Assembly: GCA_030625775.1 (NCBI GenBank) | Contig: DAOUQC010000001.1 | Coordinates: 123,788 to 187,787 of the forward strand | Source: Verrucomicrobiota bacterium | Lineage (GTDB): Bacteria > Verrucomicrobiota > Verrucomicrobiia > Verrucomicrobiales > DEV007 | Direction: 5' to 3' | DNA: 64,000 nucleotides | Part shown: in pieces, positions 1 to 64,000 of the stretch | How the letters are laid out: every line of letters begins with the position of its first letter | How positions within the stretch are numbered: the stretch's first letter is position 1 | Notes under the pieces: generated by a model | Database searches by the model: none | The model's input: the letters and a program-made list of their open reading frames with translations, nothing else | Told to the model about the DNA's origin: nothing | Program-made: the position numbers and the translations under genes

Positions 1-647
1 TCATTATGGCCGGAATTAAAAATGCCGGTGACAATCAATTCTTGAGGTAGGCTGACTTGGCGAATCGAGTCGAAGGCTTTTTTCTTTTCTTCTTCACTGG
101 CCGAGTCGGTGAAGGCATCGATGGCATCCATGATGGCATCGATATTGGGGGAATAAATAGTGATGACGTCACCGATTCGAATACCAAGGCTGTCGGCCAT
201 TTGATCACCGATGATGGCGGTGTCGAGATCGAGATCATATTCACCGTCCCCTTTGGAGATGATTTTTTTCATACGCTCGGTTTCCGGTCCGGGAGAAGGG
301 TCGATGCCGCGTAGTTGGGGGGCAAGCCGTTGCCCCCGGAAATCGAGTACAGCCTGGCCCCGCATGTAAGGGGTGACCGAAACAACATCCGGAATTTTAT
401 TGATCTGTTCGATGAGCAGGTCTGAATCATACATGATCTGACCGGAATCGACGATCACATGTGGTTCAAAGCCGAGAATGGTTTCTTTGATGCGTTCGCC
501 ATAGCCGGTGAACACTGAAATTACGACTAGAAGCAGGGTGACACCCAGAGCGACTCCCAGGACGGAAATCAGGGTGATGACCGAGACAAAGCTTCTCTTC
601 GGTTTCAAATACCGTAGAGCGAGGAATAGGCTAAATTTTTTAATCAA
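1..647 (-). CDS. LolC/LolE-like (FtsX-family) ABC transporter permease, N-terminal part; gene runs off the left edge
   Basis: Reverse-strand translation from a TTG at 647: LIKKFSLFLALRYLKPKRSFVSVITLISVLGVALGVTLLLVVISVFTGYGERIKETILGFEPHVIVDSGQIMYDS..., the typical N-terminus of LolC/E permeases. The ORF track omits it because the stop lies outside the window. Confidence 0.85.
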   Translation of the reverse strand, partial: MIKKFSLFLALRYLKPKRSFVSVITLISVLGVALGVTLLLVVISVFTGYGERIKETILGFEPHVIVDSGQIMYDSDLLIEQINKIPDVVSVTPYMRGQAVLDFRGQRLAPQLRGIDPSPGPETERMKKIISKGDGEYDLDLDTAIIGDQMADSLGIRIGDVITIYSPNIDAIMDAIDAFTDSASEEEKKKAFDSIRQVSLPQELIVTGIFNSGHN

Positions 648-703
648 TGGAAAATGAGATTCAGGATTGCATGGCAGTTTAACTGTGATTATTAATTCTA
701 ACA

Positions 704-1396
704 GTGGAAACTGCGTCCGAATTCGGAATGGAATCGAAAGCAGGCCGATTCCCTTTAAATCTCATGAGTCAGAAAATCCCAGAAAAATACAATACCTTCC
801 TGATCTTCGGTGCACCGGGTAGCGGGAAGGGGACTCAAGGCGCTGTTCTCGGCCGGATTCCCCGTTTGTTTCATTTCTCCTGCGGCGATGCTTTCCGCTC
901 GATGGATACGCGAACTGAGATCGGTCAGGAGTTTTTAAAATACTCCAGCGAAGGCAAGCTGGTGCCGGATGAAGTCACGGTGCGCTTCTGGAAAGCCCAG
1001 ATTGATAATCAAGTCGAGGCTCATATTTTCAAGCCAGATATTGACTTTTTGATTCTCGATGGTATTCCCCGCAATGTTGAGCAGGCAAAAATCATGAAGA
1101 AGTATTTGAATGTGAGCCAGCTTTTCCATTTATCCGTACCTGATCGTAATGAATTAACGAGGCGTTTACGAAAAAGAGCACTGAAGGATAATCGTCTGGA
1201 CGACGCCAGTGATGAAGTGATCGCTCGACGGGTGAAGACCTACGAAGAAGAATCCAAGGTCTTGCTGAGCTATTATTCTAAAGATATCATTACAGAGATT
1301 GATGCGGCCCATCCGCCGGTGAAAGTGCTATCTGATATTCTTAATACTATCATGAAGCTGCCGGTGTGGGAGGAAAGCATGAACATAATTGCCTGA
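704..1396 (+). CDS. adk: Adenylate kinase-family nucleoside monophosphate kinase (true start possibly ATG at 764)
   Basis: P-loop FLIFGAPGSGKGTQGAVL, then FHFSCGDAFRS, FLILDGIPRNVEQAK and RRLRKRALKDNRLDD. Confidence 0.8.
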   Translation: METASEFGMESKAGRFPLNLMSQKIPEKYNTFLIFGAPGSGKGTQGAVLGRIPRLFHFSCGDAFRSMDTRTEIGQEFLKYSSEGKLVPDEVTVRFWKAQIDNQVEAHIFKPDIDFLILDGIPRNVEQAKIMKKYLNVSQLFHLSVPDRNELTRRLRKRALKDNRLDDASDEVIARRVKTYEEESKVLLSYYSKDIITEIDAAHPPVKVLSDILNTIMKLPVWEESMNIIA

Positions 1397-1468
1397 ATGT
1401 TCGGCCATTTACAGAAGGTAAATATATTGTTGATCACGCTCAAGAGTCACTCACGATAGGAAACATAT

Positions 1469-2461
1469 ATGAGGATTGTGTGGATGGGGGCAGGGGAGAT
1501 TGGTCTCCCGAGTCTGAAATGGCTGATTGACGAGTCAGGTCATGAAGTGGTTGCCGTGTTTACCCAGCCTGATCGGCCGGTCGGGCGGAAACAGGTAATG
1601 ACTCCAACGGTGACCAAAACCCTGGCTGCCGAGCGGGGGGTGCCGGTTTTTCAGCCGGAAAGTTTACGGAAAAATCCAGAGATTTTGGACAATCTCCAGG
1701 AACTTGCTCCGGACTTGATCGTTGTGATGGCTTACGGTTGTCTGCTGCCACAGGCCGTTATCGATGTGCCGACGATCGCCTGCATCAATCTGCACGCGTC
1801 ACTTTTGCCGAAGCATCGTGGGGCGGCACCAATTCAAGCGGCCATATTGGCGGGTGATGAAAGAAGCGGAATCACCGTGATGCACATCGCCCGCAAACTG
1901 GATGCAGGCGATATGATCAGGAAAGAGGCGATTGCCCTCGCAGCAGATGAAAGCGGCGGGACTTTGCATGATCGCCTGGCGGAAGTCGGGCCGAAGGCTT
2001 TGGCAGTCGCCTTGCCCTTACTGGAGACTGGAAGTGCTGCGAGAGAAGTGCAGGATGAAAAAGAGATGACCCATACCGGCAAGCTCGGCAGGGAGGATGG
2101 GGTGATTGACTGGTCACACCCTGCCATTGAGATTGAGCGACAAATACGGGCATTTGATCCCTGGCCGGGAACCGGCACGCTGATCTCTCTGTCAGATGGC
2201 AAAAATAAGCGCTTGAAAATTTTTCCACCTGTAGAGGTAGGGGATTTATCCGGGACCGAAAAAACAGAATTTGCAGGCCTGCCCCCTGGCAGCGTATTGT
2301 CGGCTGGGGAGGCATCACAGCAGAGGCTTCGTGTGATGACTGGCGATGGCTATTTAGAGTTGTTTGAAGTGCAACTGGAAGGTCGCTCCCGCATGGCTGC
2401 AGCTGGTTTTTTACGTGGGCAAGCCCTCCCTGAGGGAAGCTGTTTTGGAAAGAACGTGTAG
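1469..2461 (+). CDS. fmt: Methionyl-tRNA formyltransferase
   Basis: MRIVWMGAGEIGLPSLKWL, AYGCLLPQAVIDVPTIACINLHASLLPKHRGAAPIQAAILAGDERSGITVMHIARKLDAGDMI, matching the formyltransferase core. Confidence 0.95.
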   Translation: MRIVWMGAGEIGLPSLKWLIDESGHEVVAVFTQPDRPVGRKQVMTPTVTKTLAAERGVPVFQPESLRKNPEILDNLQELAPDLIVVMAYGCLLPQAVIDVPTIACINLHASLLPKHRGAAPIQAAILAGDERSGITVMHIARKLDAGDMIRKEAIALAADESGGTLHDRLAEVGPKALAVALPLLETGSAAREVQDEKEMTHTGKLGREDGVIDWSHPAIEIERQIRAFDPWPGTGTLISLSDGKNKRLKIFPPVEVGDLSGTEKTEFAGLPPGSVLSAGEASQQRLRVMTGDGYLELFEVQLEGRSRMAAAGFLRGQALPEGSCFGKNV

Positions 2462-2574
2462 CCTTGAGTTTTTGCGGTTGTTTTTTGTAACCGTCGGGAT
2501 GGGGGTTGCGTCTATTTGGCTGGAAAGGAGGGATCTGCTTGCCAGAACCATAAAAAATCATTTAAACAACTAGA

Positions 2575-3156
2575 GTGCCGGAGCAAGAGGACGGAGAACT
2601 GGTCAAGCAGGTTTTGGCGGGAAACGATGCAGCTTATGCGGTGTTGGTGGGACGATATCGTTCGAGGGTATTTTCCACAGCCTCTCGATACACTCGTAAT
2701 GGATCGGAACTGGAGGACTTGGCGCAGGACATTTTTATTCGCATATGGAAAGGACTGAAAACTTATCGAGCCGATGCCCCTTTTGAGCACTGGTTGATGA
2801 CAGTGACGGTTCGCACTTGTTATGATTTCCTCAGAAAACACCGCAAACGCCGTGAGAGCGAAGTGCTCGTTGATGAAATGCCCGTCCGGCAAATGTCGGG
2901 TGACGGGATGTTTTCCGGAGACGCTCCCGAGGAACGGCAAAGGCGTCAACGGGAGGCTTGGGAAGTGGTGCAGGTTTTGCTGGAAAAACTGAACGAAAAA
3001 GAACAGTTGGTGATCACATTAATGGAACTGGAAGAAAAAAGCGTGAAAGAAGTTGCCAGCCTGACTGGTTGGAGTGAATCCAATGTGAAGGTGCGGGCTT
3101 ATCGGGCACGGAACAAGATGCGGGCAATTGTTGAAAAACAGGGTGGTGAGAAATGA
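2575..3156 (+). CDS. Sigma-70 family (ECF-type) RNA polymerase sigma factor, GTG start
   Basis: Region 2 (GRYRSRVFSTASRYTRNGSELEDLAQDIFIRIWKGL) and region 4 (LEEKSVKEVASLTGWSESNVKVRAYRARNKMR). Confidence 0.9.
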   Translation: MPEQEDGELVKQVLAGNDAAYAVLVGRYRSRVFSTASRYTRNGSELEDLAQDIFIRIWKGLKTYRADAPFEHWLMTVTVRTCYDFLRKHRKRRESEVLVDEMPVRQMSGDGMFSGDAPEERQRRQREAWEVVQVLLEKLNEKEQLVITLMELEEKSVKEVASLTGWSESNVKVRAYRARNKMRAIVEKQGGEK

Positions 3157-3172
3157 TAAACGCATACAAATC

Positions 3173-3502
3173 ATGAAAGAAGAAAATACAAATCGCTTTG
3201 ATCAAGTTCTGGAGCAAGCGCGTGCTTACCGGGAGGACACCTCGCGAGCCGAGTTTGCTTTTGAGACTCGCTTGATGGCAAATATCGCGAACTTGCGTGA
3301 GAGAGAATTTGGCGAAATTGGTGATGCCGGAGCTTTTCTTGCCGTTTTTACTTCCTGGATTTGGCGCAGTGCAGTCGGACTGACTCCAGTGGTGATATTG
3401 GCGGTGTTACTTTGTGTGTTCTGGTTTGGATTATCTCTTCCTGCCGATGCAAATTCTTTTGTGAACCATGTGACGGGCTATTTGCCTTACAAACCTTTTT
3501 GA
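3173..3502 (+). CDS. Small single-pass membrane protein, possible anti-sigma or partner of the upstream sigma factor
   Basis: MKEENTNRFDQVLEQARAYRED... with one hydrophobic segment (VGLTPVVILAVLLCVFWFGL); immediately downstream of the sigma gene and overlapping the next ATG (ATGA). Confidence 0.6.
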   Translation: MKEENTNRFDQVLEQARAYREDTSRAEFAFETRLMANIANLREREFGEIGDAGAFLAVFTSWIWRSAVGLTPVVILAVLLCVFWFGLSLPADANSFVNHVTGYLPYKPF

Positions 3503-3915
3503 TGAGTGGTAAAAAAACAAAATTTAAAGCCGGCTGCGGTGTCGTAACTATTTTCAGCATGGGATTTGTGCTTGGGGCGATTACCTTGCTTATTCTTATC
3601 ATTGTGAATGCAAAAAAGGCAGAGGGGTGGAAAACCGCCGCTTCGAAAGAATACGTTGCCGATCACCTGGCTAATAAACTTGAAATGACCGACGAACAAC
3701 GAGAGCAGGTTAGACCTCTTGTGAATGACTTTTTGGATCGGCGTTGGGAATTGCGGCGGGATTATCTGAAAAGCAGCGAGAAGGTGATGGAGGAAGAATA
3801 CCTGCCCCGGATTGACAAGCTTCTCACGGATACGCAGAAGGAAAAAATACGTAAAATTTTGGAGGATTGGCGGCATGAAAATCAGGCTAAAATCGAGGAG
3901 CCGGCGGAGCGGTGA
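3502..3915 (+). CDS. Spy/CpxP/ZraP-like periplasmic membrane-anchored protein
   Basis: N-terminal TM anchor, then KLEMTDEQREQVRPLVNDFLDRRWELRRDYLKSSEKVMEEEYLPRIDKLLTDTQKEKIRKILEDW, similar to helical Spy/heavy-metal-resistance proteins. Confidence 0.55.
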   Translation: MSGKKTKFKAGCGVVTIFSMGFVLGAITLLILIIVNAKKAEGWKTAASKEYVADHLANKLEMTDEQREQVRPLVNDFLDRRWELRRDYLKSSEKVMEEEYLPRIDKLLTDTQKEKIRKILEDWRHENQAKIEEPAER

Positions 3916-4187
3916 GTAAAGTGTGGTGAGCTTTTTCTCGGTGCGCGGCCAGCTGAGTTGTCTGACCTTTATGAAGATTTGAGCTTCGCTCAACGCTTGC
4001 TTATTCATTCTCACCACTGGGATATCGCAGCAGGTCATGGAGCAGCTTTGAGAGCCAAGGGTTTCACTGTTCTCGCGTCTGACTTGTTCATTGCAACCGT
4101 TGAGGTAGAGGAAAAAGCTCCTTTGATCAGTCCAGACGCGCACTTTGTTATTATACAAAAAGAAGTGCTGCCAATGTTAGAACTGAC

Positions 4188-7100
4188 TTAAGCCTCCTGA
4201 ATCAACTTAAGCATGTCCTCTGCCGAAAGTCGGGTAGCTTGATCGGCACCGGAGAGCAGGGAGTCGGCGAGGTCGCGTTTTTGATGATGCAGGGCGACGA
4301 TTTTTTCTTCGATGGTGTTTTTGGTGACCAGCCGATAGATGGTGACCGGGCGTTGCTGACCGATGCGGTGGGCGCGGTCGGAGGCCTGGTCTTCGACGGC
4401 GGGATTCCACCAGGGATCCATGTGGATGACGTAATCGGCGGCGGTCAGGTTGAGGCCGGAACCGCCGGCTTTCAGAGAGATGAGGAAAACGTCACCTTCA
4501 CCGTTTTGGAAGTCATCGATGGATTGTTGGCGTTTTTTGGCAGACACCGAGCCGTCGAGGTATTGATAGGAAATGTTCAAATCCTCTAAGCGCTGTTTCA
4601 AGATGGCGAGATGGGAGACAAACTGGCTGAAGACCAGCACCTTGTGATTGCCTTCGAGGATTTCACTAACAGTATCAGTGAAAACCTGCAGTTTACTGCT
4701 TTCCGGAGCGTCGTGTTCCTGTACCATTGAAGGGTTGCAACAGGCTTGGCGCAGGCGGGTGATCTCGGCAAGGATGAGGAAAGATTTTTTGCCCGCATTT
4801 TCGTCGTCATCCTTGGGTTCGCTCAGGTTTTCAACGGCGTTCTGACGTAGGGCTTCGTAAAAGGCGCTTTCTTCTTCGCTCATCTCGACATCGAGCGTGA
4901 TCTCTGTGCGTGGCGGCAGATCTTTTAGTACTTCGTTTTTGAGCCGGCGCAGGATGAAAGGGCGCACGATGCGCTGCAGGCTGGTACGTGCCTGGGCATC
5001 CTGGTAGAGGGCGATCGGGTCGGTAAAGCGAGCGCGAAAACTCTCAGCGCTGCCGAGCAGGCCGGGGTTGATGAAGTCGAATAGATTGTGCAGCTCCCCC
5101 AGGTGGTTTTCGATCGGGGTGCCGGTGGTGATAATGCGAAAATGCGCTTTCAGTTCCTTGGCTGCCTTTGAGCGGTTGGTGCTGCGGTTTTTGATCGCCT
5201 GGGCTTCGTCGAGAACGACTGTGTGCCAATCGATTTCGGTGATCGGGTTGTCATTCTGTTGCAGCATGCCGTAGGTGGTGATCACCATGTCGCGAGGCTT
5301 GAGTTTTTTCAGTAAGCCGGCATTTTGCCGCCCAGCAAAACGGATGGTATTGAGGCTGGGTGCAAATCTGATGATTTCATTCATCCAGTTGGCGGCCACC
5401 GAGGTGGGGGCGACAATCAGGGCCGGGCCGTCGGCGGCGCGGTGTAGCAGCAGGGCAATTGCTTGCACGGTTTTCCCGAGTCCCATGTCATCGGCGAGAC
5501 AGGCGCCGGCGCCCCATTCGGCGAGGCGGGTGAGCCAGTGAAACCCTTCAAGTTGGTAGGGACGCAATTCGGCCTGTAGGGTCGAGGGCAGTTTGGCTTC
5601 GAAGTTTTTGATTTCCTTCAACTGCTCGAGGTGTTTTTTCCAAGCGGCGTTGCAGTGATTCTGTTTTTCGTCGGCGAGTTCTTCGAGGGCGAGGGCGGCG
5701 AGCGAATGCATTTTGAGCATGCCATCTTTACCCGGGGATGATAGCAGTCTCAGATCATCGAGTTTCTGGCGAAAACTTTTGCTCAGAGCGAGGAATTGCC
5801 CGTTGCTGAGTTTGAGGAATTTTTCTTCCTGCTGTTCTTCGAGCAGCAGCATGATTTCTTTCATGTCCAGCACCAGTTCGTCATCGACCTCAAGTTCGCC
5901 GGAGGCTTCAAGCCAGTTGTTCTTTTGTTTGTTGAGCGACAATTTGAAGTTGGAGGAACTGACGATGCCTCGCAGATTGAATGTTTCACCTTTGGGCCAC
6001 AAGACTTCGACGGTGTCGGCGGGCAATTGCTGCAGCTCAACCAGTAGGTTGAGACTGGATTCGGGGTCGCCGAGAATCCAAATGTAAGGGCGGTCAGGAT
6101 TCTGGCTTTGCGTCAGACTCGGGCATTGATCGATGAAATTTTGCACCTTTTTGATTTCCTCATCAAAATCGCGGGAGCTTTGCCGATTTTCTTTTTGTCC
6201 ACGTGAAAAAATAATTTTGCCGCCTTTGGCCGGGTGATAGTGATCCCCGTCAGGTTTGACAGGTTGCACAAACAGTTCGGCGATCAGTCCATCTTGCTGG
6301 GGTAGAAGGTGCAGGATGGGTGAGCTGTCGGCGGGGATAGAATTAGAGGCATCGAGAGCATCGCCGTCAATTTGCGATTGCACCCGGATGGTGGATGACA
6401 GGGCGGCGAGAGATTTTAGTGTGCGATCTTTGGATGTTTTGGGCAGAGTGAGTCCCTCATTGCCGATGATCTGGGCAATCTTGAGGTGATTCTTGCCGAT
6501 AGGCACCACAAAATAACGGGTAGGACTGTCCTTCATCAACAGGAATTTATTGCCTTGGATGTTGATCTCTGGCCAGAGATTGATCTTGATTTTCGATTTG
6601 CTGACCTCGGAGAGAGTTAGCTCGGGTTCGCGTCTGAGTAAATCGAGAGGGGCCATTGTTTTTTCATCGCTGAAAATCATCGGATGACCTATCAGTATTT
6701 CGAGAACTTTGGGGTTGGAGATGTGGTAAGAAGTTCCTTCCCAACGTGATGCCTCGGAGCGGATGTAGCGGCAGACACTGCGGTCTTGATCGGTGAGATG
6801 GCTCATCGAAGCGGCTCCTTTCAAAAGACGGGAGAGGGCTATTTTTTTGGCTTTCCCCATTTTTCCTGATTTGAGGCGGCTTTGCTCGAATGGAGTCAAT
6901 ACCCAATTCAGAGCACTCTTGTCACTAGTTTTTTCTTCTTCGGGATCAAAGTAGTAGTTACGAGCGACTAACAACCACATCAGTTTTTTTTCCGGCTCAG
7001 TCGAGCCACTTGTGCTTTGATCATTGTTAGAAGATTGCTGGCCCAGACTTTCCAGCGCACTGAGTGAGCGATCCCATTTCTCCATGTGGGGAATCAGCGA

Positions 7101-8492
7101 TATAAGGGGGTGGTTCACTCCTCCTATATCCTTTCGCAGCTCCAGGAGGCGTTTTTTTAAAGAGCGATTAGCTCCTTCTTTTTTGGTAATTAATAATAGC
7201 TTGATGGCCTCGGTTTCGATCCAGTTAAATTGGCATCGTCGGCATTGATCAATAATGAAAAACAGGCGCTTAATGATTTCTGTGGTTTCGAGTAGTTCAG
7301 GTTTGATCCAGTAAAAATTAAGTAATTCGATGAAGTGAGCAAAAAGAGTCGGGGGGGATTCCCTGAGCAAAGTGACACACATGTTTTCGATCTGCCGGAT
7401 CGCTGCACTTTCATCACCGAGCTTGAAGCTTAGTAGTGGAGCAATGGCTTCGATGGGGGTGATGGCAAAAGGTGGGGAAAATTCGATGCCCCAGTCGTAA
7501 ATGCTTTTTGCCCTGTTGATGTCCTCAGCCGTGCCACGTCGACACAGAGCGAGGATGAAAAATAAACCGGAATAACGAAAAGGAAAAGCTTTGCGTTTTT
7601 TACTGCCTCTCAAACTTTCCTTGAGCGCTTGTTCGTAAAAATCGATAGCTTCGTCATCTTGATGCTTGATGAAAGCCAACCAGCCGTTGATATACAAACC
7701 TACAGTTAGAAATCCGGGAGCAGGCTGTTTCAGGATTTTTTCAGCGAGATCAGCGGCTTCTTCGAAGCGACCGGAAAGTATGAGGTGCTCGGCATGCGCC
7801 GATAGGATTTGCGGGGAGAGGGCTAGCGTTGATTCAGCAGATTCCAGCAAAGCATTTCCGGGGATGAACTCTTGCAAATGGAAATGGTGCACTTGGGTGA
7901 AGGCCTCTTGTTTGATAAGCTCAGGCAGCTTGAGAAAGCGGTCTAGCTGGAAGGGGGTATTCACAAATTCCCAGAAGCCGATGCTGTGTTTGGGGTGGCG
8001 TGAATAGTTATCAAAGGCTGCATCCAGAGCTTTGTCATCTCCGGAGAGATAAGCTGATCTCAGATCACGTCGCGTTTGGATCAGGCCTTCGGCGGTAGAA
8101 TAAAAGTTGAAGAAAAAACGGTTCTCCTGTTTAGCTCTTGCCTGCACAGCATTGTCGATGCGCTTGAGTTTTTCAGGGGCGTTTTCTGTCAGTGAGTGCA
8201 CGATCAAATCAGCCAGGCCGGGCAGGACATTGATTTGTGCATGGTTTTTGTAGATGAAACCGTCTTTTTCAAGCTGTTTGAGTGAGGTTTTGATTTGCAC
8301 CATGGTGAAGGCCCGACTGGAGCGACGGGCCCGCAGGGCGGACAAAGATACCAACTTAGTCAAGTCCGTTTGGTTTTCGACTCGATAACAAACGCTAAGC
8401 AACTCCAGAATCGCCGCCGCTTCTTCAGGCAATTTTTGGTAGTCCCCGAAGAGTTCTTCATGGAAACTCAGGGCCGTGGATGATTTTGCCAT
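4188..8492 (-). CDS. SNF2-family DEAD/DEAH-box helicase, 1434 aa
   Basis: LRPYQLEGFHWLTRLAEWGAGACLADDMGLGKTVQAIALL, LDEAQAIKN, TGTPIENHLGELHNLFDFINPG, SLKAGGSGLNLTAADYVIHMDPWWNPAVEDQASDRAHRIGQ. Confidence 0.95.
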   Translation of the reverse strand: MAKSSTALSFHEELFGDYQKLPEEAAAILELLSVCYRVENQTDLTKLVSLSALRARRSSRAFTMVQIKTSLKQLEKDGFIYKNHAQINVLPGLADLIVHSLTENAPEKLKRIDNAVQARAKQENRFFFNFYSTAEGLIQTRRDLRSAYLSGDDKALDAAFDNYSRHPKHSIGFWEFVNTPFQLDRFLKLPELIKQEAFTQVHHFHLQEFIPGNALLESAESTLALSPQILSAHAEHLILSGRFEEAADLAEKILKQPAPGFLTVGLYINGWLAFIKHQDDEAIDFYEQALKESLRGSKKRKAFPFRYSGLFFILALCRRGTAEDINRAKSIYDWGIEFSPPFAITPIEAIAPLLSFKLGDESAAIRQIENMCVTLLRESPPTLFAHFIELLNFYWIKPELLETTEIIKRLFFIIDQCRRCQFNWIETEAIKLLLITKKEGANRSLKKRLLELRKDIGGVNHPLISLIPHMEKWDRSLSALESLGQQSSNNDQSTSGSTEPEKKLMWLLVARNYYFDPEEEKTSDKSALNWVLTPFEQSRLKSGKMGKAKKIALSRLLKGAASMSHLTDQDRSVCRYIRSEASRWEGTSYHISNPKVLEILIGHPMIFSDEKTMAPLDLLRREPELTLSEVSKSKIKINLWPEINIQGNKFLLMKDSPTRYFVVPIGKNHLKIAQIIGNEGLTLPKTSKDRTLKSLAALSSTIRVQSQIDGDALDASNSIPADSSPILHLLPQQDGLIAELFVQPVKPDGDHYHPAKGGKIIFSRGQKENRQSSRDFDEEIKKVQNFIDQCPSLTQSQNPDRPYIWILGDPESSLNLLVELQQLPADTVEVLWPKGETFNLRGIVSSSNFKLSLNKQKNNWLEASGELEVDDELVLDMKEIMLLLEEQQEEKFLKLSNGQFLALSKSFRQKLDDLRLLSSPGKDGMLKMHSLAALALEELADEKQNHCNAAWKKHLEQLKEIKNFEAKLPSTLQAELRPYQLEGFHWLTRLAEWGAGACLADDMGLGKTVQAIALLLHRAADGPALIVAPTSVAANWMNEIIRFAPSLNTIRFAGRQNAGLLKKLKPRDMVITTYGMLQQNDNPITEIDWHTVVLDEAQAIKNRSTNRSKAAKELKAHFRIITTGTPIENHLGELHNLFDFINPGLLGSAESFRARFTDPIALYQDAQARTSLQRIVRPFILRRLKNEVLKDLPPRTEITLDVEMSEEESAFYEALRQNAVENLSEPKDDDENAGKKSFLILAEITRLRQACCNPSMVQEHDAPESSKLQVFTDTVSEILEGNHKVLVFSQFVSHLAILKQRLEDLNISYQYLDGSVSAKKRQQSIDDFQNGEGDVFLISLKAGGSGLNLTAADYVIHMDPWWNPAVEDQASDRAHRIGQQRPVTIYRLVTKNTIEEKIVALHHQKRDLADSLLSGADQATRLSAEDMLKLIQEA

Positions 8493-8502
8493 GGACTTTT
8501 TT

Positions 8503-9282
8503 TCAGGAAGCCAGAGTGAGGGCGGGTCGGATGGGGACGCCTTTGGCGATCAGTTCATTTTTAACATCGCCAACAGTGTATTCTCCAAAATGAAAAATGC
8601 TGGCAGCCAGCACTGCGTCGGCTTTGCCCCGATCCAGCACTTCGGCCATGTGATCGACATTGCCGGCTCCACCACTGGCGATTACCGGGATTTCGGCGGC
8701 GTCACTGACGGCAGCGGTTAACTCCAGATCGTAGCCAGCTTTGGTTCCGTCGGAGTCCATGCTGGTGAGTAAAATTTCGCCTGCTCCGCGCTGCCAGACT
8801 TCCCTGGCCCATTCGATGGCATCCAAGCCAACCGGATTGCGACCACCGTGGGTATAAACTTCCCAACCGGAGCCATCGGCTTTGCGTTTGGCATCGATGG
8901 CGACTACGATGCACTGACGGCCAAAGGCCTCGGCACCGGCAGAGATGACGTCCGGATTGTTCACTGCTGCAGTATTGATGCCCACCTTGTCGGCGCCAGC
9001 GAGCAGCATTTTGCGCATGTCCTCGACTGTGCGGATGCCGCCACCGACGGTGACGGGCATGAAACAGCGTTCGGCGGTTTGGCGCACCACATCGATCATG
9101 GTATTGCGCTCATCGGAAGAGGCGGTGATGTCGAGGAAGACCAGTTCGTCAGCTCCCTGGCGGTTGTATTCCATTGCACATTCGACTGGATCTCCAGCGT
9201 CTCGCAGTTCGAGAAATTTGGTTCCTTTCACTACGCGTCCATCGGTCACGTCGAGACAGGGGATGATTCGTTTGGTCAGCAT
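8503..9282 (-). CDS. hisF: Imidazole glycerol phosphate synthase subunit HisF (start trimmed to [12 protein letters not shown])
   Basis: [34 protein letters not shown]...LVFLDITAS...[10 protein letters not shown]...VVAIDAKR...IASGGAG. Confidence 0.95.
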
Positions 9283-9494
9283 GCTTCTGGATCGATCTTC
9301 ATGCAGCTTTTGTAGAAGGTCAAAGAAATTAGGAGGAGATGGGGAGAACCACAGCCGCAGCGAAGCAAGACAGCCGGAGGAAAATGGACACAAAAAGGCC
9401 CGAATAATAAATAGTTGATGAAATGGAGAGGGTGATTCAATCTAGCCGATTTGCGCCATTGACGGGAGGCTATGATTTGGAGAGCTTAAGTGCT

Positions 9495-11159
9495 ATGAAA
9501 ATATCTATTCGCGCTCTGGCCATTGTCGTTTGTCTATTGATGATTTCAAAACTGACTTTCCTTGAAACACAAGGTGCTGAAGATGTTTTAAACCGTCCAA
9601 ACATTGTTTTTGCCTTTGCCGACGACTGGGGGCGCTATGCTAGCGCTTATGGGAAAGCCGAGGGTGGACGTGGGCCAAACGCCATCGTCAAAACACCGAA
9701 TTTTGACCGGGTGGCAAAAGCGGGGGTGTTATTCACCAATGCTTTTGTCACTTCGCCCTCCTGCACACCTTGTCGCAGCTCATTGTTGTCGGGGCAGTAT
9801 TTTTTCAGAACCGGACTGGGGGCGATTCTTTCAGGTGCCAAGTGGGATCCGACTATTCCATCCTTTCCGCTATTGCTGAAAGATTCAGGTTATCATATTG
9901 GGCAGACTTACAAGGTATGGAGTCCGGGCACGCCGAATGATGCTCCTTACGGTGAACGAAAATATGAATACGAATCAAAGGGGCGTAAGTTCAACCAGTT
10001 CTCGCAAAATGTGACGAAAATGATGGATGTAGGCGGTAAGTCGATGGCCGAAGCCAAACAAGTTCTCTACGATGAAGTGTCAGGGAATTTTGAGAGTTTT
10101 CTCAAAGCACGTGAAAAAAAGGACCAGCCTTTTTGTTATTGGTTCGGACCGACCAACGTCCACCGGAAGTGGACGAAGGGATCGGGCAAACGTTTGTGGG
10201 GACTGAACCCGGATGACTTGAAAGGAGCGATGCCCGAGTTTCTTCCCGACGTAGCCATCGTGCGGGAGGACTTTGCTGATTATCTCGGTGAGGCGATGGC
10301 CTTTGATACCGCTTTGGGATTATTGCTGGAAAAGTTGGAGGCCATCGGTGAATTGCACAATACCATCGTTGTGGTGAGCGGTGATCACGGTGTGCCGGGT
10401 TTCACTCACGCCAAGACCAATCTCTACGATTTTGGAACCCATGTGCCGCTTGCGATTTCCTGGCCGGCACGGGCACCGGGAAACCGGGTGGTGAATGATT
10501 TTGTCAACCTCATGGATTTGGCACCGACTTTCCTGGAGGCTGGTATCACAAAGATACCAGAGGTGATGACTGGGAAAAGCTTGGTGAACGTGCTCACTTC
10601 TCAGCTCGACGGCTGGGTGGATTCGAGTCGGGATTTTGTGGTGACGGGGCGGGAGCGTCATGTGGGCATAGCGCGGGTCGGTAACCTGCCTTATCCGCAG
10701 CGTGCCCTGCGGACGAAGAATTTCCTATATATCCGCAATTTCAAACCCGGTCGCTGGCCTGAGGGCAACCCCTATGGATTGAGCGAAGATAAGGAGATTT
10801 CCGAAGAAAATTTGACTGAAGATACTAGTGCTACTTTTCCCGATATGGATGCCAGCCCGACCAAGGCGTGGCTGGTTATGAATCGTAAGGATGCGGGCGT
10901 GAAGGGGCCAGAGTATTTTGACTGGGCATTTGGCAAGCGTCCAGGTGAAGAATTGTATGATTTGCGCGAGGATTCGGATCAGGTGAAAAATCTGGCGGGG
11001 GAGAAAGGTTATGCCGAAATCCAGAAGAGAATGTCGAAACGCTTGATGGGAATACTCAAGGACGCCAATGATCCACGGGTGATGGGAGACGGCAGCACTT
11101 TCGACAAGGCGCCTTATACCAATTTAGGCAAACCAAGGAAGAAGAAAGTGAAGAAATAA
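9495..11159 (+). CDS. Secreted sulfatase (S1-type, formylglycine-dependent)
   Basis: [20 protein letters not shown] and the sulfatase signature [16 protein letters not shown] (C-x-P-x-R), then GDHGV and DLYDLRED-type C-terminal features. Signal peptide if start is 9495 rather than 9423. Confidence 0.9.
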
Positions 11160-11308
11160 AGCAAGAGGGAACCGCGAACCGCCGCCGTCACGTGCTTGCT
11201 CAGTCGTGTCAGGTTAATAGTCCTTTGTTTAGGGAGCTGTTTTTTGAGGAATTATATATATGGAAATGGAGCAGCCATTTTTTGCTTCCTAGTAGTAGGC
11301 TCGCTTGG

Positions 11309-12235
11309 TCAATAACCATGGCCAAACTGTATATCCAGACTTTGCACGTAGGTATGTAAGCCGGCGTCTTGCACCGGAAGCACCACGGCATCTTCATTGG
11401 ATTCATTGTGGTGTGAATGCCACCAACCAGGAGGAGTTACAAACATGGCGCCGGCTACCCAGTCTGCTCGGATGGGGTCTTTGATGTTGCCTTCGGCATC
11501 CAGTTTCTTTCCAATCATAGTGTAGGTGTTCTCACCTGCCCGCACACAATAATCGAGGGCAATAGAGTTATGTCGGTGAACTTTTTGATGATCCCCTGCA
11601 GGCAGAAGGTTATACAGGGACCACATGTCATGGGTGATCGTTTTGGATAAGGCGCAATCCGGATTGCCCAGTAAAATCCCGTTCCGGTTTTTGTCCTTGC
11701 CTTCGTTCTGGGCGCGGACTTTAGCCAGTTCATCTTCAAGCATTTCAAAAGAATAATAGACGGGTTGGCATCTTTTAGTCTGAGAACGCACACCCAGGAA
11801 ATCCAGCAGAGGCGCGTCATGCACCCAATAAAAAGCTGAATCCTCATCTGCCTGATGAATGATTTTTTCTGTAGCGGGAAGGGCGAATAAATCTCCAGTT
11901 TTCCATGCCAGATCGCCTTCTTCAAATTGGCTGTGCCCTTTTCCCCGGATAACAAAAAAGACCTGTGAAGAGGCATGGCTTTGGGTGCTGAGTTTTTCAC
12001 CCGCATTAATATGTACAAAATTGGCTAAAAGGTTAGGGCCCGTGCAGGGAAAGTCGGTTTTCATCGACTCTGATAAATCCAGTGGGATGGTTTTTGTTTC
12101 GCTGATTTGATGCAATTCGGACGTGAATGCTTTGACCTCGATCTTCGGCATCCGGGGATTAGCCGCAGAAGTGTATTCAAAAAATTGGCAGTTTTTAGCC
12201 CAGCTCTCATTCAAGCGTGTTTTCTCACTTTTCAT
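11309..12235 (-). CDS. Bicupin protein, gentisate 1,2-dioxygenase-like
   Basis: HASSQVFFVIRGKGHSQFEEGDLAWKTGDLFALPA and GDHQKVHRHNSIALDYCVRAGENTYTMIG...WVAGAMFVTPPGWWHSHHNES: two cupin motifs. Confidence 0.7.
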   Translation of the reverse strand: MKSEKTRLNESWAKNCQFFEYTSAANPRMPKIEVKAFTSELHQISETKTIPLDLSESMKTDFPCTGPNLLANFVHINAGEKLSTQSHASSQVFFVIRGKGHSQFEEGDLAWKTGDLFALPATEKIIHQADEDSAFYWVHDAPLLDFLGVRSQTKRCQPVYYSFEMLEDELAKVRAQNEGKDKNRNGILLGNPDCALSKTITHDMWSLYNLLPAGDHQKVHRHNSIALDYCVRAGENTYTMIGKKLDAEGNIKDPIRADWVAGAMFVTPPGWWHSHHNESNEDAVVLPVQDAGLHTYVQSLDIQFGHGY

Positions 12236-12375
12236 TTTATTATTCTAAGGAGGCGTTATGTCTTTCGGGTATATCCTGATGGTGTCTCACGGAGGCGCAA
12301 AGACAAGAAGATTGCTGTTTTCAATTCATTTGCCGCTGATCGATTTTTGGTAATTTATATTTAGATAGAATCGCC

Positions 12376-12445
12376 ATGGCTAAAGCTGCACCACCCTTCC
12401 ATTATAAAAAACCATTTCCGCTTGGAAAGGGCCAGTCTGAATACT
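12376..12445 (+). pseudogene. Diverged 5'-end fragment of a class I fumarase gene
   Basis: Translation MAKAAPPFHYKKPFPLGKGQSEY compared with the intact fumarase N-terminus [23 protein letters not shown] at 14663. The frame loses all similarity after SEY and stops within about 25 codons. Confidence 0.85.
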
Positions 12446-12493
12446 CTCCTAGTTCATACCACTTTCCTCCTGTGGAACAGCGTTTAGCTCCGG

Positions 12494-13198
12494 TCAGTGG
12501 TTTTCTACTTTGACGTTATCGATTCGAATATCTCCGGACTGTCCCACCAGAAAAACGATTCGGGATTTGGAAACATCAAGGACTGTCCCCTTTCCCTTGA
12601 TTTCGGGGTTCTTATCTACTTGGGCCGTAACCTGATTCCCTTTCAGTTCGATTCTTACATGATGCCACTCACCATCAGAAGTTGCAGCCTTCTGTGTTGC
12701 CAGGCGCTCAATCCGGTAGAAGCCCGGATCGGCAAGCTGCTCTTTTGTAGGAGGAATTCGTTTTCCGCCATTTTCATCTTTGGCAATTTTTTGAGCTTTC
12801 TTGGAAGCAGGGTCCCCTCTGTCTTGCATGAGACTGATTACATTTTGATGAGCTGAGAAACGCAATAAGTGTGCCTGCCCTTTGAATTGTGAATCTCCAT
12901 CAATGAGGAAAAGGAAATAGCCCTGGCCCTTCGTTGCATAGCGAAAATCGAATTCAACCACAAGGTTCTGTCCCTTGACAGGAACACCAATGGCAGGGCC
13001 ATGAGAATCATCCGGTTTAGCCACTCCCCGCAAAGTTCCATCAAAAATGGTCCATGACCCTTTTCTGCCGCCCGGTTCCCATAGCTCAGAAATCTTCTCC
13101 TCCAAAAAACCTTCATCTATCAAGATTACAGGATCCGCTGAATTCGATATTGCCGGAAAAGTGAATACTGTGAACAGAGAAAATAAAATGATTCGCAT
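12494..13198 (-). CDS. Secreted DUF1080/LamG-like (concanavalin-type jelly-roll) protein
   Basis: Signal peptide MRIILFSLFTVFTFPAISNS, then IDEGFLEEKISELWEPGGRKGSWTIFDGTLRGVAKPDDSHGPAIGVPVKGQNLVVEFDFRY...DGEWHHVRIELKGNQVTAQVD...IRIDNVKVE. Confidence 0.7.
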   Translation of the reverse strand: MRIILFSLFTVFTFPAISNSADPVILIDEGFLEEKISELWEPGGRKGSWTIFDGTLRGVAKPDDSHGPAIGVPVKGQNLVVEFDFRYATKGQGYFLFLIDGDSQFKGQAHLLRFSAHQNVISLMQDRGDPASKKAQKIAKDENGGKRIPPTKEQLADPGFYRIERLATQKAATSDGEWHHVRIELKGNQVTAQVDKNPEIKGKGTVLDVSKSRIVFLVGQSGDIRIDNVKVENH

Positions 13199-13262
13199 GG
13201 AGCCACTCTGACATTCATGAATGCGTTTCGCAACACAGGGTAAAAAAACTCGATTTTCTTTC

Positions 13263-14057
13263 TCACTTTTCGGGAAAGGAATTTTCCAGAAATTCTTCGA
13301 GGCTGCCCCTGCTATACCCTGGAAGGTTTTTCAGATACATCGGTATACCTTTGATATCCGGGTCATATATTTTTGTCGGTTTATGAAACCAGGGGCCTTG
13401 TTGACCGGCAAAGACCACTGTCCCTGATGTGTTGACTACGAACAACCGCACTGGCCAAGCCCCCCACCGCACCGTTGTTGCATCATCCATCCGGTCGATC
13501 AAAATGGGGAATTCAATGCCTTTGTCCCTGCCAAATGCCATCGCCGAGACTGCTCGTTGTGCTGCTGTTTCAGGGTCAACAGCGGTGAATTTTTTTGCTG
13601 CGGCCACCCCTCGCTCAGGACCGGACTCCTTTGATCCGAACCCACCCTCCGGATGCGCTTCCCGAATGTAAATCATATAAAAGTCCGCCACGTCACCAAA
13701 CCTCTTCCACAACTGCTTAACGGCTTTCGATGATCCTTGTGTAATGTTACAGGATCGGCTACCGAAAAACAATACTACCGGCTTTTTTGCACGAAGTTTA
13801 CTCAAGACGCGCGTCTCTCCCGATTTTGCATCACTAAGAACGAACTGAGGAGCCTGCACGCCCTCTTTCGGCGCATTATTTACCCGGGCGTTCACCATCG
13901 CAAAAACAAACGCCGAATCCTTTGCTGTCCGTCCAGACCAAAGATCAATGGCTGGAATCTGCGGAGGATACTTTTCCTGAGCGGTTGCTCCGGATGTGAT
14001 CTGAATCAACAACAACGCCAAAACGGTGTGATTAAAATTGCTTAGCAAGCTGCGCAT
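13263..14057 (-). CDS. Thioredoxin-fold protein resembling iodothyronine deiodinase-like redoxins
   Basis: VVLFFGSRSCNITQGSSKAVKQLWKRFGDVADFYMIYIREAHPEGGF, where the YIREAHP motif is deiodinase-like; N-terminal signal peptide. Confidence 0.6.
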   Translation of the reverse strand: MRSLLSNFNHTVLALLLIQITSGATAQEKYPPQIPAIDLWSGRTAKDSAFVFAMVNARVNNAPKEGVQAPQFVLSDAKSGETRVLSKLRAKKPVVLFFGSRSCNITQGSSKAVKQLWKRFGDVADFYMIYIREAHPEGGFGSKESGPERGVAAAKKFTAVDPETAAQRAVSAMAFGRDKGIEFPILIDRMDDATTVRWGAWPVRLFVVNTSGTVVFAGQQGPWFHKPTKIYDPDIKGIPMYLKNLPGYSRGSLEEFLENSFPEK

Positions 14058-14073
14058 AAAACATTCCTAGCTG

Positions 14074-14328
14074 TTAGAGGGTTCTTTGGTGACTGAAGCC
14101 GACTCGATAGCCGGTTTTATAACGCTTGATTTCATCCAGCCCAATCTCCTCCTCGACACAATATTGCGTGATGAGCTCTTCAGCCCTGCGAAGGCAAGTG
14201 TTCGCATGCTTCATCCAGAAGCATAACGCGGGGATTATGGTAATAATTACAAAAAAAGACGTAGTCATATTGACGGCCGCTTCCAACCCGGTCCACGGAA
14301 AGGATAGGGCTGAAGGGTAAAAACGCAA
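14074..14328 (-). CDS. Small predicted membrane protein (uncertain; inner ATG gives MTTSFFVIITIIPALCFWMKHANTCLRRAEELITQYC...)
   Basis: One hydrophobic helix followed by an amphipathic segment; same strand as the preceding genes; composition plausible for coding. Confidence 0.35.
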   Translation of the reverse strand: MRFYPSALSFPWTGLEAAVNMTTSFFVIITIIPALCFWMKHANTCLRRAEELITQYCVEEEIGLDEIKRYKTGYRVGFSHQRTL

Positions 14329-14662
14329 ATGCCTGGCAGTTCAAATACTGAGAGGTAGCGTAGATGTTTGGTGCGAGTGTTTCACTTGGGATTCACGGGC
14401 TGGGAGCCCATGCTACTTTGCTTGATATCATTTCCAGCGCCATATCGGAGGAATAGCCAGTTTTAAACAAAGATAAAACGCTGTCGCATTCAAAAAGGGG
14501 GTATCGGGATCTCTCCAAATTTACGCCGAACTGTTGAAATGGTATTGTTTGGGGGAGGTGGTTTTTATAGTTCGGAAGCATGAAAATCAACCGCACCTGT
14601 TTTTACTCGTCAACTGCTATAAAGTGAGCTAAATCTGAACTGTCTTCATATAGGTAATTATC

Positions 14663-16351
14663 ATGGCTAAAGCGGCACCATCCTTTCACTATCAAAAACC
14701 CTTTCCGCTTGGAAAGGATTTGTCTGAATACCGCCTGTTGACGGATGAATTTGTCGAGACGGCCGATTTTAATGGCGAATCGATGTTGAAAATCGATCCG
14801 CAGGCGCTCAGCTACCTTGCCGAGACGGCGATGAAGGAGATCGCTTTCAAGTTGCGCAGCGAGCATCTGGAAAAGGTCGCTGCGATCCTGGATGACTCGG
14901 AAGCCACCGAGAATGACCGCACGATTGCCTTGACCTTGTTGCGCAATGCCGAAGTGGCGGCGCACGGAGTGCTTCCCTTTTGTCAGGATACAGGCACTGC
15001 GATCATTCTGGGCAAAAAGGGCCAGCGTGTGTGGACGGGAGGGCGTGATGAAGAGGCTCTTTCCCAAGGGGTTTATAATGCTTACACCAAGGAGAACCTG
15101 CGCTACTCCCAAACGGCGCCGCTCTCCATGTATGAAGAAAAAAACACTGGTAGCAATTTGCCGGCGCAGATTGATTTGCTGGTCGCGGACGGGGATTCGT
15201 ATGACTTCCTCTTTGTTGCAAAGGGGGGAGGTTCGGCCAATAAAACTTTTCTTTTCCAAGAGACGAAGGCATTGCTCAATCCGGCCAGCCTCGAGAAATT
15301 TTGTATCGAAAAAATGGGCACTCTTGGTACTTCGGCTTGTCCACCCTACCATATCGCAATCGTGATCGGCGGCACTTCCGCCGAGACCACGATGAAAACC
15401 GTGAAGCTGGCTTCGACGAAGTATTACGATGAGTTGCCGAGCGAAGGCAATGAACATGGTCAGGCTTTTCGGGATAAAGTGCTGGAAGAAAAACTGCTCA
15501 ATTACACTCGTCAGATGGGTTACGGTGCGCAATTTGGTGGAAAATATTTTGCCCTCGATGTGCGGGTGGTTCGTCTACCGCGTCACGGGGCTTCCTGTCC
15601 GGTGGGGATTGGTGTTTCCTGTTCTGCTGACCGTAATGTCAAAGCACGCATTGATAAAGACGGTGTCTGGCTTGAAAAACTTGAGGATAATCCGGGGCGT
15701 TTTGTTCCCGCTGATTCCGAAATAGCGAAACCCAAGGAATCGGTCAATATCGATTTGAATCGTCCGATGGCCGAGATTCTTGCCGAGCTGAGTCAGTATC
15801 CTGTCACGACTCCGCTCGCTCTTTCCGGAACGATTGTCGTCGCTCGTGATATCGCCCACGCCAAGTTGCAGGAGCGTATTGATCGTGGTGAAGGCTTGCC
15901 GGATTATATCAAAAATCATCCGGTATATTATGCGGGACCAGCGAAGACTCCGGCAGGTAAACCTTCAGGCTCCTTCGGTCCGACGACGGCGGGGCGGATG
16001 GATTCTTATGTTGCGCCGTTTCAAGCCGAGGGCGGCTCCCTGATCATGCTGGCGAAGGGTAATCGCTCCCAGCAGGTTGCCGATGCTTGTAAGGAATTTG
16101 GTGGTTTTTACCTTGGTTCGATTGGCGGTCCGGCCGCTTTGCTCGCAGAGGAGAACATCAAAAAAGTTGAAGTGCTTGAGTATCCCGAGCTCGGAATGGA
16201 AGCCATCTGGAAAATCGAGGTAAAAAATTTCCCTGCTTACATTCTGATGGATGACAAGGGTAACGACTTTTTTGCCGGTATTCGTGAGACTTGTTCGAAG
16301 TGTGCGGTGCAAGCATTTGAGAATGCGAAGGCGGAGAGTGTGGAGGAATAA
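14663..16351 (+). CDS. Fumarate hydratase, class I (Fe-S type)
   Basis: [87 protein letters not shown]...GNRSQQV. Confidence 0.95.
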
Positions 16352-16412
16352 GGCTGATAGTTTTGTGTGTAAACCGGTGTTTTACCCGGATCTCATTTTC
16401 TCTTCGTTGGGA

Positions 16413-16436
16413 GACATCAGTTTAGTGACTGATGTC
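16413..16436. terminator. Perfect inverted repeat GACATCAGT-TTAGTG-ACTGATGTC between convergent genes, possible bidirectional transcription barrier
   Basis: 9-bp perfect arms with 6-nt loop, between the fumarase stop (16351) and the glycosidase stop (16435). No clear T-tract. Confidence 0.4.
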
Positions 16437-18702
16437 ATTCCCCGGATTGCAGCACCGTGTAGATGGCTGAGGAAGGAAGCGTCACTACACCATTCTTGAT
16501 TGTCATCGTTTTGACAGGGTAGCCGTTGATATCCAGAACTGTTGCTTTCGTGAGTTTTGGATTTTTGATCTTAATACAAACTTCCGTATTAGCGATTCGA
16601 TAGGGAGGTTTGCCGATGCGGACGATTTGCTCGCCCTGAACGTTGTAGGCCTTGTCACCTTTGCCTATGGCGAAGGTGGCGTCTTTTGTTTTGTATCCAC
16701 TCAGGCGGTTGACGGTCACGACTTGAATCAGCACTTTTTCGCTGCTTCCCAAGGGGCGGTCGTCAAGGGAAACGACGTTGATGGTGGCGTAGCGGTTCTG
16801 GCTTTCAATCGTGAGGTCGGTGAATGTGAAAGTGCCACCGTTCTTCTTTAGGAATCCGGTAATGCCCTGGGCCTTCGGTGTGTTCATGGTGCAAATCTCA
16901 TCGCGGTAGTTCCACACCAATTCTTCGGTGCTGCTGTGTATTTCACCTTTTTCAGGATTGAACAGTCGGGAGAGGCTGTCAGTGTCTATCAAAGTTTGGT
17001 CTGAGTTGGCGCCGAGCTTTGAATGCACTGCTCCGATCTGGAAAGCGACCCGGTTGATCTCATCACCGACGGGTTTCCATCCTGGCTGGAGGTCAGGTGG
17101 ATTGCGTTGGTCGCCATAGGTTTCGTTGTCAGAAATGCGTGGAGCTTTGCGATTCCATAGGTCCTCCCACGGGCGTGCCTCGATGACCACGGGCTTGGCT
17201 TGCTTGAGGTAGCCTTTGCGAAATAGAAGTGCGTTGGCGGGAAATCCGGCCATCATGCCAGGGTAGCAGTGGTTCCACTTATGGGTCGCTAATTGATCAC
17301 CGATGCGCCAGAAGCTTTTGAGTGGATTTTCTTCGTAGCGAGGTGTTTGGCAACTGAACCAACAGACGGCATCAACACCGTTTAGGCTTTGATAGGCTGC
17401 AACGAGAAAGGGGCCCTCACTCTGATAGCGGTTTGGATTTTTCCACGCTGTTTCAGTCACGATGAATGGATGCCCTTCCTCTTGCGTCCAGTTGGTGCAC
17501 ATTTCGTAGGGCTTAGGCAGGACAGATTCGTTGACAAGAAAATCGCCGGGGTCGATTCGATAACCGTCGTTTCCCCCTTTGTGCTGAAAGTCGGAGCCAA
17601 CGTATTCATTTTCGGCATCAATATCAAGTGCGTGATAGCTGTGGCGCTCCAGAGCTTTTAGTTTGGGGTCGTCCGCGGTGCGCCAGTTGGTGGCATTGAG
17701 CAATTGGCGACAACCGAGATCGTCTCGCAGGTAGCTGCCCATGTCAGCGTAAAATTGATGCTGAAACTCCGCCAGAAACTGGGTTTGATCGCGAATTCGC
17801 CTGGCCATGTCACCTTTCCAATCCTGGGTGAGGAAATAGACGTCGAATACCCCGGCGACTCCGTTGGCCGGGTCATCATATTCATGTTCTCGAGCATCTC
17901 CCCAGCTTAAAAAAGCAGTTTCGAGTGATCCGTGTTTTTTCCCTAGCCAATCAGCAAAGTGTTTCCCCAGCTTTTTTTTCTGAGGATCGATGAGGGCGGC
18001 TGAAGTCCAGAAGAAGAGCGAATCTTCGTTGTGAATCTGAAGGATGGCGACTGTCGGGTCTTTCGCGATCGGGAGGCCGGTGTGGGGATTTACACTGGTG
18101 TAAAAGGTGCGTGTCCATTTTTTGTAGGCTTGCTGGACTTTCGAATTAAAGAAAATCAAACCCACCGCATGTTGTTTTCCTCCTTCGACTCCCCAACTTT
18201 CCGGGATGTCGAAGTGGGCGTAATACGGCGAAATGAGGACGTAGATCCCGTTATCCTTTGCGGCTTTGATGAAGCGGTGGCAGCCGTCAATGATCTCCTG
18301 GTTCACGTCGGAGATCTGCGCACCTTCTTTTTTGACGCAAACGGTGACGTGCAGCCGGGCAAGGTTGACGCCGATTTTCGCGAGCCAGCGGCAATGTTCG
18401 TTCATTTCTTTGTCAGTAAATTTATAGGCGTCCGTCCCGACGGCCCAAAAACGAATGGGTTCTCCGTCTCCGCGCACAAAATCGTTTTTATCCAGGCTTA
18501 GGCTGATGAAACCGCTCTGCCCCGATTGTTTCTCGTTTAGAGAACGGAGGTCGAGTAGTGCGTCATTGGTAAAGGTGTCGGCAGGCTGGGAAAAAGGCCA
18601 TGAGTTGGAATCGTCGAGTGGAACTTCGGCGGCGTGGAGGAATCCTCCGAAGATGGCGATGCATAGAATACCGAAGATTGGACGACTGATTTTTGTGATC
18701 AT
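16435..18702 (-). CDS. Secreted glycoside hydrolase (clan GH-A-like, GH5/GH42-like TIM barrel)
   Basis: IRFWAVGTDAYKFTDKEMNEHCRWLAKIGVNLARLHVTV, PTVAILQIHNEDSLFFW (putative acid/base), HPFIVTETAWKNPNRYQSEGPFLVAAYQSLNGVDAVCWF (putative nucleophile). Confidence 0.75.
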   Translation of the reverse strand: MITKISRPIFGILCIAIFGGFLHAAEVPLDDSNSWPFSQPADTFTNDALLDLRSLNEKQSGQSGFISLSLDKNDFVRGDGEPIRFWAVGTDAYKFTDKEMNEHCRWLAKIGVNLARLHVTVCVKKEGAQISDVNQEIIDGCHRFIKAAKDNGIYVLISPYYAHFDIPESWGVEGGKQHAVGLIFFNSKVQQAYKKWTRTFYTSVNPHTGLPIAKDPTVAILQIHNEDSLFFWTSAALIDPQKKKLGKHFADWLGKKHGSLETAFLSWGDAREHEYDDPANGVAGVFDVYFLTQDWKGDMARRIRDQTQFLAEFQHQFYADMGSYLRDDLGCRQLLNATNWRTADDPKLKALERHSYHALDIDAENEYVGSDFQHKGGNDGYRIDPGDFLVNESVLPKPYEMCTNWTQEEGHPFIVTETAWKNPNRYQSEGPFLVAAYQSLNGVDAVCWFSCQTPRYEENPLKSFWRIGDQLATHKWNHCYPGMMAGFPANALLFRKGYLKQAKPVVIEARPWEDLWNRKAPRISDNETYGDQRNPPDLQPGWKPVGDEINRVAFQIGAVHSKLGANSDQTLIDTDSLSRLFNPEKGEIHSSTEELVWNYRDEICTMNTPKAQGITGFLKKNGGTFTFTDLTIESQNRYATINVVSLDDRPLGSSEKVLIQVVTVNRLSGYKTKDATFAIGKGDKAYNVQGEQIVRIGKPPYRIANTEVCIKIKNPKLTKATVLDINGYPVKTMTIKNGVVTLPSSAIYTVLQSGE

Positions 18703-18792
18703 AACTTATATATCACCTCATTTGATATCAATACGACGACATATTTATATTTGTCATCGAAGGTCATCCCGGAGGTGAGAGGAGGGAACAAG

Positions 18793-19857
18793 CTACGCCT
18801 TCTTCTTCCATCGTTCGGTCAGCACTTCCCAGCTTGGATCGCTTGCCGAGCTAGGCATTTCCTGCAGGTGTTCCTGCAACTCGACGACATTCTCAAAAAG
18901 ATCGGCAATCGCTTCGGCCATTTCCCAAAGCATGTGGCGGAAATTGGCTTGGTCGGCGGCTTCGATCATTTCCTGATAGCTGAGACCACCCGTTTTTGCA
19001 CTGAGTTCCGGACTGCAGTTGAGTCTTCCGTTTTTGTCCTTCGTTAGAGCGAGGTCTTTGAGGATACCAGAGGTTCGGTTGGCTTCGAATTCTCGGTTTT
19101 TGGCCAGAACGATCTGCAGCAGTTGTCCTTTATCCGGATCCCATCCGTCCGGGAAGTGAGACCCCAGGCGCCCGCCTTTTTCCCGGCAGCGCATGTAGTG
19201 AGCCTGCACGGGTTCCACCGGAGTTTGTGCCAGGTCGTGGAGCAGGGCGGCCCAGTCGAGGCCAAGTTCCCTTACACCGATTTCGTGAAAGGTGACCAGG
19301 TCCTGTATCGGACGGTTTTTCGGTGTGTATTGACCGTCGATCAAATGCAGGTGCAGGCCGGGGTGGACTGATTTGATCAGGCTGTCGCCGACAACATGGG
19401 TGGCCCAGCCGAAAATGTAAGCCAGTTGACGACGGCTCGGTCCAAAGATCTCAATCGCATCGCCGACTACGGAGGAGATGTATTCGGGAATATCCTCCCA
19501 GGCAATCGCGTGGCGTTTGTCTTCACCTCGCCAGCCGAATACGATGTGAGCGCGTCCGTAAAACAGGCTGTGGATGTCTCGAGGCCGATAGGATTTTCCA
19601 TCTAATTCGATTTTCCATGGGCGAACAGGGCCTCCGGTAATAGGGCTTTTTTTGACCGGCACGGTTCCATAACCGACTTCCTGACCGGTGTCGATACAGA
19701 TGGCTTCGGGTAGCGTCTGGATGTCGGACCCGAGATAGGAACCCGCCAGATAACTTGCGTAGTTCTGCTCGATGATCGGTGCAACTGGAAGCTGGCGTTG
19801 TGCTGCTGCTTTGGCTGCCAGCATGGCGTAGGTGGTATGTCCGATCAGGCCGCTCAT
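18793..19857 (-). CDS. Hypothetical protein, possibly zinc-dependent phospholipase C-like helical fold
   Basis: GHTTYAMLAAKAAAQRQ...YLAGSYLGSDIQTLPEA...FGWATHVVGDSLIKSVHPG: spaced His/Asp pattern. Start overlaps the upstream gene stop (ATGA). Confidence 0.45.
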   Translation of the reverse strand: MSGLIGHTTYAMLAAKAAAQRQLPVAPIIEQNYASYLAGSYLGSDIQTLPEAICIDTGQEVGYGTVPVKKSPITGGPVRPWKIELDGKSYRPRDIHSLFYGRAHIVFGWRGEDKRHAIAWEDIPEYISSVVGDAIEIFGPSRRQLAYIFGWATHVVGDSLIKSVHPGLHLHLIDGQYTPKNRPIQDLVTFHEIGVRELGLDWAALLHDLAQTPVEPVQAHYMRCREKGGRLGSHFPDGWDPDKGQLLQIVLAKNREFEANRTSGILKDLALTKDKNGRLNCSPELSAKTGGLSYQEMIEAADQANFRHMLWEMAEAIADLFENVVELQEHLQEMPSSASDPSWEVLTERWKKKA

Positions 19858-21518
19858 TTAGTCTCCATTACGGGTGCGACGATGTGGGAAGCGCGGCTTT
19901 TTTCGTGATGAATGCGGTTGGTCGCAGTGACAGGATTGGCCGGGTATTCGATGGTCTGCGGGCCGCCTGTTTGTGGGTTGCTCTCGTAGAGTGGAGCGCC
20001 GGTGCTGGCGATGGTGATGCGAATGCGGTGGCCCTTGTTGAAAATGACGCTGGTTCGTCCGATGTCATAGGCGACCTTGACCGCTTCGCCGGGTTTCATC
20101 AGGACTTGTTTGTCGAAGCCGTCCCGATAGCGAAGACGGCGCGGGTAGTCCATGATTAACATTGAGCGTCCGTCGGGGTAAACATCGCTGACCCGGACGA
20201 TCACATCGGTGTCCTTGGCCGTGGATGAAAACCACAGTACCACTTTGACCAGACCGGTCCATTCCGTCGGAGCTTTTAGAACTTCGGTGGTGAAGGTGCG
20301 CACTTCAGCCTGTTCTTCGAATTTGCGCGCATCGCGGGCTCCGGGAAAACCGCGTCCGGGAATCTCCATCGGATTAAGGGGATCGCTGATGTAGCTGGTT
20401 GTCGATTTATCAGCTGTCGGTTTGTCCGTATTCAGTCCGCCTTCGGTTTGCAGATAGTAGGGTGTTTTTTTACTCGCTGGTGGCCAGTCTTTTGCCTCGC
20501 GCCATACATTGCCGGGAGCACCGGCTTCCTGCGCAGCACCGATGACGTAATAACGAACCGGTGCTTCTTTTTCCACCCTGTTGTCTTTTCCTTTCAGGTA
20601 GTGGTCAAACCAACGCGTCATGTGGTCCTTTTCCGGCCAGATGGCATTTTCAGGAAAGGTGAGTTCGGCGACTTTGTTGTTTTTGTTCAGGCGGCCGTGC
20701 AGCCAGGGGCCGAGCAGCAGTTGCTGTTGGCTGCGCGACTTTGGTCCGCCGTGGTGCTGTCTGCCTTGAAAGCTCATCACTGATCCCTGGTTCATGAAAT
20801 CATACCAAGAGCCGATGGTGAAACAGGGCACGTTCATTTTGTCGAAGTGCAGAGAGCAATCTTCGTCTTTCCAGTAGTTATCGTAGTTCGGGTGGCTGAA
20901 CCATTCTTTCATCAGGGCTTGGTTGTCAGCTGGATCGCGGCAGACTTTGTCCATGCCCTTGAAGCGTCCAGGGCGGGTGACGCCGCCGATGCGGTAGCCT
21001 TCCTGGAAAAGGCTGAGGCCGGTGTCCACCATGTATTGGCAGACGAGATGAGGTGGAGCAGAAACGGCGAGAAAGTTCTGGGCAAAACCACCCTGGGAAC
21101 TTCCAAAAGTGCCTATTTTCCCAGTGCACCACTTTTGCTTGGCCAGCCATTCGCAGGTGTCGTAGCCATCCTGCAAATCACCCCAGGCCAGAGCGCGGTA
21201 GCCGACCCACTGACCTTCGGATTTCTGCGCTCCGCGGAAGTTCACCATTGCTACTACATAACCTTTTGCGGCTTGTTCGGCTGAATTGAGCTTGGTGCGT
21301 TTGCCTTCAATGGAGGCGTAGCGTTGTTCAAAAATCGCAGGCCACGGGCCTTCGCCTTTGGGAAAATAGAGCCAGGCAGAAAGATGTTTGCCGTCTCTCA
21401 TCGGGATCATGATGTGCTCTTCACGCACATCGCCGAGATCGAGGGATTTGTCCTGGGCGCGAGTGGGGGTGATCGCCGTGAGGCAGAGTAGAGTGGAAAG
21501 GAGGAGGGGGAGTTTCAT
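19854..21518 (-). CDS. CocE/NonD family (peptidase S15-like) alpha/beta hydrolase, secreted
   Basis: IMIPMRDGKHLSAWLYFPKGEGPWPAIFEQ, KIGTFGSSQGGFAQNFLAVSAPPHLVCQ, plus C-terminal jelly-roll domain (RVSDVYPDGRSMLI). Confidence 0.9.
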   Translation of the reverse strand: MKLPLLLSTLLCLTAITPTRAQDKSLDLGDVREEHIMIPMRDGKHLSAWLYFPKGEGPWPAIFEQRYASIEGKRTKLNSAEQAAKGYVVAMVNFRGAQKSEGQWVGYRALAWGDLQDGYDTCEWLAKQKWCTGKIGTFGSSQGGFAQNFLAVSAPPHLVCQYMVDTGLSLFQEGYRIGGVTRPGRFKGMDKVCRDPADNQALMKEWFSHPNYDNYWKDEDCSLHFDKMNVPCFTIGSWYDFMNQGSVMSFQGRQHHGGPKSRSQQQLLLGPWLHGRLNKNNKVAELTFPENAIWPEKDHMTRWFDHYLKGKDNRVEKEAPVRYYVIGAAQEAGAPGNVWREAKDWPPASKKTPYYLQTEGGLNTDKPTADKSTTSYISDPLNPMEIPGRGFPGARDARKFEEQAEVRTFTTEVLKAPTEWTGLVKVVLWFSSTAKDTDVIVRVSDVYPDGRSMLIMDYPRRLRYRDGFDKQVLMKPGEAVKVAYDIGRTSVIFNKGHRIRITIASTGAPLYESNPQTGGPQTIEYPANPVTATNRIHHEKSRASHIVAPVMETK

Positions 21519-21548
21519 GGGGGGAGGGGGAGAATTATGAATGTATTG

Positions 21549-22124
21549 CTAGCGTCGCATGGCGCGGGTGCGGGGGGTGAGAGGGGGGAAGTTGTTGGCC
21601 CAGTAGCGTTCCCAGGGTTCGAAGACGTAACCGGGGTCGCTGTTGATTTGTTCAAAACGAGAGAGCTTGAACTCGGGTAGCATCAAATTAGAGTTGGGGT
21701 CGTAAACGGTGTCACCGGTGAAGCGGCCCCAGAGTTGGTATTCGTAATTGTGGTCAAAGCCGTTGGTATGGCCGGAACCTCTGGCTTCCGGTAAGCGGTC
21801 AGGGGCGAGTTTTTGCGATTCGTTCAACATCACCAATCTGGCCTTTGACCAAGGTTGGTGGGGGCGACGAACGTAACCCCAGAAGCGGGTGCCTTTGGTG
21901 TACCAGCGGCGCCCGATCCAAAAGTCGCCACTGGCTTCGGCGGCAATGCTGGATTCGCGTTCCAATCGGGCGATGCGGATCTGGTCTTCGCTCATGCGGC
22001 GGCGGCCAGATTTGCTTCCTGTTGTTGAGGTGGTGGCACAGGAGACCAGAGTAATGCAGGAGAGAGCCAGCACTACGATCAAGTGGATGTTGATTGGTCT
22101 TTTCAAAATACGGTGGTGATGCAA
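21549..22124 (-). CDS. Hypothetical lipoprotein
   Basis: Lipobox-like VLALSCITLVSCATT near the N-terminus; no domain recognised. Confidence 0.6.
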   Translation of the reverse strand: MHHHRILKRPINIHLIVVLALSCITLVSCATTSTTGSKSGRRRMSEDQIRIARLERESSIAAEASGDFWIGRRWYTKGTRFWGYVRRPHQPWSKARLVMLNESQKLAPDRLPEARGSGHTNGFDHNYEYQLWGRFTGDTVYDPNSNLMLPEFKLSRFEQINSDPGYVFEPWERYWANNFPPLTPRTRAMRR

Positions 22125-22209
22125 TAAGCGTTATCCAAGCCAATCAGCAAGTTGAATGATGGAAGAGAGTTATAACGCTTTAGGTGGATAGGTGTTTAAG
22201 CTGGGAATA

Positions 22210-23205
22210 TTACTTGAACTTTAGAATTTCCTGGTAAATTTCCGCATCCACGTTTCCACCGGTGAGGACTAATCCGATGCGCTTATTTGCCATCTGATCT
22301 TTTTCCTTCAAGAGGGCGGCGAGGGGAAGGGCTGCTGCGCCTTCCGCCACTTGATGGGTGTCGGTGAAATAGTGACACATGGCACTTTGGATTTCCACTT
22401 CGGTGACTTCGACGATGCGGGATACGTGGGTATTGATGATTTCGACGGCGCATGCGTCGGGGATGCGGCAAGAGACACCGTCGGCCATGGTATTGGCTGA
22501 TTCGGTTTCGACGACGTGACCGGCGACAAAAGATTGGGAGTAAGCATTCGCTTGCTCAGCGACAACACCAACGATCTCCGTTTTTTCTTCCAGACCAAGT
22601 GCTTTGCGCGCTGCGATCATGCCGCAGATTCCGGAGCCCAGTCCGATGGGCAGGTAGATGGTAGCGAGATTTTCAGCCGCACGTAGAAATTCCAGTCCGG
22701 CGGTGCCGACTCCATGCACCAGTTTCCAATCAAAGGAAGGCACGAAGTGTAGGTGTTGCTCTTCGGCGAGTTTTTGCGCCTGTTGAAAGGCTTCCGTGAA
22801 GTCGTATCCGTATTCGATCAAATCAGCCCCGTAGGCTTTCATGGCACGATTTTTTTCCATGCTGTTTCCATGTGGAACAACGACAGTGGCGGCCAGCCCT
22901 TTGGCAGCGGCGGCGAAAGCCACACTTTGCCCGTGGTTGCCGCGGGTGGCGGCGATGACCCCTTTCACTTCAGGGTGAGCGGATGACAGCCAGTTCATAT
23001 AGACCAGCCCACCGCGCACTTTAAACGCACCGGTGGGCAAATGGTTTTCGTGTTTCACCCAGACTTCGCAGCCCGCTCTTTCGCTTAGCAGTGGCCAGGA
23101 AATAGCGCTGCTGGTTGTGGGCATAGTTTCCCCGATTACCTGGGCGGCAGTCTGCAAATCATTCAGTGTGATGGGCCATAGGTCGTTCATGGTAGAGGCA
23201 TGCAA
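22210..23205 (-). CDS. Threonine/serine dehydratase (PLP fold type II); start may be 23190
   Basis: VKHENHLPTGAFKVRGGLVYMNWL (PLP Lys region), AATRGNHGQSVAFAAAAKGLAATVVVPHGNS, PIGLGSGICGMIAARKALG, LVLTGGNVD. Confidence 0.9.
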   Translation of the reverse strand: MHASTMNDLWPITLNDLQTAAQVIGETMPTTSSAISWPLLSERAGCEVWVKHENHLPTGAFKVRGGLVYMNWLSSAHPEVKGVIAATRGNHGQSVAFAAAAKGLAATVVVPHGNSMEKNRAMKAYGADLIEYGYDFTEAFQQAQKLAEEQHLHFVPSFDWKLVHGVGTAGLEFLRAAENLATIYLPIGLGSGICGMIAARKALGLEEKTEIVGVVAEQANAYSQSFVAGHVVETESANTMADGVSCRIPDACAVEIINTHVSRIVEVTEVEIQSAMCHYFTDTHQVAEGAAALPLAALLKEKDQMANKRIGLVLTGGNVDAEIYQEILKFK

Positions 23206-23287
23206 ACACAGTTTGGGTCTGATTGCAGTGAGAATCTTATTTTTGGAGATTGCGCCTTTAGCTGCTTTTTTGTATCAGTAATGGTAA

Positions 23288-24088
23288 ATGAGCCAAGCAC
23301 CCGACCCAGCCTCCGAAAGCACATCGATTGAAGTACGTTGTTATTTTGTTCGGGAGCGGAATGTCTTGCTCACCCGGGCAGAATTTTCCGATCTGTTTAC
23401 CGATCACTATCTTCATTTGATGGAAAACGAGATCCGGCATGATCCACAAAACGATCAATTGCTCAAGGATGCCCTGGCAGCACTCACTTTGCATATGGCC
23501 TCCCGCCCTCGTAACGAGACCACGGCATGGACGCTGAATTTCAAGGAACCGGCAGTGAATGTGTTTGCCGCGGGCAGTAGTAAAACAGGCAATGTGGTAG
23601 CCCGATTAACAACCGATAATATAAAAGTGAGCAGTACTAATATGTTTTACTCACAGGTTGTCCGGGACGAAGAAGCGACCCGTCAGAGCACCGTGGTGTT
23701 TGAGGATTATGATGTGTTCAATGCAGTCGAGAATTTTTATTCACAAAGTGAGCAGCGTCCGGCGGCCTATTTCCATATCGATGCGGAAGATATAGTGATG
23801 ATCACAGCCCAACCCGACTGTGATCTCGAATGGTTTGTGAATTTGGATGAAGAGAAGGTCAAAAAAATTGATCAGGAGGAGGAACTCAGTTTGTTGGAAA
23901 CCCGGGTGTATCACTATGGTTGTGGCTGCAGTCTGGATCGGATTTATCCGATCATTGCAGGAATGCCCGAGGCCAGTCTTGCTGAGGTATTTGCCGATGA
24001 AGAGACTGCCAATGCCAATTGCCCGCGCTGCGGTGCCCGCTACCGTATAACCCGCGAAGGTTTGGAAGCTTTTATAAGTTCTCAGTAA
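23288..24088 (+). CDS. hslO: Hsp33-family redox-regulated chaperone
   Basis: VENFYSQSEQRPAAYFHI, then CGC-SLDRIYPIIAGMPEASLAEVFADEETANAN-CPRC: C-X-C-X30-C-X2-C zinc motif of Hsp33. Confidence 0.85.
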   Translation: MSQAPDPASESTSIEVRCYFVRERNVLLTRAEFSDLFTDHYLHLMENEIRHDPQNDQLLKDALAALTLHMASRPRNETTAWTLNFKEPAVNVFAAGSSKTGNVVARLTTDNIKVSSTNMFYSQVVRDEEATRQSTVVFEDYDVFNAVENFYSQSEQRPAAYFHIDAEDIVMITAQPDCDLEWFVNLDEEKVKKIDQEEELSLLETRVYHYGCGCSLDRIYPIIAGMPEASLAEVFADEETANANCPRCGARYRITREGLEAFISSQ

Positions 24089-24219
24089 AACGGGGTTGGA
24101 ACTTCGTCTGCGGGTACTTTTTATTTGTCGGTCGGTTCATAGGCAGGTCTTTCTTTTTACTGTAGCATATGGGGAGTATGCGCAAATCATACCAAAAATA
24201 ACTGACTCTTTACAAGACC

Positions 24220-24294
24220 AAGGAAGATAGGAGGGGCAATCTCTCCATGTTGATTTTTGATCTTCCTTTCCAGTATTGGCAAAAGTGATACTGG
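24220..24294 (+). promoter_or_regulatory. Possible structured leader: two consecutive inverted repeats upstream of the DUF1501 operon
   Basis: AAGGAAGAT (24220-24228)/ATCTTCCTT (24260-24268) and CCAGTAT (24270-24276)/ATACTGG (24288-24294). Confidence 0.35.
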
Positions 24295-24402
24295 ATAAGA
24301 GCTTTATTGCTATTGTGTGTGCTCGAAAGAGAGCAAAAGTGATCAGGCAAGTTGGATTGAAAGCAATGCCAGTCTTGCCAAGCCCTGCCCCTGTTTTTTA
24401 TT

Positions 24403-25785
24403 ATGTTTGATTTTCTTGCTGAAAGCAAAGCCCCTATTTGTGGGGTCGGACGATCCCGTCGTGAGTTTTTACAAATCGGAGCCTTGGGATCCATTGGTTT
24501 GTCACTGCCCCAATATCTGGCGGCCAAGCAGGCGGGGGGGGTGAATAAGGGCAATGATAACAAGGCCTGCATCCTGATTTTTAATCTAGGTGGGCCGAGT
24601 CAGCTTGATTTGTGGGACATGAAGCCGGATGCACCGAGTGAAATTCGTGGACCTTTCAAACCGATTCGCACCAAGGCCCCGGATATCGATATTTCCGAGA
24701 TCCTGCCTTTGCATGCCAAAGTGGCGGACAAATTTTCCCTGGTGCGTTCCTGTCAGCACAGTGGGGCGGCGGTTCACGATGCAGGTTGGCAGATGATGCA
24801 GACCGGTCGTCGTTTCACAGGGGGAGTGGAGACTCCTCATGCAGGAGCGGTGATGAGTTATTTGCGGGGAAGAAAAACCGATCTGCCTCCTTTTGTGGTG
24901 TTGCCAGAATTGATGGGTCGTGGTGGGGGCAATTTGCCTAATGGCCAGGCGGGAGGATTCCTTGGCAAAGCTCACGACCCTTTTGCCTTGATGGCCGACC
25001 CCTCGAAACCTGATTTCAAGGTGCCTGATCTGTTGCCTCCGGACCAGTTTGGGGCCAGTCGCCTGGAGCGCCGCCGCAGCATGCGGGAGATCGTCGATCA
25101 AACGGTGAAAAATTTCGAAGCCAGTGAAGATGCCCGTTTGCTGGATGAAAATTTCCAGTCAGCTTATCGTATCATGACCAGCGTGGAAGCGCGCAGTGCA
25201 TTTGATCTGTCAAAGGAGCCGGAAAAGGTTCGTGAGCGTTATGGCATGAACCGGGTGGGCCAGTGTTTCCTGCTTGCGCGGCGACTGGTGGAAAGCGGGG
25301 TTCGTTTTGTGACGGTGAATACTTTTTTGACGGTGTTCAATGAATTGTCCTGGGATATTCACGGATCAAAACCCTTTGTATCGGTAGCGCAGATGAAGGA
25401 CATGATTGCGCCGATGTATGACAAGGCTTATTCGGCTTTGATCGAAGATCTCTTCCAGCGCGGTATGCTGGATGATACGATGGTGGCGGGGCTGGCAGAG
25501 TTCGGGCGAACACCAAAGGTCAATCCGGCAGGTGGTCGGGATCATTGGCCACAGTGTTTTACGGTGTCTTTTGCCGGTGGCGGGGTGCAGGGAGGGCAGG
25601 TGGTGGGAGCCAGTGATCCGATGGGCGGTTATCCAGCCGAGAGACCTGTCGATCCCGGTGATATTGTAGCGACTATTTTCCGTGGACTGGGTTTGAATCA
25701 CGAAAGTCATTTGCCTGGCCCTGCAGGTCGCCCTTTCCCTCTGGTGGATTTTGGCAAGGAGCCGATTCGTGAACTGTTTGGGTAA
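24403..25785 (+). CDS. DUF1501 domain-containing protein with Tat-like signal
   Basis: SRREFLQIGALGSIGLSLPQYLAA, CILIFNLGGPSQLDLWDMKPDAPSEIRGPFKPIRTK, TMVAGLAEFGRTPKVNPAGGRDHWPQCFTVSFAGGGVQGGQVVGASD. Confidence 0.95.
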   Translation: MFDFLAESKAPICGVGRSRREFLQIGALGSIGLSLPQYLAAKQAGGVNKGNDNKACILIFNLGGPSQLDLWDMKPDAPSEIRGPFKPIRTKAPDIDISEILPLHAKVADKFSLVRSCQHSGAAVHDAGWQMMQTGRRFTGGVETPHAGAVMSYLRGRKTDLPPFVVLPELMGRGGGNLPNGQAGGFLGKAHDPFALMADPSKPDFKVPDLLPPDQFGASRLERRRSMREIVDQTVKNFEASEDARLLDENFQSAYRIMTSVEARSAFDLSKEPEKVRERYGMNRVGQCFLLARRLVESGVRFVTVNTFLTVFNELSWDIHGSKPFVSVAQMKDMIAPMYDKAYSALIEDLFQRGMLDDTMVAGLAEFGRTPKVNPAGGRDHWPQCFTVSFAGGGVQGGQVVGASDPMGGYPAERPVDPGDIVATIFRGLGLNHESHLPGPAGRPFPLVDFGKEPIRELFG

Positions 25786-25804
25786 CTTGTCCAAAAATTC
25801 CGTT

Positions 25805-28327
25805 ATGAGCTATTATTGCAATCGTATTGAAGGCTTTTTTGGGCTTGTCCTTGTTGCTGCGTTGTTGTGCGGTGTTCCCAATCTTCTATCCGCTGACAAA
25901 AAAAGAGAGGCCACGGCTATCGTTGTTCTGCCGGAGAAAAGTGTTCTGACAGGGAGTGAATCATCCCAGCGGCTTATCGTTTTGGATCGTGATGGCGGGC
26001 AATTGCTGGGCGAGGCAAAGGAGCTTCACTATTCATCCAGCAATGAGCAAGTAGCGGCGGTGCTTGATGGAGTGGTGATGCCAAAAGGCAACGGCAGGAC
26101 TACGATCACGGTAAAGGCTGCTGGGGGACGTTCTGCCAAGACGGAAATTGAAGTGAAGGGAATGGAGCTTGTCAGTGAGTGGAGTTTCCGTCGCCATGTG
26201 ATTCCGGTGATATCAAAAGAAGGATGCAACATGGGAGCCTGTCATGGAGCGATTTCGGGTAAGGGTGGTTTCCGTTTGAGCTTGCGTGGCTACGATCCTG
26301 AGACAGATTTTAATCGAATCACCCGGGAAGCCCGGGGGCGCCGGATTGAATTGAGTGATCCTGGGCGCAGCTTGCTGCTTACCAAGGCAAGCACGGCCTT
26401 GAAGCATACCGGTGGACGGTTTATTGATGTGGGATCGCGGGATTACCGGGTTCTCTCCGAATGGATTGCAGCCGGGGCGATGCCGCCACAAGAGATTGAT
26501 GCGCGTCTGGAAAGTCTGGAAATTTTTCCAAAGCTGTCTACGCTGAAAGTGGGTGATTTTCAGAGTATCCTGGTAAGGGCTAATTATACGGATGGGACTC
26601 AGGAGGATGTGACTCGCTGGGCAAAATTCACTTCTTCCAATGAAGCGGTGGTGACCACTGATAAAAACGGGCGCGTCACCATAGTGGGAAATGGTGAGGG
26701 GGCTGTCACTGCCTGGTTCTCAAGTCAGATTGGGCTGGCTCGCTTTTCCTCTCCTTTTCCAAATAAAATTCCGGCGGAGGTGTTCACCCGGGCCGTAAGG
26801 CAGAACTTCATTGATGACCTGGTGCTCGAGCAACTCCAGCGCCTGCACCTGAAGCCTTCACCTCGATCAACTGATGCTGAGTTCATTCGCCGGGTTTATA
26901 TTGATACGGCGGGCATTATTCCTTCACCGGATGAAACGCGAGATTTTCTTGTGGATCGATCACCTGATAAAAGGGGTCGCTTGATTGACCAGTTGCTGGG
27001 GCGTAAGGAAACCGTCGATTACTGGGCTTACCGCTGGTCGGATATGCTGCTGGTCAACGGGCGTCGCTTAAGGCCGGAGTCCGTTAAGGCTTATTATAAG
27101 TGGATACGTGAACGGGTCGCTAACAATACGCCCTGGGACAAAATTGTGCGTGAAGTGATTACGGCCAAGGGGGAAAGTAATGTGAATGGAGCTACCAATT
27201 TTTTCGGAGTCCATCAAGACCCTGAGACGATGGCAGAGAATGTGTCACAAGCCTTTATGAGCCTGTCATTGGCCTGCGCAAAATGCCACGACCACCCGAT
27301 GGACAAGTGGACTAATGATCAGTACTACGCTTTTGCTAATCTCTTTGCCCGGGTGCGAGCCAAAGGGTGGGGCGGAGACGCTCGCAATGGGGATGGCAAG
27401 CGCACGATTTATGTCGAACCCAGAGGTGATTTGATTCAACCGCGAACCGGAAAGCCGCAACCCGCGGCTCCGTTGGATGCAGAGCCTGTATCACAGGGAG
27501 ACCCTGGTGATCGCCGGGTGCATCTTGCCAATTGGCTGACTTCTCCAGACAACAAACATTTCAGCCGGTCGATCACCAACCGCATCTGGGCAAACTACTT
27601 TGGCCGCGGCTTGGTCGATCCGGTTGATGATTTGCGCTCTTCAAATCCTGCCAGCAATGAAGCATTGCTGGAGGCCTTGTCGGATTATCTGGTAGAACAA
27701 AAATTCGATCAAAAAGCTCTGATGCGCCTGATCCTGCAGAGTGAAACTTATCAGCGCAGCAGTGAGGCACTTTATGAGAATCGCGATGAAGATCGTTTTT
27801 TTTCCAGACAATATCCGCGGCGACTGATGGCTGAAGTTTTGCATGACGCCGTAGTGAGTGTCACCGGGGTACCCAGTGACTTTAATGCAGTTGCTTTGAG
27901 GGATGGAAGTACCCAGAAGACCGATTTTTACCCAAAAGGCACACGGGCTCTGGAACTTTATGATTCTGCTGTGGAATCATATTTTTTAAAAACCTTTGGT
28001 CGCAATGAACGTGAGCTAGCTTGCGAATGTGAACGATCCAATCAGCCAAGCCTTATCCAGGTGCTGCATGTGTCGAACGGGAATACCATCAACGACAAGT
28101 TGAGTGATAAAAGCTCTGTGGTGGATCATTTGTTGAAGGAGAATATGAGCGATGCGCAATTGGTGGAAGAGGTCTACTTGCTGTGTTTGTCGAGGATGCC
28201 TGAAAAAGGAGAACTGGAACGTTTTGTGAAAATACTGTCAGCGGTAAAAGCAGATGAGAAGAAGGATGCACTCGAGGATTTGTTCTGGGCAGTCATGACC
28301 AGTCGGGAGTTTTTGTTTCAGCATTAA
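25805..28327 (+). CDS. DUF1549/DUF1553 domain-containing protein with Ig-like (BIG2-type) repeats
   Basis: AKCHDHPMDKWTNDQYYAFANLFARV, LANWLTSPDNKHFSRSITNRIWANYFGRGLVDPVDDLRSSNPASNEALLEALSDYLV, LHVSNGNTINDKLSD. Confidence 0.95.
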   Translation: MSYYCNRIEGFFGLVLVAALLCGVPNLLSADKKREATAIVVLPEKSVLTGSESSQRLIVLDRDGGQLLGEAKELHYSSSNEQVAAVLDGVVMPKGNGRTTITVKAAGGRSAKTEIEVKGMELVSEWSFRRHVIPVISKEGCNMGACHGAISGKGGFRLSLRGYDPETDFNRITREARGRRIELSDPGRSLLLTKASTALKHTGGRFIDVGSRDYRVLSEWIAAGAMPPQEIDARLESLEIFPKLSTLKVGDFQSILVRANYTDGTQEDVTRWAKFTSSNEAVVTTDKNGRVTIVGNGEGAVTAWFSSQIGLARFSSPFPNKIPAEVFTRAVRQNFIDDLVLEQLQRLHLKPSPRSTDAEFIRRVYIDTAGIIPSPDETRDFLVDRSPDKRGRLIDQLLGRKETVDYWAYRWSDMLLVNGRRLRPESVKAYYKWIRERVANNTPWDKIVREVITAKGESNVNGATNFFGVHQDPETMAENVSQAFMSLSLACAKCHDHPMDKWTNDQYYAFANLFARVRAKGWGGDARNGDGKRTIYVEPRGDLIQPRTGKPQPAAPLDAEPVSQGDPGDRRVHLANWLTSPDNKHFSRSITNRIWANYFGRGLVDPVDDLRSSNPASNEALLEALSDYLVEQKFDQKALMRLILQSETYQRSSEALYENRDEDRFFSRQYPRRLMAEVLHDAVVSVTGVPSDFNAVALRDGSTQKTDFYPKGTRALELYDSAVESYFLKTFGRNERELACECERSNQPSLIQVLHVSNGNTINDKLSDKSSVVDHLLKENMSDAQLVEEVYLLCLSRMPEKGELERFVKILSAVKADEKKDALEDLFWAVMTSREFLFQH

Positions 28328-28339
28328 GTGGAGTTTTTT

Positions 28340-31165
28340 ATGATTGATTCATTACCTGATAATCAAATCCGGATCACTACTCTTTCAGTGGCAACGGTGT
28401 TGTCCTTGGGTTTTGTATTCAGTGGTGAAGCTGCTCCTGATTTTCAGAAAGACATTGCCCCTTTGATGCGGCAGTATTGTGCGGGCTGTCACAATGATGA
28501 TGATTTTGAAGGGGATTATTCGATCGAGCGCTACGCAGATCTGGTGGAAGGGGGCTCCAAGGGTTCGCTTTTGAAAGCGGGGGATGCGGAGGGCAGTCGC
28601 TTGATCAAAATGATGACAGGGGGGATGAAATTGCACATGCCTCCACGAGATGACCCCCAGCCGTCTGAAGATGAAAAAGAGATGTTGAAAAACTGGATCA
28701 CGGCGGGAGCGGTTGGCCCCAGGCCTGAACACGATGTGTCCATTCTGTCCACTTTGACGGTTCCCAAAATCGTCGCGGCCAAAGGGGCCAAACCAGTGAC
28801 GGCGATGGAGACCTCGCCTGATGGCAAATTACTGGCAGTGGCCCGTTTTCGGGTAGTTTCCATTTTGGATGTTTCTGACAATAACAAAGTTCTGAAGCGT
28901 CTGCCTAACTTGTCGGGTAAAATCAATGCAGTGCACTTCACTCCGGACGGAAAACGTTTGCTGACGGCTTCAGGGATAGCTGGTTTGAAGGGGATAGCTA
29001 CTTTGTGGAATCTCAAAACGGGCAAGGTGATTGCTGAGTTTGGCGAAGGCTTTCACCGGGATGTTCTCTACGATGCGGAGTTGTCTCCCGACGGAAAAAC
29101 TCTGGCGACGGCGGGTTATGATACCAAAATAGGCTTCTGGGATGTCACGAGTGGGAAACGTCTGAGATCGATTGATATTCACAATGGGGCGATTTACGAT
29201 TTGGCTTTCAGCCCGGATGGTCAGGTGCTTGCCAGCGCCAGTGCGGATCAAACAGTGAAACTTTGGCGGGTGGACAGTGGCCAGCGCCTCGATACGCTCA
29301 ATCAACCCCAGGGGGAGCAGTTTGCGGTGGTTTTTACTCCTGATGGTAAAAATATTCTGGCAGCAGGGGCGGACAATCGCATCCGCTTGTGGCGCTTTAT
29401 TTCCCGCGACAAGCCGAAAATCAATCCACTGTTGCAGGCGCGTTTTGCCCACGAAGGGGATGTGGTGAAGCTGGTGCTGACTGCAGACGGTAAGAGATTG
29501 ATTTCATCGGGGGATGACCGTTCGGTGAAGGTGTGGTCGCTGCCTGATCTTAGCCAATTGAAAGTCTGGGACAAGCAGTCCGATGTGGCTTCAGCACTGG
29601 CACTGAGTGGAGAGGGATTCAGGGCCGCAAGGATGGACGGCAGTGTGGGGAATTATTCGCTGAAGGGTTTGCAGGCAAAGCAGCAAATAGCGATGGAGGT
29701 GGTAAAAAAAACCGAAGTGCAGAGGGCTGCAGGAGCAGAAGATCCAGTAAAAAAAGTTCAGGAAAAGGAGGGTTCTGTTGAATCGGTATTTGTTCCACCG
29801 TTGGAATTGGCTGGAGTAATTGACAAAAATGGAGATGAAGATGAGGTGCGTTTTTCTGCTAAAGAGGGGGAATCGTGGGTGGTCGAGGTGGATGCTGCGC
29901 GGTCAAAGTCACCGCTCGATTCGAGGATTGTGATCCTAGATACCAAAGGGGAACCAGTGGAGAGAGTCCGACTTCAGGCGGTAAGGGATTCGTGGTTTAC
30001 CTTTCGCGGTAAAAATTCGGATACGGCTAATGACTTCCGGGTACACAACTGGCGGGAGATGGAACTGAATGAGTATCTTTATGCCAATGGTGAAGTGGTG
30101 AAATTGTGGCTGTATCCACGTGGCCCGGATTCAGGGTTCAAGGTCTATCCAGGTTTCGGGAAACGACAGGGATACTTTGGAACCACGGCCCTTGCTCACC
30201 CCCTGGGTGAACCTTGTTACATTGTGAAGCCAATTCCTGCTGGGGTTGATCCTGCTCCCAATGGCTTGCCGGTTTACAAAATCTATTATGAGAATGACGA
30301 TGATTCCGAGCGGCGTTTGGGAAAAGATTCACAGCTCGTTTTCACGGTTCCGAAAGATGGGGAGTATCGGGCACGCATCACTGATGTGAGGGGTTTCGGA
30401 GGCAAGGACTATCGTTACACGATGAAGATCAGGTCCTTGAATCCTGACTTTGAAGTGACGATCAGTGAAAAGAAAGAACTGGTGTTCAATCCGGGCAGCG
30501 GACGTGAATTTGAGATCACAGTGCTGAGAAAGGACGGTTTTGAAGGCGAGGTTCGATTGGATATCAGTGATCTTCCCGAGGGTTTCTCGGCCAGTACGCC
30601 GGTGCGTATCCAGGCAGGTCAGGCCAAGGCGGCGGCGGTGATCAATGTAGCAGCGGATACCGGGGCATTTGATAAAGGGAAGTTTACTCTTAAAGCGAGT
30701 GCGCTCATTGCAGGCAAGGAGGTGAATAAAGAGGTTGCTGGTCCTGAAAATATCAAAGTGGTGGCGGCACCCAAGTTACTGCTGAAGATTGCAGCTGATG
30801 GCAAGTCGGGCAGTCCTAAGAGAGAAGAGGGCAAAGCGATGGAGTTGACGATTCATCCGGGAGAGACCATCACGGCTTTGGTCATCGTGGATAGGAAGGA
30901 TTTTAAAGAGCGGATTGATTTTGGGCGGGATGAATCCGGCAGGAATCTGGCTCACGGGCTGATCATTGATAATATCGGGCTGAATGGTTTGATGATCCCC
31001 AAGGGAAAAAAACAGCAACGTTTTTTCATCACTGCGGCGAAATGGGTGCCTGATTCAACCCGGTATTTTTATCTGCGCACCAAAGCGGGCGGTGGACATG
31101 CGACATTGCCGATTATGCTGCATGTGAAAACGAAGGGAAAGAAAGGGACGCTGGCGGAGCGGTGA
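28340..31165 (+). CDS. WD40-repeat protein with N-terminal planctomycete-type cytochrome c domain
   Basis: FQKDIAPLMRQYCAGCHNDDDFEGDY (CxxCH), then WD40 blades such as GAIYDLAFSPDGQVLASASADQTVKLWRVDSGQ. Confidence 0.9.
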   Translation: MIDSLPDNQIRITTLSVATVLSLGFVFSGEAAPDFQKDIAPLMRQYCAGCHNDDDFEGDYSIERYADLVEGGSKGSLLKAGDAEGSRLIKMMTGGMKLHMPPRDDPQPSEDEKEMLKNWITAGAVGPRPEHDVSILSTLTVPKIVAAKGAKPVTAMETSPDGKLLAVARFRVVSILDVSDNNKVLKRLPNLSGKINAVHFTPDGKRLLTASGIAGLKGIATLWNLKTGKVIAEFGEGFHRDVLYDAELSPDGKTLATAGYDTKIGFWDVTSGKRLRSIDIHNGAIYDLAFSPDGQVLASASADQTVKLWRVDSGQRLDTLNQPQGEQFAVVFTPDGKNILAAGADNRIRLWRFISRDKPKINPLLQARFAHEGDVVKLVLTADGKRLISSGDDRSVKVWSLPDLSQLKVWDKQSDVASALALSGEGFRAARMDGSVGNYSLKGLQAKQQIAMEVVKKTEVQRAAGAEDPVKKVQEKEGSVESVFVPPLELAGVIDKNGDEDEVRFSAKEGESWVVEVDAARSKSPLDSRIVILDTKGEPVERVRLQAVRDSWFTFRGKNSDTANDFRVHNWREMELNEYLYANGEVVKLWLYPRGPDSGFKVYPGFGKRQGYFGTTALAHPLGEPCYIVKPIPAGVDPAPNGLPVYKIYYENDDDSERRLGKDSQLVFTVPKDGEYRARITDVRGFGGKDYRYTMKIRSLNPDFEVTISEKKELVFNPGSGREFEITVLRKDGFEGEVRLDISDLPEGFSASTPVRIQAGQAKAAAVINVAADTGAFDKGKFTLKASALIAGKEVNKEVAGPENIKVVAAPKLLLKIAADGKSGSPKREEGKAMELTIHPGETITALVIVDRKDFKERIDFGRDESGRNLAHGLIIDNIGLNGLMIPKGKKQQRFFITAAKWVPDSTRYFYLRTKAGGGHATLPIMLHVKTKGKKGTLAER

Positions 31166-31252
31166 GCTTGTGGGGGAATCCAATCCTATTAGACGTAAAT
31201 CCTGCAGACTTGGTTTCCTTTAAAAATCTAATTTTAAACTAGATTAAATAAA

Positions 31253-31918
31253 TTGGATAGCTATATACTCCGCTTTAATGTGAAGCTGCGGCAAAATAGA
31301 GGATTTACTTTGTTTGAAATGCTGATCGTTTTTTCGATCGTAGGGGTTTTGCTTGCTTTTACGGCACCATCGTTACTGCTCATTGACTCTACAGGAGTGA
31401 ATGCCTCAGGTCGTGAGCTTGGCGATTTTTTAAACTTGTGTCGGAGCGAGGCGATTTCCCAAAGAACAGTAATTCGGCTTGGGGTTGTGGTTGAGTCGAC
31501 CAAGACAGAAGAAAAATTCAGGCGGTATGCAGCATGGAAATGGGATAAAAAATCTCGTAAATTCCAACAGTATTCGGAATGGCGTTCATTGTCGGAAAAT
31601 GTATTTTTTTCGGAGAAACTCCCGCGGAAAGCATGGGTATCTAGTTATGCACAAAAAGAACCTTCTGCCGTTCGAGGTGATTATATCCTTGATGCAAACG
31701 CAAAGGGATTCGAACAACTTTCATCTGAATCCGGTGAGAAAAGGACTTTGCGTTTTTTGGAGTTTTCACCTTCTGGAAGAGCTCAGGTTATGTGGGGAGA
31801 AGAAAGGAATTTAATCGTGTCAATTAGTTCTGGGAATTTTGATATCGACGAAACTTTAAACTGGGTGCAATTCACCGTGGATACGCTGACAGGAAGAACT
31901 CGTGTTTATAGGCCGTGA
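31253..31918 (+). CDS. Prepilin-type pseudopilin, GspH-like (candidate Verru_Chthon cassette protein D)
   Basis: Prepilin peptidase motif NRG|FTLFEMLIVFSIVGVLLAF with Glu+5. Confidence 0.75.
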   Translation: MDSYILRFNVKLRQNRGFTLFEMLIVFSIVGVLLAFTAPSLLLIDSTGVNASGRELGDFLNLCRSEAISQRTVIRLGVVVESTKTEEKFRRYAAWKWDKKSRKFQQYSEWRSLSENVFFSEKLPRKAWVSSYAQKEPSAVRGDYILDANAKGFEQLSSESGEKRTLRFLEFSPSGRAQVMWGEERNLIVSISSGNFDIDETLNWVQFTVDTLTGRTRVYRP

Positions 31919-32451
31919 AGAAATACAAATCATCTCAAGCCCAACCAGGCTTCTCTCTAGTGGAAGTCACCATGGCCATGACTATCGGTGCGGTGGCGAT
32001 GGTTTCTTTGATTAGCATTCTTCCGCAATTCATGAAATACGAGAGGGAAAGTGCTGACCAAACAGCCGTCGGGATGATCATGGAAGATATTCACGATCGA
32101 TTGGAAGGCCAGGAATTCAAAGAGGGGGTTCCTTCAATTAGTCCGATTTTTTACGATCAGCGAGGCCGGTTTTGGGATCCCTCCGAAGCTAAAGATGCTT
32201 CTGATGGAGCTTTACTACTGGATGGAAAATTCTTTCGTGGTGACATCAAGTTGGTGAAACCAGCAAGTTCATTAATAGCACCAAATTCTCCTTTGGTGAT
32301 CAAAATTGATTTTTACTGGCCGCTGGACAAAGAAGGAAACCCTTTAGGTAAAAAAAAGCCAAAAGCCAGCGTGACTTATTACGCTACCACTTTGACAGGA
32401 CCAGATTGGGAAGATATTGATCCAGACTACAGACCGAAAATTGAATACTAA
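31915..32451 (+). CDS. Prepilin-type pseudopilin, GspI-like (candidate Verru_Chthon cassette protein B), GTG start overlapping upstream stop
   Basis: QPG|FSLVEVTMAMTIGAVAMVSLIS; GTGA overlap at 31915-31918. Confidence 0.75.
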   Translation: MKKYKSSQAQPGFSLVEVTMAMTIGAVAMVSLISILPQFMKYERESADQTAVGMIMEDIHDRLEGQEFKEGVPSISPIFYDQRGRFWDPSEAKDASDGALLLDGKFFRGDIKLVKPASSLIAPNSPLVIKIDFYWPLDKEGNPLGKKKPKASVTYYATTLTGPDWEDIDPDYRPKIEY

Positions 32452-33445
32452 CCGGAAAATTTCCTGTATCAATACCGAGGCCTTCAGTGTTATGGAACTG
32501 CTGTTGGCTATGACGGTTTTGACTATACTTCTCCTATTGCTTATGAGTGCCGTGGCGATCATAACCGATGTATGGGTAGAGAGTGAGCGAACGATTCAAT
32601 CCAACCAACGTGCGCGCGCCAGTCTGGAACTTTTTACTCGAGAAATTACTCCGGCAGTGGTGGATACTCGAATGCAGTTCATAGTCGCCCCTGGAAAAAA
32701 CCTGGAAAAGGTGGGTGCGCAAAATATCGCACTGAACTCACCTGCTGTTTTATGGATGGCTCCATTGGGGAAAGGCGGAGAATTGCGCTGCATCGGATAC
32801 TATCTCTATCGCAATGAAAAAAATAATCACTATCGACTGAAACGCATTTACATCCGTAAAGATAATGAGAATGGCTATTTCCCAAAATTGATTGATTTGG
32901 TGAATGCCAGAAATCTAGATATCCGCACTGACCCGGTTAGCTCGGGGTGGTTCATCTACAACTGGGATTCGCAAGCTTTTGACGACACTTCAACATACAA
33001 TCAGAAAGTGATCGTATCTACTGTAGCCGACGGAGTTATCGCGTTCTGGGTGCAATGCTTGGATTTGCTTGGTAATCCTATACCGCTTGTTTCCGAGTCA
33101 CAATATCATCCGCACAGTGACTTGCTGTTTAACTCCGCAGCGTACTTTCATATGGCGACATCCACCCCGTTTGACAATGGTGATTCTTTTGTTTTTCTCG
33201 CAAAAACGCCCTTTGTGATGAAGGCTCACCGATTGCCTGCCGAGATGGAGATCTCCATTATTACCGTCGGCGACGTCGTTTTGAAGCGTGGTTTGTCCAT
33301 GCCTCAGATGGAAAATGTATTGAGAAAAAACGGCAGCTTGGACATAGAGGGTTCAGTGAAGTTACATATAAAAAAATTAGAGGAAAGTGGGATAACGGAG
33401 GTAGAAGTTTATACAACACGCGTAAAGCTAACCAATGGAGCTTAA
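32417..33445 (+). CDS. Prepilin-type pseudopilin, GspJ-like (candidate Verru_Chthon cassette protein C)
   Basis: TEA|FSVMELLLAMTVLTILLLLLMSAVA with Glu+5; 35-nt overlap with the upstream gene if the listed start is used. Confidence 0.75.
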   Translation: MIQTTDRKLNTNRKISCINTEAFSVMELLLAMTVLTILLLLLMSAVAIITDVWVESERTIQSNQRARASLELFTREITPAVVDTRMQFIVAPGKNLEKVGAQNIALNSPAVLWMAPLGKGGELRCIGYYLYRNEKNNHYRLKRIYIRKDNENGYFPKLIDLVNARNLDIRTDPVSSGWFIYNWDSQAFDDTSTYNQKVIVSTVADGVIAFWVQCLDLLGNPIPLVSESQYHPHSDLLFNSAAYFHMATSTPFDNGDSFVFLAKTPFVMKAHRLPAEMEISIITVGDVVLKRGLSMPQMENVLRKNGSLDIEGSVKLHIKKLEESGITEVEVYTTRVKLTNGA

Positions 33446-36400
33446 TTGAAACTTAATCCAGACAGATCAACTTTTAAGTTGAAGGGAGAGCGGGCTATAG
33501 CATTGGTTACAGTGCTTATTATTGTCGCAATGCTTACGATTTTGATGCTCGCGTATATTTCATCGATGATTATCGAAAGTCAGGCGTCAGCTGCTTATGC
33601 GGATACGCAGCGAGCCAAAATGGTAGCACAGGGTGGACTTGCGCATGCGATTACGGTTCTCAGGACAAATATTCCCGAGCCTGCGAAGATCAGTGAAAGT
33701 GCTGAAACCGCTCCGGGCGAAAACTGGGCAATCAATCCTGGCCGACTTACAGTGTTGGATGATCAAGGGGGCGAAAAACACTATCCTCTTCATACGGGTG
33801 GGGCCGAGATTCCACCAAATCAGACCAGTGACCCTGATGTATATTCAGTTGATCTGAATGAACCAGTTCCTGGAAAAACAATACCTTCAATCACCTATGC
33901 ATTTGATTCTTCCGGGGAAGTAGATACGGATCAGGATCCGCCTCTGATGAGGGTGAAATGGATCAACATTCTTCGCGACCCCTCGGAGCCTGCTTCAAAG
34001 GAAAACCCTGTCGTGGCTCGCCACGCTTTTTGGATAGATGACGAGAGTGGGAAGATTAATTTTAACACAGCACTTGGGAAGCCTTCCAGGAATGATGATC
34101 CAGAAGGGTTCCATAAGCAATATGAACTGGGAATGATGCCGCCTCTATTCAGTCAAGGAGGGGGGGATGTAGAATACAATGAAAAGAGCACGAAGCGGCA
34201 ATGGGCACTTGGCAAATTGAGGTCAGTAAACCTGGACGTCCTTTTTGCTAAAAAGGCGGATCTGAATAAGGATCAGTTGGTCGCACACGCTTTTCTTCGT
34301 GGATTTAGTCGTTATCCGGAAGCAATACTGGATTATGTAAAATTGCCTGAAAATAAAAAAATGGACTGGTGGCATCGCAATCGCTACAACCTGACTTTTT
34401 ACAGCAGGTCGCCGGAATTCAACGCGTTTGGTCGACCTCGCTTGATGACAACCAACATCCCGCTTTCTCTGGAGGGAGGACCTAATTACCAGCTTCCCTT
34501 CGTGTATAATGGTCCAAATGCACCGGATACGCTGCACGATTTAAAAGGCGTATTGCACATGGATACGTTATTGGGAAGCCTCGGATTCACACACAGGATT
34601 TATGACAAGGGCGAAGGATGGATTCACGCTGCGAATGTGGTGAATCGTGCACAACTGGAAATGATGATGCGATATTTTCGTCGTCAATTTCCAGGCTACG
34701 AAGATAGTTTACTAGACAAATACGGAGAGGAAGAAGGTGCGCAGATTGCCTTGAACATGATGACCATGGCAAGGATGGCGACCACCACGATGCGGGGAGG
34801 TTTATCGGCCCATTCATACGATCTTGCTCTAAGGAGTACATCGGTAATTTATTCGCCTCACAGCTCAGAACGTCCCGGGCATTACCCAGAACGATATTAC
34901 TGGCGTTTCGAACCAGGTGCAGATGAGCAGTCGGGACGTTTCCTGACAGAAGATGAAGAATCCACCGATGACACGGTGCAGATGCTTCCTCAAACTCCAG
35001 GCCCTCATATTACGGAAATCCGCCTTGTTTTCAGATCATTCCCCGCCAAAGGATTGCCGCCACCGCTGGATAGGGAGGGCGGATATCGGCGCAATGATAT
35101 CAATCGTTACGGGCCAGTTCTTAGGCCTGCCAACAAACGATGGTTAGGCTTCCGTTTTGAGGTGGAATATTACATGCATGGAGTGGGGCCCTTGGTGAGG
35201 CTTGGTCATTTCCCTTTTAGAACCGATTACTTTGAACTGGATCTAGCCGGTGGTGGCGGCGGATTTGTCCAGGAACTTGGACCGGACGAACCTGAGAATG
35301 CAAGAGGGATTCATCGATACGACAAAAACTGGCTTTACGAAAAATGGCGGAGGGATCCAATGCTCACAAAAGATTGGGAGCCGGTTTTGGATTGGAAAGG
35401 GAGGAAAAGGAGCCGGCAGTTTGCTGATCGGCATAGCCTGCGCTCATTGACAGTAGGCGGATCATATGCGGGACCATTCGATGAATCTCTCAAGCCGGAA
35501 CGCCAACGGAACAGGCGAATTGTCAGAGGCCCATGGCGTTTTGTAGGGAGAGAGAAACAGTGGCTCGGTAATCCGGAAGATCCCAAGCCTTCCGCCAATG
35601 ATTTGCCGAGGGAATTTTCCGCTAACTCAACGGTAAGCATAAAAATCCGTTTCCGGGGAGGAATGGGGGTTGGCTCCCGGCCACGACAAATGATCCCCTT
35701 GGGCGAGACCAAAGAAGACACCTTGCAAGGGCAAGCAAGAATTAATCTCCGCTCTAGTGACATGGTCGCCCTTTCCTGGCAGATTGCAGACCCCCGCTTG
35801 AGTGCTCACAAAGAGCAGTGGTGGTACGAATCACCGGGTGATAACTCAGCGGGCACACCAGGAAGAAGAAATATCAACCAAGATTTCGAAGGCCTGTCTG
35901 AACCGGAGGAAGATTCCACCGAAAAAAGCAAGTTCCGCTATATTCAAAGAGCTCACAGGGCGTTTAAACTTGCTGGCTTCAGAGTTGATCGTCCAGATGA
36001 ATACAATTCCCGCAGCAGGGTGTCCTCAAAGGGATTCTGGTCCATGTTGCATACGGGTATTCAAAGTCAGATTCCTTGGCGCACCATTCGGCTAGGCCCT
36101 TCTGAGCCGGACGACCCGGAGGGCCCTCCCGATTGGCTTTTGATGGATTTGCTCGGAGGAACCTACCCTCTTCAGCATGATCAGTGGAAGATTAATTCTA
36201 CCTTGCCAGATGAATTTTCAACGGTGTCTTACATGCAAAGCACCACGGGGGCGATTAATCTGAACAACAAAACCTATCCCAACAACAGCCCGTATTTCCA
36301 GGCCCCTGAGCGGAAAAAACCGTTGGAGGCCGTATTCAAACATCTTCGCAATGACGGTAAAATAGGGCAACTCCTTGACGGTATTCAAACCTATCAAACT

Positions 36401-37051
36401 GACAGCTATTTTAAATACGTTGGTGAGTTGTCCGAGGTAGACGGATACAAACGGACTGATTCAGAAGCAACACAATTTCAAAATGAAGAACTATTAAGAA
36501 ACATGGTAGGATGCCTTACTACCAAATCGAACACTTTTGGAGTGTGGGGAGTCGGGCAAGTGGTGAAAAAACGTCCCGGTAATGAAAAGTGGGAGCAGTT
36601 TGAAGATGGCGACATAGTGCAGGGAGAAAAACGGTTTTTTGCGATTGTTGAACGATACATTTGGCCAGGCAAAGACGGGGTTCCAGGAAATGCGCATGTG
36701 AATTCCTGGGGAGTCTGGGATAGGCATGCGAAAGGGAATAAGTATATTCCACCTAAAGGTAAAGGTGCTCCTACAGATCTGATTCCTACTGACGGGGCAT
36801 TAACTGATCGCTTGTTTCAGTTGCCGGGTTCACCCCCTACCAGGAAAAATGGGGACAGCCAACGACTTGCTCTTGAACTTTCTGGAACTTACCCTGAATT
36901 TGATGGACCACAGGAAGTGGAAATGGGTCGCTATGCTACAAGGGCTTTGGGTAAAGTAAAGTGGTCATCCAGTTCGCTGGAGGACGCCTATAATCCTCCG
37001 CAACCTGTCATTAAATATAAAGTCGTGTATATCCGATATTTAGACGAATGA
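33446..37051 (+). CDS. Giant GspK/PilX-like protein, about 1201 aa (candidate Verru_Chthon cassette protein A), TTG start
   Basis: N-terminus GERAIALVTVLIIVAMLTILMLAYISSMIIESQASAAYADTQRAKMVAQGGLAHAITVLR, a GspK/PilX-like helix lacking Glu+5; TTG start directly follows the upstream stop. Confidence 0.7.
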   Translation: MKLNPDRSTFKLKGERAIALVTVLIIVAMLTILMLAYISSMIIESQASAAYADTQRAKMVAQGGLAHAITVLRTNIPEPAKISESAETAPGENWAINPGRLTVLDDQGGEKHYPLHTGGAEIPPNQTSDPDVYSVDLNEPVPGKTIPSITYAFDSSGEVDTDQDPPLMRVKWINILRDPSEPASKENPVVARHAFWIDDESGKINFNTALGKPSRNDDPEGFHKQYELGMMPPLFSQGGGDVEYNEKSTKRQWALGKLRSVNLDVLFAKKADLNKDQLVAHAFLRGFSRYPEAILDYVKLPENKKMDWWHRNRYNLTFYSRSPEFNAFGRPRLMTTNIPLSLEGGPNYQLPFVYNGPNAPDTLHDLKGVLHMDTLLGSLGFTHRIYDKGEGWIHAANVVNRAQLEMMMRYFRRQFPGYEDSLLDKYGEEEGAQIALNMMTMARMATTTMRGGLSAHSYDLALRSTSVIYSPHSSERPGHYPERYYWRFEPGADEQSGRFLTEDEESTDDTVQMLPQTPGPHITEIRLVFRSFPAKGLPPPLDREGGYRRNDINRYGPVLRPANKRWLGFRFEVEYYMHGVGPLVRLGHFPFRTDYFELDLAGGGGGFVQELGPDEPENARGIHRYDKNWLYEKWRRDPMLTKDWEPVLDWKGRKRSRQFADRHSLRSLTVGGSYAGPFDESLKPERQRNRRIVRGPWRFVGREKQWLGNPEDPKPSANDLPREFSANSTVSIKIRFRGGMGVGSRPRQMIPLGETKEDTLQGQARINLRSSDMVALSWQIADPRLSAHKEQWWYESPGDNSAGTPGRRNINQDFEGLSEPEEDSTEKSKFRYIQRAHRAFKLAGFRVDRPDEYNSRSRVSSKGFWSMLHTGIQSQIPWRTIRLGPSEPDDPEGPPDWLLMDLLGGTYPLQHDQWKINSTLPDEFSTVSYMQSTTGAINLNNKTYPNNSPYFQAPERKKPLEAVFKHLRNDGKIGQLLDGIQTYQTDSYFKYVGELSEVDGYKRTDSEATQFQNEELLRNMVGCLTTKSNTFGVWGVGQVVKKRPGNEKWEQFEDGDIVQGEKRFFAIVERYIWPGKDGVPGNAHVNSWGVWDRHAKGNKYIPPKGKGAPTDLIPTDGALTDRLFQLPGSPPTRKNGDSQRLALELSGTYPEFDGPQEVEMGRYATRALGKVKWSSSSLEDAYNPPQPVIKYKVVYIRYLDE

Positions 37052-37776
37052 GCCCCCCCCCACCTTTTTACAGTTTGAGAACCCGATTAGTTTCGGTTTA
37101 TTTGTGTGTGACTCTGGCATTGTGTGTAATTACGACAGCATACTCCGAGCAACTTAAAAAAGGCATGGTGCCAGTTGCGCCAGAGCTTCTTTTCAAGGCG
37201 CTTCCGAAAAGCGCAGAAGGATGGAAGCTCAAACAATCCAAAGGAAGGAGTGGTATTGGGATATGGTTGGAATCCGAAGTTCTGAGAGAATTTGAACGAG
37301 ACATCCAGCAGAAGAGTAAAAAACAAGAAGAACCAGCATCTACCAAAATCATCATCAAGGACACTGCAAAAGCAAAAGGAGGAGAGCTGGATTTATTCGA
37401 TGGCTTTAAGCCTGAAAAGTTTCCTGAAGAGGGATATGAATACCTTTATCTCGGAGGAGTACCGGCCATTTTGGCTAACCATAAAAATAAGGAGATTGAA
37501 GCGCAATTTTTGATTAAAGATCGATTCATTTTAACTATCATCATGCGCGGCCAGTCATCAAAAAAACTGAAAAACTGGTTCAAGAGAGTGAAGTTTTCCG
37601 TTTTGCTGGCTATTCCAGAAGGCCCAAAGGTTTATCTTCCCAATGAAGTTGCAGTTATAAAAATTGATGAGCTCGATCCGTCAAAATCAAGTAGTTACGG
37701 TTCCAGTGCATCTATAGCTGAGACTCCCGGCGAGGAAGATGATGTTTCGAATGTAGATTCAATCAATAATAAATAA
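37048..37776 (+). CDS. Hypothetical secreted/anchored protein, coupled fifth gene of the pseudopilin cassette
   Basis: ATGA overlap with the upstream stop (37048-37051); N-terminal hydrophobic segment LVSVYLCVTLALCVITTAYSE. Confidence 0.7.
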   Translation: MSPPPPFYSLRTRLVSVYLCVTLALCVITTAYSEQLKKGMVPVAPELLFKALPKSAEGWKLKQSKGRSGIGIWLESEVLREFERDIQQKSKKQEEPASTKIIIKDTAKAKGGELDLFDGFKPEKFPEEGYEYLYLGGVPAILANHKNKEIEAQFLIKDRFILTIIMRGQSSKKLKNWFKRVKFSVLLAIPEGPKVYLPNEVAVIKIDELDPSKSSSYGSSASIAETPGEEDDVSNVDSINNK

Positions 37777-37882
37777 AATGTGGGCTTGGGATAGCTACAG
37801 GAGGAATCACTGTAAAATTCATGCCCTTATTGAATTCAAGTCCCTCTGCTGTGTGCGGGTAAGCCTGATGATCAACTTGCGT

Positions 37883-38569
37883 TCACGCTCTGCTCACCAA
37901 ATCGACTAGTTCTATGACCTCGATTGCTCTTAAATTGTCGACCACCCGGTCAGCCAGGTCGACGAAGGTGTCAGCGGGGTGGGTGGTGGTGATCGCGATG
38001 GTTTTCATTCCGGCAGCTTTGCCGGCTTGGATGCCGGCGTGGGCGTCTTCGAAGACCACACAATATTTGGGTTGCCGGTTGATTTTGTTGGCAGCGATGA
38101 GGAAAACTTCGGGGTCGGGTTTGCCTTTTTGCACATCTTCGGAGGCGGTGATGGCTTGAAAGTAGCCGCTGAGGCCGATGAGTTCCATCGAGGCTTCGAT
38201 ATTTTTGTGGGGTGTGGAGGAGCCGACTGAGCAGGGGATATTGTGATCGCGCAGCTGTTGCAATAGGGTTTCGACGCCATCCAGAGCCCGCAGTCCATCC
38301 CGGAAGATCAACTCGCGGTAGAGTTCTTCTTTTTCATCTGCGAGTTTTCGGATTGTATCGTTGTCGCCGGCGTTGGCCCACTGGAATAAGTCGGGGATAA
38401 TCTGTTCGTTGCGCATGCCAAAACTTTCAGAAAAAAGTTTTTCAGTCATCGGGCGGCCGATTTTTTCAGCCAGCAGGAACCAGCTTTCGCGGTGCTGGTC
38501 GTGGCTGTCGATCACCACGCCATCCCAGTCAAAAACGGCTCCGATAAGCGTTTCGCATTGGGCTATCAT
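37883..38569 (-). CDS. HAD-superfamily hydrolase, beta-phosphoglucomutase-like
   Basis: GAVFDWDGVVIDSHDQHRESWFLLAEKIG, CSVGSSTPHKNIEA, GKPDPEVFLIAANKINRQPKYCVVFEDAHAGIQAGKAAGMKTIAI. Confidence 0.92.
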   Translation of the reverse strand: MIAQCETLIGAVFDWDGVVIDSHDQHRESWFLLAEKIGRPMTEKLFSESFGMRNEQIIPDLFQWANAGDNDTIRKLADEKEELYRELIFRDGLRALDGVETLLQQLRDHNIPCSVGSSTPHKNIEASMELIGLSGYFQAITASEDVQKGKPDPEVFLIAANKINRQPKYCVVFEDAHAGIQAGKAAGMKTIAITTTHPADTFVDLADRVVDNLRAIEVIELVDLVSRA

Positions 38570-38584
38570 ATGGGTCCCCTTTGA

Positions 38585-38622
38585 GAAATCTTGTAAAATG
38601 AGATTTCAACTTCGTTTTACAA
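38585..38622. promoter_or_regulatory. Interleaved inverted repeats (pseudoknot-like) upstream of the HAD gene
   Basis: GAAATC (38585-38590)/GATTTC (38602-38607) interleaved with TTGTAAAA (38591-38598)/TTTTACAA (38615-38622). Confidence 0.4.
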
Positions 38623-38646
38623 TGTGACTTGCAGCCGAGTGGAAGC

Positions 38647-40182
38647 TTACTTCAGATTCTGTAACTGACTGATGCCGTATTTACTCAACTGCTGGTTGAT
38701 GGCCAGAGCCATGCGGGCATCGAGGTAAATGACTTTCGGGTGGTCTTCGAATTCGATTTTGTGCAGTCCCTGGGCATTGGGTTTTTTGAAAGCTTCTGCC
38801 AGATCACCGATGGCATTGATTTTCTGGCCGTTGACTTGGGTGATGATGATGGATCCGAAACCTTCGTAGCCGATGGTGGCTGGCGTTTTCACTACCTGGC
38901 TGAGGAAGACGATTTTTTTGCGGCCTTCTTTTTCGTAAGGCTCGGGATTGGCCTGGGCATGCACCAGATTCAGCGGGCCGCGTGTGGGCCATTTGTCTCC
39001 CCAGAACTTGAGGTAGGGCAGGGTCAATTCCTGAAAAATCAAACCTCCCAGAATCATGAAGCGTGGGCCGCGGTCGAACATGTAAGGGTCAACCAGGTAG
39101 TCGCTTGGTTTTTTGCGTAACAAGGCGAATTCAAGATCGATGGCTTTGCCGTCACGGATGATGTGCATTTTCACTTTGTCACCGACATTGGATGAGCCAC
39201 GAACGAGATGACTGAAGTTGATTTTACCGTATTTTTCATCGATATAATTGCCGCGAGAATCGATGTTGTGGCCGTTGATGCTCATGATAATATCCCCTTC
39301 TTTCACACCTCCTTTACCGGCAGAGCTGTCGTCAATGACCCGGCGAACAAAGACGCCGCCTTTTTTATCGCTGATTTGGGTGAACTTGCGCAGCTGTTCA
39401 TCCAGGGTCTGGGCATAACCCAGTCCAAGATTGGGAAAACCTTTGTAGTCACCGTCCTTCAGGTCATCGAGGAAGTGTTTGATGATGGATGAAGGCAGCA
39501 GGTTGCTGGTTTGTTCCTTGGAGCTGTAGCTCAGCAGCAGGCCGGCCAGATTGCCGTCCTTGACTACCGGCAGGGTGAAACTGTTGGCATGATATTGAAG
39601 GGAACCTTTCACCTGGTAAGTCAGTAGCTGGGAGCCGGGGATGAAGTAGTTGCCAACGGCTACGCGCAGCACTTTGACATCGGTCGTGACACTGTTGCCG
39701 TTATCTTCGACCTGCCATATTTCCAGATTATCTCCTGCGACAACTGTGTCATCGAGTTTCAATGGCACCAGTTTGTCGAGAATTTTCGACTTGGCATCGA
39801 TCGGTTCGAGCAGAGCCAGATTGGCCTCGTAATCAAGGCCGACGATTTTGGCCGGGGTTTTTTCCCCAGTCCCAGTCAGCTCGAGTTCGATGTAGGTGGA
39901 GTTCTCAACCAACTCTGCGGTGGTCAGCACGCGTTTGCCGGTGATGAAGGCTCCCAGGCCACGCCGTGGGGTGGGGGCACCTTTTTCCCAGGGGCGAATG
40001 AAATTATAACGTTGCAGGGTGGCGTTGATACGCACCAATGAACTTGATGGAGAGGGAACAATTTCGACTGCAATTTTAGGAGTTTTTTTCGCAGCTTTGT
40101 CATCCTTGGCGTGAAGGATAGGCGAAAAATGGGTAACAAGCAGCAGGCTTGTCAGGAGATAAGTGAGTGAATATTTGTGCAT
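38647..40182 (-). CDS. HtrA-like protein with trypsin-like and PDZ regions, apparently catalytically inactive
   Basis: LTTAELVENSTYIELELTGTGEKTPAKIVGLDYEANLALLEPID aligns with the protease core, but the TNAHV and GNSGGP motifs are absent; PDZ region GGVFVRRVIDDSSAGKGGVKEGDIIMSINGHNID. Start trimmed to MHKYSLTYLL. Confidence 0.75.
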   Translation of the reverse strand: MHKYSLTYLLTSLLLVTHFSPILHAKDDKAAKKTPKIAVEIVPSPSSSLVRINATLQRYNFIRPWEKGAPTPRRGLGAFITGKRVLTTAELVENSTYIELELTGTGEKTPAKIVGLDYEANLALLEPIDAKSKILDKLVPLKLDDTVVAGDNLEIWQVEDNGNSVTTDVKVLRVAVGNYFIPGSQLLTYQVKGSLQYHANSFTLPVVKDGNLAGLLLSYSSKEQTSNLLPSSIIKHFLDDLKDGDYKGFPNLGLGYAQTLDEQLRKFTQISDKKGGVFVRRVIDDSSAGKGGVKEGDIIMSINGHNIDSRGNYIDEKYGKINFSHLVRGSSNVGDKVKMHIIRDGKAIDLEFALLRKKPSDYLVDPYMFDRGPRFMILGGLIFQELTLPYLKFWGDKWPTRGPLNLVHAQANPEPYEKEGRKKIVFLSQVVKTPATIGYEGFGSIIITQVNGQKINAIGDLAEAFKKPNAQGLHKIEFEDHPKVIYLDARMALAINQQLSKYGISQLQNLK

Positions 40183-40234
40183 GACAGGAAAAGAGATGGG
40201 TGAATTCGGGGCTATAAACGGAGTAGTTGGAAGG

Positions 40235-41842
40235 CTATTTTTTTTCAGCTTTTTCACGAGCCTTGGCCAGGGCCTTGCTTTCCAAAATGAGAGGTTTCTC
40301 GATGAAGTGGTCATAGCCCACATTGTATTTGTTCATGATGCGTTTGTGTGCGGCCTGGGCTTTGGCTCGCTCCATCACCAGGGGGCGCCCTTCACCCAGC
40401 AGGCGGATGACGTGGTAGTTTTCCTGCCCTTCTTCATGGGCATCACCGTTTAAAGCGTCGTGCACATCCTGAAGGGTGTGAATTTTTTTACCGTTAACCT
40501 CATCGACGATTTGTTTAGTGTAAGGTTGCAGGTGGGTATTGACTGAATCAGGCAATACCGCTGTCAGGATCACGGGTTCCGGGCGTTCGATGTAAAGTTC
40601 TTCGCGACTGAAGTAGCTGTAAACGTAGCGGGCTTTTAGATTCCCTATGCCAAAAGAACTCATGAGCTCGCGGTCAAGGGGTTGGAACTGCAAACCGGCA
40701 AAGAGCACGAAATTCGGCTTTTTATCATAGTGATTCGCCTGAATGAGGTAGGGGATGAAGCGTTGCAATTCGACTTTGATTTCCTGTTCCTTGTGGTCGC
40801 GAAGAATTTTCAGGGTGACGGTGTCACCGACAAATTTGCGTTCGACGATTTCGTTGAGGTTGATGCGCTCACCGTCGATGGTGACAAAACCATCACTGGC
40901 GATATCGTAACCATCGATCGACAACAGGACATCGCCGGTTTTTAAGACGCCACCCGCTGATCCTGCTTTGTCTGCGATAGTAACCATCACTCCCTTGCCG
41001 TCATTTTTCAAACCAAGGGCAAGGCGTTGGGCCGGGTTCAGTAGATTGATGGTTTGGGTGGCCATGTCGACGTAGTAATCATACACGCCATCATCAACGT
41101 CCTTGAGGAAACGATTGATCACCGGTACAGGAATCATGTAAGCGGTGTTTTGAGCAGTGGATCCGGAATAACCCTGGAAGGCTACACCGACCACTTTGTT
41201 GTCCTGCAACACAGGGCCGCCACTGTTGCCGGGATTGATCGCTGCATCGACCTGGATGGTGAGATGGAAATCCACGCCGGAGTGGGTGTAAGGACGGAAA
41301 TCGATCCGGGAAACCACTCCGCGGGTGACCGAGATGCGTTCTCCCCCGATCGGGTATCCCACCGCAATGACGGTAGTATTCAGTTTTGGAGTACCGCCGA
41401 ATTTAAGCGGCTTCACATTTTCAAAAGGGGTGGGGTCTTCCAATTCGAGCAGAGCGAGGTCACAATCGTGAGCTGCAAAGAGCACCCGGGCTTTGTAGGG
41501 CTCGGGGCGATCCATTTTTTTGATGTAGATCAGCCGTCGGTTGCTGACCACATGGGCATTGGTGAGGAAGCGGTTTTTTCCGATCAAAAAACCTGTGCCG
41601 ACTCCGCTGCCCAGACCACCTATATTCCAGGGGACGCGGTAGTTGCGGTTTTCGACTTCAACCTCGATGCGGACGATGGCATCAAATTCAACCTTGGAAA
41701 CATCGGCTTGAACGGATGGGGGAGGTGGGATGTTGATCTCTTTCTTTTTGTCCTGGGCGCTGAGCGGAGTGATGAGAAAAAAAGCGCAGAAACAGGCGAA
41801 AATCGTGATGATGGAGAATGGGGAACGGGCGAATGTGGTCAT
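40235..41842 (-). CDS. S1C (HtrA/Deg-type) serine protease with PDZ domains
   Basis: FLTNAHVVSNRR (His), HDCDLALLELED (Asp), AAINPGNSGGPVLQD (Ser), PDZ region SAGGVLKTGDVLLSIDGYDIASDG. Confidence 0.92.
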   Translation of the reverse strand: MTTFARSPFSIITIFACFCAFFLITPLSAQDKKKEINIPPPPSVQADVSKVEFDAIVRIEVEVENRNYRVPWNIGGLGSGVGTGFLIGKNRFLTNAHVVSNRRLIYIKKMDRPEPYKARVLFAAHDCDLALLELEDPTPFENVKPLKFGGTPKLNTTVIAVGYPIGGERISVTRGVVSRIDFRPYTHSGVDFHLTIQVDAAINPGNSGGPVLQDNKVVGVAFQGYSGSTAQNTAYMIPVPVINRFLKDVDDGVYDYYVDMATQTINLLNPAQRLALGLKNDGKGVMVTIADKAGSAGGVLKTGDVLLSIDGYDIASDGFVTIDGERINLNEIVERKFVGDTVTLKILRDHKEQEIKVELQRFIPYLIQANHYDKKPNFVLFAGLQFQPLDRELMSSFGIGNLKARYVYSYFSREELYIERPEPVILTAVLPDSVNTHLQPYTKQIVDEVNGKKIHTLQDVHDALNGDAHEEGQENYHVIRLLGEGRPLVMERAKAQAAHKRIMNKYNVGYDHFIEKPLILESKALAKAREKAEKK

Positions 41843-42036
41843 ATTAAATCTATAGGGATCAAATCAGCAGGGCTGGGAAGTCTAAAGTGTAGGGAGAGGA
41901 GAAAAAAAGTCAATGTTGATGAAAAGTCTATATTTAGAGCGGGCTGACTTGCGTGTTTTGTCTATATAGAAAGACAAGGCGCATGAATCGCTACCGGCTT
42001 GGATAGCGGTGACGGTGGCGATTGCGAGGAGGGGGA

Positions 42037-43152
42037 TCAAACGTTGAAGAGAAATTCAACCACATCACCATCCTTGACGACGTATTCCTTGCCTTCACTG
42101 CGCAGCTTCCCGGCGTCGCGGGCAGCGGCTCGCGAGCCACATTCGATCAGGTCATCGTAGGCGATGATTTCTGCGCGGATGAATCCGCGTTCAAAATCGG
42201 TGTGAATGACACCGGCAGCCTGGGGGGCTTTGGCTCCTGTCGGGATGGTCCAGGCGCGGGTTTCTTGTTCACCGGTGGTGATATAAGTGCGCAAACCGAG
42301 TAGCTGATAAACGCCTTGGATCAGATTGGCTCCGCCGGAAGTTTCCACGCCCATGTCGGCGAGAAATTCGAGGCATTCCTCGGGGCTGAGATCGATCAGT
42401 TCTTCTTCGATGCGGGCTGAGATGACAACGGCTTCAGCGTTGTGGGATTCGGTGGCAAATTTACGCACGGCACTGACAAAAGCGTGGGAGTCAGGGTTTT
42501 TCTGGGCCTCACCGAGTTCGTCTTCGTGTACGTTGCAGGCGAAGATGGTGGGTTTGGCGCTGAGCAGGTAAAATTCTTGCATCAATTTGCGCTCGTCGTC
42601 ATTGAGGTCGGCGGTCAGGGCAGGTTTGCCTTGGTCAAGGTGAGGCAGTAATTTGGTGATTAGGTCCACTTCCGCTTTAGACTCCTTGTCACCGCTGCGT
42701 GCTTTTTTCTCGCGGGATGTTTTGCGTTTTTCCAGTGTTGCCAGATCACAGAGCACTAATTCGGCATTGATGATCTCGATGTCACGCAGTGGATCGACCG
42801 AGCCGAGTTCGTGAATGATGTCGTCGTTTTCAAAACAACGCACCACCTGGATGATGGCGTCCACCTCGCGGATGTGGGAGAGGAACTGGTTGCCGAGTCC
42901 TGCGCCTTGCGAAGCGCCTTCGACGAGTCCGGCGATGTCGACAAATTCGATGGCCGTTGGGATCACCTTGGTGGAGTTGGAAAGTTTGCTCAGCACCTCA
43001 AGCCGCTCATCGGGCACGGTGACGATTCCCACATTGGGATCGATGGTGCAAAAAGGATAATTTGCGGCCTGCGCTTTCTGAGAGCGTGTGACTGCGTTGA
43101 AAAGAGTGGATTTGCCTACATTCGGGAGGCCGACGATTCCTGCTTTGAGCAT
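42037..43152 (-). CDS. ychF: Redox-regulated ATPase/GTPase YchF
   Basis: MLKAGIVGLPNVGKSTLFNAVTRSQKAQAANYPFCTIDPNVGIVTVPDERL and AAGVIHTDFERGFIRAEIIAYDDLIE. Confidence 0.97.
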   Translation of the reverse strand: MLKAGIVGLPNVGKSTLFNAVTRSQKAQAANYPFCTIDPNVGIVTVPDERLEVLSKLSNSTKVIPTAIEFVDIAGLVEGASQGAGLGNQFLSHIREVDAIIQVVRCFENDDIIHELGSVDPLRDIEIINAELVLCDLATLEKRKTSREKKARSGDKESKAEVDLITKLLPHLDQGKPALTADLNDDERKLMQEFYLLSAKPTIFACNVHEDELGEAQKNPDSHAFVSAVRKFATESHNAEAVVISARIEEELIDLSPEECLEFLADMGVETSGGANLIQGVYQLLGLRTYITTGEQETRAWTIPTGAKAPQAAGVIHTDFERGFIRAEIIAYDDLIECGSRAAARDAGKLRSEGKEYVVKDGDVVEFLFNV

Positions 43153-43226
43153 GCGCGGACAATATAGGATCAACTAGGAATTATCAATTAGGAATTGGGA
43201 ATTGGGAATTGAAATATTTTAGGGGC

Positions 43227-44831
43227 TTATTGTTTCTTGTCGAAAGTTTTCCAATCATCGGTGCGGAAGGGGGAGGCGGGCAGGCCCTCTTTGTTGGAAA
43301 AATTGGGGTTCTCAGGATTGTTGCTCCAGGCGTAACGCACGGCTTGTGGATTTTTCACCTTTGGGCTGCTGACGATGACCGATCCTTTGCCATCGATGCG
43401 TGCTTCGGCATTTACAAATTTTTCATCCTCTCCGGCGATGGTGAAATGTCTCAGCGCTTTGCTGTCTTTGTTCGACAGGCCACTGCCGACGTGATCGAAT
43501 TCGAGGACGAGGGCTTTGCCTTTCATTTGCATCGATTTATAAATGGGTCCGGAATAGACAATGTTTTTTCTGTAGGTATTGGCCCGGGCAAAACGGGCCA
43601 GCCGGTCGCCGACAATTCGTTTGTTCTGGGGATGAATATCATCCGGATTGCCGACATCAATCGTGACCACCATGCCGGTATTTTTTCCCTGTTGCCAGAT
43701 TTGCAACATTTGCTCGCGAATAATCGGCCAGCCATCGGGATCTCCACCAGCGAAGTTGGGCAACTGCACCTGGTAAAAAGGAAAGTCGCGCCGTTGATCC
43801 CCTGGTGTTTTTTTTGCCCAGTCGGCGCGCCAACCGGAGATGAGTGCCAGCATGAGGTTTCTATAAGCAGCGGCCTTGGGTGCGGTAGTTGCGTTGGATT
43901 CACCCTGGGACCAGACCACTCCGGCGACGGCGTAAGGTTGCAGGGGGGCGATCATGCCGTTGTAAAAACCGGCGGGTTGTTTCGGGTGTTCGAGGCCCAT
44001 GGGTTCGCGGGGTTCTATATCCGTTAAAGATTTTCCCGCCAGTTCTGCGGCCTTCACTTTCTGCGTCCACTCCGCGAGCGCTATGTCATAGATTTTTTTG
44101 GCTTCCGGGTAACGGGCAAGGCTGCCTTTAAAACCTCTGAGCAAATCCGCTGCTGCAGGATCATTCTCGAGTGTGTCTTTGGAAATCCAACAAGAGGCGT
44201 TGGTGCCTCCCCAATTCGCATGAATCAAACCCACAGGAACCTTTAAGTCGCGATGAAGGGTGTGGCCAAAGTAGAAGCCGGTGCCGGAAAAGCCGTTGAC
44301 GGTCTCTTTCGTGCATTTTGCCCAGGATGCCTTGATGCTGGACTGGGCCTGGTTTTTTCCAGACAAGGGAACTTTGAATAAACGAATGGTTTCGAATTTT
44401 CCTGCCCTGGCGTCTTCGATGATGTCTTTTTTGTCCACCATGCCTCCCATGCTGCGTGCCATGTTGGATTGACCTGCACAGAGCCAGACTTCACCGACGA
44501 GCAGGTCTTTGATCACCAGTGATTTGCTTCCTGCAGATACAGACAGTGTGCGTGGCTCGGCACTCGCAGAAAGTGGGTCGAGCAGGATCACCCACTTTCC
44601 GTCAGCTTGTGTGGTGCTTGTTTTTGTTTGTCCGCCAAACCGAATTCGTACTTTTTCACCGGCATCTGCACTTCCCCACACGGGCACGGCTTGTCCTTGT
44701 TGCAGGATGGCGTGATCGGTGAAGAGTGGGTGGAGTTGGAGTTCGGCTTGTGATAGGCAGGTCAATACGCAAAGAATAGCGATTGAGAGCCGGGCGATTT
44801 TTGCCTGATAGTGCGGTTGCTTAAAGCTCAT
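43227..44831 (-). CDS. Sialate O-acetylesterase-like (SASA/DUF303) secreted esterase
   Basis: LHPLFTDHAILQQGQAVPVWGSADAGEKVRIRFGGQTK, WLCAGQSNMARSMGG, VVWSQGESNATTAPKAAAYRNLM. Confidence 0.9.
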   Translation of the reverse strand: MSFKQPHYQAKIARLSIAILCVLTCLSQAELQLHPLFTDHAILQQGQAVPVWGSADAGEKVRIRFGGQTKTSTTQADGKWVILLDPLSASAEPRTLSVSAGSKSLVIKDLLVGEVWLCAGQSNMARSMGGMVDKKDIIEDARAGKFETIRLFKVPLSGKNQAQSSIKASWAKCTKETVNGFSGTGFYFGHTLHRDLKVPVGLIHANWGGTNASCWISKDTLENDPAAADLLRGFKGSLARYPEAKKIYDIALAEWTQKVKAAELAGKSLTDIEPREPMGLEHPKQPAGFYNGMIAPLQPYAVAGVVWSQGESNATTAPKAAAYRNLMLALISGWRADWAKKTPGDQRRDFPFYQVQLPNFAGGDPDGWPIIREQMLQIWQQGKNTGMVVTIDVGNPDDIHPQNKRIVGDRLARFARANTYRKNIVYSGPIYKSMQMKGKALVLEFDHVGSGLSNKDSKALRHFTIAGEDEKFVNAEARIDGKGSVIVSSPKVKNPQAVRYAWSNNPENPNFSNKEGLPASPFRTDDWKTFDKKQ

Positions 44832-44925
44832 GGTCTTCCGTAGTCAAAAATTGAAGGCCGTCAGTATCAGGGGAATCTTGAAAGCAGTAGACATGAAGGA
44901 CAAAGGGGGATGGGGGAGTGATATT

Positions 44926-46128
44926 TTAAAGGTGACTGAGAGCGTTGTCTCGCTCTATAAGAGGTAAGGATATGGCTTTACCCCCTTGTCGGTGGGATTC
45001 AAAGACGGCGCAGCACATCTCTACTGTTAGTAGTGCTTCGTGTGCATTACAAAGTGGCTCGCGATCGGAATCGCAGGCGGCGATCAAATCTTTTACCCCG
45101 GCCGTGTGATCCATTACCTGAGAAATTAGTTTGGAGTGGGTTTCCGGTTTTCCGACTCCTGCAGTGGTGATGGGGATCCAGGGGCGTGCCTGGCTCGTGG
45201 GCGAAAAAGGGTTGCCGGGTAAAAGATGAGCCACGGGGTTCTTGTCACATCCGATGTTGATGATTCCTTCGCTACCCACTAATTGCAAGCCGAAGCCGAG
45301 TCCCTTGGTGCCATCATTTGCAATGGAGTCGAAGTAGGCGACAACATTTTTTGACATCACGTAGCGTGCGTGCAATTCATTTCCGGCCAAGGGGCCCAGA
45401 CCTTCAGGGCCGTCGATTACGTCTTTTTTCGTGACAAGCTTTCCGTCTCGAAGGATGACAGCAGAGCAGGATTTGGCTTCACCGCTAAAATAACTCATTA
45501 AGTTTATCACATGAGTTCCGAGTACCCAAAGGTCTTCGCAGCCACCACGGCGGTCACCTTTCCCGCGCCCGCGAATTTCCAGTAAACGACCGATTTTTCC
45601 ATCGGCAATCAGTTGGTCGATAATCTTCAAGGTCGGGTGATAGCGATTGCGATGAGCTACGGCAATTTTAGCACCATGCTTTTTACTGGCAGCGATCAAC
45701 TGATCGGCTTCTCCCGGATTGCGGACAAAAGGTTTTTCGACATAGATGCCTTTGACGCCAGCTTCAATTGCAGCCAGGGCCATGTCGCGATGCTGGTCGG
45801 CATGTCGTGGAGAAACGGTGACGAATTCCGGCTTTACTTCAGCCAGCATTTTGCGGTAATCGGTGAAACCTTTTTCAGCGGGGAGCTTCAATTTTTTCAG
45901 TTCCTTGGCCAGGCCGGAAGCATCGCCGTCAGCAAGGCCGACGATCTCGGTTTGAGGAAGTTTCAGCCAGACGGTATCAAGCCCGTGACCAAAATCGCCG
46001 CGACCCGAATGGCCGATCACTGCTACGCGGCGTTTTGCGGTCTGGGCGATTGCAGGATGGCTGAGGGCCATCAGGGTGCCTGATGCAGTGGTGATAAATG
46101 AACGACGCTTGATTAATTTTTTTGTCAT
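44926..46128 (-). CDS. Gfo/Idh/MocA-family oxidoreductase with Tat-like signal
   Basis: KRRSFITTASGTLMALSHPAIAQ, RRVAVIGHSGRGDFGHGLD, GIYVEKPFVRNPGEADQLIAASKKHGAKIAVAHRNRYHP. Confidence 0.9.
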   Translation of the reverse strand: MTKKLIKRRSFITTASGTLMALSHPAIAQTAKRRVAVIGHSGRGDFGHGLDTVWLKLPQTEIVGLADGDASGLAKELKKLKLPAEKGFTDYRKMLAEVKPEFVTVSPRHADQHRDMALAAIEAGVKGIYVEKPFVRNPGEADQLIAASKKHGAKIAVAHRNRYHPTLKIIDQLIADGKIGRLLEIRGRGKGDRRGGCEDLWVLGTHVINLMSYFSGEAKSCSAVILRDGKLVTKKDVIDGPEGLGPLAGNELHARYVMSKNVVAYFDSIANDGTKGLGFGLQLVGSEGIINIGCDKNPVAHLLPGNPFSPTSQARPWIPITTAGVGKPETHSKLISQVMDHTAGVKDLIAACDSDREPLCNAHEALLTVEMCCAVFESHRQGGKAISLPLIERDNALSHL

Positions 46129-47888
46129 ATTTTTTTTGCCGGGGGCGTTGTTTTCCGGGATCGCGGTGCTTTGGGTTTCGGCGACCACTTGAGAATCTGT
46201 CCATCGGCGACAAGACGGGCTTTTAAATTTTCGTAGTTCAATGTTTGCACAGGCACGTTTTCATCGATGGCGAGACAGGCTGCCGTGGCCGCTGACTGAG
46301 AAGTGATCATGAAAACCGGTTCCATTCGAATGCTGCTGAAAGCGGTGTGACTAGCGGATAGCGCAAAGGTGACAAATAGGTTTTCACATTCGCTCTGCTT
46401 TGGAACGATGGCCCCATAACCAATCTGATAAGGGCCGAAACCACCGCGGCCGGTGGCGGTTTTCCCTTCACGGGTGACGACTCCGTCTTTGACGATGCGG
46501 CGGATTTCGTGGGTGTCGGTGCCGTAAGAGCCAAGCCCAATTGGCTGTGGCATGATTTTTCGACCGAAGGTGTGGTTTTCGGTCATCACCAGATCACTGA
46601 TCATCCGACGGCCTTCACGAACATAGATCTGATGAGGCCAGCCGCCGGTGTCGATGAATTCATCCTTTGGTAAACCAAAACGCTGGGTGTCGCGGCGGAC
46701 TTTTTCCGGAACGCGGGGATCGGTGGCGAGGAAGTGCAGCAAGCCTCGATGGTAATTTTCGATTTCTTTCGAAAGCTCCGCTCGTTTCGCGTAGCTGGCT
46801 TCTGGCCATCCCCAATTAGCACCCGGCAGATTGCCGCCGAATGTTGCCGTGTTGAAATCCCATTTTTGATTCGGCAGGAGATCGTGCTTGCTGAACCATC
46901 GCAAATCCATGTCGTCTCCCAAGGCCTGGCAAGCCTTGATGAAGCGAGCGACCAATTCGTAATTGCGAGGGTTGTAATCGGGTGGAGCTTTGATCGGCAA
47001 GCGATCTTTCGCGGTGGTCAGGCAGAGCCGGAAGCAATAAGCCTGTATGCCTGGTGCGGGTTCGCCCGGCTTTCCGGGTTCGCCTTTGTTGATCAATGGC
47101 AACAGACCGCTCGAGGGATCGCCTTCCACAACGTAAGGGTCGAGTGGCAAGTCGCGGTCCCATACTCCCTGGCCTCCCGGAACCCGGCCATTAGCCCCAG
47201 GTTGCTTGTGGTTGGTGCGGGGTTTGTAACTGTCTGTATAGTAGATGCCGTTATGCTGCTCACCGTATTTTGCTTTGCCTTCCCGTTGCAGCGTGTAAGT
47301 AATACCGGCCGCCGCCATCAGGTCTCCTTCGTAGGTGGTGTCGATAAACATCTTCGCCCGCAACACCCGGCCATCCTCCATTGTCAGTTCACTAATACGC
47401 CCAGTCTCTTTCTTGACAGACTTGAGCCGTGCGCTGCGAAGGACAATTACACCTGCTTCAGTGGCAATTTCATCGAACACCTTTTCGGCAACGTGGGGCT
47501 CGATCGAATAAGCTCCGCCCGTTGCCGGTCCGCCATGCCCTCTGAAAGATTGATCCCAATTTAGTTTTTTTCCATAGCTTGCGACCAGCCGGGTAAAGTA
47601 TTCACGGGCGATTCCTCCAACGCTGCGAGGATCACCGATGTCCACGGCACTCAGTCCGCCCGAAGTCATCCCACCCAAGTGTCGTCCCGGTTCGACGAGC
47701 ACCACGCGCTTGCCCATACGCGCTGCCTGAACAGCGGCAGCAACGCCTCCGGACGTACCGCCGTAGACGCACACGTCTGCTTCGAACAGGTCGATTTTCT
47801 CGACCAAGGGCTCAGCCGCACTTAAAGAGATAGCGCAGGAGAACAGTGCCATCATGAAATTGATTGAATGAATTTTCGATGTAAGCAC
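46125..47888 (-). CDS. Secreted FAD-dependent oxidoreductase
   Basis: EADVCVYGGTSGGVAAAVQAARMGKRVVLVEPGRHLGGMTSGGLSAVDIG; FIDTTYEGDLMAAAGITYTLQREG. Confidence 0.93.
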   Translation of the reverse strand: MLTSKIHSINFMMALFSCAISLSAAEPLVEKIDLFEADVCVYGGTSGGVAAAVQAARMGKRVVLVEPGRHLGGMTSGGLSAVDIGDPRSVGGIAREYFTRLVASYGKKLNWDQSFRGHGGPATGGAYSIEPHVAEKVFDEIATEAGVIVLRSARLKSVKKETGRISELTMEDGRVLRAKMFIDTTYEGDLMAAAGITYTLQREGKAKYGEQHNGIYYTDSYKPRTNHKQPGANGRVPGGQGVWDRDLPLDPYVVEGDPSSGLLPLINKGEPGKPGEPAPGIQAYCFRLCLTTAKDRLPIKAPPDYNPRNYELVARFIKACQALGDDMDLRWFSKHDLLPNQKWDFNTATFGGNLPGANWGWPEASYAKRAELSKEIENYHRGLLHFLATDPRVPEKVRRDTQRFGLPKDEFIDTGGWPHQIYVREGRRMISDLVMTENHTFGRKIMPQPIGLGSYGTDTHEIRRIVKDGVVTREGKTATGRGGFGPYQIGYGAIVPKQSECENLFVTFALSASHTAFSSIRMEPVFMITSQSAATAACLAIDENVPVQTLNYENLKARLVADGQILKWSPKPKAPRSRKTTPPAKKI

Positions 47889-48114
47889 TGTGCTTTTTTT
47901 GTGAATGATGGATTTTGAAGGAGCGCCCTTGTGAGAAGCACTTGGAAAGCTTCATGCAACATGGGGTTTGACTCTACAAACAAAGCTTAATCCGGCCGTT
48001 CTGGGAATCAGAATATTCTTTCATTTTGCATCAATCTGCCTTTCCCTCATGAAGGCGTCAGGTGACTTGCCATAAGTGGAGGGTGTAAAAAGTACAGGAT
48101 TTTCAGGTTTTTCG

Positions 48115-49587
48115 ATGAAACGATTAGGATTATTGCGGTTGGGTTGTTTGGCAGCGTTTGGTTTGAACGTGGTGCCTGGCGATTTGGTTGCGGATGATTC
48201 TTCGCGAACATACGATAAACTTGGCATTCTGATGGATGTGTCACCGGAGATGGGATTTCTCGTTCCTCAGGTGCGCAAAGAGGTGAGGTTGCTGAATGAA
48301 GCGCTCATTGCAGCGAAGCATGATCCGGTCGCTTATCGTGAAGTTACTGGATTTGCGGTCGCTCCAAGAGGCAGCTTGAGAATACCTGCCAGCCGGAATG
48401 CGGTGCATTCTTTGGAGGCTTTGATCAAGGATGATGGAGTAGATGGAATTTTGTGGATCACCAGTCTGCGGGGAGAAGAGACGGGTTATGAAAAGGCTGA
48501 AATGGATAAGATATTTTCCGGGGCGAAGGCTGATTCAGAGGGCGAGGAGGAAAAAGATGTTGAGATAAAAACGCCGCAATTAATTCTGCATCAAATTTGG
48601 CAGGATCAGGCACGCTCGGGGTTTCGTGATGTGGGTAAGGAGGATGATTTAGATCATTTGCTGGATGAAGGTTTGATGAGGGAATGGATAGAAGTGATAA
48701 AAAACAGCGAGGGTTATCTTATGCGGTCCTGGTGGATGCCTGATTTCGAATCAGCTTCGATTTTCGCTTTCCCCTGGCGTGTTACACACGGTAATCTTCT
48801 TCGTAAGTTGAATATTGGCGAGGCGGCTCAGCAATATCAAGATACCTGGACGAGTCGTTTGCGGATGCGTTATGGTCTGGAATTTGCTCATCTCAGGGAG
48901 ATCTGGCCGAGGACGGTCATAGGTCGGGCATGGTGTGAGGAGACGACAATTGTGCCGCGTTTGAAATCAGATGCGGTGCCGCTGAGATGGGAAGGCGTTT
49001 ACGAAAAACTCAGGGCACGGGATTCGATCGAAGAAGATCTAGCTATGATCAAAGCTGACAGGCTGGGGGTGCTGTTTGGACTCGGTTATGTGAAGCGCGA
49101 TTTGTCGGCAGCGAAGACGGGGCTGAAACGTCGGGTGAATGCAAAACAGCGCTACATGGAAGAATTGATGCAGATAGGAAATGAAGTAAAAGATCATATG
49201 GAGGCAAATAAGAAAATTGATGATCGAGTGTACGCGCTTGAGTATCTGGAAGTGAACAGCGGAAAGCAGGCGAAGAATACAGATGAATTTTACGCCCGGC
49301 GCATGGCAAAAATGATTCGCAACGAAGGTGTCGATGCGATTTATTTTTTCACTAACGGTTATACCGGTTCGGGATACTACGGAGAATTCAGGGTGAACGA
49401 AGAGTTGATCACGCACGCGATTCGCGAAGCTGGGGTTCGGCTATATGTGCGAGTTCCTTTCGAGTTTGGAGTGGTGCCTTTAAAATTACAGAAATTGGCT
49501 ATCGCATCCGGAGGTGGGGTGTTTTTTGGTAAAAGCAGCGACCCTGATTTTGATATAAGCAGGCCCAAGGGGGCATGGCCGGAATAG
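48115..49587 (+). CDS. Hypothetical secreted protein with possible von Willebrand A-like segments
   Basis: Signal peptide MKRLGLLRLGCLAAFGLNVVPGDLVA; LGILMDVSPEMGFLVPQVRKEVRLLNEAL and VDAIYFFTNGYTGSGYYGEFRVNEELITHAIREAGVRLYVRVPFEFG. Confidence 0.6.
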   Translation: MKRLGLLRLGCLAAFGLNVVPGDLVADDSSRTYDKLGILMDVSPEMGFLVPQVRKEVRLLNEALIAAKHDPVAYREVTGFAVAPRGSLRIPASRNAVHSLEALIKDDGVDGILWITSLRGEETGYEKAEMDKIFSGAKADSEGEEEKDVEIKTPQLILHQIWQDQARSGFRDVGKEDDLDHLLDEGLMREWIEVIKNSEGYLMRSWWMPDFESASIFAFPWRVTHGNLLRKLNIGEAAQQYQDTWTSRLRMRYGLEFAHLREIWPRTVIGRAWCEETTIVPRLKSDAVPLRWEGVYEKLRARDSIEEDLAMIKADRLGVLFGLGYVKRDLSAAKTGLKRRVNAKQRYMEELMQIGNEVKDHMEANKKIDDRVYALEYLEVNSGKQAKNTDEFYARRMAKMIRNEGVDAIYFFTNGYTGSGYYGEFRVNEELITHAIREAGVRLYVRVPFEFGVVPLKLQKLAIASGGGVFFGKSSDPDFDISRPKGAWPE

Positions 49588-49751
49588 TTAGTAATTTGGG
49601 ACGAGAAGTTTGTTAGGGATACAAGGAGTCACTCCGCTTTGTAAGCTGGTGAATCAGGGTTCGATAAAGCTTGTGCCGGCTTGCAGGCTTCTATTATAAC
49701 TGTGTGAAGTTACAGGTAAACTGAAGAGGGGTGTTAATCGGACAGAAAAAG

Positions 49752-52304
49752 ATGAAGACGAAGGAGAGAGGATATAGGGGTTGGCTTTTTGTTGGAGTGG
49801 AAAAGTGGGTGCTGGTGATATTGGTCGCAGTTGGAATTCCGGTCAAGGCGCAGGATAAGGAGCTTGCGAAAGCTAGGGAGAATGAAGAAGCGGAAGTGGT
49901 AAAAGCCTGGCCGCAGGAGATCAAAACGGAAAAGGGGGCGATTGTTATTTATCAACCTCAGGTCGAGTCGTTTGATGGCAATAGCTTGTCGGCTCGTTCG
50001 GCTGTTTCGGTAGAATTGACAGAGGTAAAGGAAGGTGAAAAAAAAGAGCCGGTATTCGGGGTGATCTGGATGGCCGCTAAGGTGGAAACGGATAGGGAAG
50101 AAAGGGTGGTGTACATTCGCTCCTTGAGTATTCCCCGGGTTCGCTTTGCTGGTTCGACTCCGGAACAGGAAGCGAAGCTTGCTGCCATCATCGAGGCGGA
50201 GGTGCCGAAGTGGAACCATGAAATTTCTCTGGATCGGGTGCTGGCCAGTCTGGCTTTGGTGGAAGATGAGAAAAAGGAAGCGGCTAATTTGGATATGGCT
50301 CCACCAAAGATTATTTATTCCAAAGAGCCAGCGGTGTTGGTGACGATTGATGGTGAACCGCAACTGAATATCATGGAGGACTCGACGGATTTAATGAGGG
50401 TAATCAATACGCCCTTTTTGATCGTGTTCGATACGACCTTGAAGAAGTATTCTCTCTATGCGGGCAAGGATGCCTGGTATTCCGCAGCCTCTTTAGAAGC
50501 GGGATGGTCGATCGATGCGGGGGTGCCAAAAAAGGTGGCCGACCTGGCCCCGGATGAATCCGATATGGAACTCTCTGAGTCGGACGAGGGAAGTAAGGGG
50601 ACGGTACCGAAGCTTTACGTGGTGACAGAACCAACGGAACTGATTTACACCGATGGAGAGCCTGCCTTCACGCCAATATCCGGAACAGGCATTATGTTTG
50701 TCGGCAACAGTGACAGCAATCTATTCATGGATATGAGCAAGCGCACTTATTACGTTTTGTTGTCAGGGCGTTGGTTCAACAGCCAAAATTTAAACGGTCC
50801 GTGGAAGTATGTGGCTTCAGACAAATTGCCTGCTGATTTCAAAAGAATCCCGGAAGATTCTGATGTCGGAGATGTGCGCGCGTTTGTTTACGGTACGGAG
50901 GAAGCGGCGGAGGCGGTTCTGGATGCGCAGATTCCCCAGACAGCAAAGGTGAATCGGGGAGAGGTGAAAGTGGAGATAATCTACGATGGCGATCCGGAGT
51001 TTGCTGCTATTCCGGGAACAGAACTTCAGTATGCGGTGAATACGGGAAGTCAGGTATTGATGGAGGGGGAGCGTTATTTTGCTTGTGATGCAGGGGTCTG
51101 GTATGTGTCGCCATCCCCATTAGGCCCTTGGCAGGTGGCGGAAGAGCGGCCGGAAGGCGTGGATGATATCCCGCCCGAGTCGCCGCTGTATAACGTCAAG
51201 TATGTTTATATTTACGATTCGACTCCTGAGTATGTGTATGTCGGTTATACGCCTGGTTATACCGGATGTTATGTTTATGGCGGAGCATTGGTTTATGGAA
51301 CGGGTTATCGGTATCGCCCCTGGTGGCGTCGTGGGATCTATTTTGGCCGGCCTGTGACTTATGGCTATGCGGTGCGCTGGAACCGTTGGTCGTCGGGCTG
51401 GAGCTACGGAGTGGTTTACAGCAACGGCAGATTCACTTTTGGCATGGGCTATGGGAGATGGGGGAGATGGCATGGAGGGGTGTGGGGAGCTGGTTTCTAT
51501 AACGGATACTGGCGTGGACATTCGCGTGGTTTTTATCGAGGTTTGCATCGCGGCTACTATCAGGGGTATCGCGCTTCCCAACTCGATCGACTGGCTGCGG
51601 CTCGTCCGGGACAACCGAGGCGATATCCGGGAGCTGATCTTTACCGCAATTATCAACGTCCGGGTGTGGCGCCTTATCGCAAGAGTGTGCGTCCGGTGAC
51701 CAAACCGGGACAGTTGCCAACTCGACCTGGAGTCAAACCCGGGGCCAGGCCATCGAAGCCGATCGCCAAACCTGGATCGCCGACGATAAAACCGGCGATT
51801 CCGGGCAAGCCATCACAGCCGATCGCGAAGCCGGGTGTGCCATCAACGAGACCGGCGGTGCCAGCGGTGCCATCGACTCGTCCGGCAAATCCTTCTCCCT
51901 CGATTGCTCTGGATCGTGCCAACAATGTTTATGCGGACAAATCAGGCAATGTTTATCAAAGACTGCCAAATGGATCTTGGAATCACCTTGCTAATGGACG
52001 ACCTGCTCCTGTGACTCGACCGGTTACGACGCGGCCCACTGTGCCGACGACCCGACCGACGGCTCCCACAACGAGACCGGTCACAACACGACCGACAGTG
52101 CCTACGACCAGACCAGTCTCAACTCGTCCGACTACTCGACCATCGACAACGATCAGTCCCTCGACTCGTAGCAGTTTAAATAGAAACTACCAATCCCGTC
52201 AGACCGGGACATCACGAACCATGCAATCCAGCCGTTCTCGAAGCAGCGTGAGTCGTTCCAGAAGCTCAAGCAGAAGCCGGGGTGGTGGGGGGCGGCGGAG
52301 ATAG
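49752..52304 (+). CDS. Large secreted protein: three tandem modules of about 90 aa, aromatic/Gly-rich segment, Pro/Arg/Thr repeats and a basic SR tail
   Basis: Repeated PxxxxxxEPxxLxxxDGEPxxxxIxxT...F...YYxLxxGxWxxAxxLxGPW pattern; YGRWGRWHGGVWGAGFYNGYWRGHSRGFYRGLHRGYYQGY; RPTVPTTRPTAPTTRPVTTRPTVPTTRP; SRSRSSVSRSRSSSRSRGGGGRRR. Confidence 0.65.
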   Translation: MKTKERGYRGWLFVGVEKWVLVILVAVGIPVKAQDKELAKARENEEAEVVKAWPQEIKTEKGAIVIYQPQVESFDGNSLSARSAVSVELTEVKEGEKKEPVFGVIWMAAKVETDREERVVYIRSLSIPRVRFAGSTPEQEAKLAAIIEAEVPKWNHEISLDRVLASLALVEDEKKEAANLDMAPPKIIYSKEPAVLVTIDGEPQLNIMEDSTDLMRVINTPFLIVFDTTLKKYSLYAGKDAWYSAASLEAGWSIDAGVPKKVADLAPDESDMELSESDEGSKGTVPKLYVVTEPTELIYTDGEPAFTPISGTGIMFVGNSDSNLFMDMSKRTYYVLLSGRWFNSQNLNGPWKYVASDKLPADFKRIPEDSDVGDVRAFVYGTEEAAEAVLDAQIPQTAKVNRGEVKVEIIYDGDPEFAAIPGTELQYAVNTGSQVLMEGERYFACDAGVWYVSPSPLGPWQVAEERPEGVDDIPPESPLYNVKYVYIYDSTPEYVYVGYTPGYTGCYVYGGALVYGTGYRYRPWWRRGIYFGRPVTYGYAVRWNRWSSGWSYGVVYSNGRFTFGMGYGRWGRWHGGVWGAGFYNGYWRGHSRGFYRGLHRGYYQGYRASQLDRLAAARPGQPRRYPGADLYRNYQRPGVAPYRKSVRPVTKPGQLPTRPGVKPGARPSKPIAKPGSPTIKPAIPGKPSQPIAKPGVPSTRPAVPAVPSTRPANPSPSIALDRANNVYADKSGNVYQRLPNGSWNHLANGRPAPVTRPVTTRPTVPTTRPTAPTTRPVTTRPTVPTTRPVSTRPTTRPSTTISPSTRSSLNRNYQSRQTGTSRTMQSSRSRSSVSRSRSSSRSRGGGGRRR
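51690..52160 (+). repeat. Degenerate coding repeats (K/RPGxP and TRPxxPTTRP units)
   Basis: Successive near-repeats of CGACCGAC(GG/AG)(C/T)..CC(C/T)AC(A/G)AC(G/C)(A)GACC(G/A)GTC encoding TRPTVPTTRP/TRPVTTRP. Confidence 0.7.
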
Positions 52305-52334
52305 TTCGGCAAGATTGCTAAAATGATTAACAGG

Positions 52335-52416
52335 TTTGTAGGACAAATTTTTATATTTGTCAGTGTGATGTAAACATCGCCTCTCAAATGACAGAACTGG
52401 AGTTCTGTCCTACAAA
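52335..52416. repeat. 82-bp MITE/REPIN-like element with terminal inverted repeats and two internal hairpins
   Basis: TTTGTAGGACA (52335-52345)/TGTCCTACAAA (52406-52416); internal hairpins GACAAAT..ATTTGTC (52342-52361) and GACAGAACT-GG-AGTTCTGTC (52390-52409). Confidence 0.6.
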
Positions 52417-52418
52417 TA

Positions 52419-52441
52419 CGCAACAAAATAAAAATGTTGCG
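52419..52441. promoter_or_regulatory. Perfect inverted repeat CGCAACA-N9-TGTTGCG just upstream of the regulator gene; operator or hairpin candidate
   Basis: CGCAACA (52419-52425) AAATAAAAA TGTTGCG (52435-52441), about 29 bp before the start at 52470. Confidence 0.45.
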
Positions 52442-52469
52442 AATCTGTTTCATTATGTTGTATTAATGG

Positions 52470-53555
52470 ATGCCGAATGAAATCAGAGCTCGTGGCGCTG
52501 CTGCGGAGATTGAAAAATACCTCAGAGGGGTTGCGGCTGGCGGGGAGTGGCCCGAAGGCGACGCTTTACCGACGACCCGGGCTCTGGGGGAAAAATTCGG
52601 TGTGGCCAATACCACGGCTTCGCGTGTTTTTCATCGTTTGGAACTTGAGGGGCTGGTGTGGAAACAAGATAACGGGCGTTATTTCCTCGAATCCTCACGT
52701 CAATTATTGCATCGCCCCAAGCCGATTGCTTGCCTGACCCGGGAACTGGAACGCTGGAGTGGAGTTTATCGGGCGATTATGGCTGGCGTGAGTGCCTACA
52801 CAGCGGAGCGTCAGACCGCTCTATTACTGTGGAGAAGTGAATCCCTGGTCAGTCACATTGATGTGAATCTTCCTCCCGACTATGGTTCTCTGGAACAGCA
52901 GGCAACATCATTGGATGATTTTGAAAGGTGTTACGGTGAAACTCACGGTGGAGTTTTGATTGATGATGTTTGGAGTGATAAAGCTCTCGCTCAACATCCG
53001 GTTTTATTAAAAAATGCAGCAGTCTTGTACCGGGAGACGGATTTGCCCGGGGTGGGAAATGTGTGCATCGACACCGAGGCGGGCAGTTTGTTGGCATTGA
53101 CTCATTTACTGGCGCGCGGGTACGAGGAGCTCTGGATTGCGCGTCCCTTTCGAGGCGATGCCGCGATGGATGCGCTGGTTGCGGATGTTGCAGCGCTTGC
53201 TGAAAAAACAGGCACCGGCAGTCTGGTCTATCATATCAAGGAAGCGGGCACACCTGAAGAGAGGACGGCATTGATCAGTGAAGCCAATAGCTCATCAAGC
53301 AGAGTGGGCGTGTTCTGTCCAGAAGACAATGTTTCCAAATCCCTTTACCGGGAATTGATTTCCCAGGGCGTGGATTGCCCGGGCAAGGTCGGTTTGATGT
53401 CAGGCATGGGTACCTCGGTGTTGGAGGATGAAAACATCAGCACGCTTTTTTATGACTTTCGCGAAATGGGGATTCGGGCGGCGGAGATGATCTGTTCCAA
53501 AGAGTCGGGACAAATCAAATTGCGGCCTGATCTGCTCGTAAAAATAACGACCTGA
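52470..53555 (+). CDS. GntR-type HTH / LacI-type ligand-binding transcriptional regulator
   Basis: EWPEGDALPTTRALGEKFGVANTTASRVFHRLELEGLVWKQDNGRYFL (winged HTH), followed by a periplasmic-binding-like domain ending GLMSGMGTSVLEDENISTLFYDFREMGIRAAEMI. Confidence 0.85.
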   Translation: MPNEIRARGAAAEIEKYLRGVAAGGEWPEGDALPTTRALGEKFGVANTTASRVFHRLELEGLVWKQDNGRYFLESSRQLLHRPKPIACLTRELERWSGVYRAIMAGVSAYTAERQTALLLWRSESLVSHIDVNLPPDYGSLEQQATSLDDFERCYGETHGGVLIDDVWSDKALAQHPVLLKNAAVLYRETDLPGVGNVCIDTEAGSLLALTHLLARGYEELWIARPFRGDAAMDALVADVAALAEKTGTGSLVYHIKEAGTPEERTALISEANSSSSRVGVFCPEDNVSKSLYRELISQGVDCPGKVGLMSGMGTSVLEDENISTLFYDFREMGIRAAEMICSKESGQIKLRPDLLVKITT

Positions 53556-53567
53556 TTGCTTTAGAAA

Positions 53568-56500
53568 ATGTTTCTGAAAATAAAAACGAAACTATTAACC
53601 ATGAAAACACCAACCCTCCATCCAAACAAAGGTGTCTCCAGTTTCGTGCTGGCGACTGTTGCCACACTTCTAATGTCGACTGGCTCAGTCTGGCCAGCTC
53701 CCAAGTCACTTGGTGTGGCTCCCAAAAAAGATGTGCGTCTTACCTTCAACAAAAAGGAGAAACCTGCGCTTGATCCAGCTTTGGCAAAGTATGGAATGTA
53801 TGAAAAAACGGCAGCGAGGCCGGAAGTAACGGCTTCTGTCGACACCGGCCTTCCGCTCCAGTTGAATCCGGGGGATCGCATCGCATTCATAGGCAACACT
53901 CTTTTGGATCGTGCCCGGGATTTTGGTTATTTCGAAACTCTCTTGCAGCAGAGTTTTCCCGAACACAAACTCATCGTTCGCAATCTTGCCTGGGCAGGGG
54001 ACTCGCTGGAATCCCAGCCGCGCCCTCTCAATCTCGCTGATGTGGAACAGCACCTGACTTACGAAAAAATCAATGTCATCATCGCGGCTTTTGGGTTCAA
54101 CGAATCTTTCGCCGGCGTGGAAGCGCTACCGCAGTTTCGTCGTCGACTGGTGGATTCCTTGAAAAAACTCAAGACTAGTAGCTTCAACGGCAAGAACGGA
54201 CCACGCATTGTTTTGCTGTCACCGATCGCCAACGAAGATATCAAGCGAGTGGCTGCGGGCACGATGAACAACGAACAGTTGGCGGCTTACACCGCGGTGA
54301 TGAAAGAAGTGGCAGCTGAGCAAAAAGTAGGTTTTGCCAATGTGTTTGAAGCTACGAAAGCCGCGATGGAATCACCGGGTGACGACCTGACGGTCAATGG
54401 GATTCACCTGAGCAAGGAAGGTTATAAACTGTTTGGCGGCACTGCTTATCGTCAAATTTTTGGGAAAAAAGCGCCTGACCTTAACGAAGCTTTGCGTCTG
54501 GAAGTGTTGGAGAAAAACAAGCAGTTCTTTCGACGTTACCGTCCGGTGAATACCTACTACTACACTGGCAAACGCAGTGAAGAACACGGTTACAACGACT
54601 TCCTGCCGGCGATGCGTAATTTCGACCTGATGGTTTCAAATCGCTACAAGCGCATCTGGGATCTCGCCCAGGGTAAGTCTGTGCAGGCGAAAATTGACGA
54701 CTCGAATCTTTCTCCCCTCAAAGATGTATGGGAAGCGCGCGGAACCAACCCATGGTTGAGTGCCGAGGACGAAAAAAAGGCTTTCATCATGGACCCCCGC
54801 TTTGACGTGAATCTTTTTGCAGGCGAGGAAGAGTTCCCGGATATTGCCAATCCGATCAGCATCCGCTGGGATTCCAAGGGGCGGCTGTGGGTGAGTTGTT
54901 CGACTTCTTATCCGCAGATTTTCCCGGGAGAGGAGCCGCATGATAAGCTGGTGATTCTCGAAGACACCGACGGCGACGGCAAGGCAGACAAATCGTCGGT
55001 CTTTTCAGATGATCTTTACCAGCCGCTTTCTTTCGAGTTTGGGAACGGTGGGGTTTACGTCTCCCAGCAACCCAATCTTGTTTTTATCAAGGACACCGAT
55101 GGAGATGGCAAAGCGGATCACAAGCAAATTGTCCTGACCGGTCTTGGCACTGAAGATTCCCATCACGCTCTGCACGATTTTGCCTGGACTCCGGATGGAG
55201 ATCTCATCTTTCGTGAGTCGATTTTTCATCACTCACAAGTCGAGACGCCTTACGGCCCGGTACGTCAGCAGAACAGCGGATGGTTTCGTTACGATCCGAA
55301 AACCGAACGGTTAATTTCATTTGGAACCTACTCCAGCACCAATCCCTGGGGAGTGACCTTTGACGAATGGGGGCAGCATGTGGCCAGTCATCCCATTTTT
55401 GCATCGGCCTTCCATGCGCTCGATCCTTTTTATCCGGAACAGCATCCCAAGCCGATAGGACTTCAAGGTTACTCGGGAACCTGTGGTCACGATTTTGTCG
55501 ACTTCAAAACCTTTCCCAAGGACATGCAGGGAGGTTTTGTCAAAGCGCGATACAAACCAACCAACCGCATCGAGTTCCTTGAATGGAAAGAGGGTGAGTT
55601 TGGGTATGAGGAAAAATATGTCAGTGACATTTTGTTTTCGTCCGATCTGAGTTTCATTCCCGTTGATCTTCGTTTTGGTCCGAGAGGGGCGCTCTATGTT
55701 TGTGACTGGTACAATCCGATCAAGAGTCACAATCAGTATTCGATGCGGGACTCCCGCCGGGATCGTAAGTCAGGACGTATCTGGCGCATCACCGCGAAAG
55801 GCAGTCAGCCGGTCGATCCGCCTGTCATAGCGGATGCGAGCATCACAGAACTTTTGGATAACCTGAAACTTCCCGAGTATCGTTATCGTTACTGGTCTCG
55901 CCGCGAACTGCGTGACCGTAATCCAGATCAGGTCAAAAAAGCTCTGGATCAGTGGGTGAGTGGACTTGATTCGTCCGATCCGCGTCATCGTCATAACCAG
56001 ATGGAGGCGATCTGGATGTATCGCGGCATCGGTCGCGTGAATACAAAGTTACTGGCCGATTTGTTGGCCTGTGATGATCACAACGCACGCGCGGCAGCCA
56101 CACGCCAGCTGCGTTATTGGAATTCCAACGTAAAAAACTCCGAGGTTTTGCTCAAGGAGGCTGCCAATGATGATAGCTCGATTGTTCGTTTGGAAGCAGC
56201 CATCGCCGCTACCTATATCGGTAGCGAAGGAGCTCTGCTGGCAATGTTGGACACCTTGAAGCACCCGCATGGAGGTCACCTGAGTTATGCCATACGCACA
56301 TCACTCGGTTCGGCTCCCTTGAAAAAATATTGGGGGGATAATGAGGAATTTAAAGTGGATCATCCAGAGATTGCTGACTTTTACGCCAAATTTGAGCTTG
56401 GTCAAAAAGGCAAAGCACGCAAAAAGAATAGCAAAGAAGAGGACGCCTTTGATGCACAGAAAGATCTTAAAAAAGTGACCATTTCGATCGTCAAGGAACG

Positions 56501-56840
56501 CTTGCTCTATTCATTGAAAAGCTTTGAGGTAAAACCTGGTCAGGCGGTTCGTATTGATTTTGTGAACCCTGATGCAACCCCGCACAATCTGGTTATAGTC
56601 GAACCAGGCGCGTTGGAGGAAGTGGGCATGGCGGCTAATGAAATGGCCAAGGATCCTGAAGCCGCTAAGTTGGAATTCATTCCCGAGTCGGATAAGATCC
56701 TGCATCATTCACGTATGCTGAACCCCTACGAAGCCGAGTATCTACGTTTCAAAGCACCTAGCGAACCTGGGGTGTATCCTTACATTTGCACTTTTCCTGG
56801 TCACTGGATCATCATGCGAGGGGAGATGATTGTGAAGTAG
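53568..56840 (+). CDS. Multidomain secreted protein: SGNH-like, PVC-type membrane-bound dehydrogenase (beta-propeller) and C-terminal azurin-like copper domain
   Basis: GDRIAFIGNTLLDRARDFGYFETLLQQSFPEHKLIVRNLAWAGDSLESQ; DVNLFAGEEEFPDIANPISIRWDSKGRLWVSCSTSYPQIFPGEEPHDKLVILEDTDGDGKADKSSVF; PHNLVIVEPGA...YICTFPGHWIIMRGEMIVK. Confidence 0.85.
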   Translation: MFLKIKTKLLTMKTPTLHPNKGVSSFVLATVATLLMSTGSVWPAPKSLGVAPKKDVRLTFNKKEKPALDPALAKYGMYEKTAARPEVTASVDTGLPLQLNPGDRIAFIGNTLLDRARDFGYFETLLQQSFPEHKLIVRNLAWAGDSLESQPRPLNLADVEQHLTYEKINVIIAAFGFNESFAGVEALPQFRRRLVDSLKKLKTSSFNGKNGPRIVLLSPIANEDIKRVAAGTMNNEQLAAYTAVMKEVAAEQKVGFANVFEATKAAMESPGDDLTVNGIHLSKEGYKLFGGTAYRQIFGKKAPDLNEALRLEVLEKNKQFFRRYRPVNTYYYTGKRSEEHGYNDFLPAMRNFDLMVSNRYKRIWDLAQGKSVQAKIDDSNLSPLKDVWEARGTNPWLSAEDEKKAFIMDPRFDVNLFAGEEEFPDIANPISIRWDSKGRLWVSCSTSYPQIFPGEEPHDKLVILEDTDGDGKADKSSVFSDDLYQPLSFEFGNGGVYVSQQPNLVFIKDTDGDGKADHKQIVLTGLGTEDSHHALHDFAWTPDGDLIFRESIFHHSQVETPYGPVRQQNSGWFRYDPKTERLISFGTYSSTNPWGVTFDEWGQHVASHPIFASAFHALDPFYPEQHPKPIGLQGYSGTCGHDFVDFKTFPKDMQGGFVKARYKPTNRIEFLEWKEGEFGYEEKYVSDILFSSDLSFIPVDLRFGPRGALYVCDWYNPIKSHNQYSMRDSRRDRKSGRIWRITAKGSQPVDPPVIADASITELLDNLKLPEYRYRYWSRRELRDRNPDQVKKALDQWVSGLDSSDPRHRHNQMEAIWMYRGIGRVNTKLLADLLACDDHNARAAATRQLRYWNSNVKNSEVLLKEAANDDSSIVRLEAAIAATYIGSEGALLAMLDTLKHPHGGHLSYAIRTSLGSAPLKKYWGDNEEFKVDHPEIADFYAKFELGQKGKARKKNSKEEDAFDAQKDLKKVTISIVKERLLYSLKSFEVKPGQAVRIDFVNPDATPHNLVIVEPGALEEVGMAANEMAKDPEAAKLEFIPESDKILHHSRMLNPYEAEYLRFKAPSEPGVYPYICTFPGHWIIMRGEMIVK

Positions 56841-56944
56841 CCGACTATGGATTGGACTTGCGAGCATCAGACAAATCAATTATCCTGCCGGATCGAAACA
56901 GGCAAAACAATGGTCTGCCACTGCGGTTCAGAAGGATAAGAAGC

Positions 56945-57790
56945 ATGATTTATTACCTTTGCCTCAAGGGACATCGATACACTGTTGAGGGCTGGTTGCG
57001 AAAATATAGTGGTAGCCAACGGGGGCAATTCAAAGTTTTTGGCTATCGTCAACTGGGAGAATTGTCTGGTCCGGCAACCATTATTTTTACAGATTTTGAC
57101 CGCTTGCCATCGGAAGTTAGAGCGGAGGCAGGGGAACACTGTGAGCTTTTGGAGAAGGCCGGCTACCGGGTTCTGAATCACCCTGGCAAAAGTCTTTTGC
57201 GCTATGATTTACAAAAAGTGCTCAATAATGATTTTTCAGTTTATCGAGAGGATGAACTGCCATCCTGTCGTTTCCCTGTATTTCTCAGGGCTGAATACGG
57301 GCATGTAGGTAGTGAAACGGGACTACTTCGTGATCAGCAGGAGCTATCCGAGGCTGAATCGAAATACCCCGGCAGCTTGGCGATAGAATTTCTTGATACC
57401 AGTGATTCACAAGGTGTGTTTCGAAAGTATTCGGCTTTTTGCATCGGCGAAAAAATCGTACCCAAGCACATTCTTTTCAGCAAACATTGGGAAGTGAAAT
57501 CACCTGATATTGTGGACCAAAAAACGTTGGCTGAGGAAGTTGGTTTTATTCAAAAAAACCCTCATCAGAGAGAACTTAGTAAAATTTTTAAACTCGCTAA
57601 TATTCAATATGGCCGGATAGACTATAGCTTTTTAGACAATAGAATTCAGGTTTGGGAAATCAATACCAATCCCATGTTGAACGTGCCGGAAAATACAAAA
57701 CACGAGACGCGCTCGGAAGTCCACGAAATGTCGGCGAGTTTGATCAACCAGGCCTTTTTGGCTTTGGATTCAGCGGTAAATGTTGCATGA
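56945..57790 (+). CDS. ATP-grasp-like protein
   Basis: FRKYSAFCIGEKIVPKHILFSKHWEVK...YGRIDYSFLDNRIQVWEINTNPMLNVPENTKHETR, resembling the ATP-grasp C-terminal metal-binding motif (..EINxxP). Confidence 0.6.
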   Translation: MIYYLCLKGHRYTVEGWLRKYSGSQRGQFKVFGYRQLGELSGPATIIFTDFDRLPSEVRAEAGEHCELLEKAGYRVLNHPGKSLLRYDLQKVLNNDFSVYREDELPSCRFPVFLRAEYGHVGSETGLLRDQQELSEAESKYPGSLAIEFLDTSDSQGVFRKYSAFCIGEKIVPKHILFSKHWEVKSPDIVDQKTLAEEVGFIQKNPHQRELSKIFKLANIQYGRIDYSFLDNRIQVWEINTNPMLNVPENTKHETRSEVHEMSASLINQAFLALDSAVNVA

Positions 57791-57815
57791 TGTCGCGAAT
57801 TGAAAGGAAATTACA

Positions 57816-58574
57816 ATGAATTTTCCCGCCATTTCCGACCCGAATGCGATGGCCAGGTTCCCTGATGCGAGAGCAGAGGAACGAGATGCCTTGCTGGAAT
57901 TGGTGAGTCTGAAGGCTAGCCAGCGGGTGCTCGATGTCCAAGCGGCAGGTGGGTTCCTTTCGGATGAAATTGATAGACGTTTGGCTCAAGAGATCACTTG
58001 TGTGTGTATCGAACCTTGTGAGCAACTTGGTCAGCGGTTGAATCCACGCTTTGAGTGGCTCAGGGATTCGGTCGAGCATTTTTGTGGTGTAGCTGATTCC
58101 AGTATTGATGTGGCTCTTGGCTTGGCGGGATTGCATCACAGTGAATCTCACAGAGCTACTGTTGGAGAAATGTATCGTGTCTTGAAGCCGGGAGGGGAGT
58201 TGGCAATTTGTGATGTTGAGGTGGGATCTAAGATAGCGGCTTGGTTGAATGATTTTGTGGATCGTCACAATCCTTCCGGCCATTCAGGTGAGTTTCTGCA
58301 GTTTGGAAATACAGGAAATTTACTGAATGAAGCCGGTTTTACCGAGGTGACGGAAAAAAAACAAAAGGTGCCTTGGCGATTTGAGAGAGAAGAGGACGTA
58401 TCGATATTTTTCAAAGCATTGTTTGGGCTGGATCTGCAGCTTGAGCAGGTTGGACAGGCGGTCGAGGACTATTTTGAGGTGGAGGTGAAAGATGACGGGG
58501 TATCGATTGATTGGCAGTTGATTTATTGTTTTGGGAGGAAAGCAAGGGAGTTGAAGACGTTGTCAGAGAAGTGA
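57816..58574 (+). CDS. Class I SAM-dependent methyltransferase-like protein
   Basis: QRVLDVQAAGGFLSDEIDRR (motif I), VDVALGLAGLHHSESHRATVGEMYRVLKPGGELAICDVE-like region. Confidence 0.75.
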   Translation: MNFPAISDPNAMARFPDARAEERDALLELVSLKASQRVLDVQAAGGFLSDEIDRRLAQEITCVCIEPCEQLGQRLNPRFEWLRDSVEHFCGVADSSIDVALGLAGLHHSESHRATVGEMYRVLKPGGELAICDVEVGSKIAAWLNDFVDRHNPSGHSGEFLQFGNTGNLLNEAGFTEVTEKKQKVPWRFEREEDVSIFFKALFGLDLQLEQVGQAVEDYFEVEVKDDGVSIDWQLIYCFGRKARELKTLSEK

Positions 58575-58591
58575 AATTTTAAGCTGATTGA

Positions 58592-58849
58592 TTATTTGCA
58601 AGCATTCCGAGCAGCTTCGGCGACCTGCCCGATTAGCTCCTTAATCTTGGGGAGGTGATCTGTGAGTTCCATGAAAGGGATGAAGCTATTTGGTGAGACA
58701 TGCTTTATTCCCTTGAGCGAGAAACGAGGATCGATGGAGTTTAGGGATTTCCAGAATTCACCAGATACTAGGTCGCATATGTCATCGTCGATCCCCCATT
58801 TTTTAAGATGGCCTGGAAAAAAACTAGTATTGTAAACACGGCTTCCTTT
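58592..58849 (-). pseudogene. 5'-truncated gene remnant (3' end of an unknown CDS)
   Basis: Open reverse frame of 85 codons plus stop with no ATG/GTG/TTG in its first ~30 codons: KGSRVYNTSFFPGHLKKWGIDDDICDLVSGEFWKSLNSIDPRFSLKGIKHVSPNSFIPFMELTDHLPKIKELIGQVAEAARNACK*. Confidence 0.5.
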
Positions 58850-58856
58850 TCAAAAA

Positions 58857-59444
58857 ATGTGTAAACCTGCATTGAAGTTTATTTTTAAAATTGCCACGCA
58901 AGAGTGGGAGTTCGAGCAGATCCATGATTTAAACTACCGTACTTTTGTGGAAGAAATTCCCCAGCATGAAGTGTCGAACAGTTTGCGCAGGGTAGATCCG
59001 TTTCATGAGGAAAATACGTATTTGATTTGTTTGCGGGGGAAGAAACTGGTCGGGATGCTCACCTTGCGTGGGGAGAGGCCTTTTTCGCTGGATCAGAAGT
59101 TGACGGATTTGGATACTTATTTGCCTGAAGGACGGAGTGTCTGTGAGATCCGCTTGCTGGCGGTGGAAAAGGAATACCGGGGTTTGCGAGGGGGGCGGAT
59201 TCTTGCAGGATTGATTGACCTGCTGAGGCAGTATGGGGTGGGAAGAGGCTATGATCTGGCGATTATTTCGGGCACGACTAGGCAATTGAAGCTTTATGAG
59301 CACATGGGCTTTGTGGCTTTCGGGCCGTTGGTTGGATCGCAGAATGCACCTTATCAGCCAATGTATGTGAGGCTTGAGGACTTTGATCTTTTATCACGGA
59401 AATTTCTTGGGGGGAGGGGGGAAGAGCTCACACGGAGGAATTAA
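58857..59444 (+). CDS. GNAT-like N-acyl/acetyltransferase (FeeM/autoinducer-synthase-like)
   Basis: IHDLNYRTFVEEIPQHEVSNSLRRVDPFHEENTYLICLRGKKLVGMLTLRGERPFSLDQKL...SVCEIRLLAVEKEYRGLRGGRILAGLIDLL...LYEHMGFVAFG. Confidence 0.7.
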   Translation: MCKPALKFIFKIATQEWEFEQIHDLNYRTFVEEIPQHEVSNSLRRVDPFHEENTYLICLRGKKLVGMLTLRGERPFSLDQKLTDLDTYLPEGRSVCEIRLLAVEKEYRGLRGGRILAGLIDLLRQYGVGRGYDLAIISGTTRQLKLYEHMGFVAFGPLVGSQNAPYQPMYVRLEDFDLLSRKFLGGRGEELTRRN

Positions 59445-59546
59445 GCTGAGGCTAATCCGATGAAGCAGGGTACGGGATTTCCTAATAATTGGGCAGGATG
59501 ACGAAGGAGATACCGGCTTGAAGGTGGGAGGGCTTACGCAGAGTTT

Positions 59547-61109
59547 CTACTTGCGCCACTTCAGGGGGCTGCCGGGGACTTCTATGTTTTGCTTGAAGAT
59601 GAATTTGGTGGCGTCGTTGCCTGGGGTGGTGATGGATAGGGTGGTGACAGGGTTTTTGAATTGGATGCGCACCAGGGAGTCGGTCATTCCGTTGCCTTTG
59701 AGTGCATTGCCGTCTTGAGTCGCTTTGTCTAAATTTTCGAGAAGGCTGAAAGGGGTATCGAAGGTGACTTGACCGGTTTTGCTCATGCCTGCCACAGTGA
59801 TTTGTAGATTATTGATCGCCTTGTCAAACGTGAGCTGGTGGGAAACGGTGCTGCTTCCTTTAGAGTTGGTGGTGATAATGGCCCCCGCTGATGTGGTGGT
59901 TTTGTGTTGCGGGCCGATCCATTTGATTTGCTTGTCACCAAAAGTTCCTGCGCTTTGTTCTTCGGAGACTTCAGTCCAGTCGGGCGTCACGGAAGCCTGC
60001 CGTTTTTTGGTGCCGTCTATCATGGAGAGTAGAACGATCAGGTCGTTCTGTTCCTGACCGATGGAAAAGGAGTCGCTGTTGTTGATGTCAAAACCTTCTA
60101 GTTGCTGTTCTGCCCAATCGGTGACTCCGTCCTGATCTTTATCTGTCCCTAACAAAGAGGCTAATTTTTCTTTGGATGCTTCAGGGCTGAGAGATTGGTT
60201 AGAGGGATGTTTAAATTCCCAGACATCACTCAGGCTATTGCCATTGCGGTCGATCACGGAACTGCGTTTAGGGAAGGTGGTGGAATACAGGCGGGAACCG
60301 AGCAGCGCATAGCTGTCGGAGGAATAATGGATGCCGTCGGTTTTGGAGTTGCCATTATCGAGGCGGGTTTTCAGGTTGGCGTTGGAGGGGGTGACGCGAA
60401 CCAAAGCATCGGAGCTTGCGAGGGCTGACATTTCCCGATTGATCAGTGCAGCCCATTCGTCATGCCTTGAATAGGCGGAAGCCGGGGTGTCGATCCAGTT
60501 TCCTCTCAAGAGGCTGTAGGTGATTGGCAGGGAGGTCAGGTTTAACTCTTTTTCTAAGGCGCTTTGAACCGTTAAAAAGCGATCTTTAAATTTAGGGGCA
60601 TTCACTTCACCACTGTCACTTTCTCCGGTGATGACAAAAGCACCTTTCCAATTCACCTGGTATCCCAATTTGGACATTTCAGCTTCTTTGCCTTTCAAAT
60701 AAGCGACCATGGGAGGGAAAAGGTTATTGCTCGAGGGGAGGAAATTTTTGATCGAGGTGCCTCCGGAGCAGAATTTAACCAGCAATACTGGGCGTGGAGA
60801 GTGAGCTGATAAATACCTGCCGAGGGTGACTTCCACTCCGACCCGGTTCAAGGGATCGGGGCGAATAGCACCGAGAGGGATCTCTACCGGGTTGCTGCCG
60901 TCTTTCCACGCTAGCTCGTGATAAGCGTAGTGGATATTGGCATCGTAGGGTTGTCGCAATGCTTTGTTGGTGAATTCCTTGCTGTAGGATCTGCCATTGG
61001 CATTGGATTGGCCGTAGATGAAATAGGCATCCACTTGCTGGGGAGCAGCGGATAAAGGTAGGGTGAAAACCAGGGCAAGGGCGGAGAGGGGTGACAGGAT
61101 GACTTTCAT
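59547..61109 (-). CDS. Secreted SASA/SGNH-type carbohydrate esterase-like protein
   Basis: VDAYFIYGQSNANGRSYS (GQSN block), FVITGESDSGEV, TDGIHYSSDSYALLG, plus calcium-binding-like DKDQDGVTDWAEQQLEGFDINNSD. Confidence 0.75.
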   Translation of the reverse strand: MKVILSPLSALALVFTLPLSAAPQQVDAYFIYGQSNANGRSYSKEFTNKALRQPYDANIHYAYHELAWKDGSNPVEIPLGAIRPDPLNRVGVEVTLGRYLSAHSPRPVLLVKFCSGGTSIKNFLPSSNNLFPPMVAYLKGKEAEMSKLGYQVNWKGAFVITGESDSGEVNAPKFKDRFLTVQSALEKELNLTSLPITYSLLRGNWIDTPASAYSRHDEWAALINREMSALASSDALVRVTPSNANLKTRLDNGNSKTDGIHYSSDSYALLGSRLYSTTFPKRSSVIDRNGNSLSDVWEFKHPSNQSLSPEASKEKLASLLGTDKDQDGVTDWAEQQLEGFDINNSDSFSIGQEQNDLIVLLSMIDGTKKRQASVTPDWTEVSEEQSAGTFGDKQIKWIGPQHKTTTSAGAIITTNSKGSSTVSHQLTFDKAINNLQITVAGMSKTGQVTFDTPFSLLENLDKATQDGNALKGNGMTDSLVRIQFKNPVTTLSITTPGNDATKFIFKQNIEVPGSPLKWRK

Positions 61110-61156
61110 TGCAGAGAATGGAGCAGAGGCAATCTAGAGAGTCAAATGGATGGGAA

Positions 61157-61184
61157 AATTTGAGATTTGAAATTTGAGATTTGA
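61157..61184. repeat. Two perfect 14-bp tandem units AATTTGAGATTTGA in a divergent intergenic region
   Basis: Direct reading: AATTTGAGATTTGA AATTTGAGATTTGA AATT. Confidence 0.8.
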
Positions 61185-61199
61185 AATTAGGGTGTGTTT

Positions 61200-61955
61200 A
61201 TGGCGAAATTAAAAACGATCTGCTCGTATCTGGAAAAACATCTCAAGCTCGGAGTGATTCCGGATTATTCGAATGCTTTGAACGGGCTGCAGTTGGAAAA
61301 TGGAGGTGAGGTGAAAAAAATTGTTGCGGCAGTGGATGCCTGTCTGCCTGTGATCAAAAAAGCAGTGGATGAAAAGGCGGATTTGCTCTTGGTGCATCAT
61401 GGAATGTTCTGGCAGGGGGCCCAGAAGATCGAGGGTTGCCAGTATGAGAAATTAAAACTGGCGATGGATAATGGGCTGGCGATTTACAGTGCGCACATTC
61501 CCTTGGATGTGCATTCGGTTTTGGGCAACAATGTGTTGCTAGCCAAGGCGATTGGATTGAAAAACTTGAAACCTTTTTTCGAATGGCGGGGGATTCAATT
61601 GGGCTTGCGATCTTCAAGTCGGATGAGCCGGGGTGTACTTGTTGAGCGGGTAAAAAAAGCTCTTGGCAGTGAAGTTCATCTCTGTCCCGGTGGCCCGAAT
61701 CAAGTGAGTAGAATTGGAGTGATCACCGGGGGAGCGGGTGCCGAAATTTATGCAGCGGCAGCTGAGGGGATTGATACCTTCATTACCGGGGAGGGGCCAC
61801 ACTGGTCTTATACTTCGGCGGAGGAATTAGGGGTGAACGTGATTTACGGTGGACACTATGCGACCGAGACTTTTGGAGTGAAGGCTTTGGCCAGGCACCT
61901 AGCAGTAAAATACAAGATCAAATGGGATTTTGTGGATCACCCAACGGGATTGTGA
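61200..61955 (+). CDS. Nif3-like dinuclear metal center hexameric protein
   Basis: LKLGVIPDYSNALNGLQLENGGEVKKIVAAVDACLPVIKKAVDEKADLLLVHHGMFW, YAAAAEGIDTFITGEGPHWSYTSAEELGVNVIYGGHYATETFGVKAL. Confidence 0.93.
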   Translation: MAKLKTICSYLEKHLKLGVIPDYSNALNGLQLENGGEVKKIVAAVDACLPVIKKAVDEKADLLLVHHGMFWQGAQKIEGCQYEKLKLAMDNGLAIYSAHIPLDVHSVLGNNVLLAKAIGLKNLKPFFEWRGIQLGLRSSSRMSRGVLVERVKKALGSEVHLCPGGPNQVSRIGVITGGAGAEIYAAAAEGIDTFITGEGPHWSYTSAEELGVNVIYGGHYATETFGVKALARHLAVKYKIKWDFVDHPTGL

Positions 61956-61958
61956 AGG

Positions 61959-62528
61959 ATGCTGCAGCAGGATTTTTTTCAATCTGATCCAGTAACCTGT
62001 GCCCGTGAACTGCTCGGAGCAGAATTGCGCTGGGATGGTTGTGCGGGAATCGTGGTGGAGACCGAAGCCTATGCTGAACACGGGGATGAGGCCTGTCATA
62101 CTTTTTCCCGAAAGGGCGCACGGCAGTTTGTTGACGAACATGAAGCGGGTGCGGCCTATGTTTACCTGAACTACGGGGTGTATTGGCTGGCTAATGTACT
62201 GGTCAAGGGGGAGCAGGGAAATGGATTTGTTTTGATTCGTGCCTTGCGCCCGACGCTAGGTTTGGATGAAATGTGTATTCGCCGGAAGCGGGAAAAGTCT
62301 GGAGAGCTTTGTTCAGGTCCAGGTAAGTTGAGCATGGCGTTGGATATTCATGGCGAGCATCATGGCAGCAGTTTGGTGCAGTCGGAAGAGCGGGCTTTTC
62401 ATCGCTGCGCAGGTGAACCGAGGACGGTGATATGTGACGGGAGAGTGGGGATTTCCAAAGCAGTGAATCTCCAATGGAGATTTTTGCTGGAGGGAGAAGA
62501 ATGTTATTTCAGTGTTCTCCCAAAATAG
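61959..62528 (+). CDS. DNA-3-methyladenine glycosylase (AAG/Mpg family)
   Basis: CARELLGAELRWDGCAGIVVETEAYAEHGDEACHTFSRKGARQ, AAYVYLNYGVYWLANVLVKGEQGNGFVLIRALRPTLG, LCSGPGKLSMALDI. Confidence 0.95.
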   Translation: MLQQDFFQSDPVTCARELLGAELRWDGCAGIVVETEAYAEHGDEACHTFSRKGARQFVDEHEAGAAYVYLNYGVYWLANVLVKGEQGNGFVLIRALRPTLGLDEMCIRRKREKSGELCSGPGKLSMALDIHGEHHGSSLVQSEERAFHRCAGEPRTVICDGRVGISKAVNLQWRFLLEGEECYFSVLPK

Positions 62529-62541
62529 AGAAGTGGTAAAT

Positions 62542-63399
62542 TCAGTTAAGGGGACGAATGGGGACTGCGTCAAGGCTCTCTACTGTGACGCATGAGCTGA
62601 GGTCATAGTCCCAATGGAGTTTTCGCAGTGTGGCGATGAAGATGAGATTCTGTGTGCTCAAGCTTGTTAAGTTAGGCGCAAAATAGTCCAAGGCAAAGGC
62701 AGTCAGTTTGGGATTGGCTTTTTTTCCTGCTTCCAGCAATGACAAAGTGTCGGTCAGTTGGTGGAGGGGGATGAGCTTTTGTTGGTTGGCAAAACGGTTT
62801 TCCAGCAGAATGTGATCAATGTGGGGAGCAATAGCGGGGAGGAACTTGAGTCCGCCGTTGGCGATCAGCTTGAGTTGGGGGAATTGCTTGCGAATATCGC
62901 TGATGAGAGCCGCGGCCCGTCCGTGTTGCGTTTGCTGGTAGATGAGATCGAGGTCATCGAGGTAGAGGCCATTGAAGCCTTTTTTTATCAGTTGGGGGAT
63001 GAGCGCTTGGATGAGCAGGTTTTTCCATGCCGGATTATCCAGGTTAATACTTTGGGCTTCGGATTCAGGGGATGCTTTTTTCAGAGCACCAGCTTCGGCC
63101 AGAGGTTTGAACCAGCCTTGATTCGGAGTGACCTTGGCAAGGCTGAGGTGGCAGAAAACGGTTTTGCCACTCTTGCGTAGAATTTCAAGACTGATGGCAG
63201 GGTAGCTGGTATCTACGGTTACGAGAGAAAAGGGGGCAAAAGAAATGGGAGGGAACTCTTTATTGTAACAAACAGATAGTTGAGGGGCGCTCGTTGCCGA
63301 CGTGGAGGGATTCGTTGTTTGTGCCTCGCGGGTTTGGGACCATGTCCCAGGTGCCGAGAGCAGCAATATCACAATAAAGAGTGGAGTGAAAACTTTCAT
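62542..63399 (-). CDS. GH114-like (endo-alpha-1,4-polygalactosaminidase-type TIM barrel) secreted protein
   Basis: LIKKGFNGLYLDDLDLIYQ, LKLIANGGLKFLPAIAPHIDHILLENRF; signal peptide MKVFTPLFIVILLLSAPGTWSQ. Confidence 0.65.
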   Translation of the reverse strand: MKVFTPLFIVILLLSAPGTWSQTREAQTTNPSTSATSAPQLSVCYNKEFPPISFAPFSLVTVDTSYPAISLEILRKSGKTVFCHLSLAKVTPNQGWFKPLAEAGALKKASPESEAQSINLDNPAWKNLLIQALIPQLIKKGFNGLYLDDLDLIYQQTQHGRAAALISDIRKQFPQLKLIANGGLKFLPAIAPHIDHILLENRFANQQKLIPLHQLTDTLSLLEAGKKANPKLTAFALDYFAPNLTSLSTQNLIFIATLRKLHWDYDLSSCVTVESLDAVPIRPLN

Positions 63400-63524
63400 C
63401 GCAGCTTCGTTGATATAGAGAATTTTCACAAAAAATTAAAATGAGCAAGCAATAGGTGGGATTTTTGGGAGCATTTGTTAGAATGATTTATCAAGGGATG
63501 GGGAGATTTGCCAATATGAATATA

Positions 63525-63560
63525 AAAAAAGCGGCCGACTCCCCAAGGAGATCGACCGCT
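63525..63560 (-). terminator. Rho-independent terminator of the small lipoprotein gene
   Basis: Imperfect hairpin AGCGG..CGA.CTCC-CCAA-GGAG.TCG.CCGCT (63531-63560), followed on the minus strand by a run of seven T. Confidence 0.7.
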
Positions 63561-63582
63561 ATGAAGATTTCAACGGGTAAAC

Positions 63583-63711
63583 TTATTTACCACTATCCAC
63601 GTAACCTGGTGTAGCTGGTGGAGTGTAAGTTTGTTGTTTTGATTTGCAGGCTCCCAGTGCAAAAGCACCGGCAACAGCAACCATGGCGGCAATCAGAGTG
63701 ATGGATTTCAT
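63583..63711 (-). CDS. Small putative lipoprotein, 42 aa (below the ORF-track cutoff)
   Basis: MKSITLIAAMVAVAGAFALGACKSKQQTYTPPATPGYVDSGK*: lipobox LGAC, followed by a convincing terminator. Confidence 0.7.
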   Translation of the reverse strand: MKSITLIAAMVAVAGAFALGACKSKQQTYTPPATPGYVDSGK

Positions 63712-63816
63712 ATTGAATTGATTCGAGGTTTTCAGTTAATTTGAGTCATTATAATAACCCGCAGTAAATATAATCAGCTTTTCTTTCGGATTGCAATGTG
63801 TTTTTTTAGGTGCTGA

Positions 63817-63990
63817 ATGTTTCAGGGTAGAAAATTTTTCATCCCGGAGATTACAGAGGATCACTACCTTGAGAGGGATGTGGAAGAAACGATGCCTGTG
63901 ATGGCGTTTTTGCCGGAATCTTCATTGCGTTCCCAGCTCAATCCATCTTTTGAGGTCCACAAGCGGCTGCGCCAGCTGAAGCCAAAATAA
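63817..63990 (+). CDS. Small hypothetical protein, 57 aa
   Basis: MFQGRKFFIPEITEDHYLERDVEETMPVMAFLPESSLRSQLNPSFEVHKRLRQLKPK*; coding-like composition. Confidence 0.45.
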   Translation: MFQGRKFFIPEITEDHYLERDVEETMPVMAFLPESSLRSQLNPSFEVHKRLRQLKPK

Positions 63991-64000
63991 GTCTTGGCTG

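Follow-up and report, generated by a model that had tools for sequence, protein, structure and literature searches.

Which machinery does a compact cassette of pseudopilin-like genes serve, and what would it export, when no secretion core is encoded beside it? The question is raised by a locus in a Verrucomicrobiota bacterium, analysed here within a stretch of 64,000 nucleotides (hereafter the window). In other bacteria, GspH-I-J-K have been shown to form a priming and tip complex, and the recognition of substrates by the T2SS is a long-standing question. A sequence-only reading of the window had suggested that the cassette, with its enlarged K subunit, would encode a tip complex dedicated to a surface or secretion role.

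Gene organization of the cassette

The cassette comprises five densely packed genes in the order D-B-C-A-E (Table 1). The overlap amounts to 4 bp between D and B and to 35 bp between B and C (taking the listed TTG start), C and A are separated by 0 bp, and A and E are joined by an ATGA overlap. The sequence-only reading had described three successive ORFs with a prepilin-peptidase motif and Glu+5, a fourth with a hydrophobic N-helix devoid of this residue, and tight packing that includes the coupled fifth gene. The ORF coordinates bore out this arrangement, and the Glu+5 pattern recurred in relatives: the residue was kept in all D, B and C orthologs for which the motif was printed and missing from the A orthologs, which argues that the prepilin motifs of D, B and C are not due to chance. 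The dN/dS values against the same-genus ortholog (D, 0.13; B, 0.26; C, 0.10; A, 0.11) indicated that these four are real genes under purifying selection; the comparison covered D, B, C and A, the contig of the same-genus ortholog stopping inside A, before E. No RNA element was found in the 24-42 kb part of the window. Past the cassette lie two adjacent HtrA-like genes, the product of one (535 aa) keeping TNAHVV and GNSGGP, while the other (558 aa), in which the histidine region reads TTAELV and GNSGGP was not seen, looks like a catalytically dead partner.

Table 1 Features of the cassette (31253-37776) and of its surroundings, in window positions
Feature	Position	Strand	Description
D, GspH-like minor pseudopilin (Verru_Chthon D-like)	31253..31918	+	221 aa, G|FTLFE
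B, GspI-like minor pseudopilin (Verru_Chthon B-like)	31915..32451	+	178 aa, G|FSLVE
C, GspJ-position minor pseudopilin (Verru_Chthon C-like)	32417..33445	+	342 aa, A|FSVME
A, large GspK-like protein and putative tip subunit (Verru_Chthon A-like)	33446..37051	+	1201 aa, Glu+5 missing from the pilin-type helix
E, small exported protein (predicted signal peptide, beta-rich domain)	37048..37776	+	242 aa
DUF1501 gene	24403-25785	+	upstream, head to tail
PSCyt2-PSD1 gene	25751-28327	+	upstream, head to tail
WD40-PSCyt1 gene	28328-31165	+	upstream; ends 87 bp before D
Two adjacent HtrA-like genes	38647-41842	-	535 aa and 558 aa

Family assignment of D, B, C and A

The four adjacent genes D, B, C and A each significantly matched their own Verru_Chthon model, and none reached its curated cut-off. 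D matched TIGR02596 (Verru_Chthon D) with an E-value of 1.1e-5 (25.7 bits, curated cut-off 70) and was fitted slightly better by the GspH model TIGR01708 (E-value 1.1e-6, 28.7 bits, curated cut-off 80); its match to PF07963 (N_methyl) exceeded the cut-off. B matched TIGR02598 (E-value 3.8e-11, 43.4 bits, curated cut-off 51.4), and the GspI model match amounted to 16.8 bits (curated cut-off 44.35). C matched TIGR02599 (E-value 5.7e-8, 32.4 bits, curated cut-off 256.5), and A matched TIGR02600 across five stretches (E-value 3.8e-46, 157.6 bits, curated cut-off 332.3) and, with its N-terminus, the GspK model NF037980 (E-value 8.7e-8, 32.0 bits, curated cut-off 130), both models being matched by all 23 of the 23 aligned A orthologues. 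No cassette protein reached the curated cut-offs for GspH, GspI or GspK, and the cassette follows the T2SS H-I-J-K pattern of Glu+5 (present in H, I and J, missing in K). Searches with TIGR02596, TIGR02598, TIGR02599, TIGR02600 and the Gsp models thus returned matches, and the assignment to the Verru_Chthon cassettes made by the sequence-only reading stood insofar as all four proteins match their own models; it has to be qualified insofar as the scores stay below the cut-offs and the cassette falls into a separate clade (see below). Overall, the cassette is, judging from these matches, an H-I-J-K pseudopilin set of Verru_Chthon type in a divergent five-gene variant. NCBIfam gives the Verru_Chthon families no functional name, and the literature searched yielded no paper on them.

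The enlarged K subunit, taken beforehand for a special trait, did not survive comparison with the family, since the TIGR02600 model is itself 1296 positions long and the canonical A relatives examined have about 1,210-1,800 aa; a large A is the family norm, and giant size was rejected as a novelty of A. The single-chain model of A was poor (pLDDT 60) outside the N-helix and a beta region in its centre; a Foldseek search with this weak model gave uninformative matches. Full-length homology of A with the GspK of this genome was also rejected, as the N-helix alone aligned, with low probability. At G021:C298:22170-30098 (+ strand), two A matches lie in a single 2,964-aa frame, an apparent tandem fusion.

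Distribution of the clade and a second cassette

A scan of 84,980 species genomes detected A of the window type at 24 loci, all in Verrucomicrobiota. In a quick tree of 64 A proteins (LG+G4, midpoint root), the clade of the window and the canonical group were split with an SH-aLRT of 100, so that A of the window does not group with the canonical A proteins. Gene order differs as well, being D-B-C-A in the clade, while the canonical cassettes examined mostly begin A-B and a few read B-C-A-D. The same genome carries a second, canonical cassette that scores over the cut-off and is split between contigs C45 and C46. By sequence comparison, the cassette is a module conserved within Verrucomicrobiota and represents a putative unnamed subfamily with its own fifth gene.

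Core machinery encoded elsewhere in the genome

Whole-genome searches placed no T2SSE or secretin match within the window, and phmmer detected no GspE, GspF, PilT or GspG within the stretches read around the window cassette, the 24 clade loci and 40 canonical regions, 65 cassette loci in all; a secretin-like ORF was near just three closely related cassette loci, ~5-6 kb past E. This agrees with the initial observation that no ATPase, platform protein or major pilin is encoded nearby, and suggests that, as far as the sequence read around them extends, the cassettes are orphan tips. The core machinery, which had accordingly been expected elsewhere, was found on other contigs: one prepilin-peptidase gene (two stretches in a single frame, C130), a T2SS cluster with GspG, a GspK-like protein, GspM and GspD (C26), a GspE/GspF cluster with a GspG-like pilin (C54) and a T4P-like cluster with a PilT-type ATPase and a secretin (C121). 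A genome-wide count of such components gave ten T2SSE-family matches, four of which are strong ATPases of GspE/PilB size, and four secretins plus one weak match.

The reading that we prefer, and to which we would give an even chance, is that the cassette encodes the orphan minor-pseudopilin tip of a type II secretion-like pseudopilus, which would work on a shared core and serve the export or display of certain large secreted proteins. The cell's prepilin peptidase would process D, B and C, and these would join the large GspK-like A, placed at the apex, in a priming and tip complex; its assembly ATPase, platform, major pseudopilin and secretin would be supplied by genes in other parts of the genome. 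The large ectodomain of A would lend the borrowed pseudopilus its own specificity, and A would recognise, then push out or display on the surface, exported proteins often encoded beside the cassette. We infer complex formation from the homology of D, B, C and A to pseudopilin models, core sharing from the orphan status of the cassettes, and cargo specificity from gene neighbourhood in relatives only. In Pseudomonas, neither the pseudopilus tip nor secretion can do without the core formed by XcpV and XcpW (PMC6211770). The weak structure model of A counts against the tip model, as does the presence of a separate GspK in the T2SS cluster.

An alternative explanation is that the cassette serves as the tip of a type IV pilus, in the role of FimU-PilV-PilW-PilX/PilY1, with A uniting minor pilin and adhesin in one protein, which would prime a pilus on the cell surface and attach to surfaces or substrates, and with E as an accessory. 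The T4P-like cluster would suit it, as would weak PilX_N matches in 12 of the 23 A orthologues (the window's own A gave just an E-value of 0.11, below the cut-off, and no PilY1 family match) and the example of Myxococcus, where PilY1 together with minor pilins acts both in priming and as the tip of the pilus (PMC7541494). However, D and A score higher with the GspH and GspK models than with pilus models, and the neighbours of the cassette in relatives are exported giants, not pilus genes, and we regard a pilus tip as unlikely.

The fifth gene

If the cassette is an orphan secretion tip, E would be the first candidate for its cargo. A profile search for E identified it directly 3' of A in 17 of the 22 clade loci in which the contig continues (the window and 16 others), the three remaining clade loci each ending inside A; among 77 close relatives, all 11 of 11 E matches adjoin A of the window type. 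E is thus a genuinely coupled fifth gene of the clade, in agreement with the coupling to A that the sequence-only reading had noted. The five loci lacking E after A comprise four from two Verrucomicrobium genomes and one from Chthoniobacteraceae. With 19-35% identity to the window protein vs 41-77% for A, E diverges faster than A. Assignment of E to a known family failed, the database searches having returned no family or sequence match. Distant E-like proteins occur elsewhere in the phylum (E-values 7.6e-15 to 8.8e-4), in unrelated places and with no cassette alongside, which suggests that E is part of a more general family of exported domains.

The model of E, of fair quality (pLDDT 80), had no Foldseek match at an E-value <=0.001. 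Its most probable, weak matches were the PknH ectodomain (probability 0.90), EagT6 (0.80) and DcrB (0.51), all of which we take to be PsbP/Mog1-like folds, with TM-scores by target of just 0.27-0.39. Resemblance to a sensor (PknH), to DcrB and to an Eag chaperone, weak as it is, together with the lack of linked core genes, would fit an envelope-anchored complex outside any filament, in which the large A, held by pilin-type helices, would act in the periplasm as a sensor or as a scaffold for assembly, with E as its partner there. We consider this very improbable, because three subunits keep the prepilin-peptidase motif with Glu+5, a feature of filament-forming pilins, and the fold matches of E are weak.

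Neighbouring genes and candidate cargo

For a secretion tip working on a borrowed core, the proteins encoded next to the cassettes would be the candidate cargo. Upstream of the window cassette, the genes at 24403..31165 are closely spaced and share its strand, and no terminator-like site was found in the gap before D; they may be co-transcribed with it or encode its cargo; this is possible and weakly supported, as the linkage is absent in the same-genus genome G001. A DUF1501-PSCyt-WD40 block as a conserved part of the cassette was rejected on the same ground. A similar PSCyt2/DUF1501 pair precedes the cassette at L097, and PSCyt/PSD genes showed a mild excess next to canonical cassettes (11 in 508 kb vs 9 in 1,134 kb, p=0.02, with controls from genomes of family f4 only).

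In three clade loci lacking E (L090, L091 and L097), its slot is filled by a giant PATR-repeat protein, encoded ~65-130 bp after A and measuring 2,270 aa (L091), 2,377 aa (L097) and at least 1,428 aa (L090, running off the contig). Both complete giants have a PEP-CTERM-like end, and that of L097 alone passed the Pfam model; PEP-CTERM was originally recognised in Verrucomicrobium spinosum, which has 65 copies of it (PMC1569441). At L063, the slot holds a gene with a sulfatase-like N-terminus. A PATR giant alongside a cassette containing E was sought and did not occur in the regions scanned.

The PATR pattern, first seen in a few loci, was then tested on 40 further canonical regions with a profile seeded by four cassette-linked proteins from outside the test set. 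Beside canonical cassettes of the related family f4, PATR genes were enriched ~8-fold (10 in 340 kb of flank from 27 regions vs 4 in 1,134 kb from 57 control regions in genomes of that family; p=1.7e-4, a value that ignores shared ancestry). Of the ten, nine are direct same-strand neighbours of the f4 cassette or, as at L107, fused with A, and the enrichment spans f4 cassettes of several different gene orders. Other neighbours of canonical cassettes encode Ig-repeat, He_PIG/PKD and GH5-domain proteins. Beside canonical cassettes of the window's own family, PATR genes were found in 0 of 13 cases, so the cargo idea for the window cassette is carried over from relatives and not observed at the cassette itself. 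This result and the lack of a giant beside cassettes containing E count against the preferred reading.

Some of these loci showed further features. At L107 (9961-16347, - strand), a PATR-repeat stretch and a canonical A share one 2,129-aa frame, which looks like a fusion of passenger and tip. A GH5 cellulase-domain protein is encoded directly 3' of the canonical cassette at L108 (10640-12856, + strand), and a 1,778-aa frame with PATR repeats at L105 (3930-9263, - strand) has a C-terminus very similar to the L108 protein and may share its GH5 domain.

It could also be that the cassette provides a general second T2SS tip with no dedication to cargo, E and the other neighbours being linked to it by an accident of synteny. 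Cassettes of the window's own family indeed adjoin unrelated genes, and the genes upstream of the window cassette lack conservation within its genus. Such an accident appears improbable given that the linkage of E holds in 17 of the 22 loci and that PATR enrichment at f4 cassettes persists despite several gene orders. For the preferred tip on a shared core, the cargo candidates in the window would be E and, with less confidence, the PSCyt/WD40 proteins encoded upstream.

Discussion

Extracellular enzymes and surface proteins abound in the phylum Verrucomicrobiota. A wider and somewhat doubtful reading is that these bacteria use interchangeable, cargo-dedicated tips, in which an orphan H-I-J-K-like cassette with a giant K, placed on a shared core, would export or display the adjoining protein. 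Candidates would be PATR/PEP-CTERM, Ig-repeat, GH5-domain and sulfatase-like proteins and, here, E and perhaps the PSCyt proteins. If true, interchangeable tips would be a modular answer to substrate choice by the T2SS and would provide a functional hypothesis for the Verru_Chthon families; if orphan tips match their neighbouring cargo, substrate choice becomes testable cassette by cassette.

Among known systems, E resembles PsbP/Mog1-like exported domains in having a predicted signal peptide and a beta-rich domain, a likeness that is suggestive and does not amount to membership, but differs from them in its low TM-scores and in showing no sequence match. Small minor pilins with one large tip protein are, by analogy, also the makeup of the T4aP minor pilins and PilY1, whereas A has no PilY1 match and weak PilX_N similarity only. 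The cassette shares with T2SS GspH-I-J-K the gene order, Glu+5 in three subunits but not in the K-like one, and matches to the GspH, GspI and GspK models, yet has no linked core genes, and A, at 1201 aa vs 307 positions of the GspK model, shows detectable GspK similarity at its N-terminus only. With Verru_Chthon A-D it has in common four pseudopilin-like genes matching their own models and a large A, and it differs from them in its scores below the cut-offs, its separate clade, its D-B-C-A order and its fifth gene, E.
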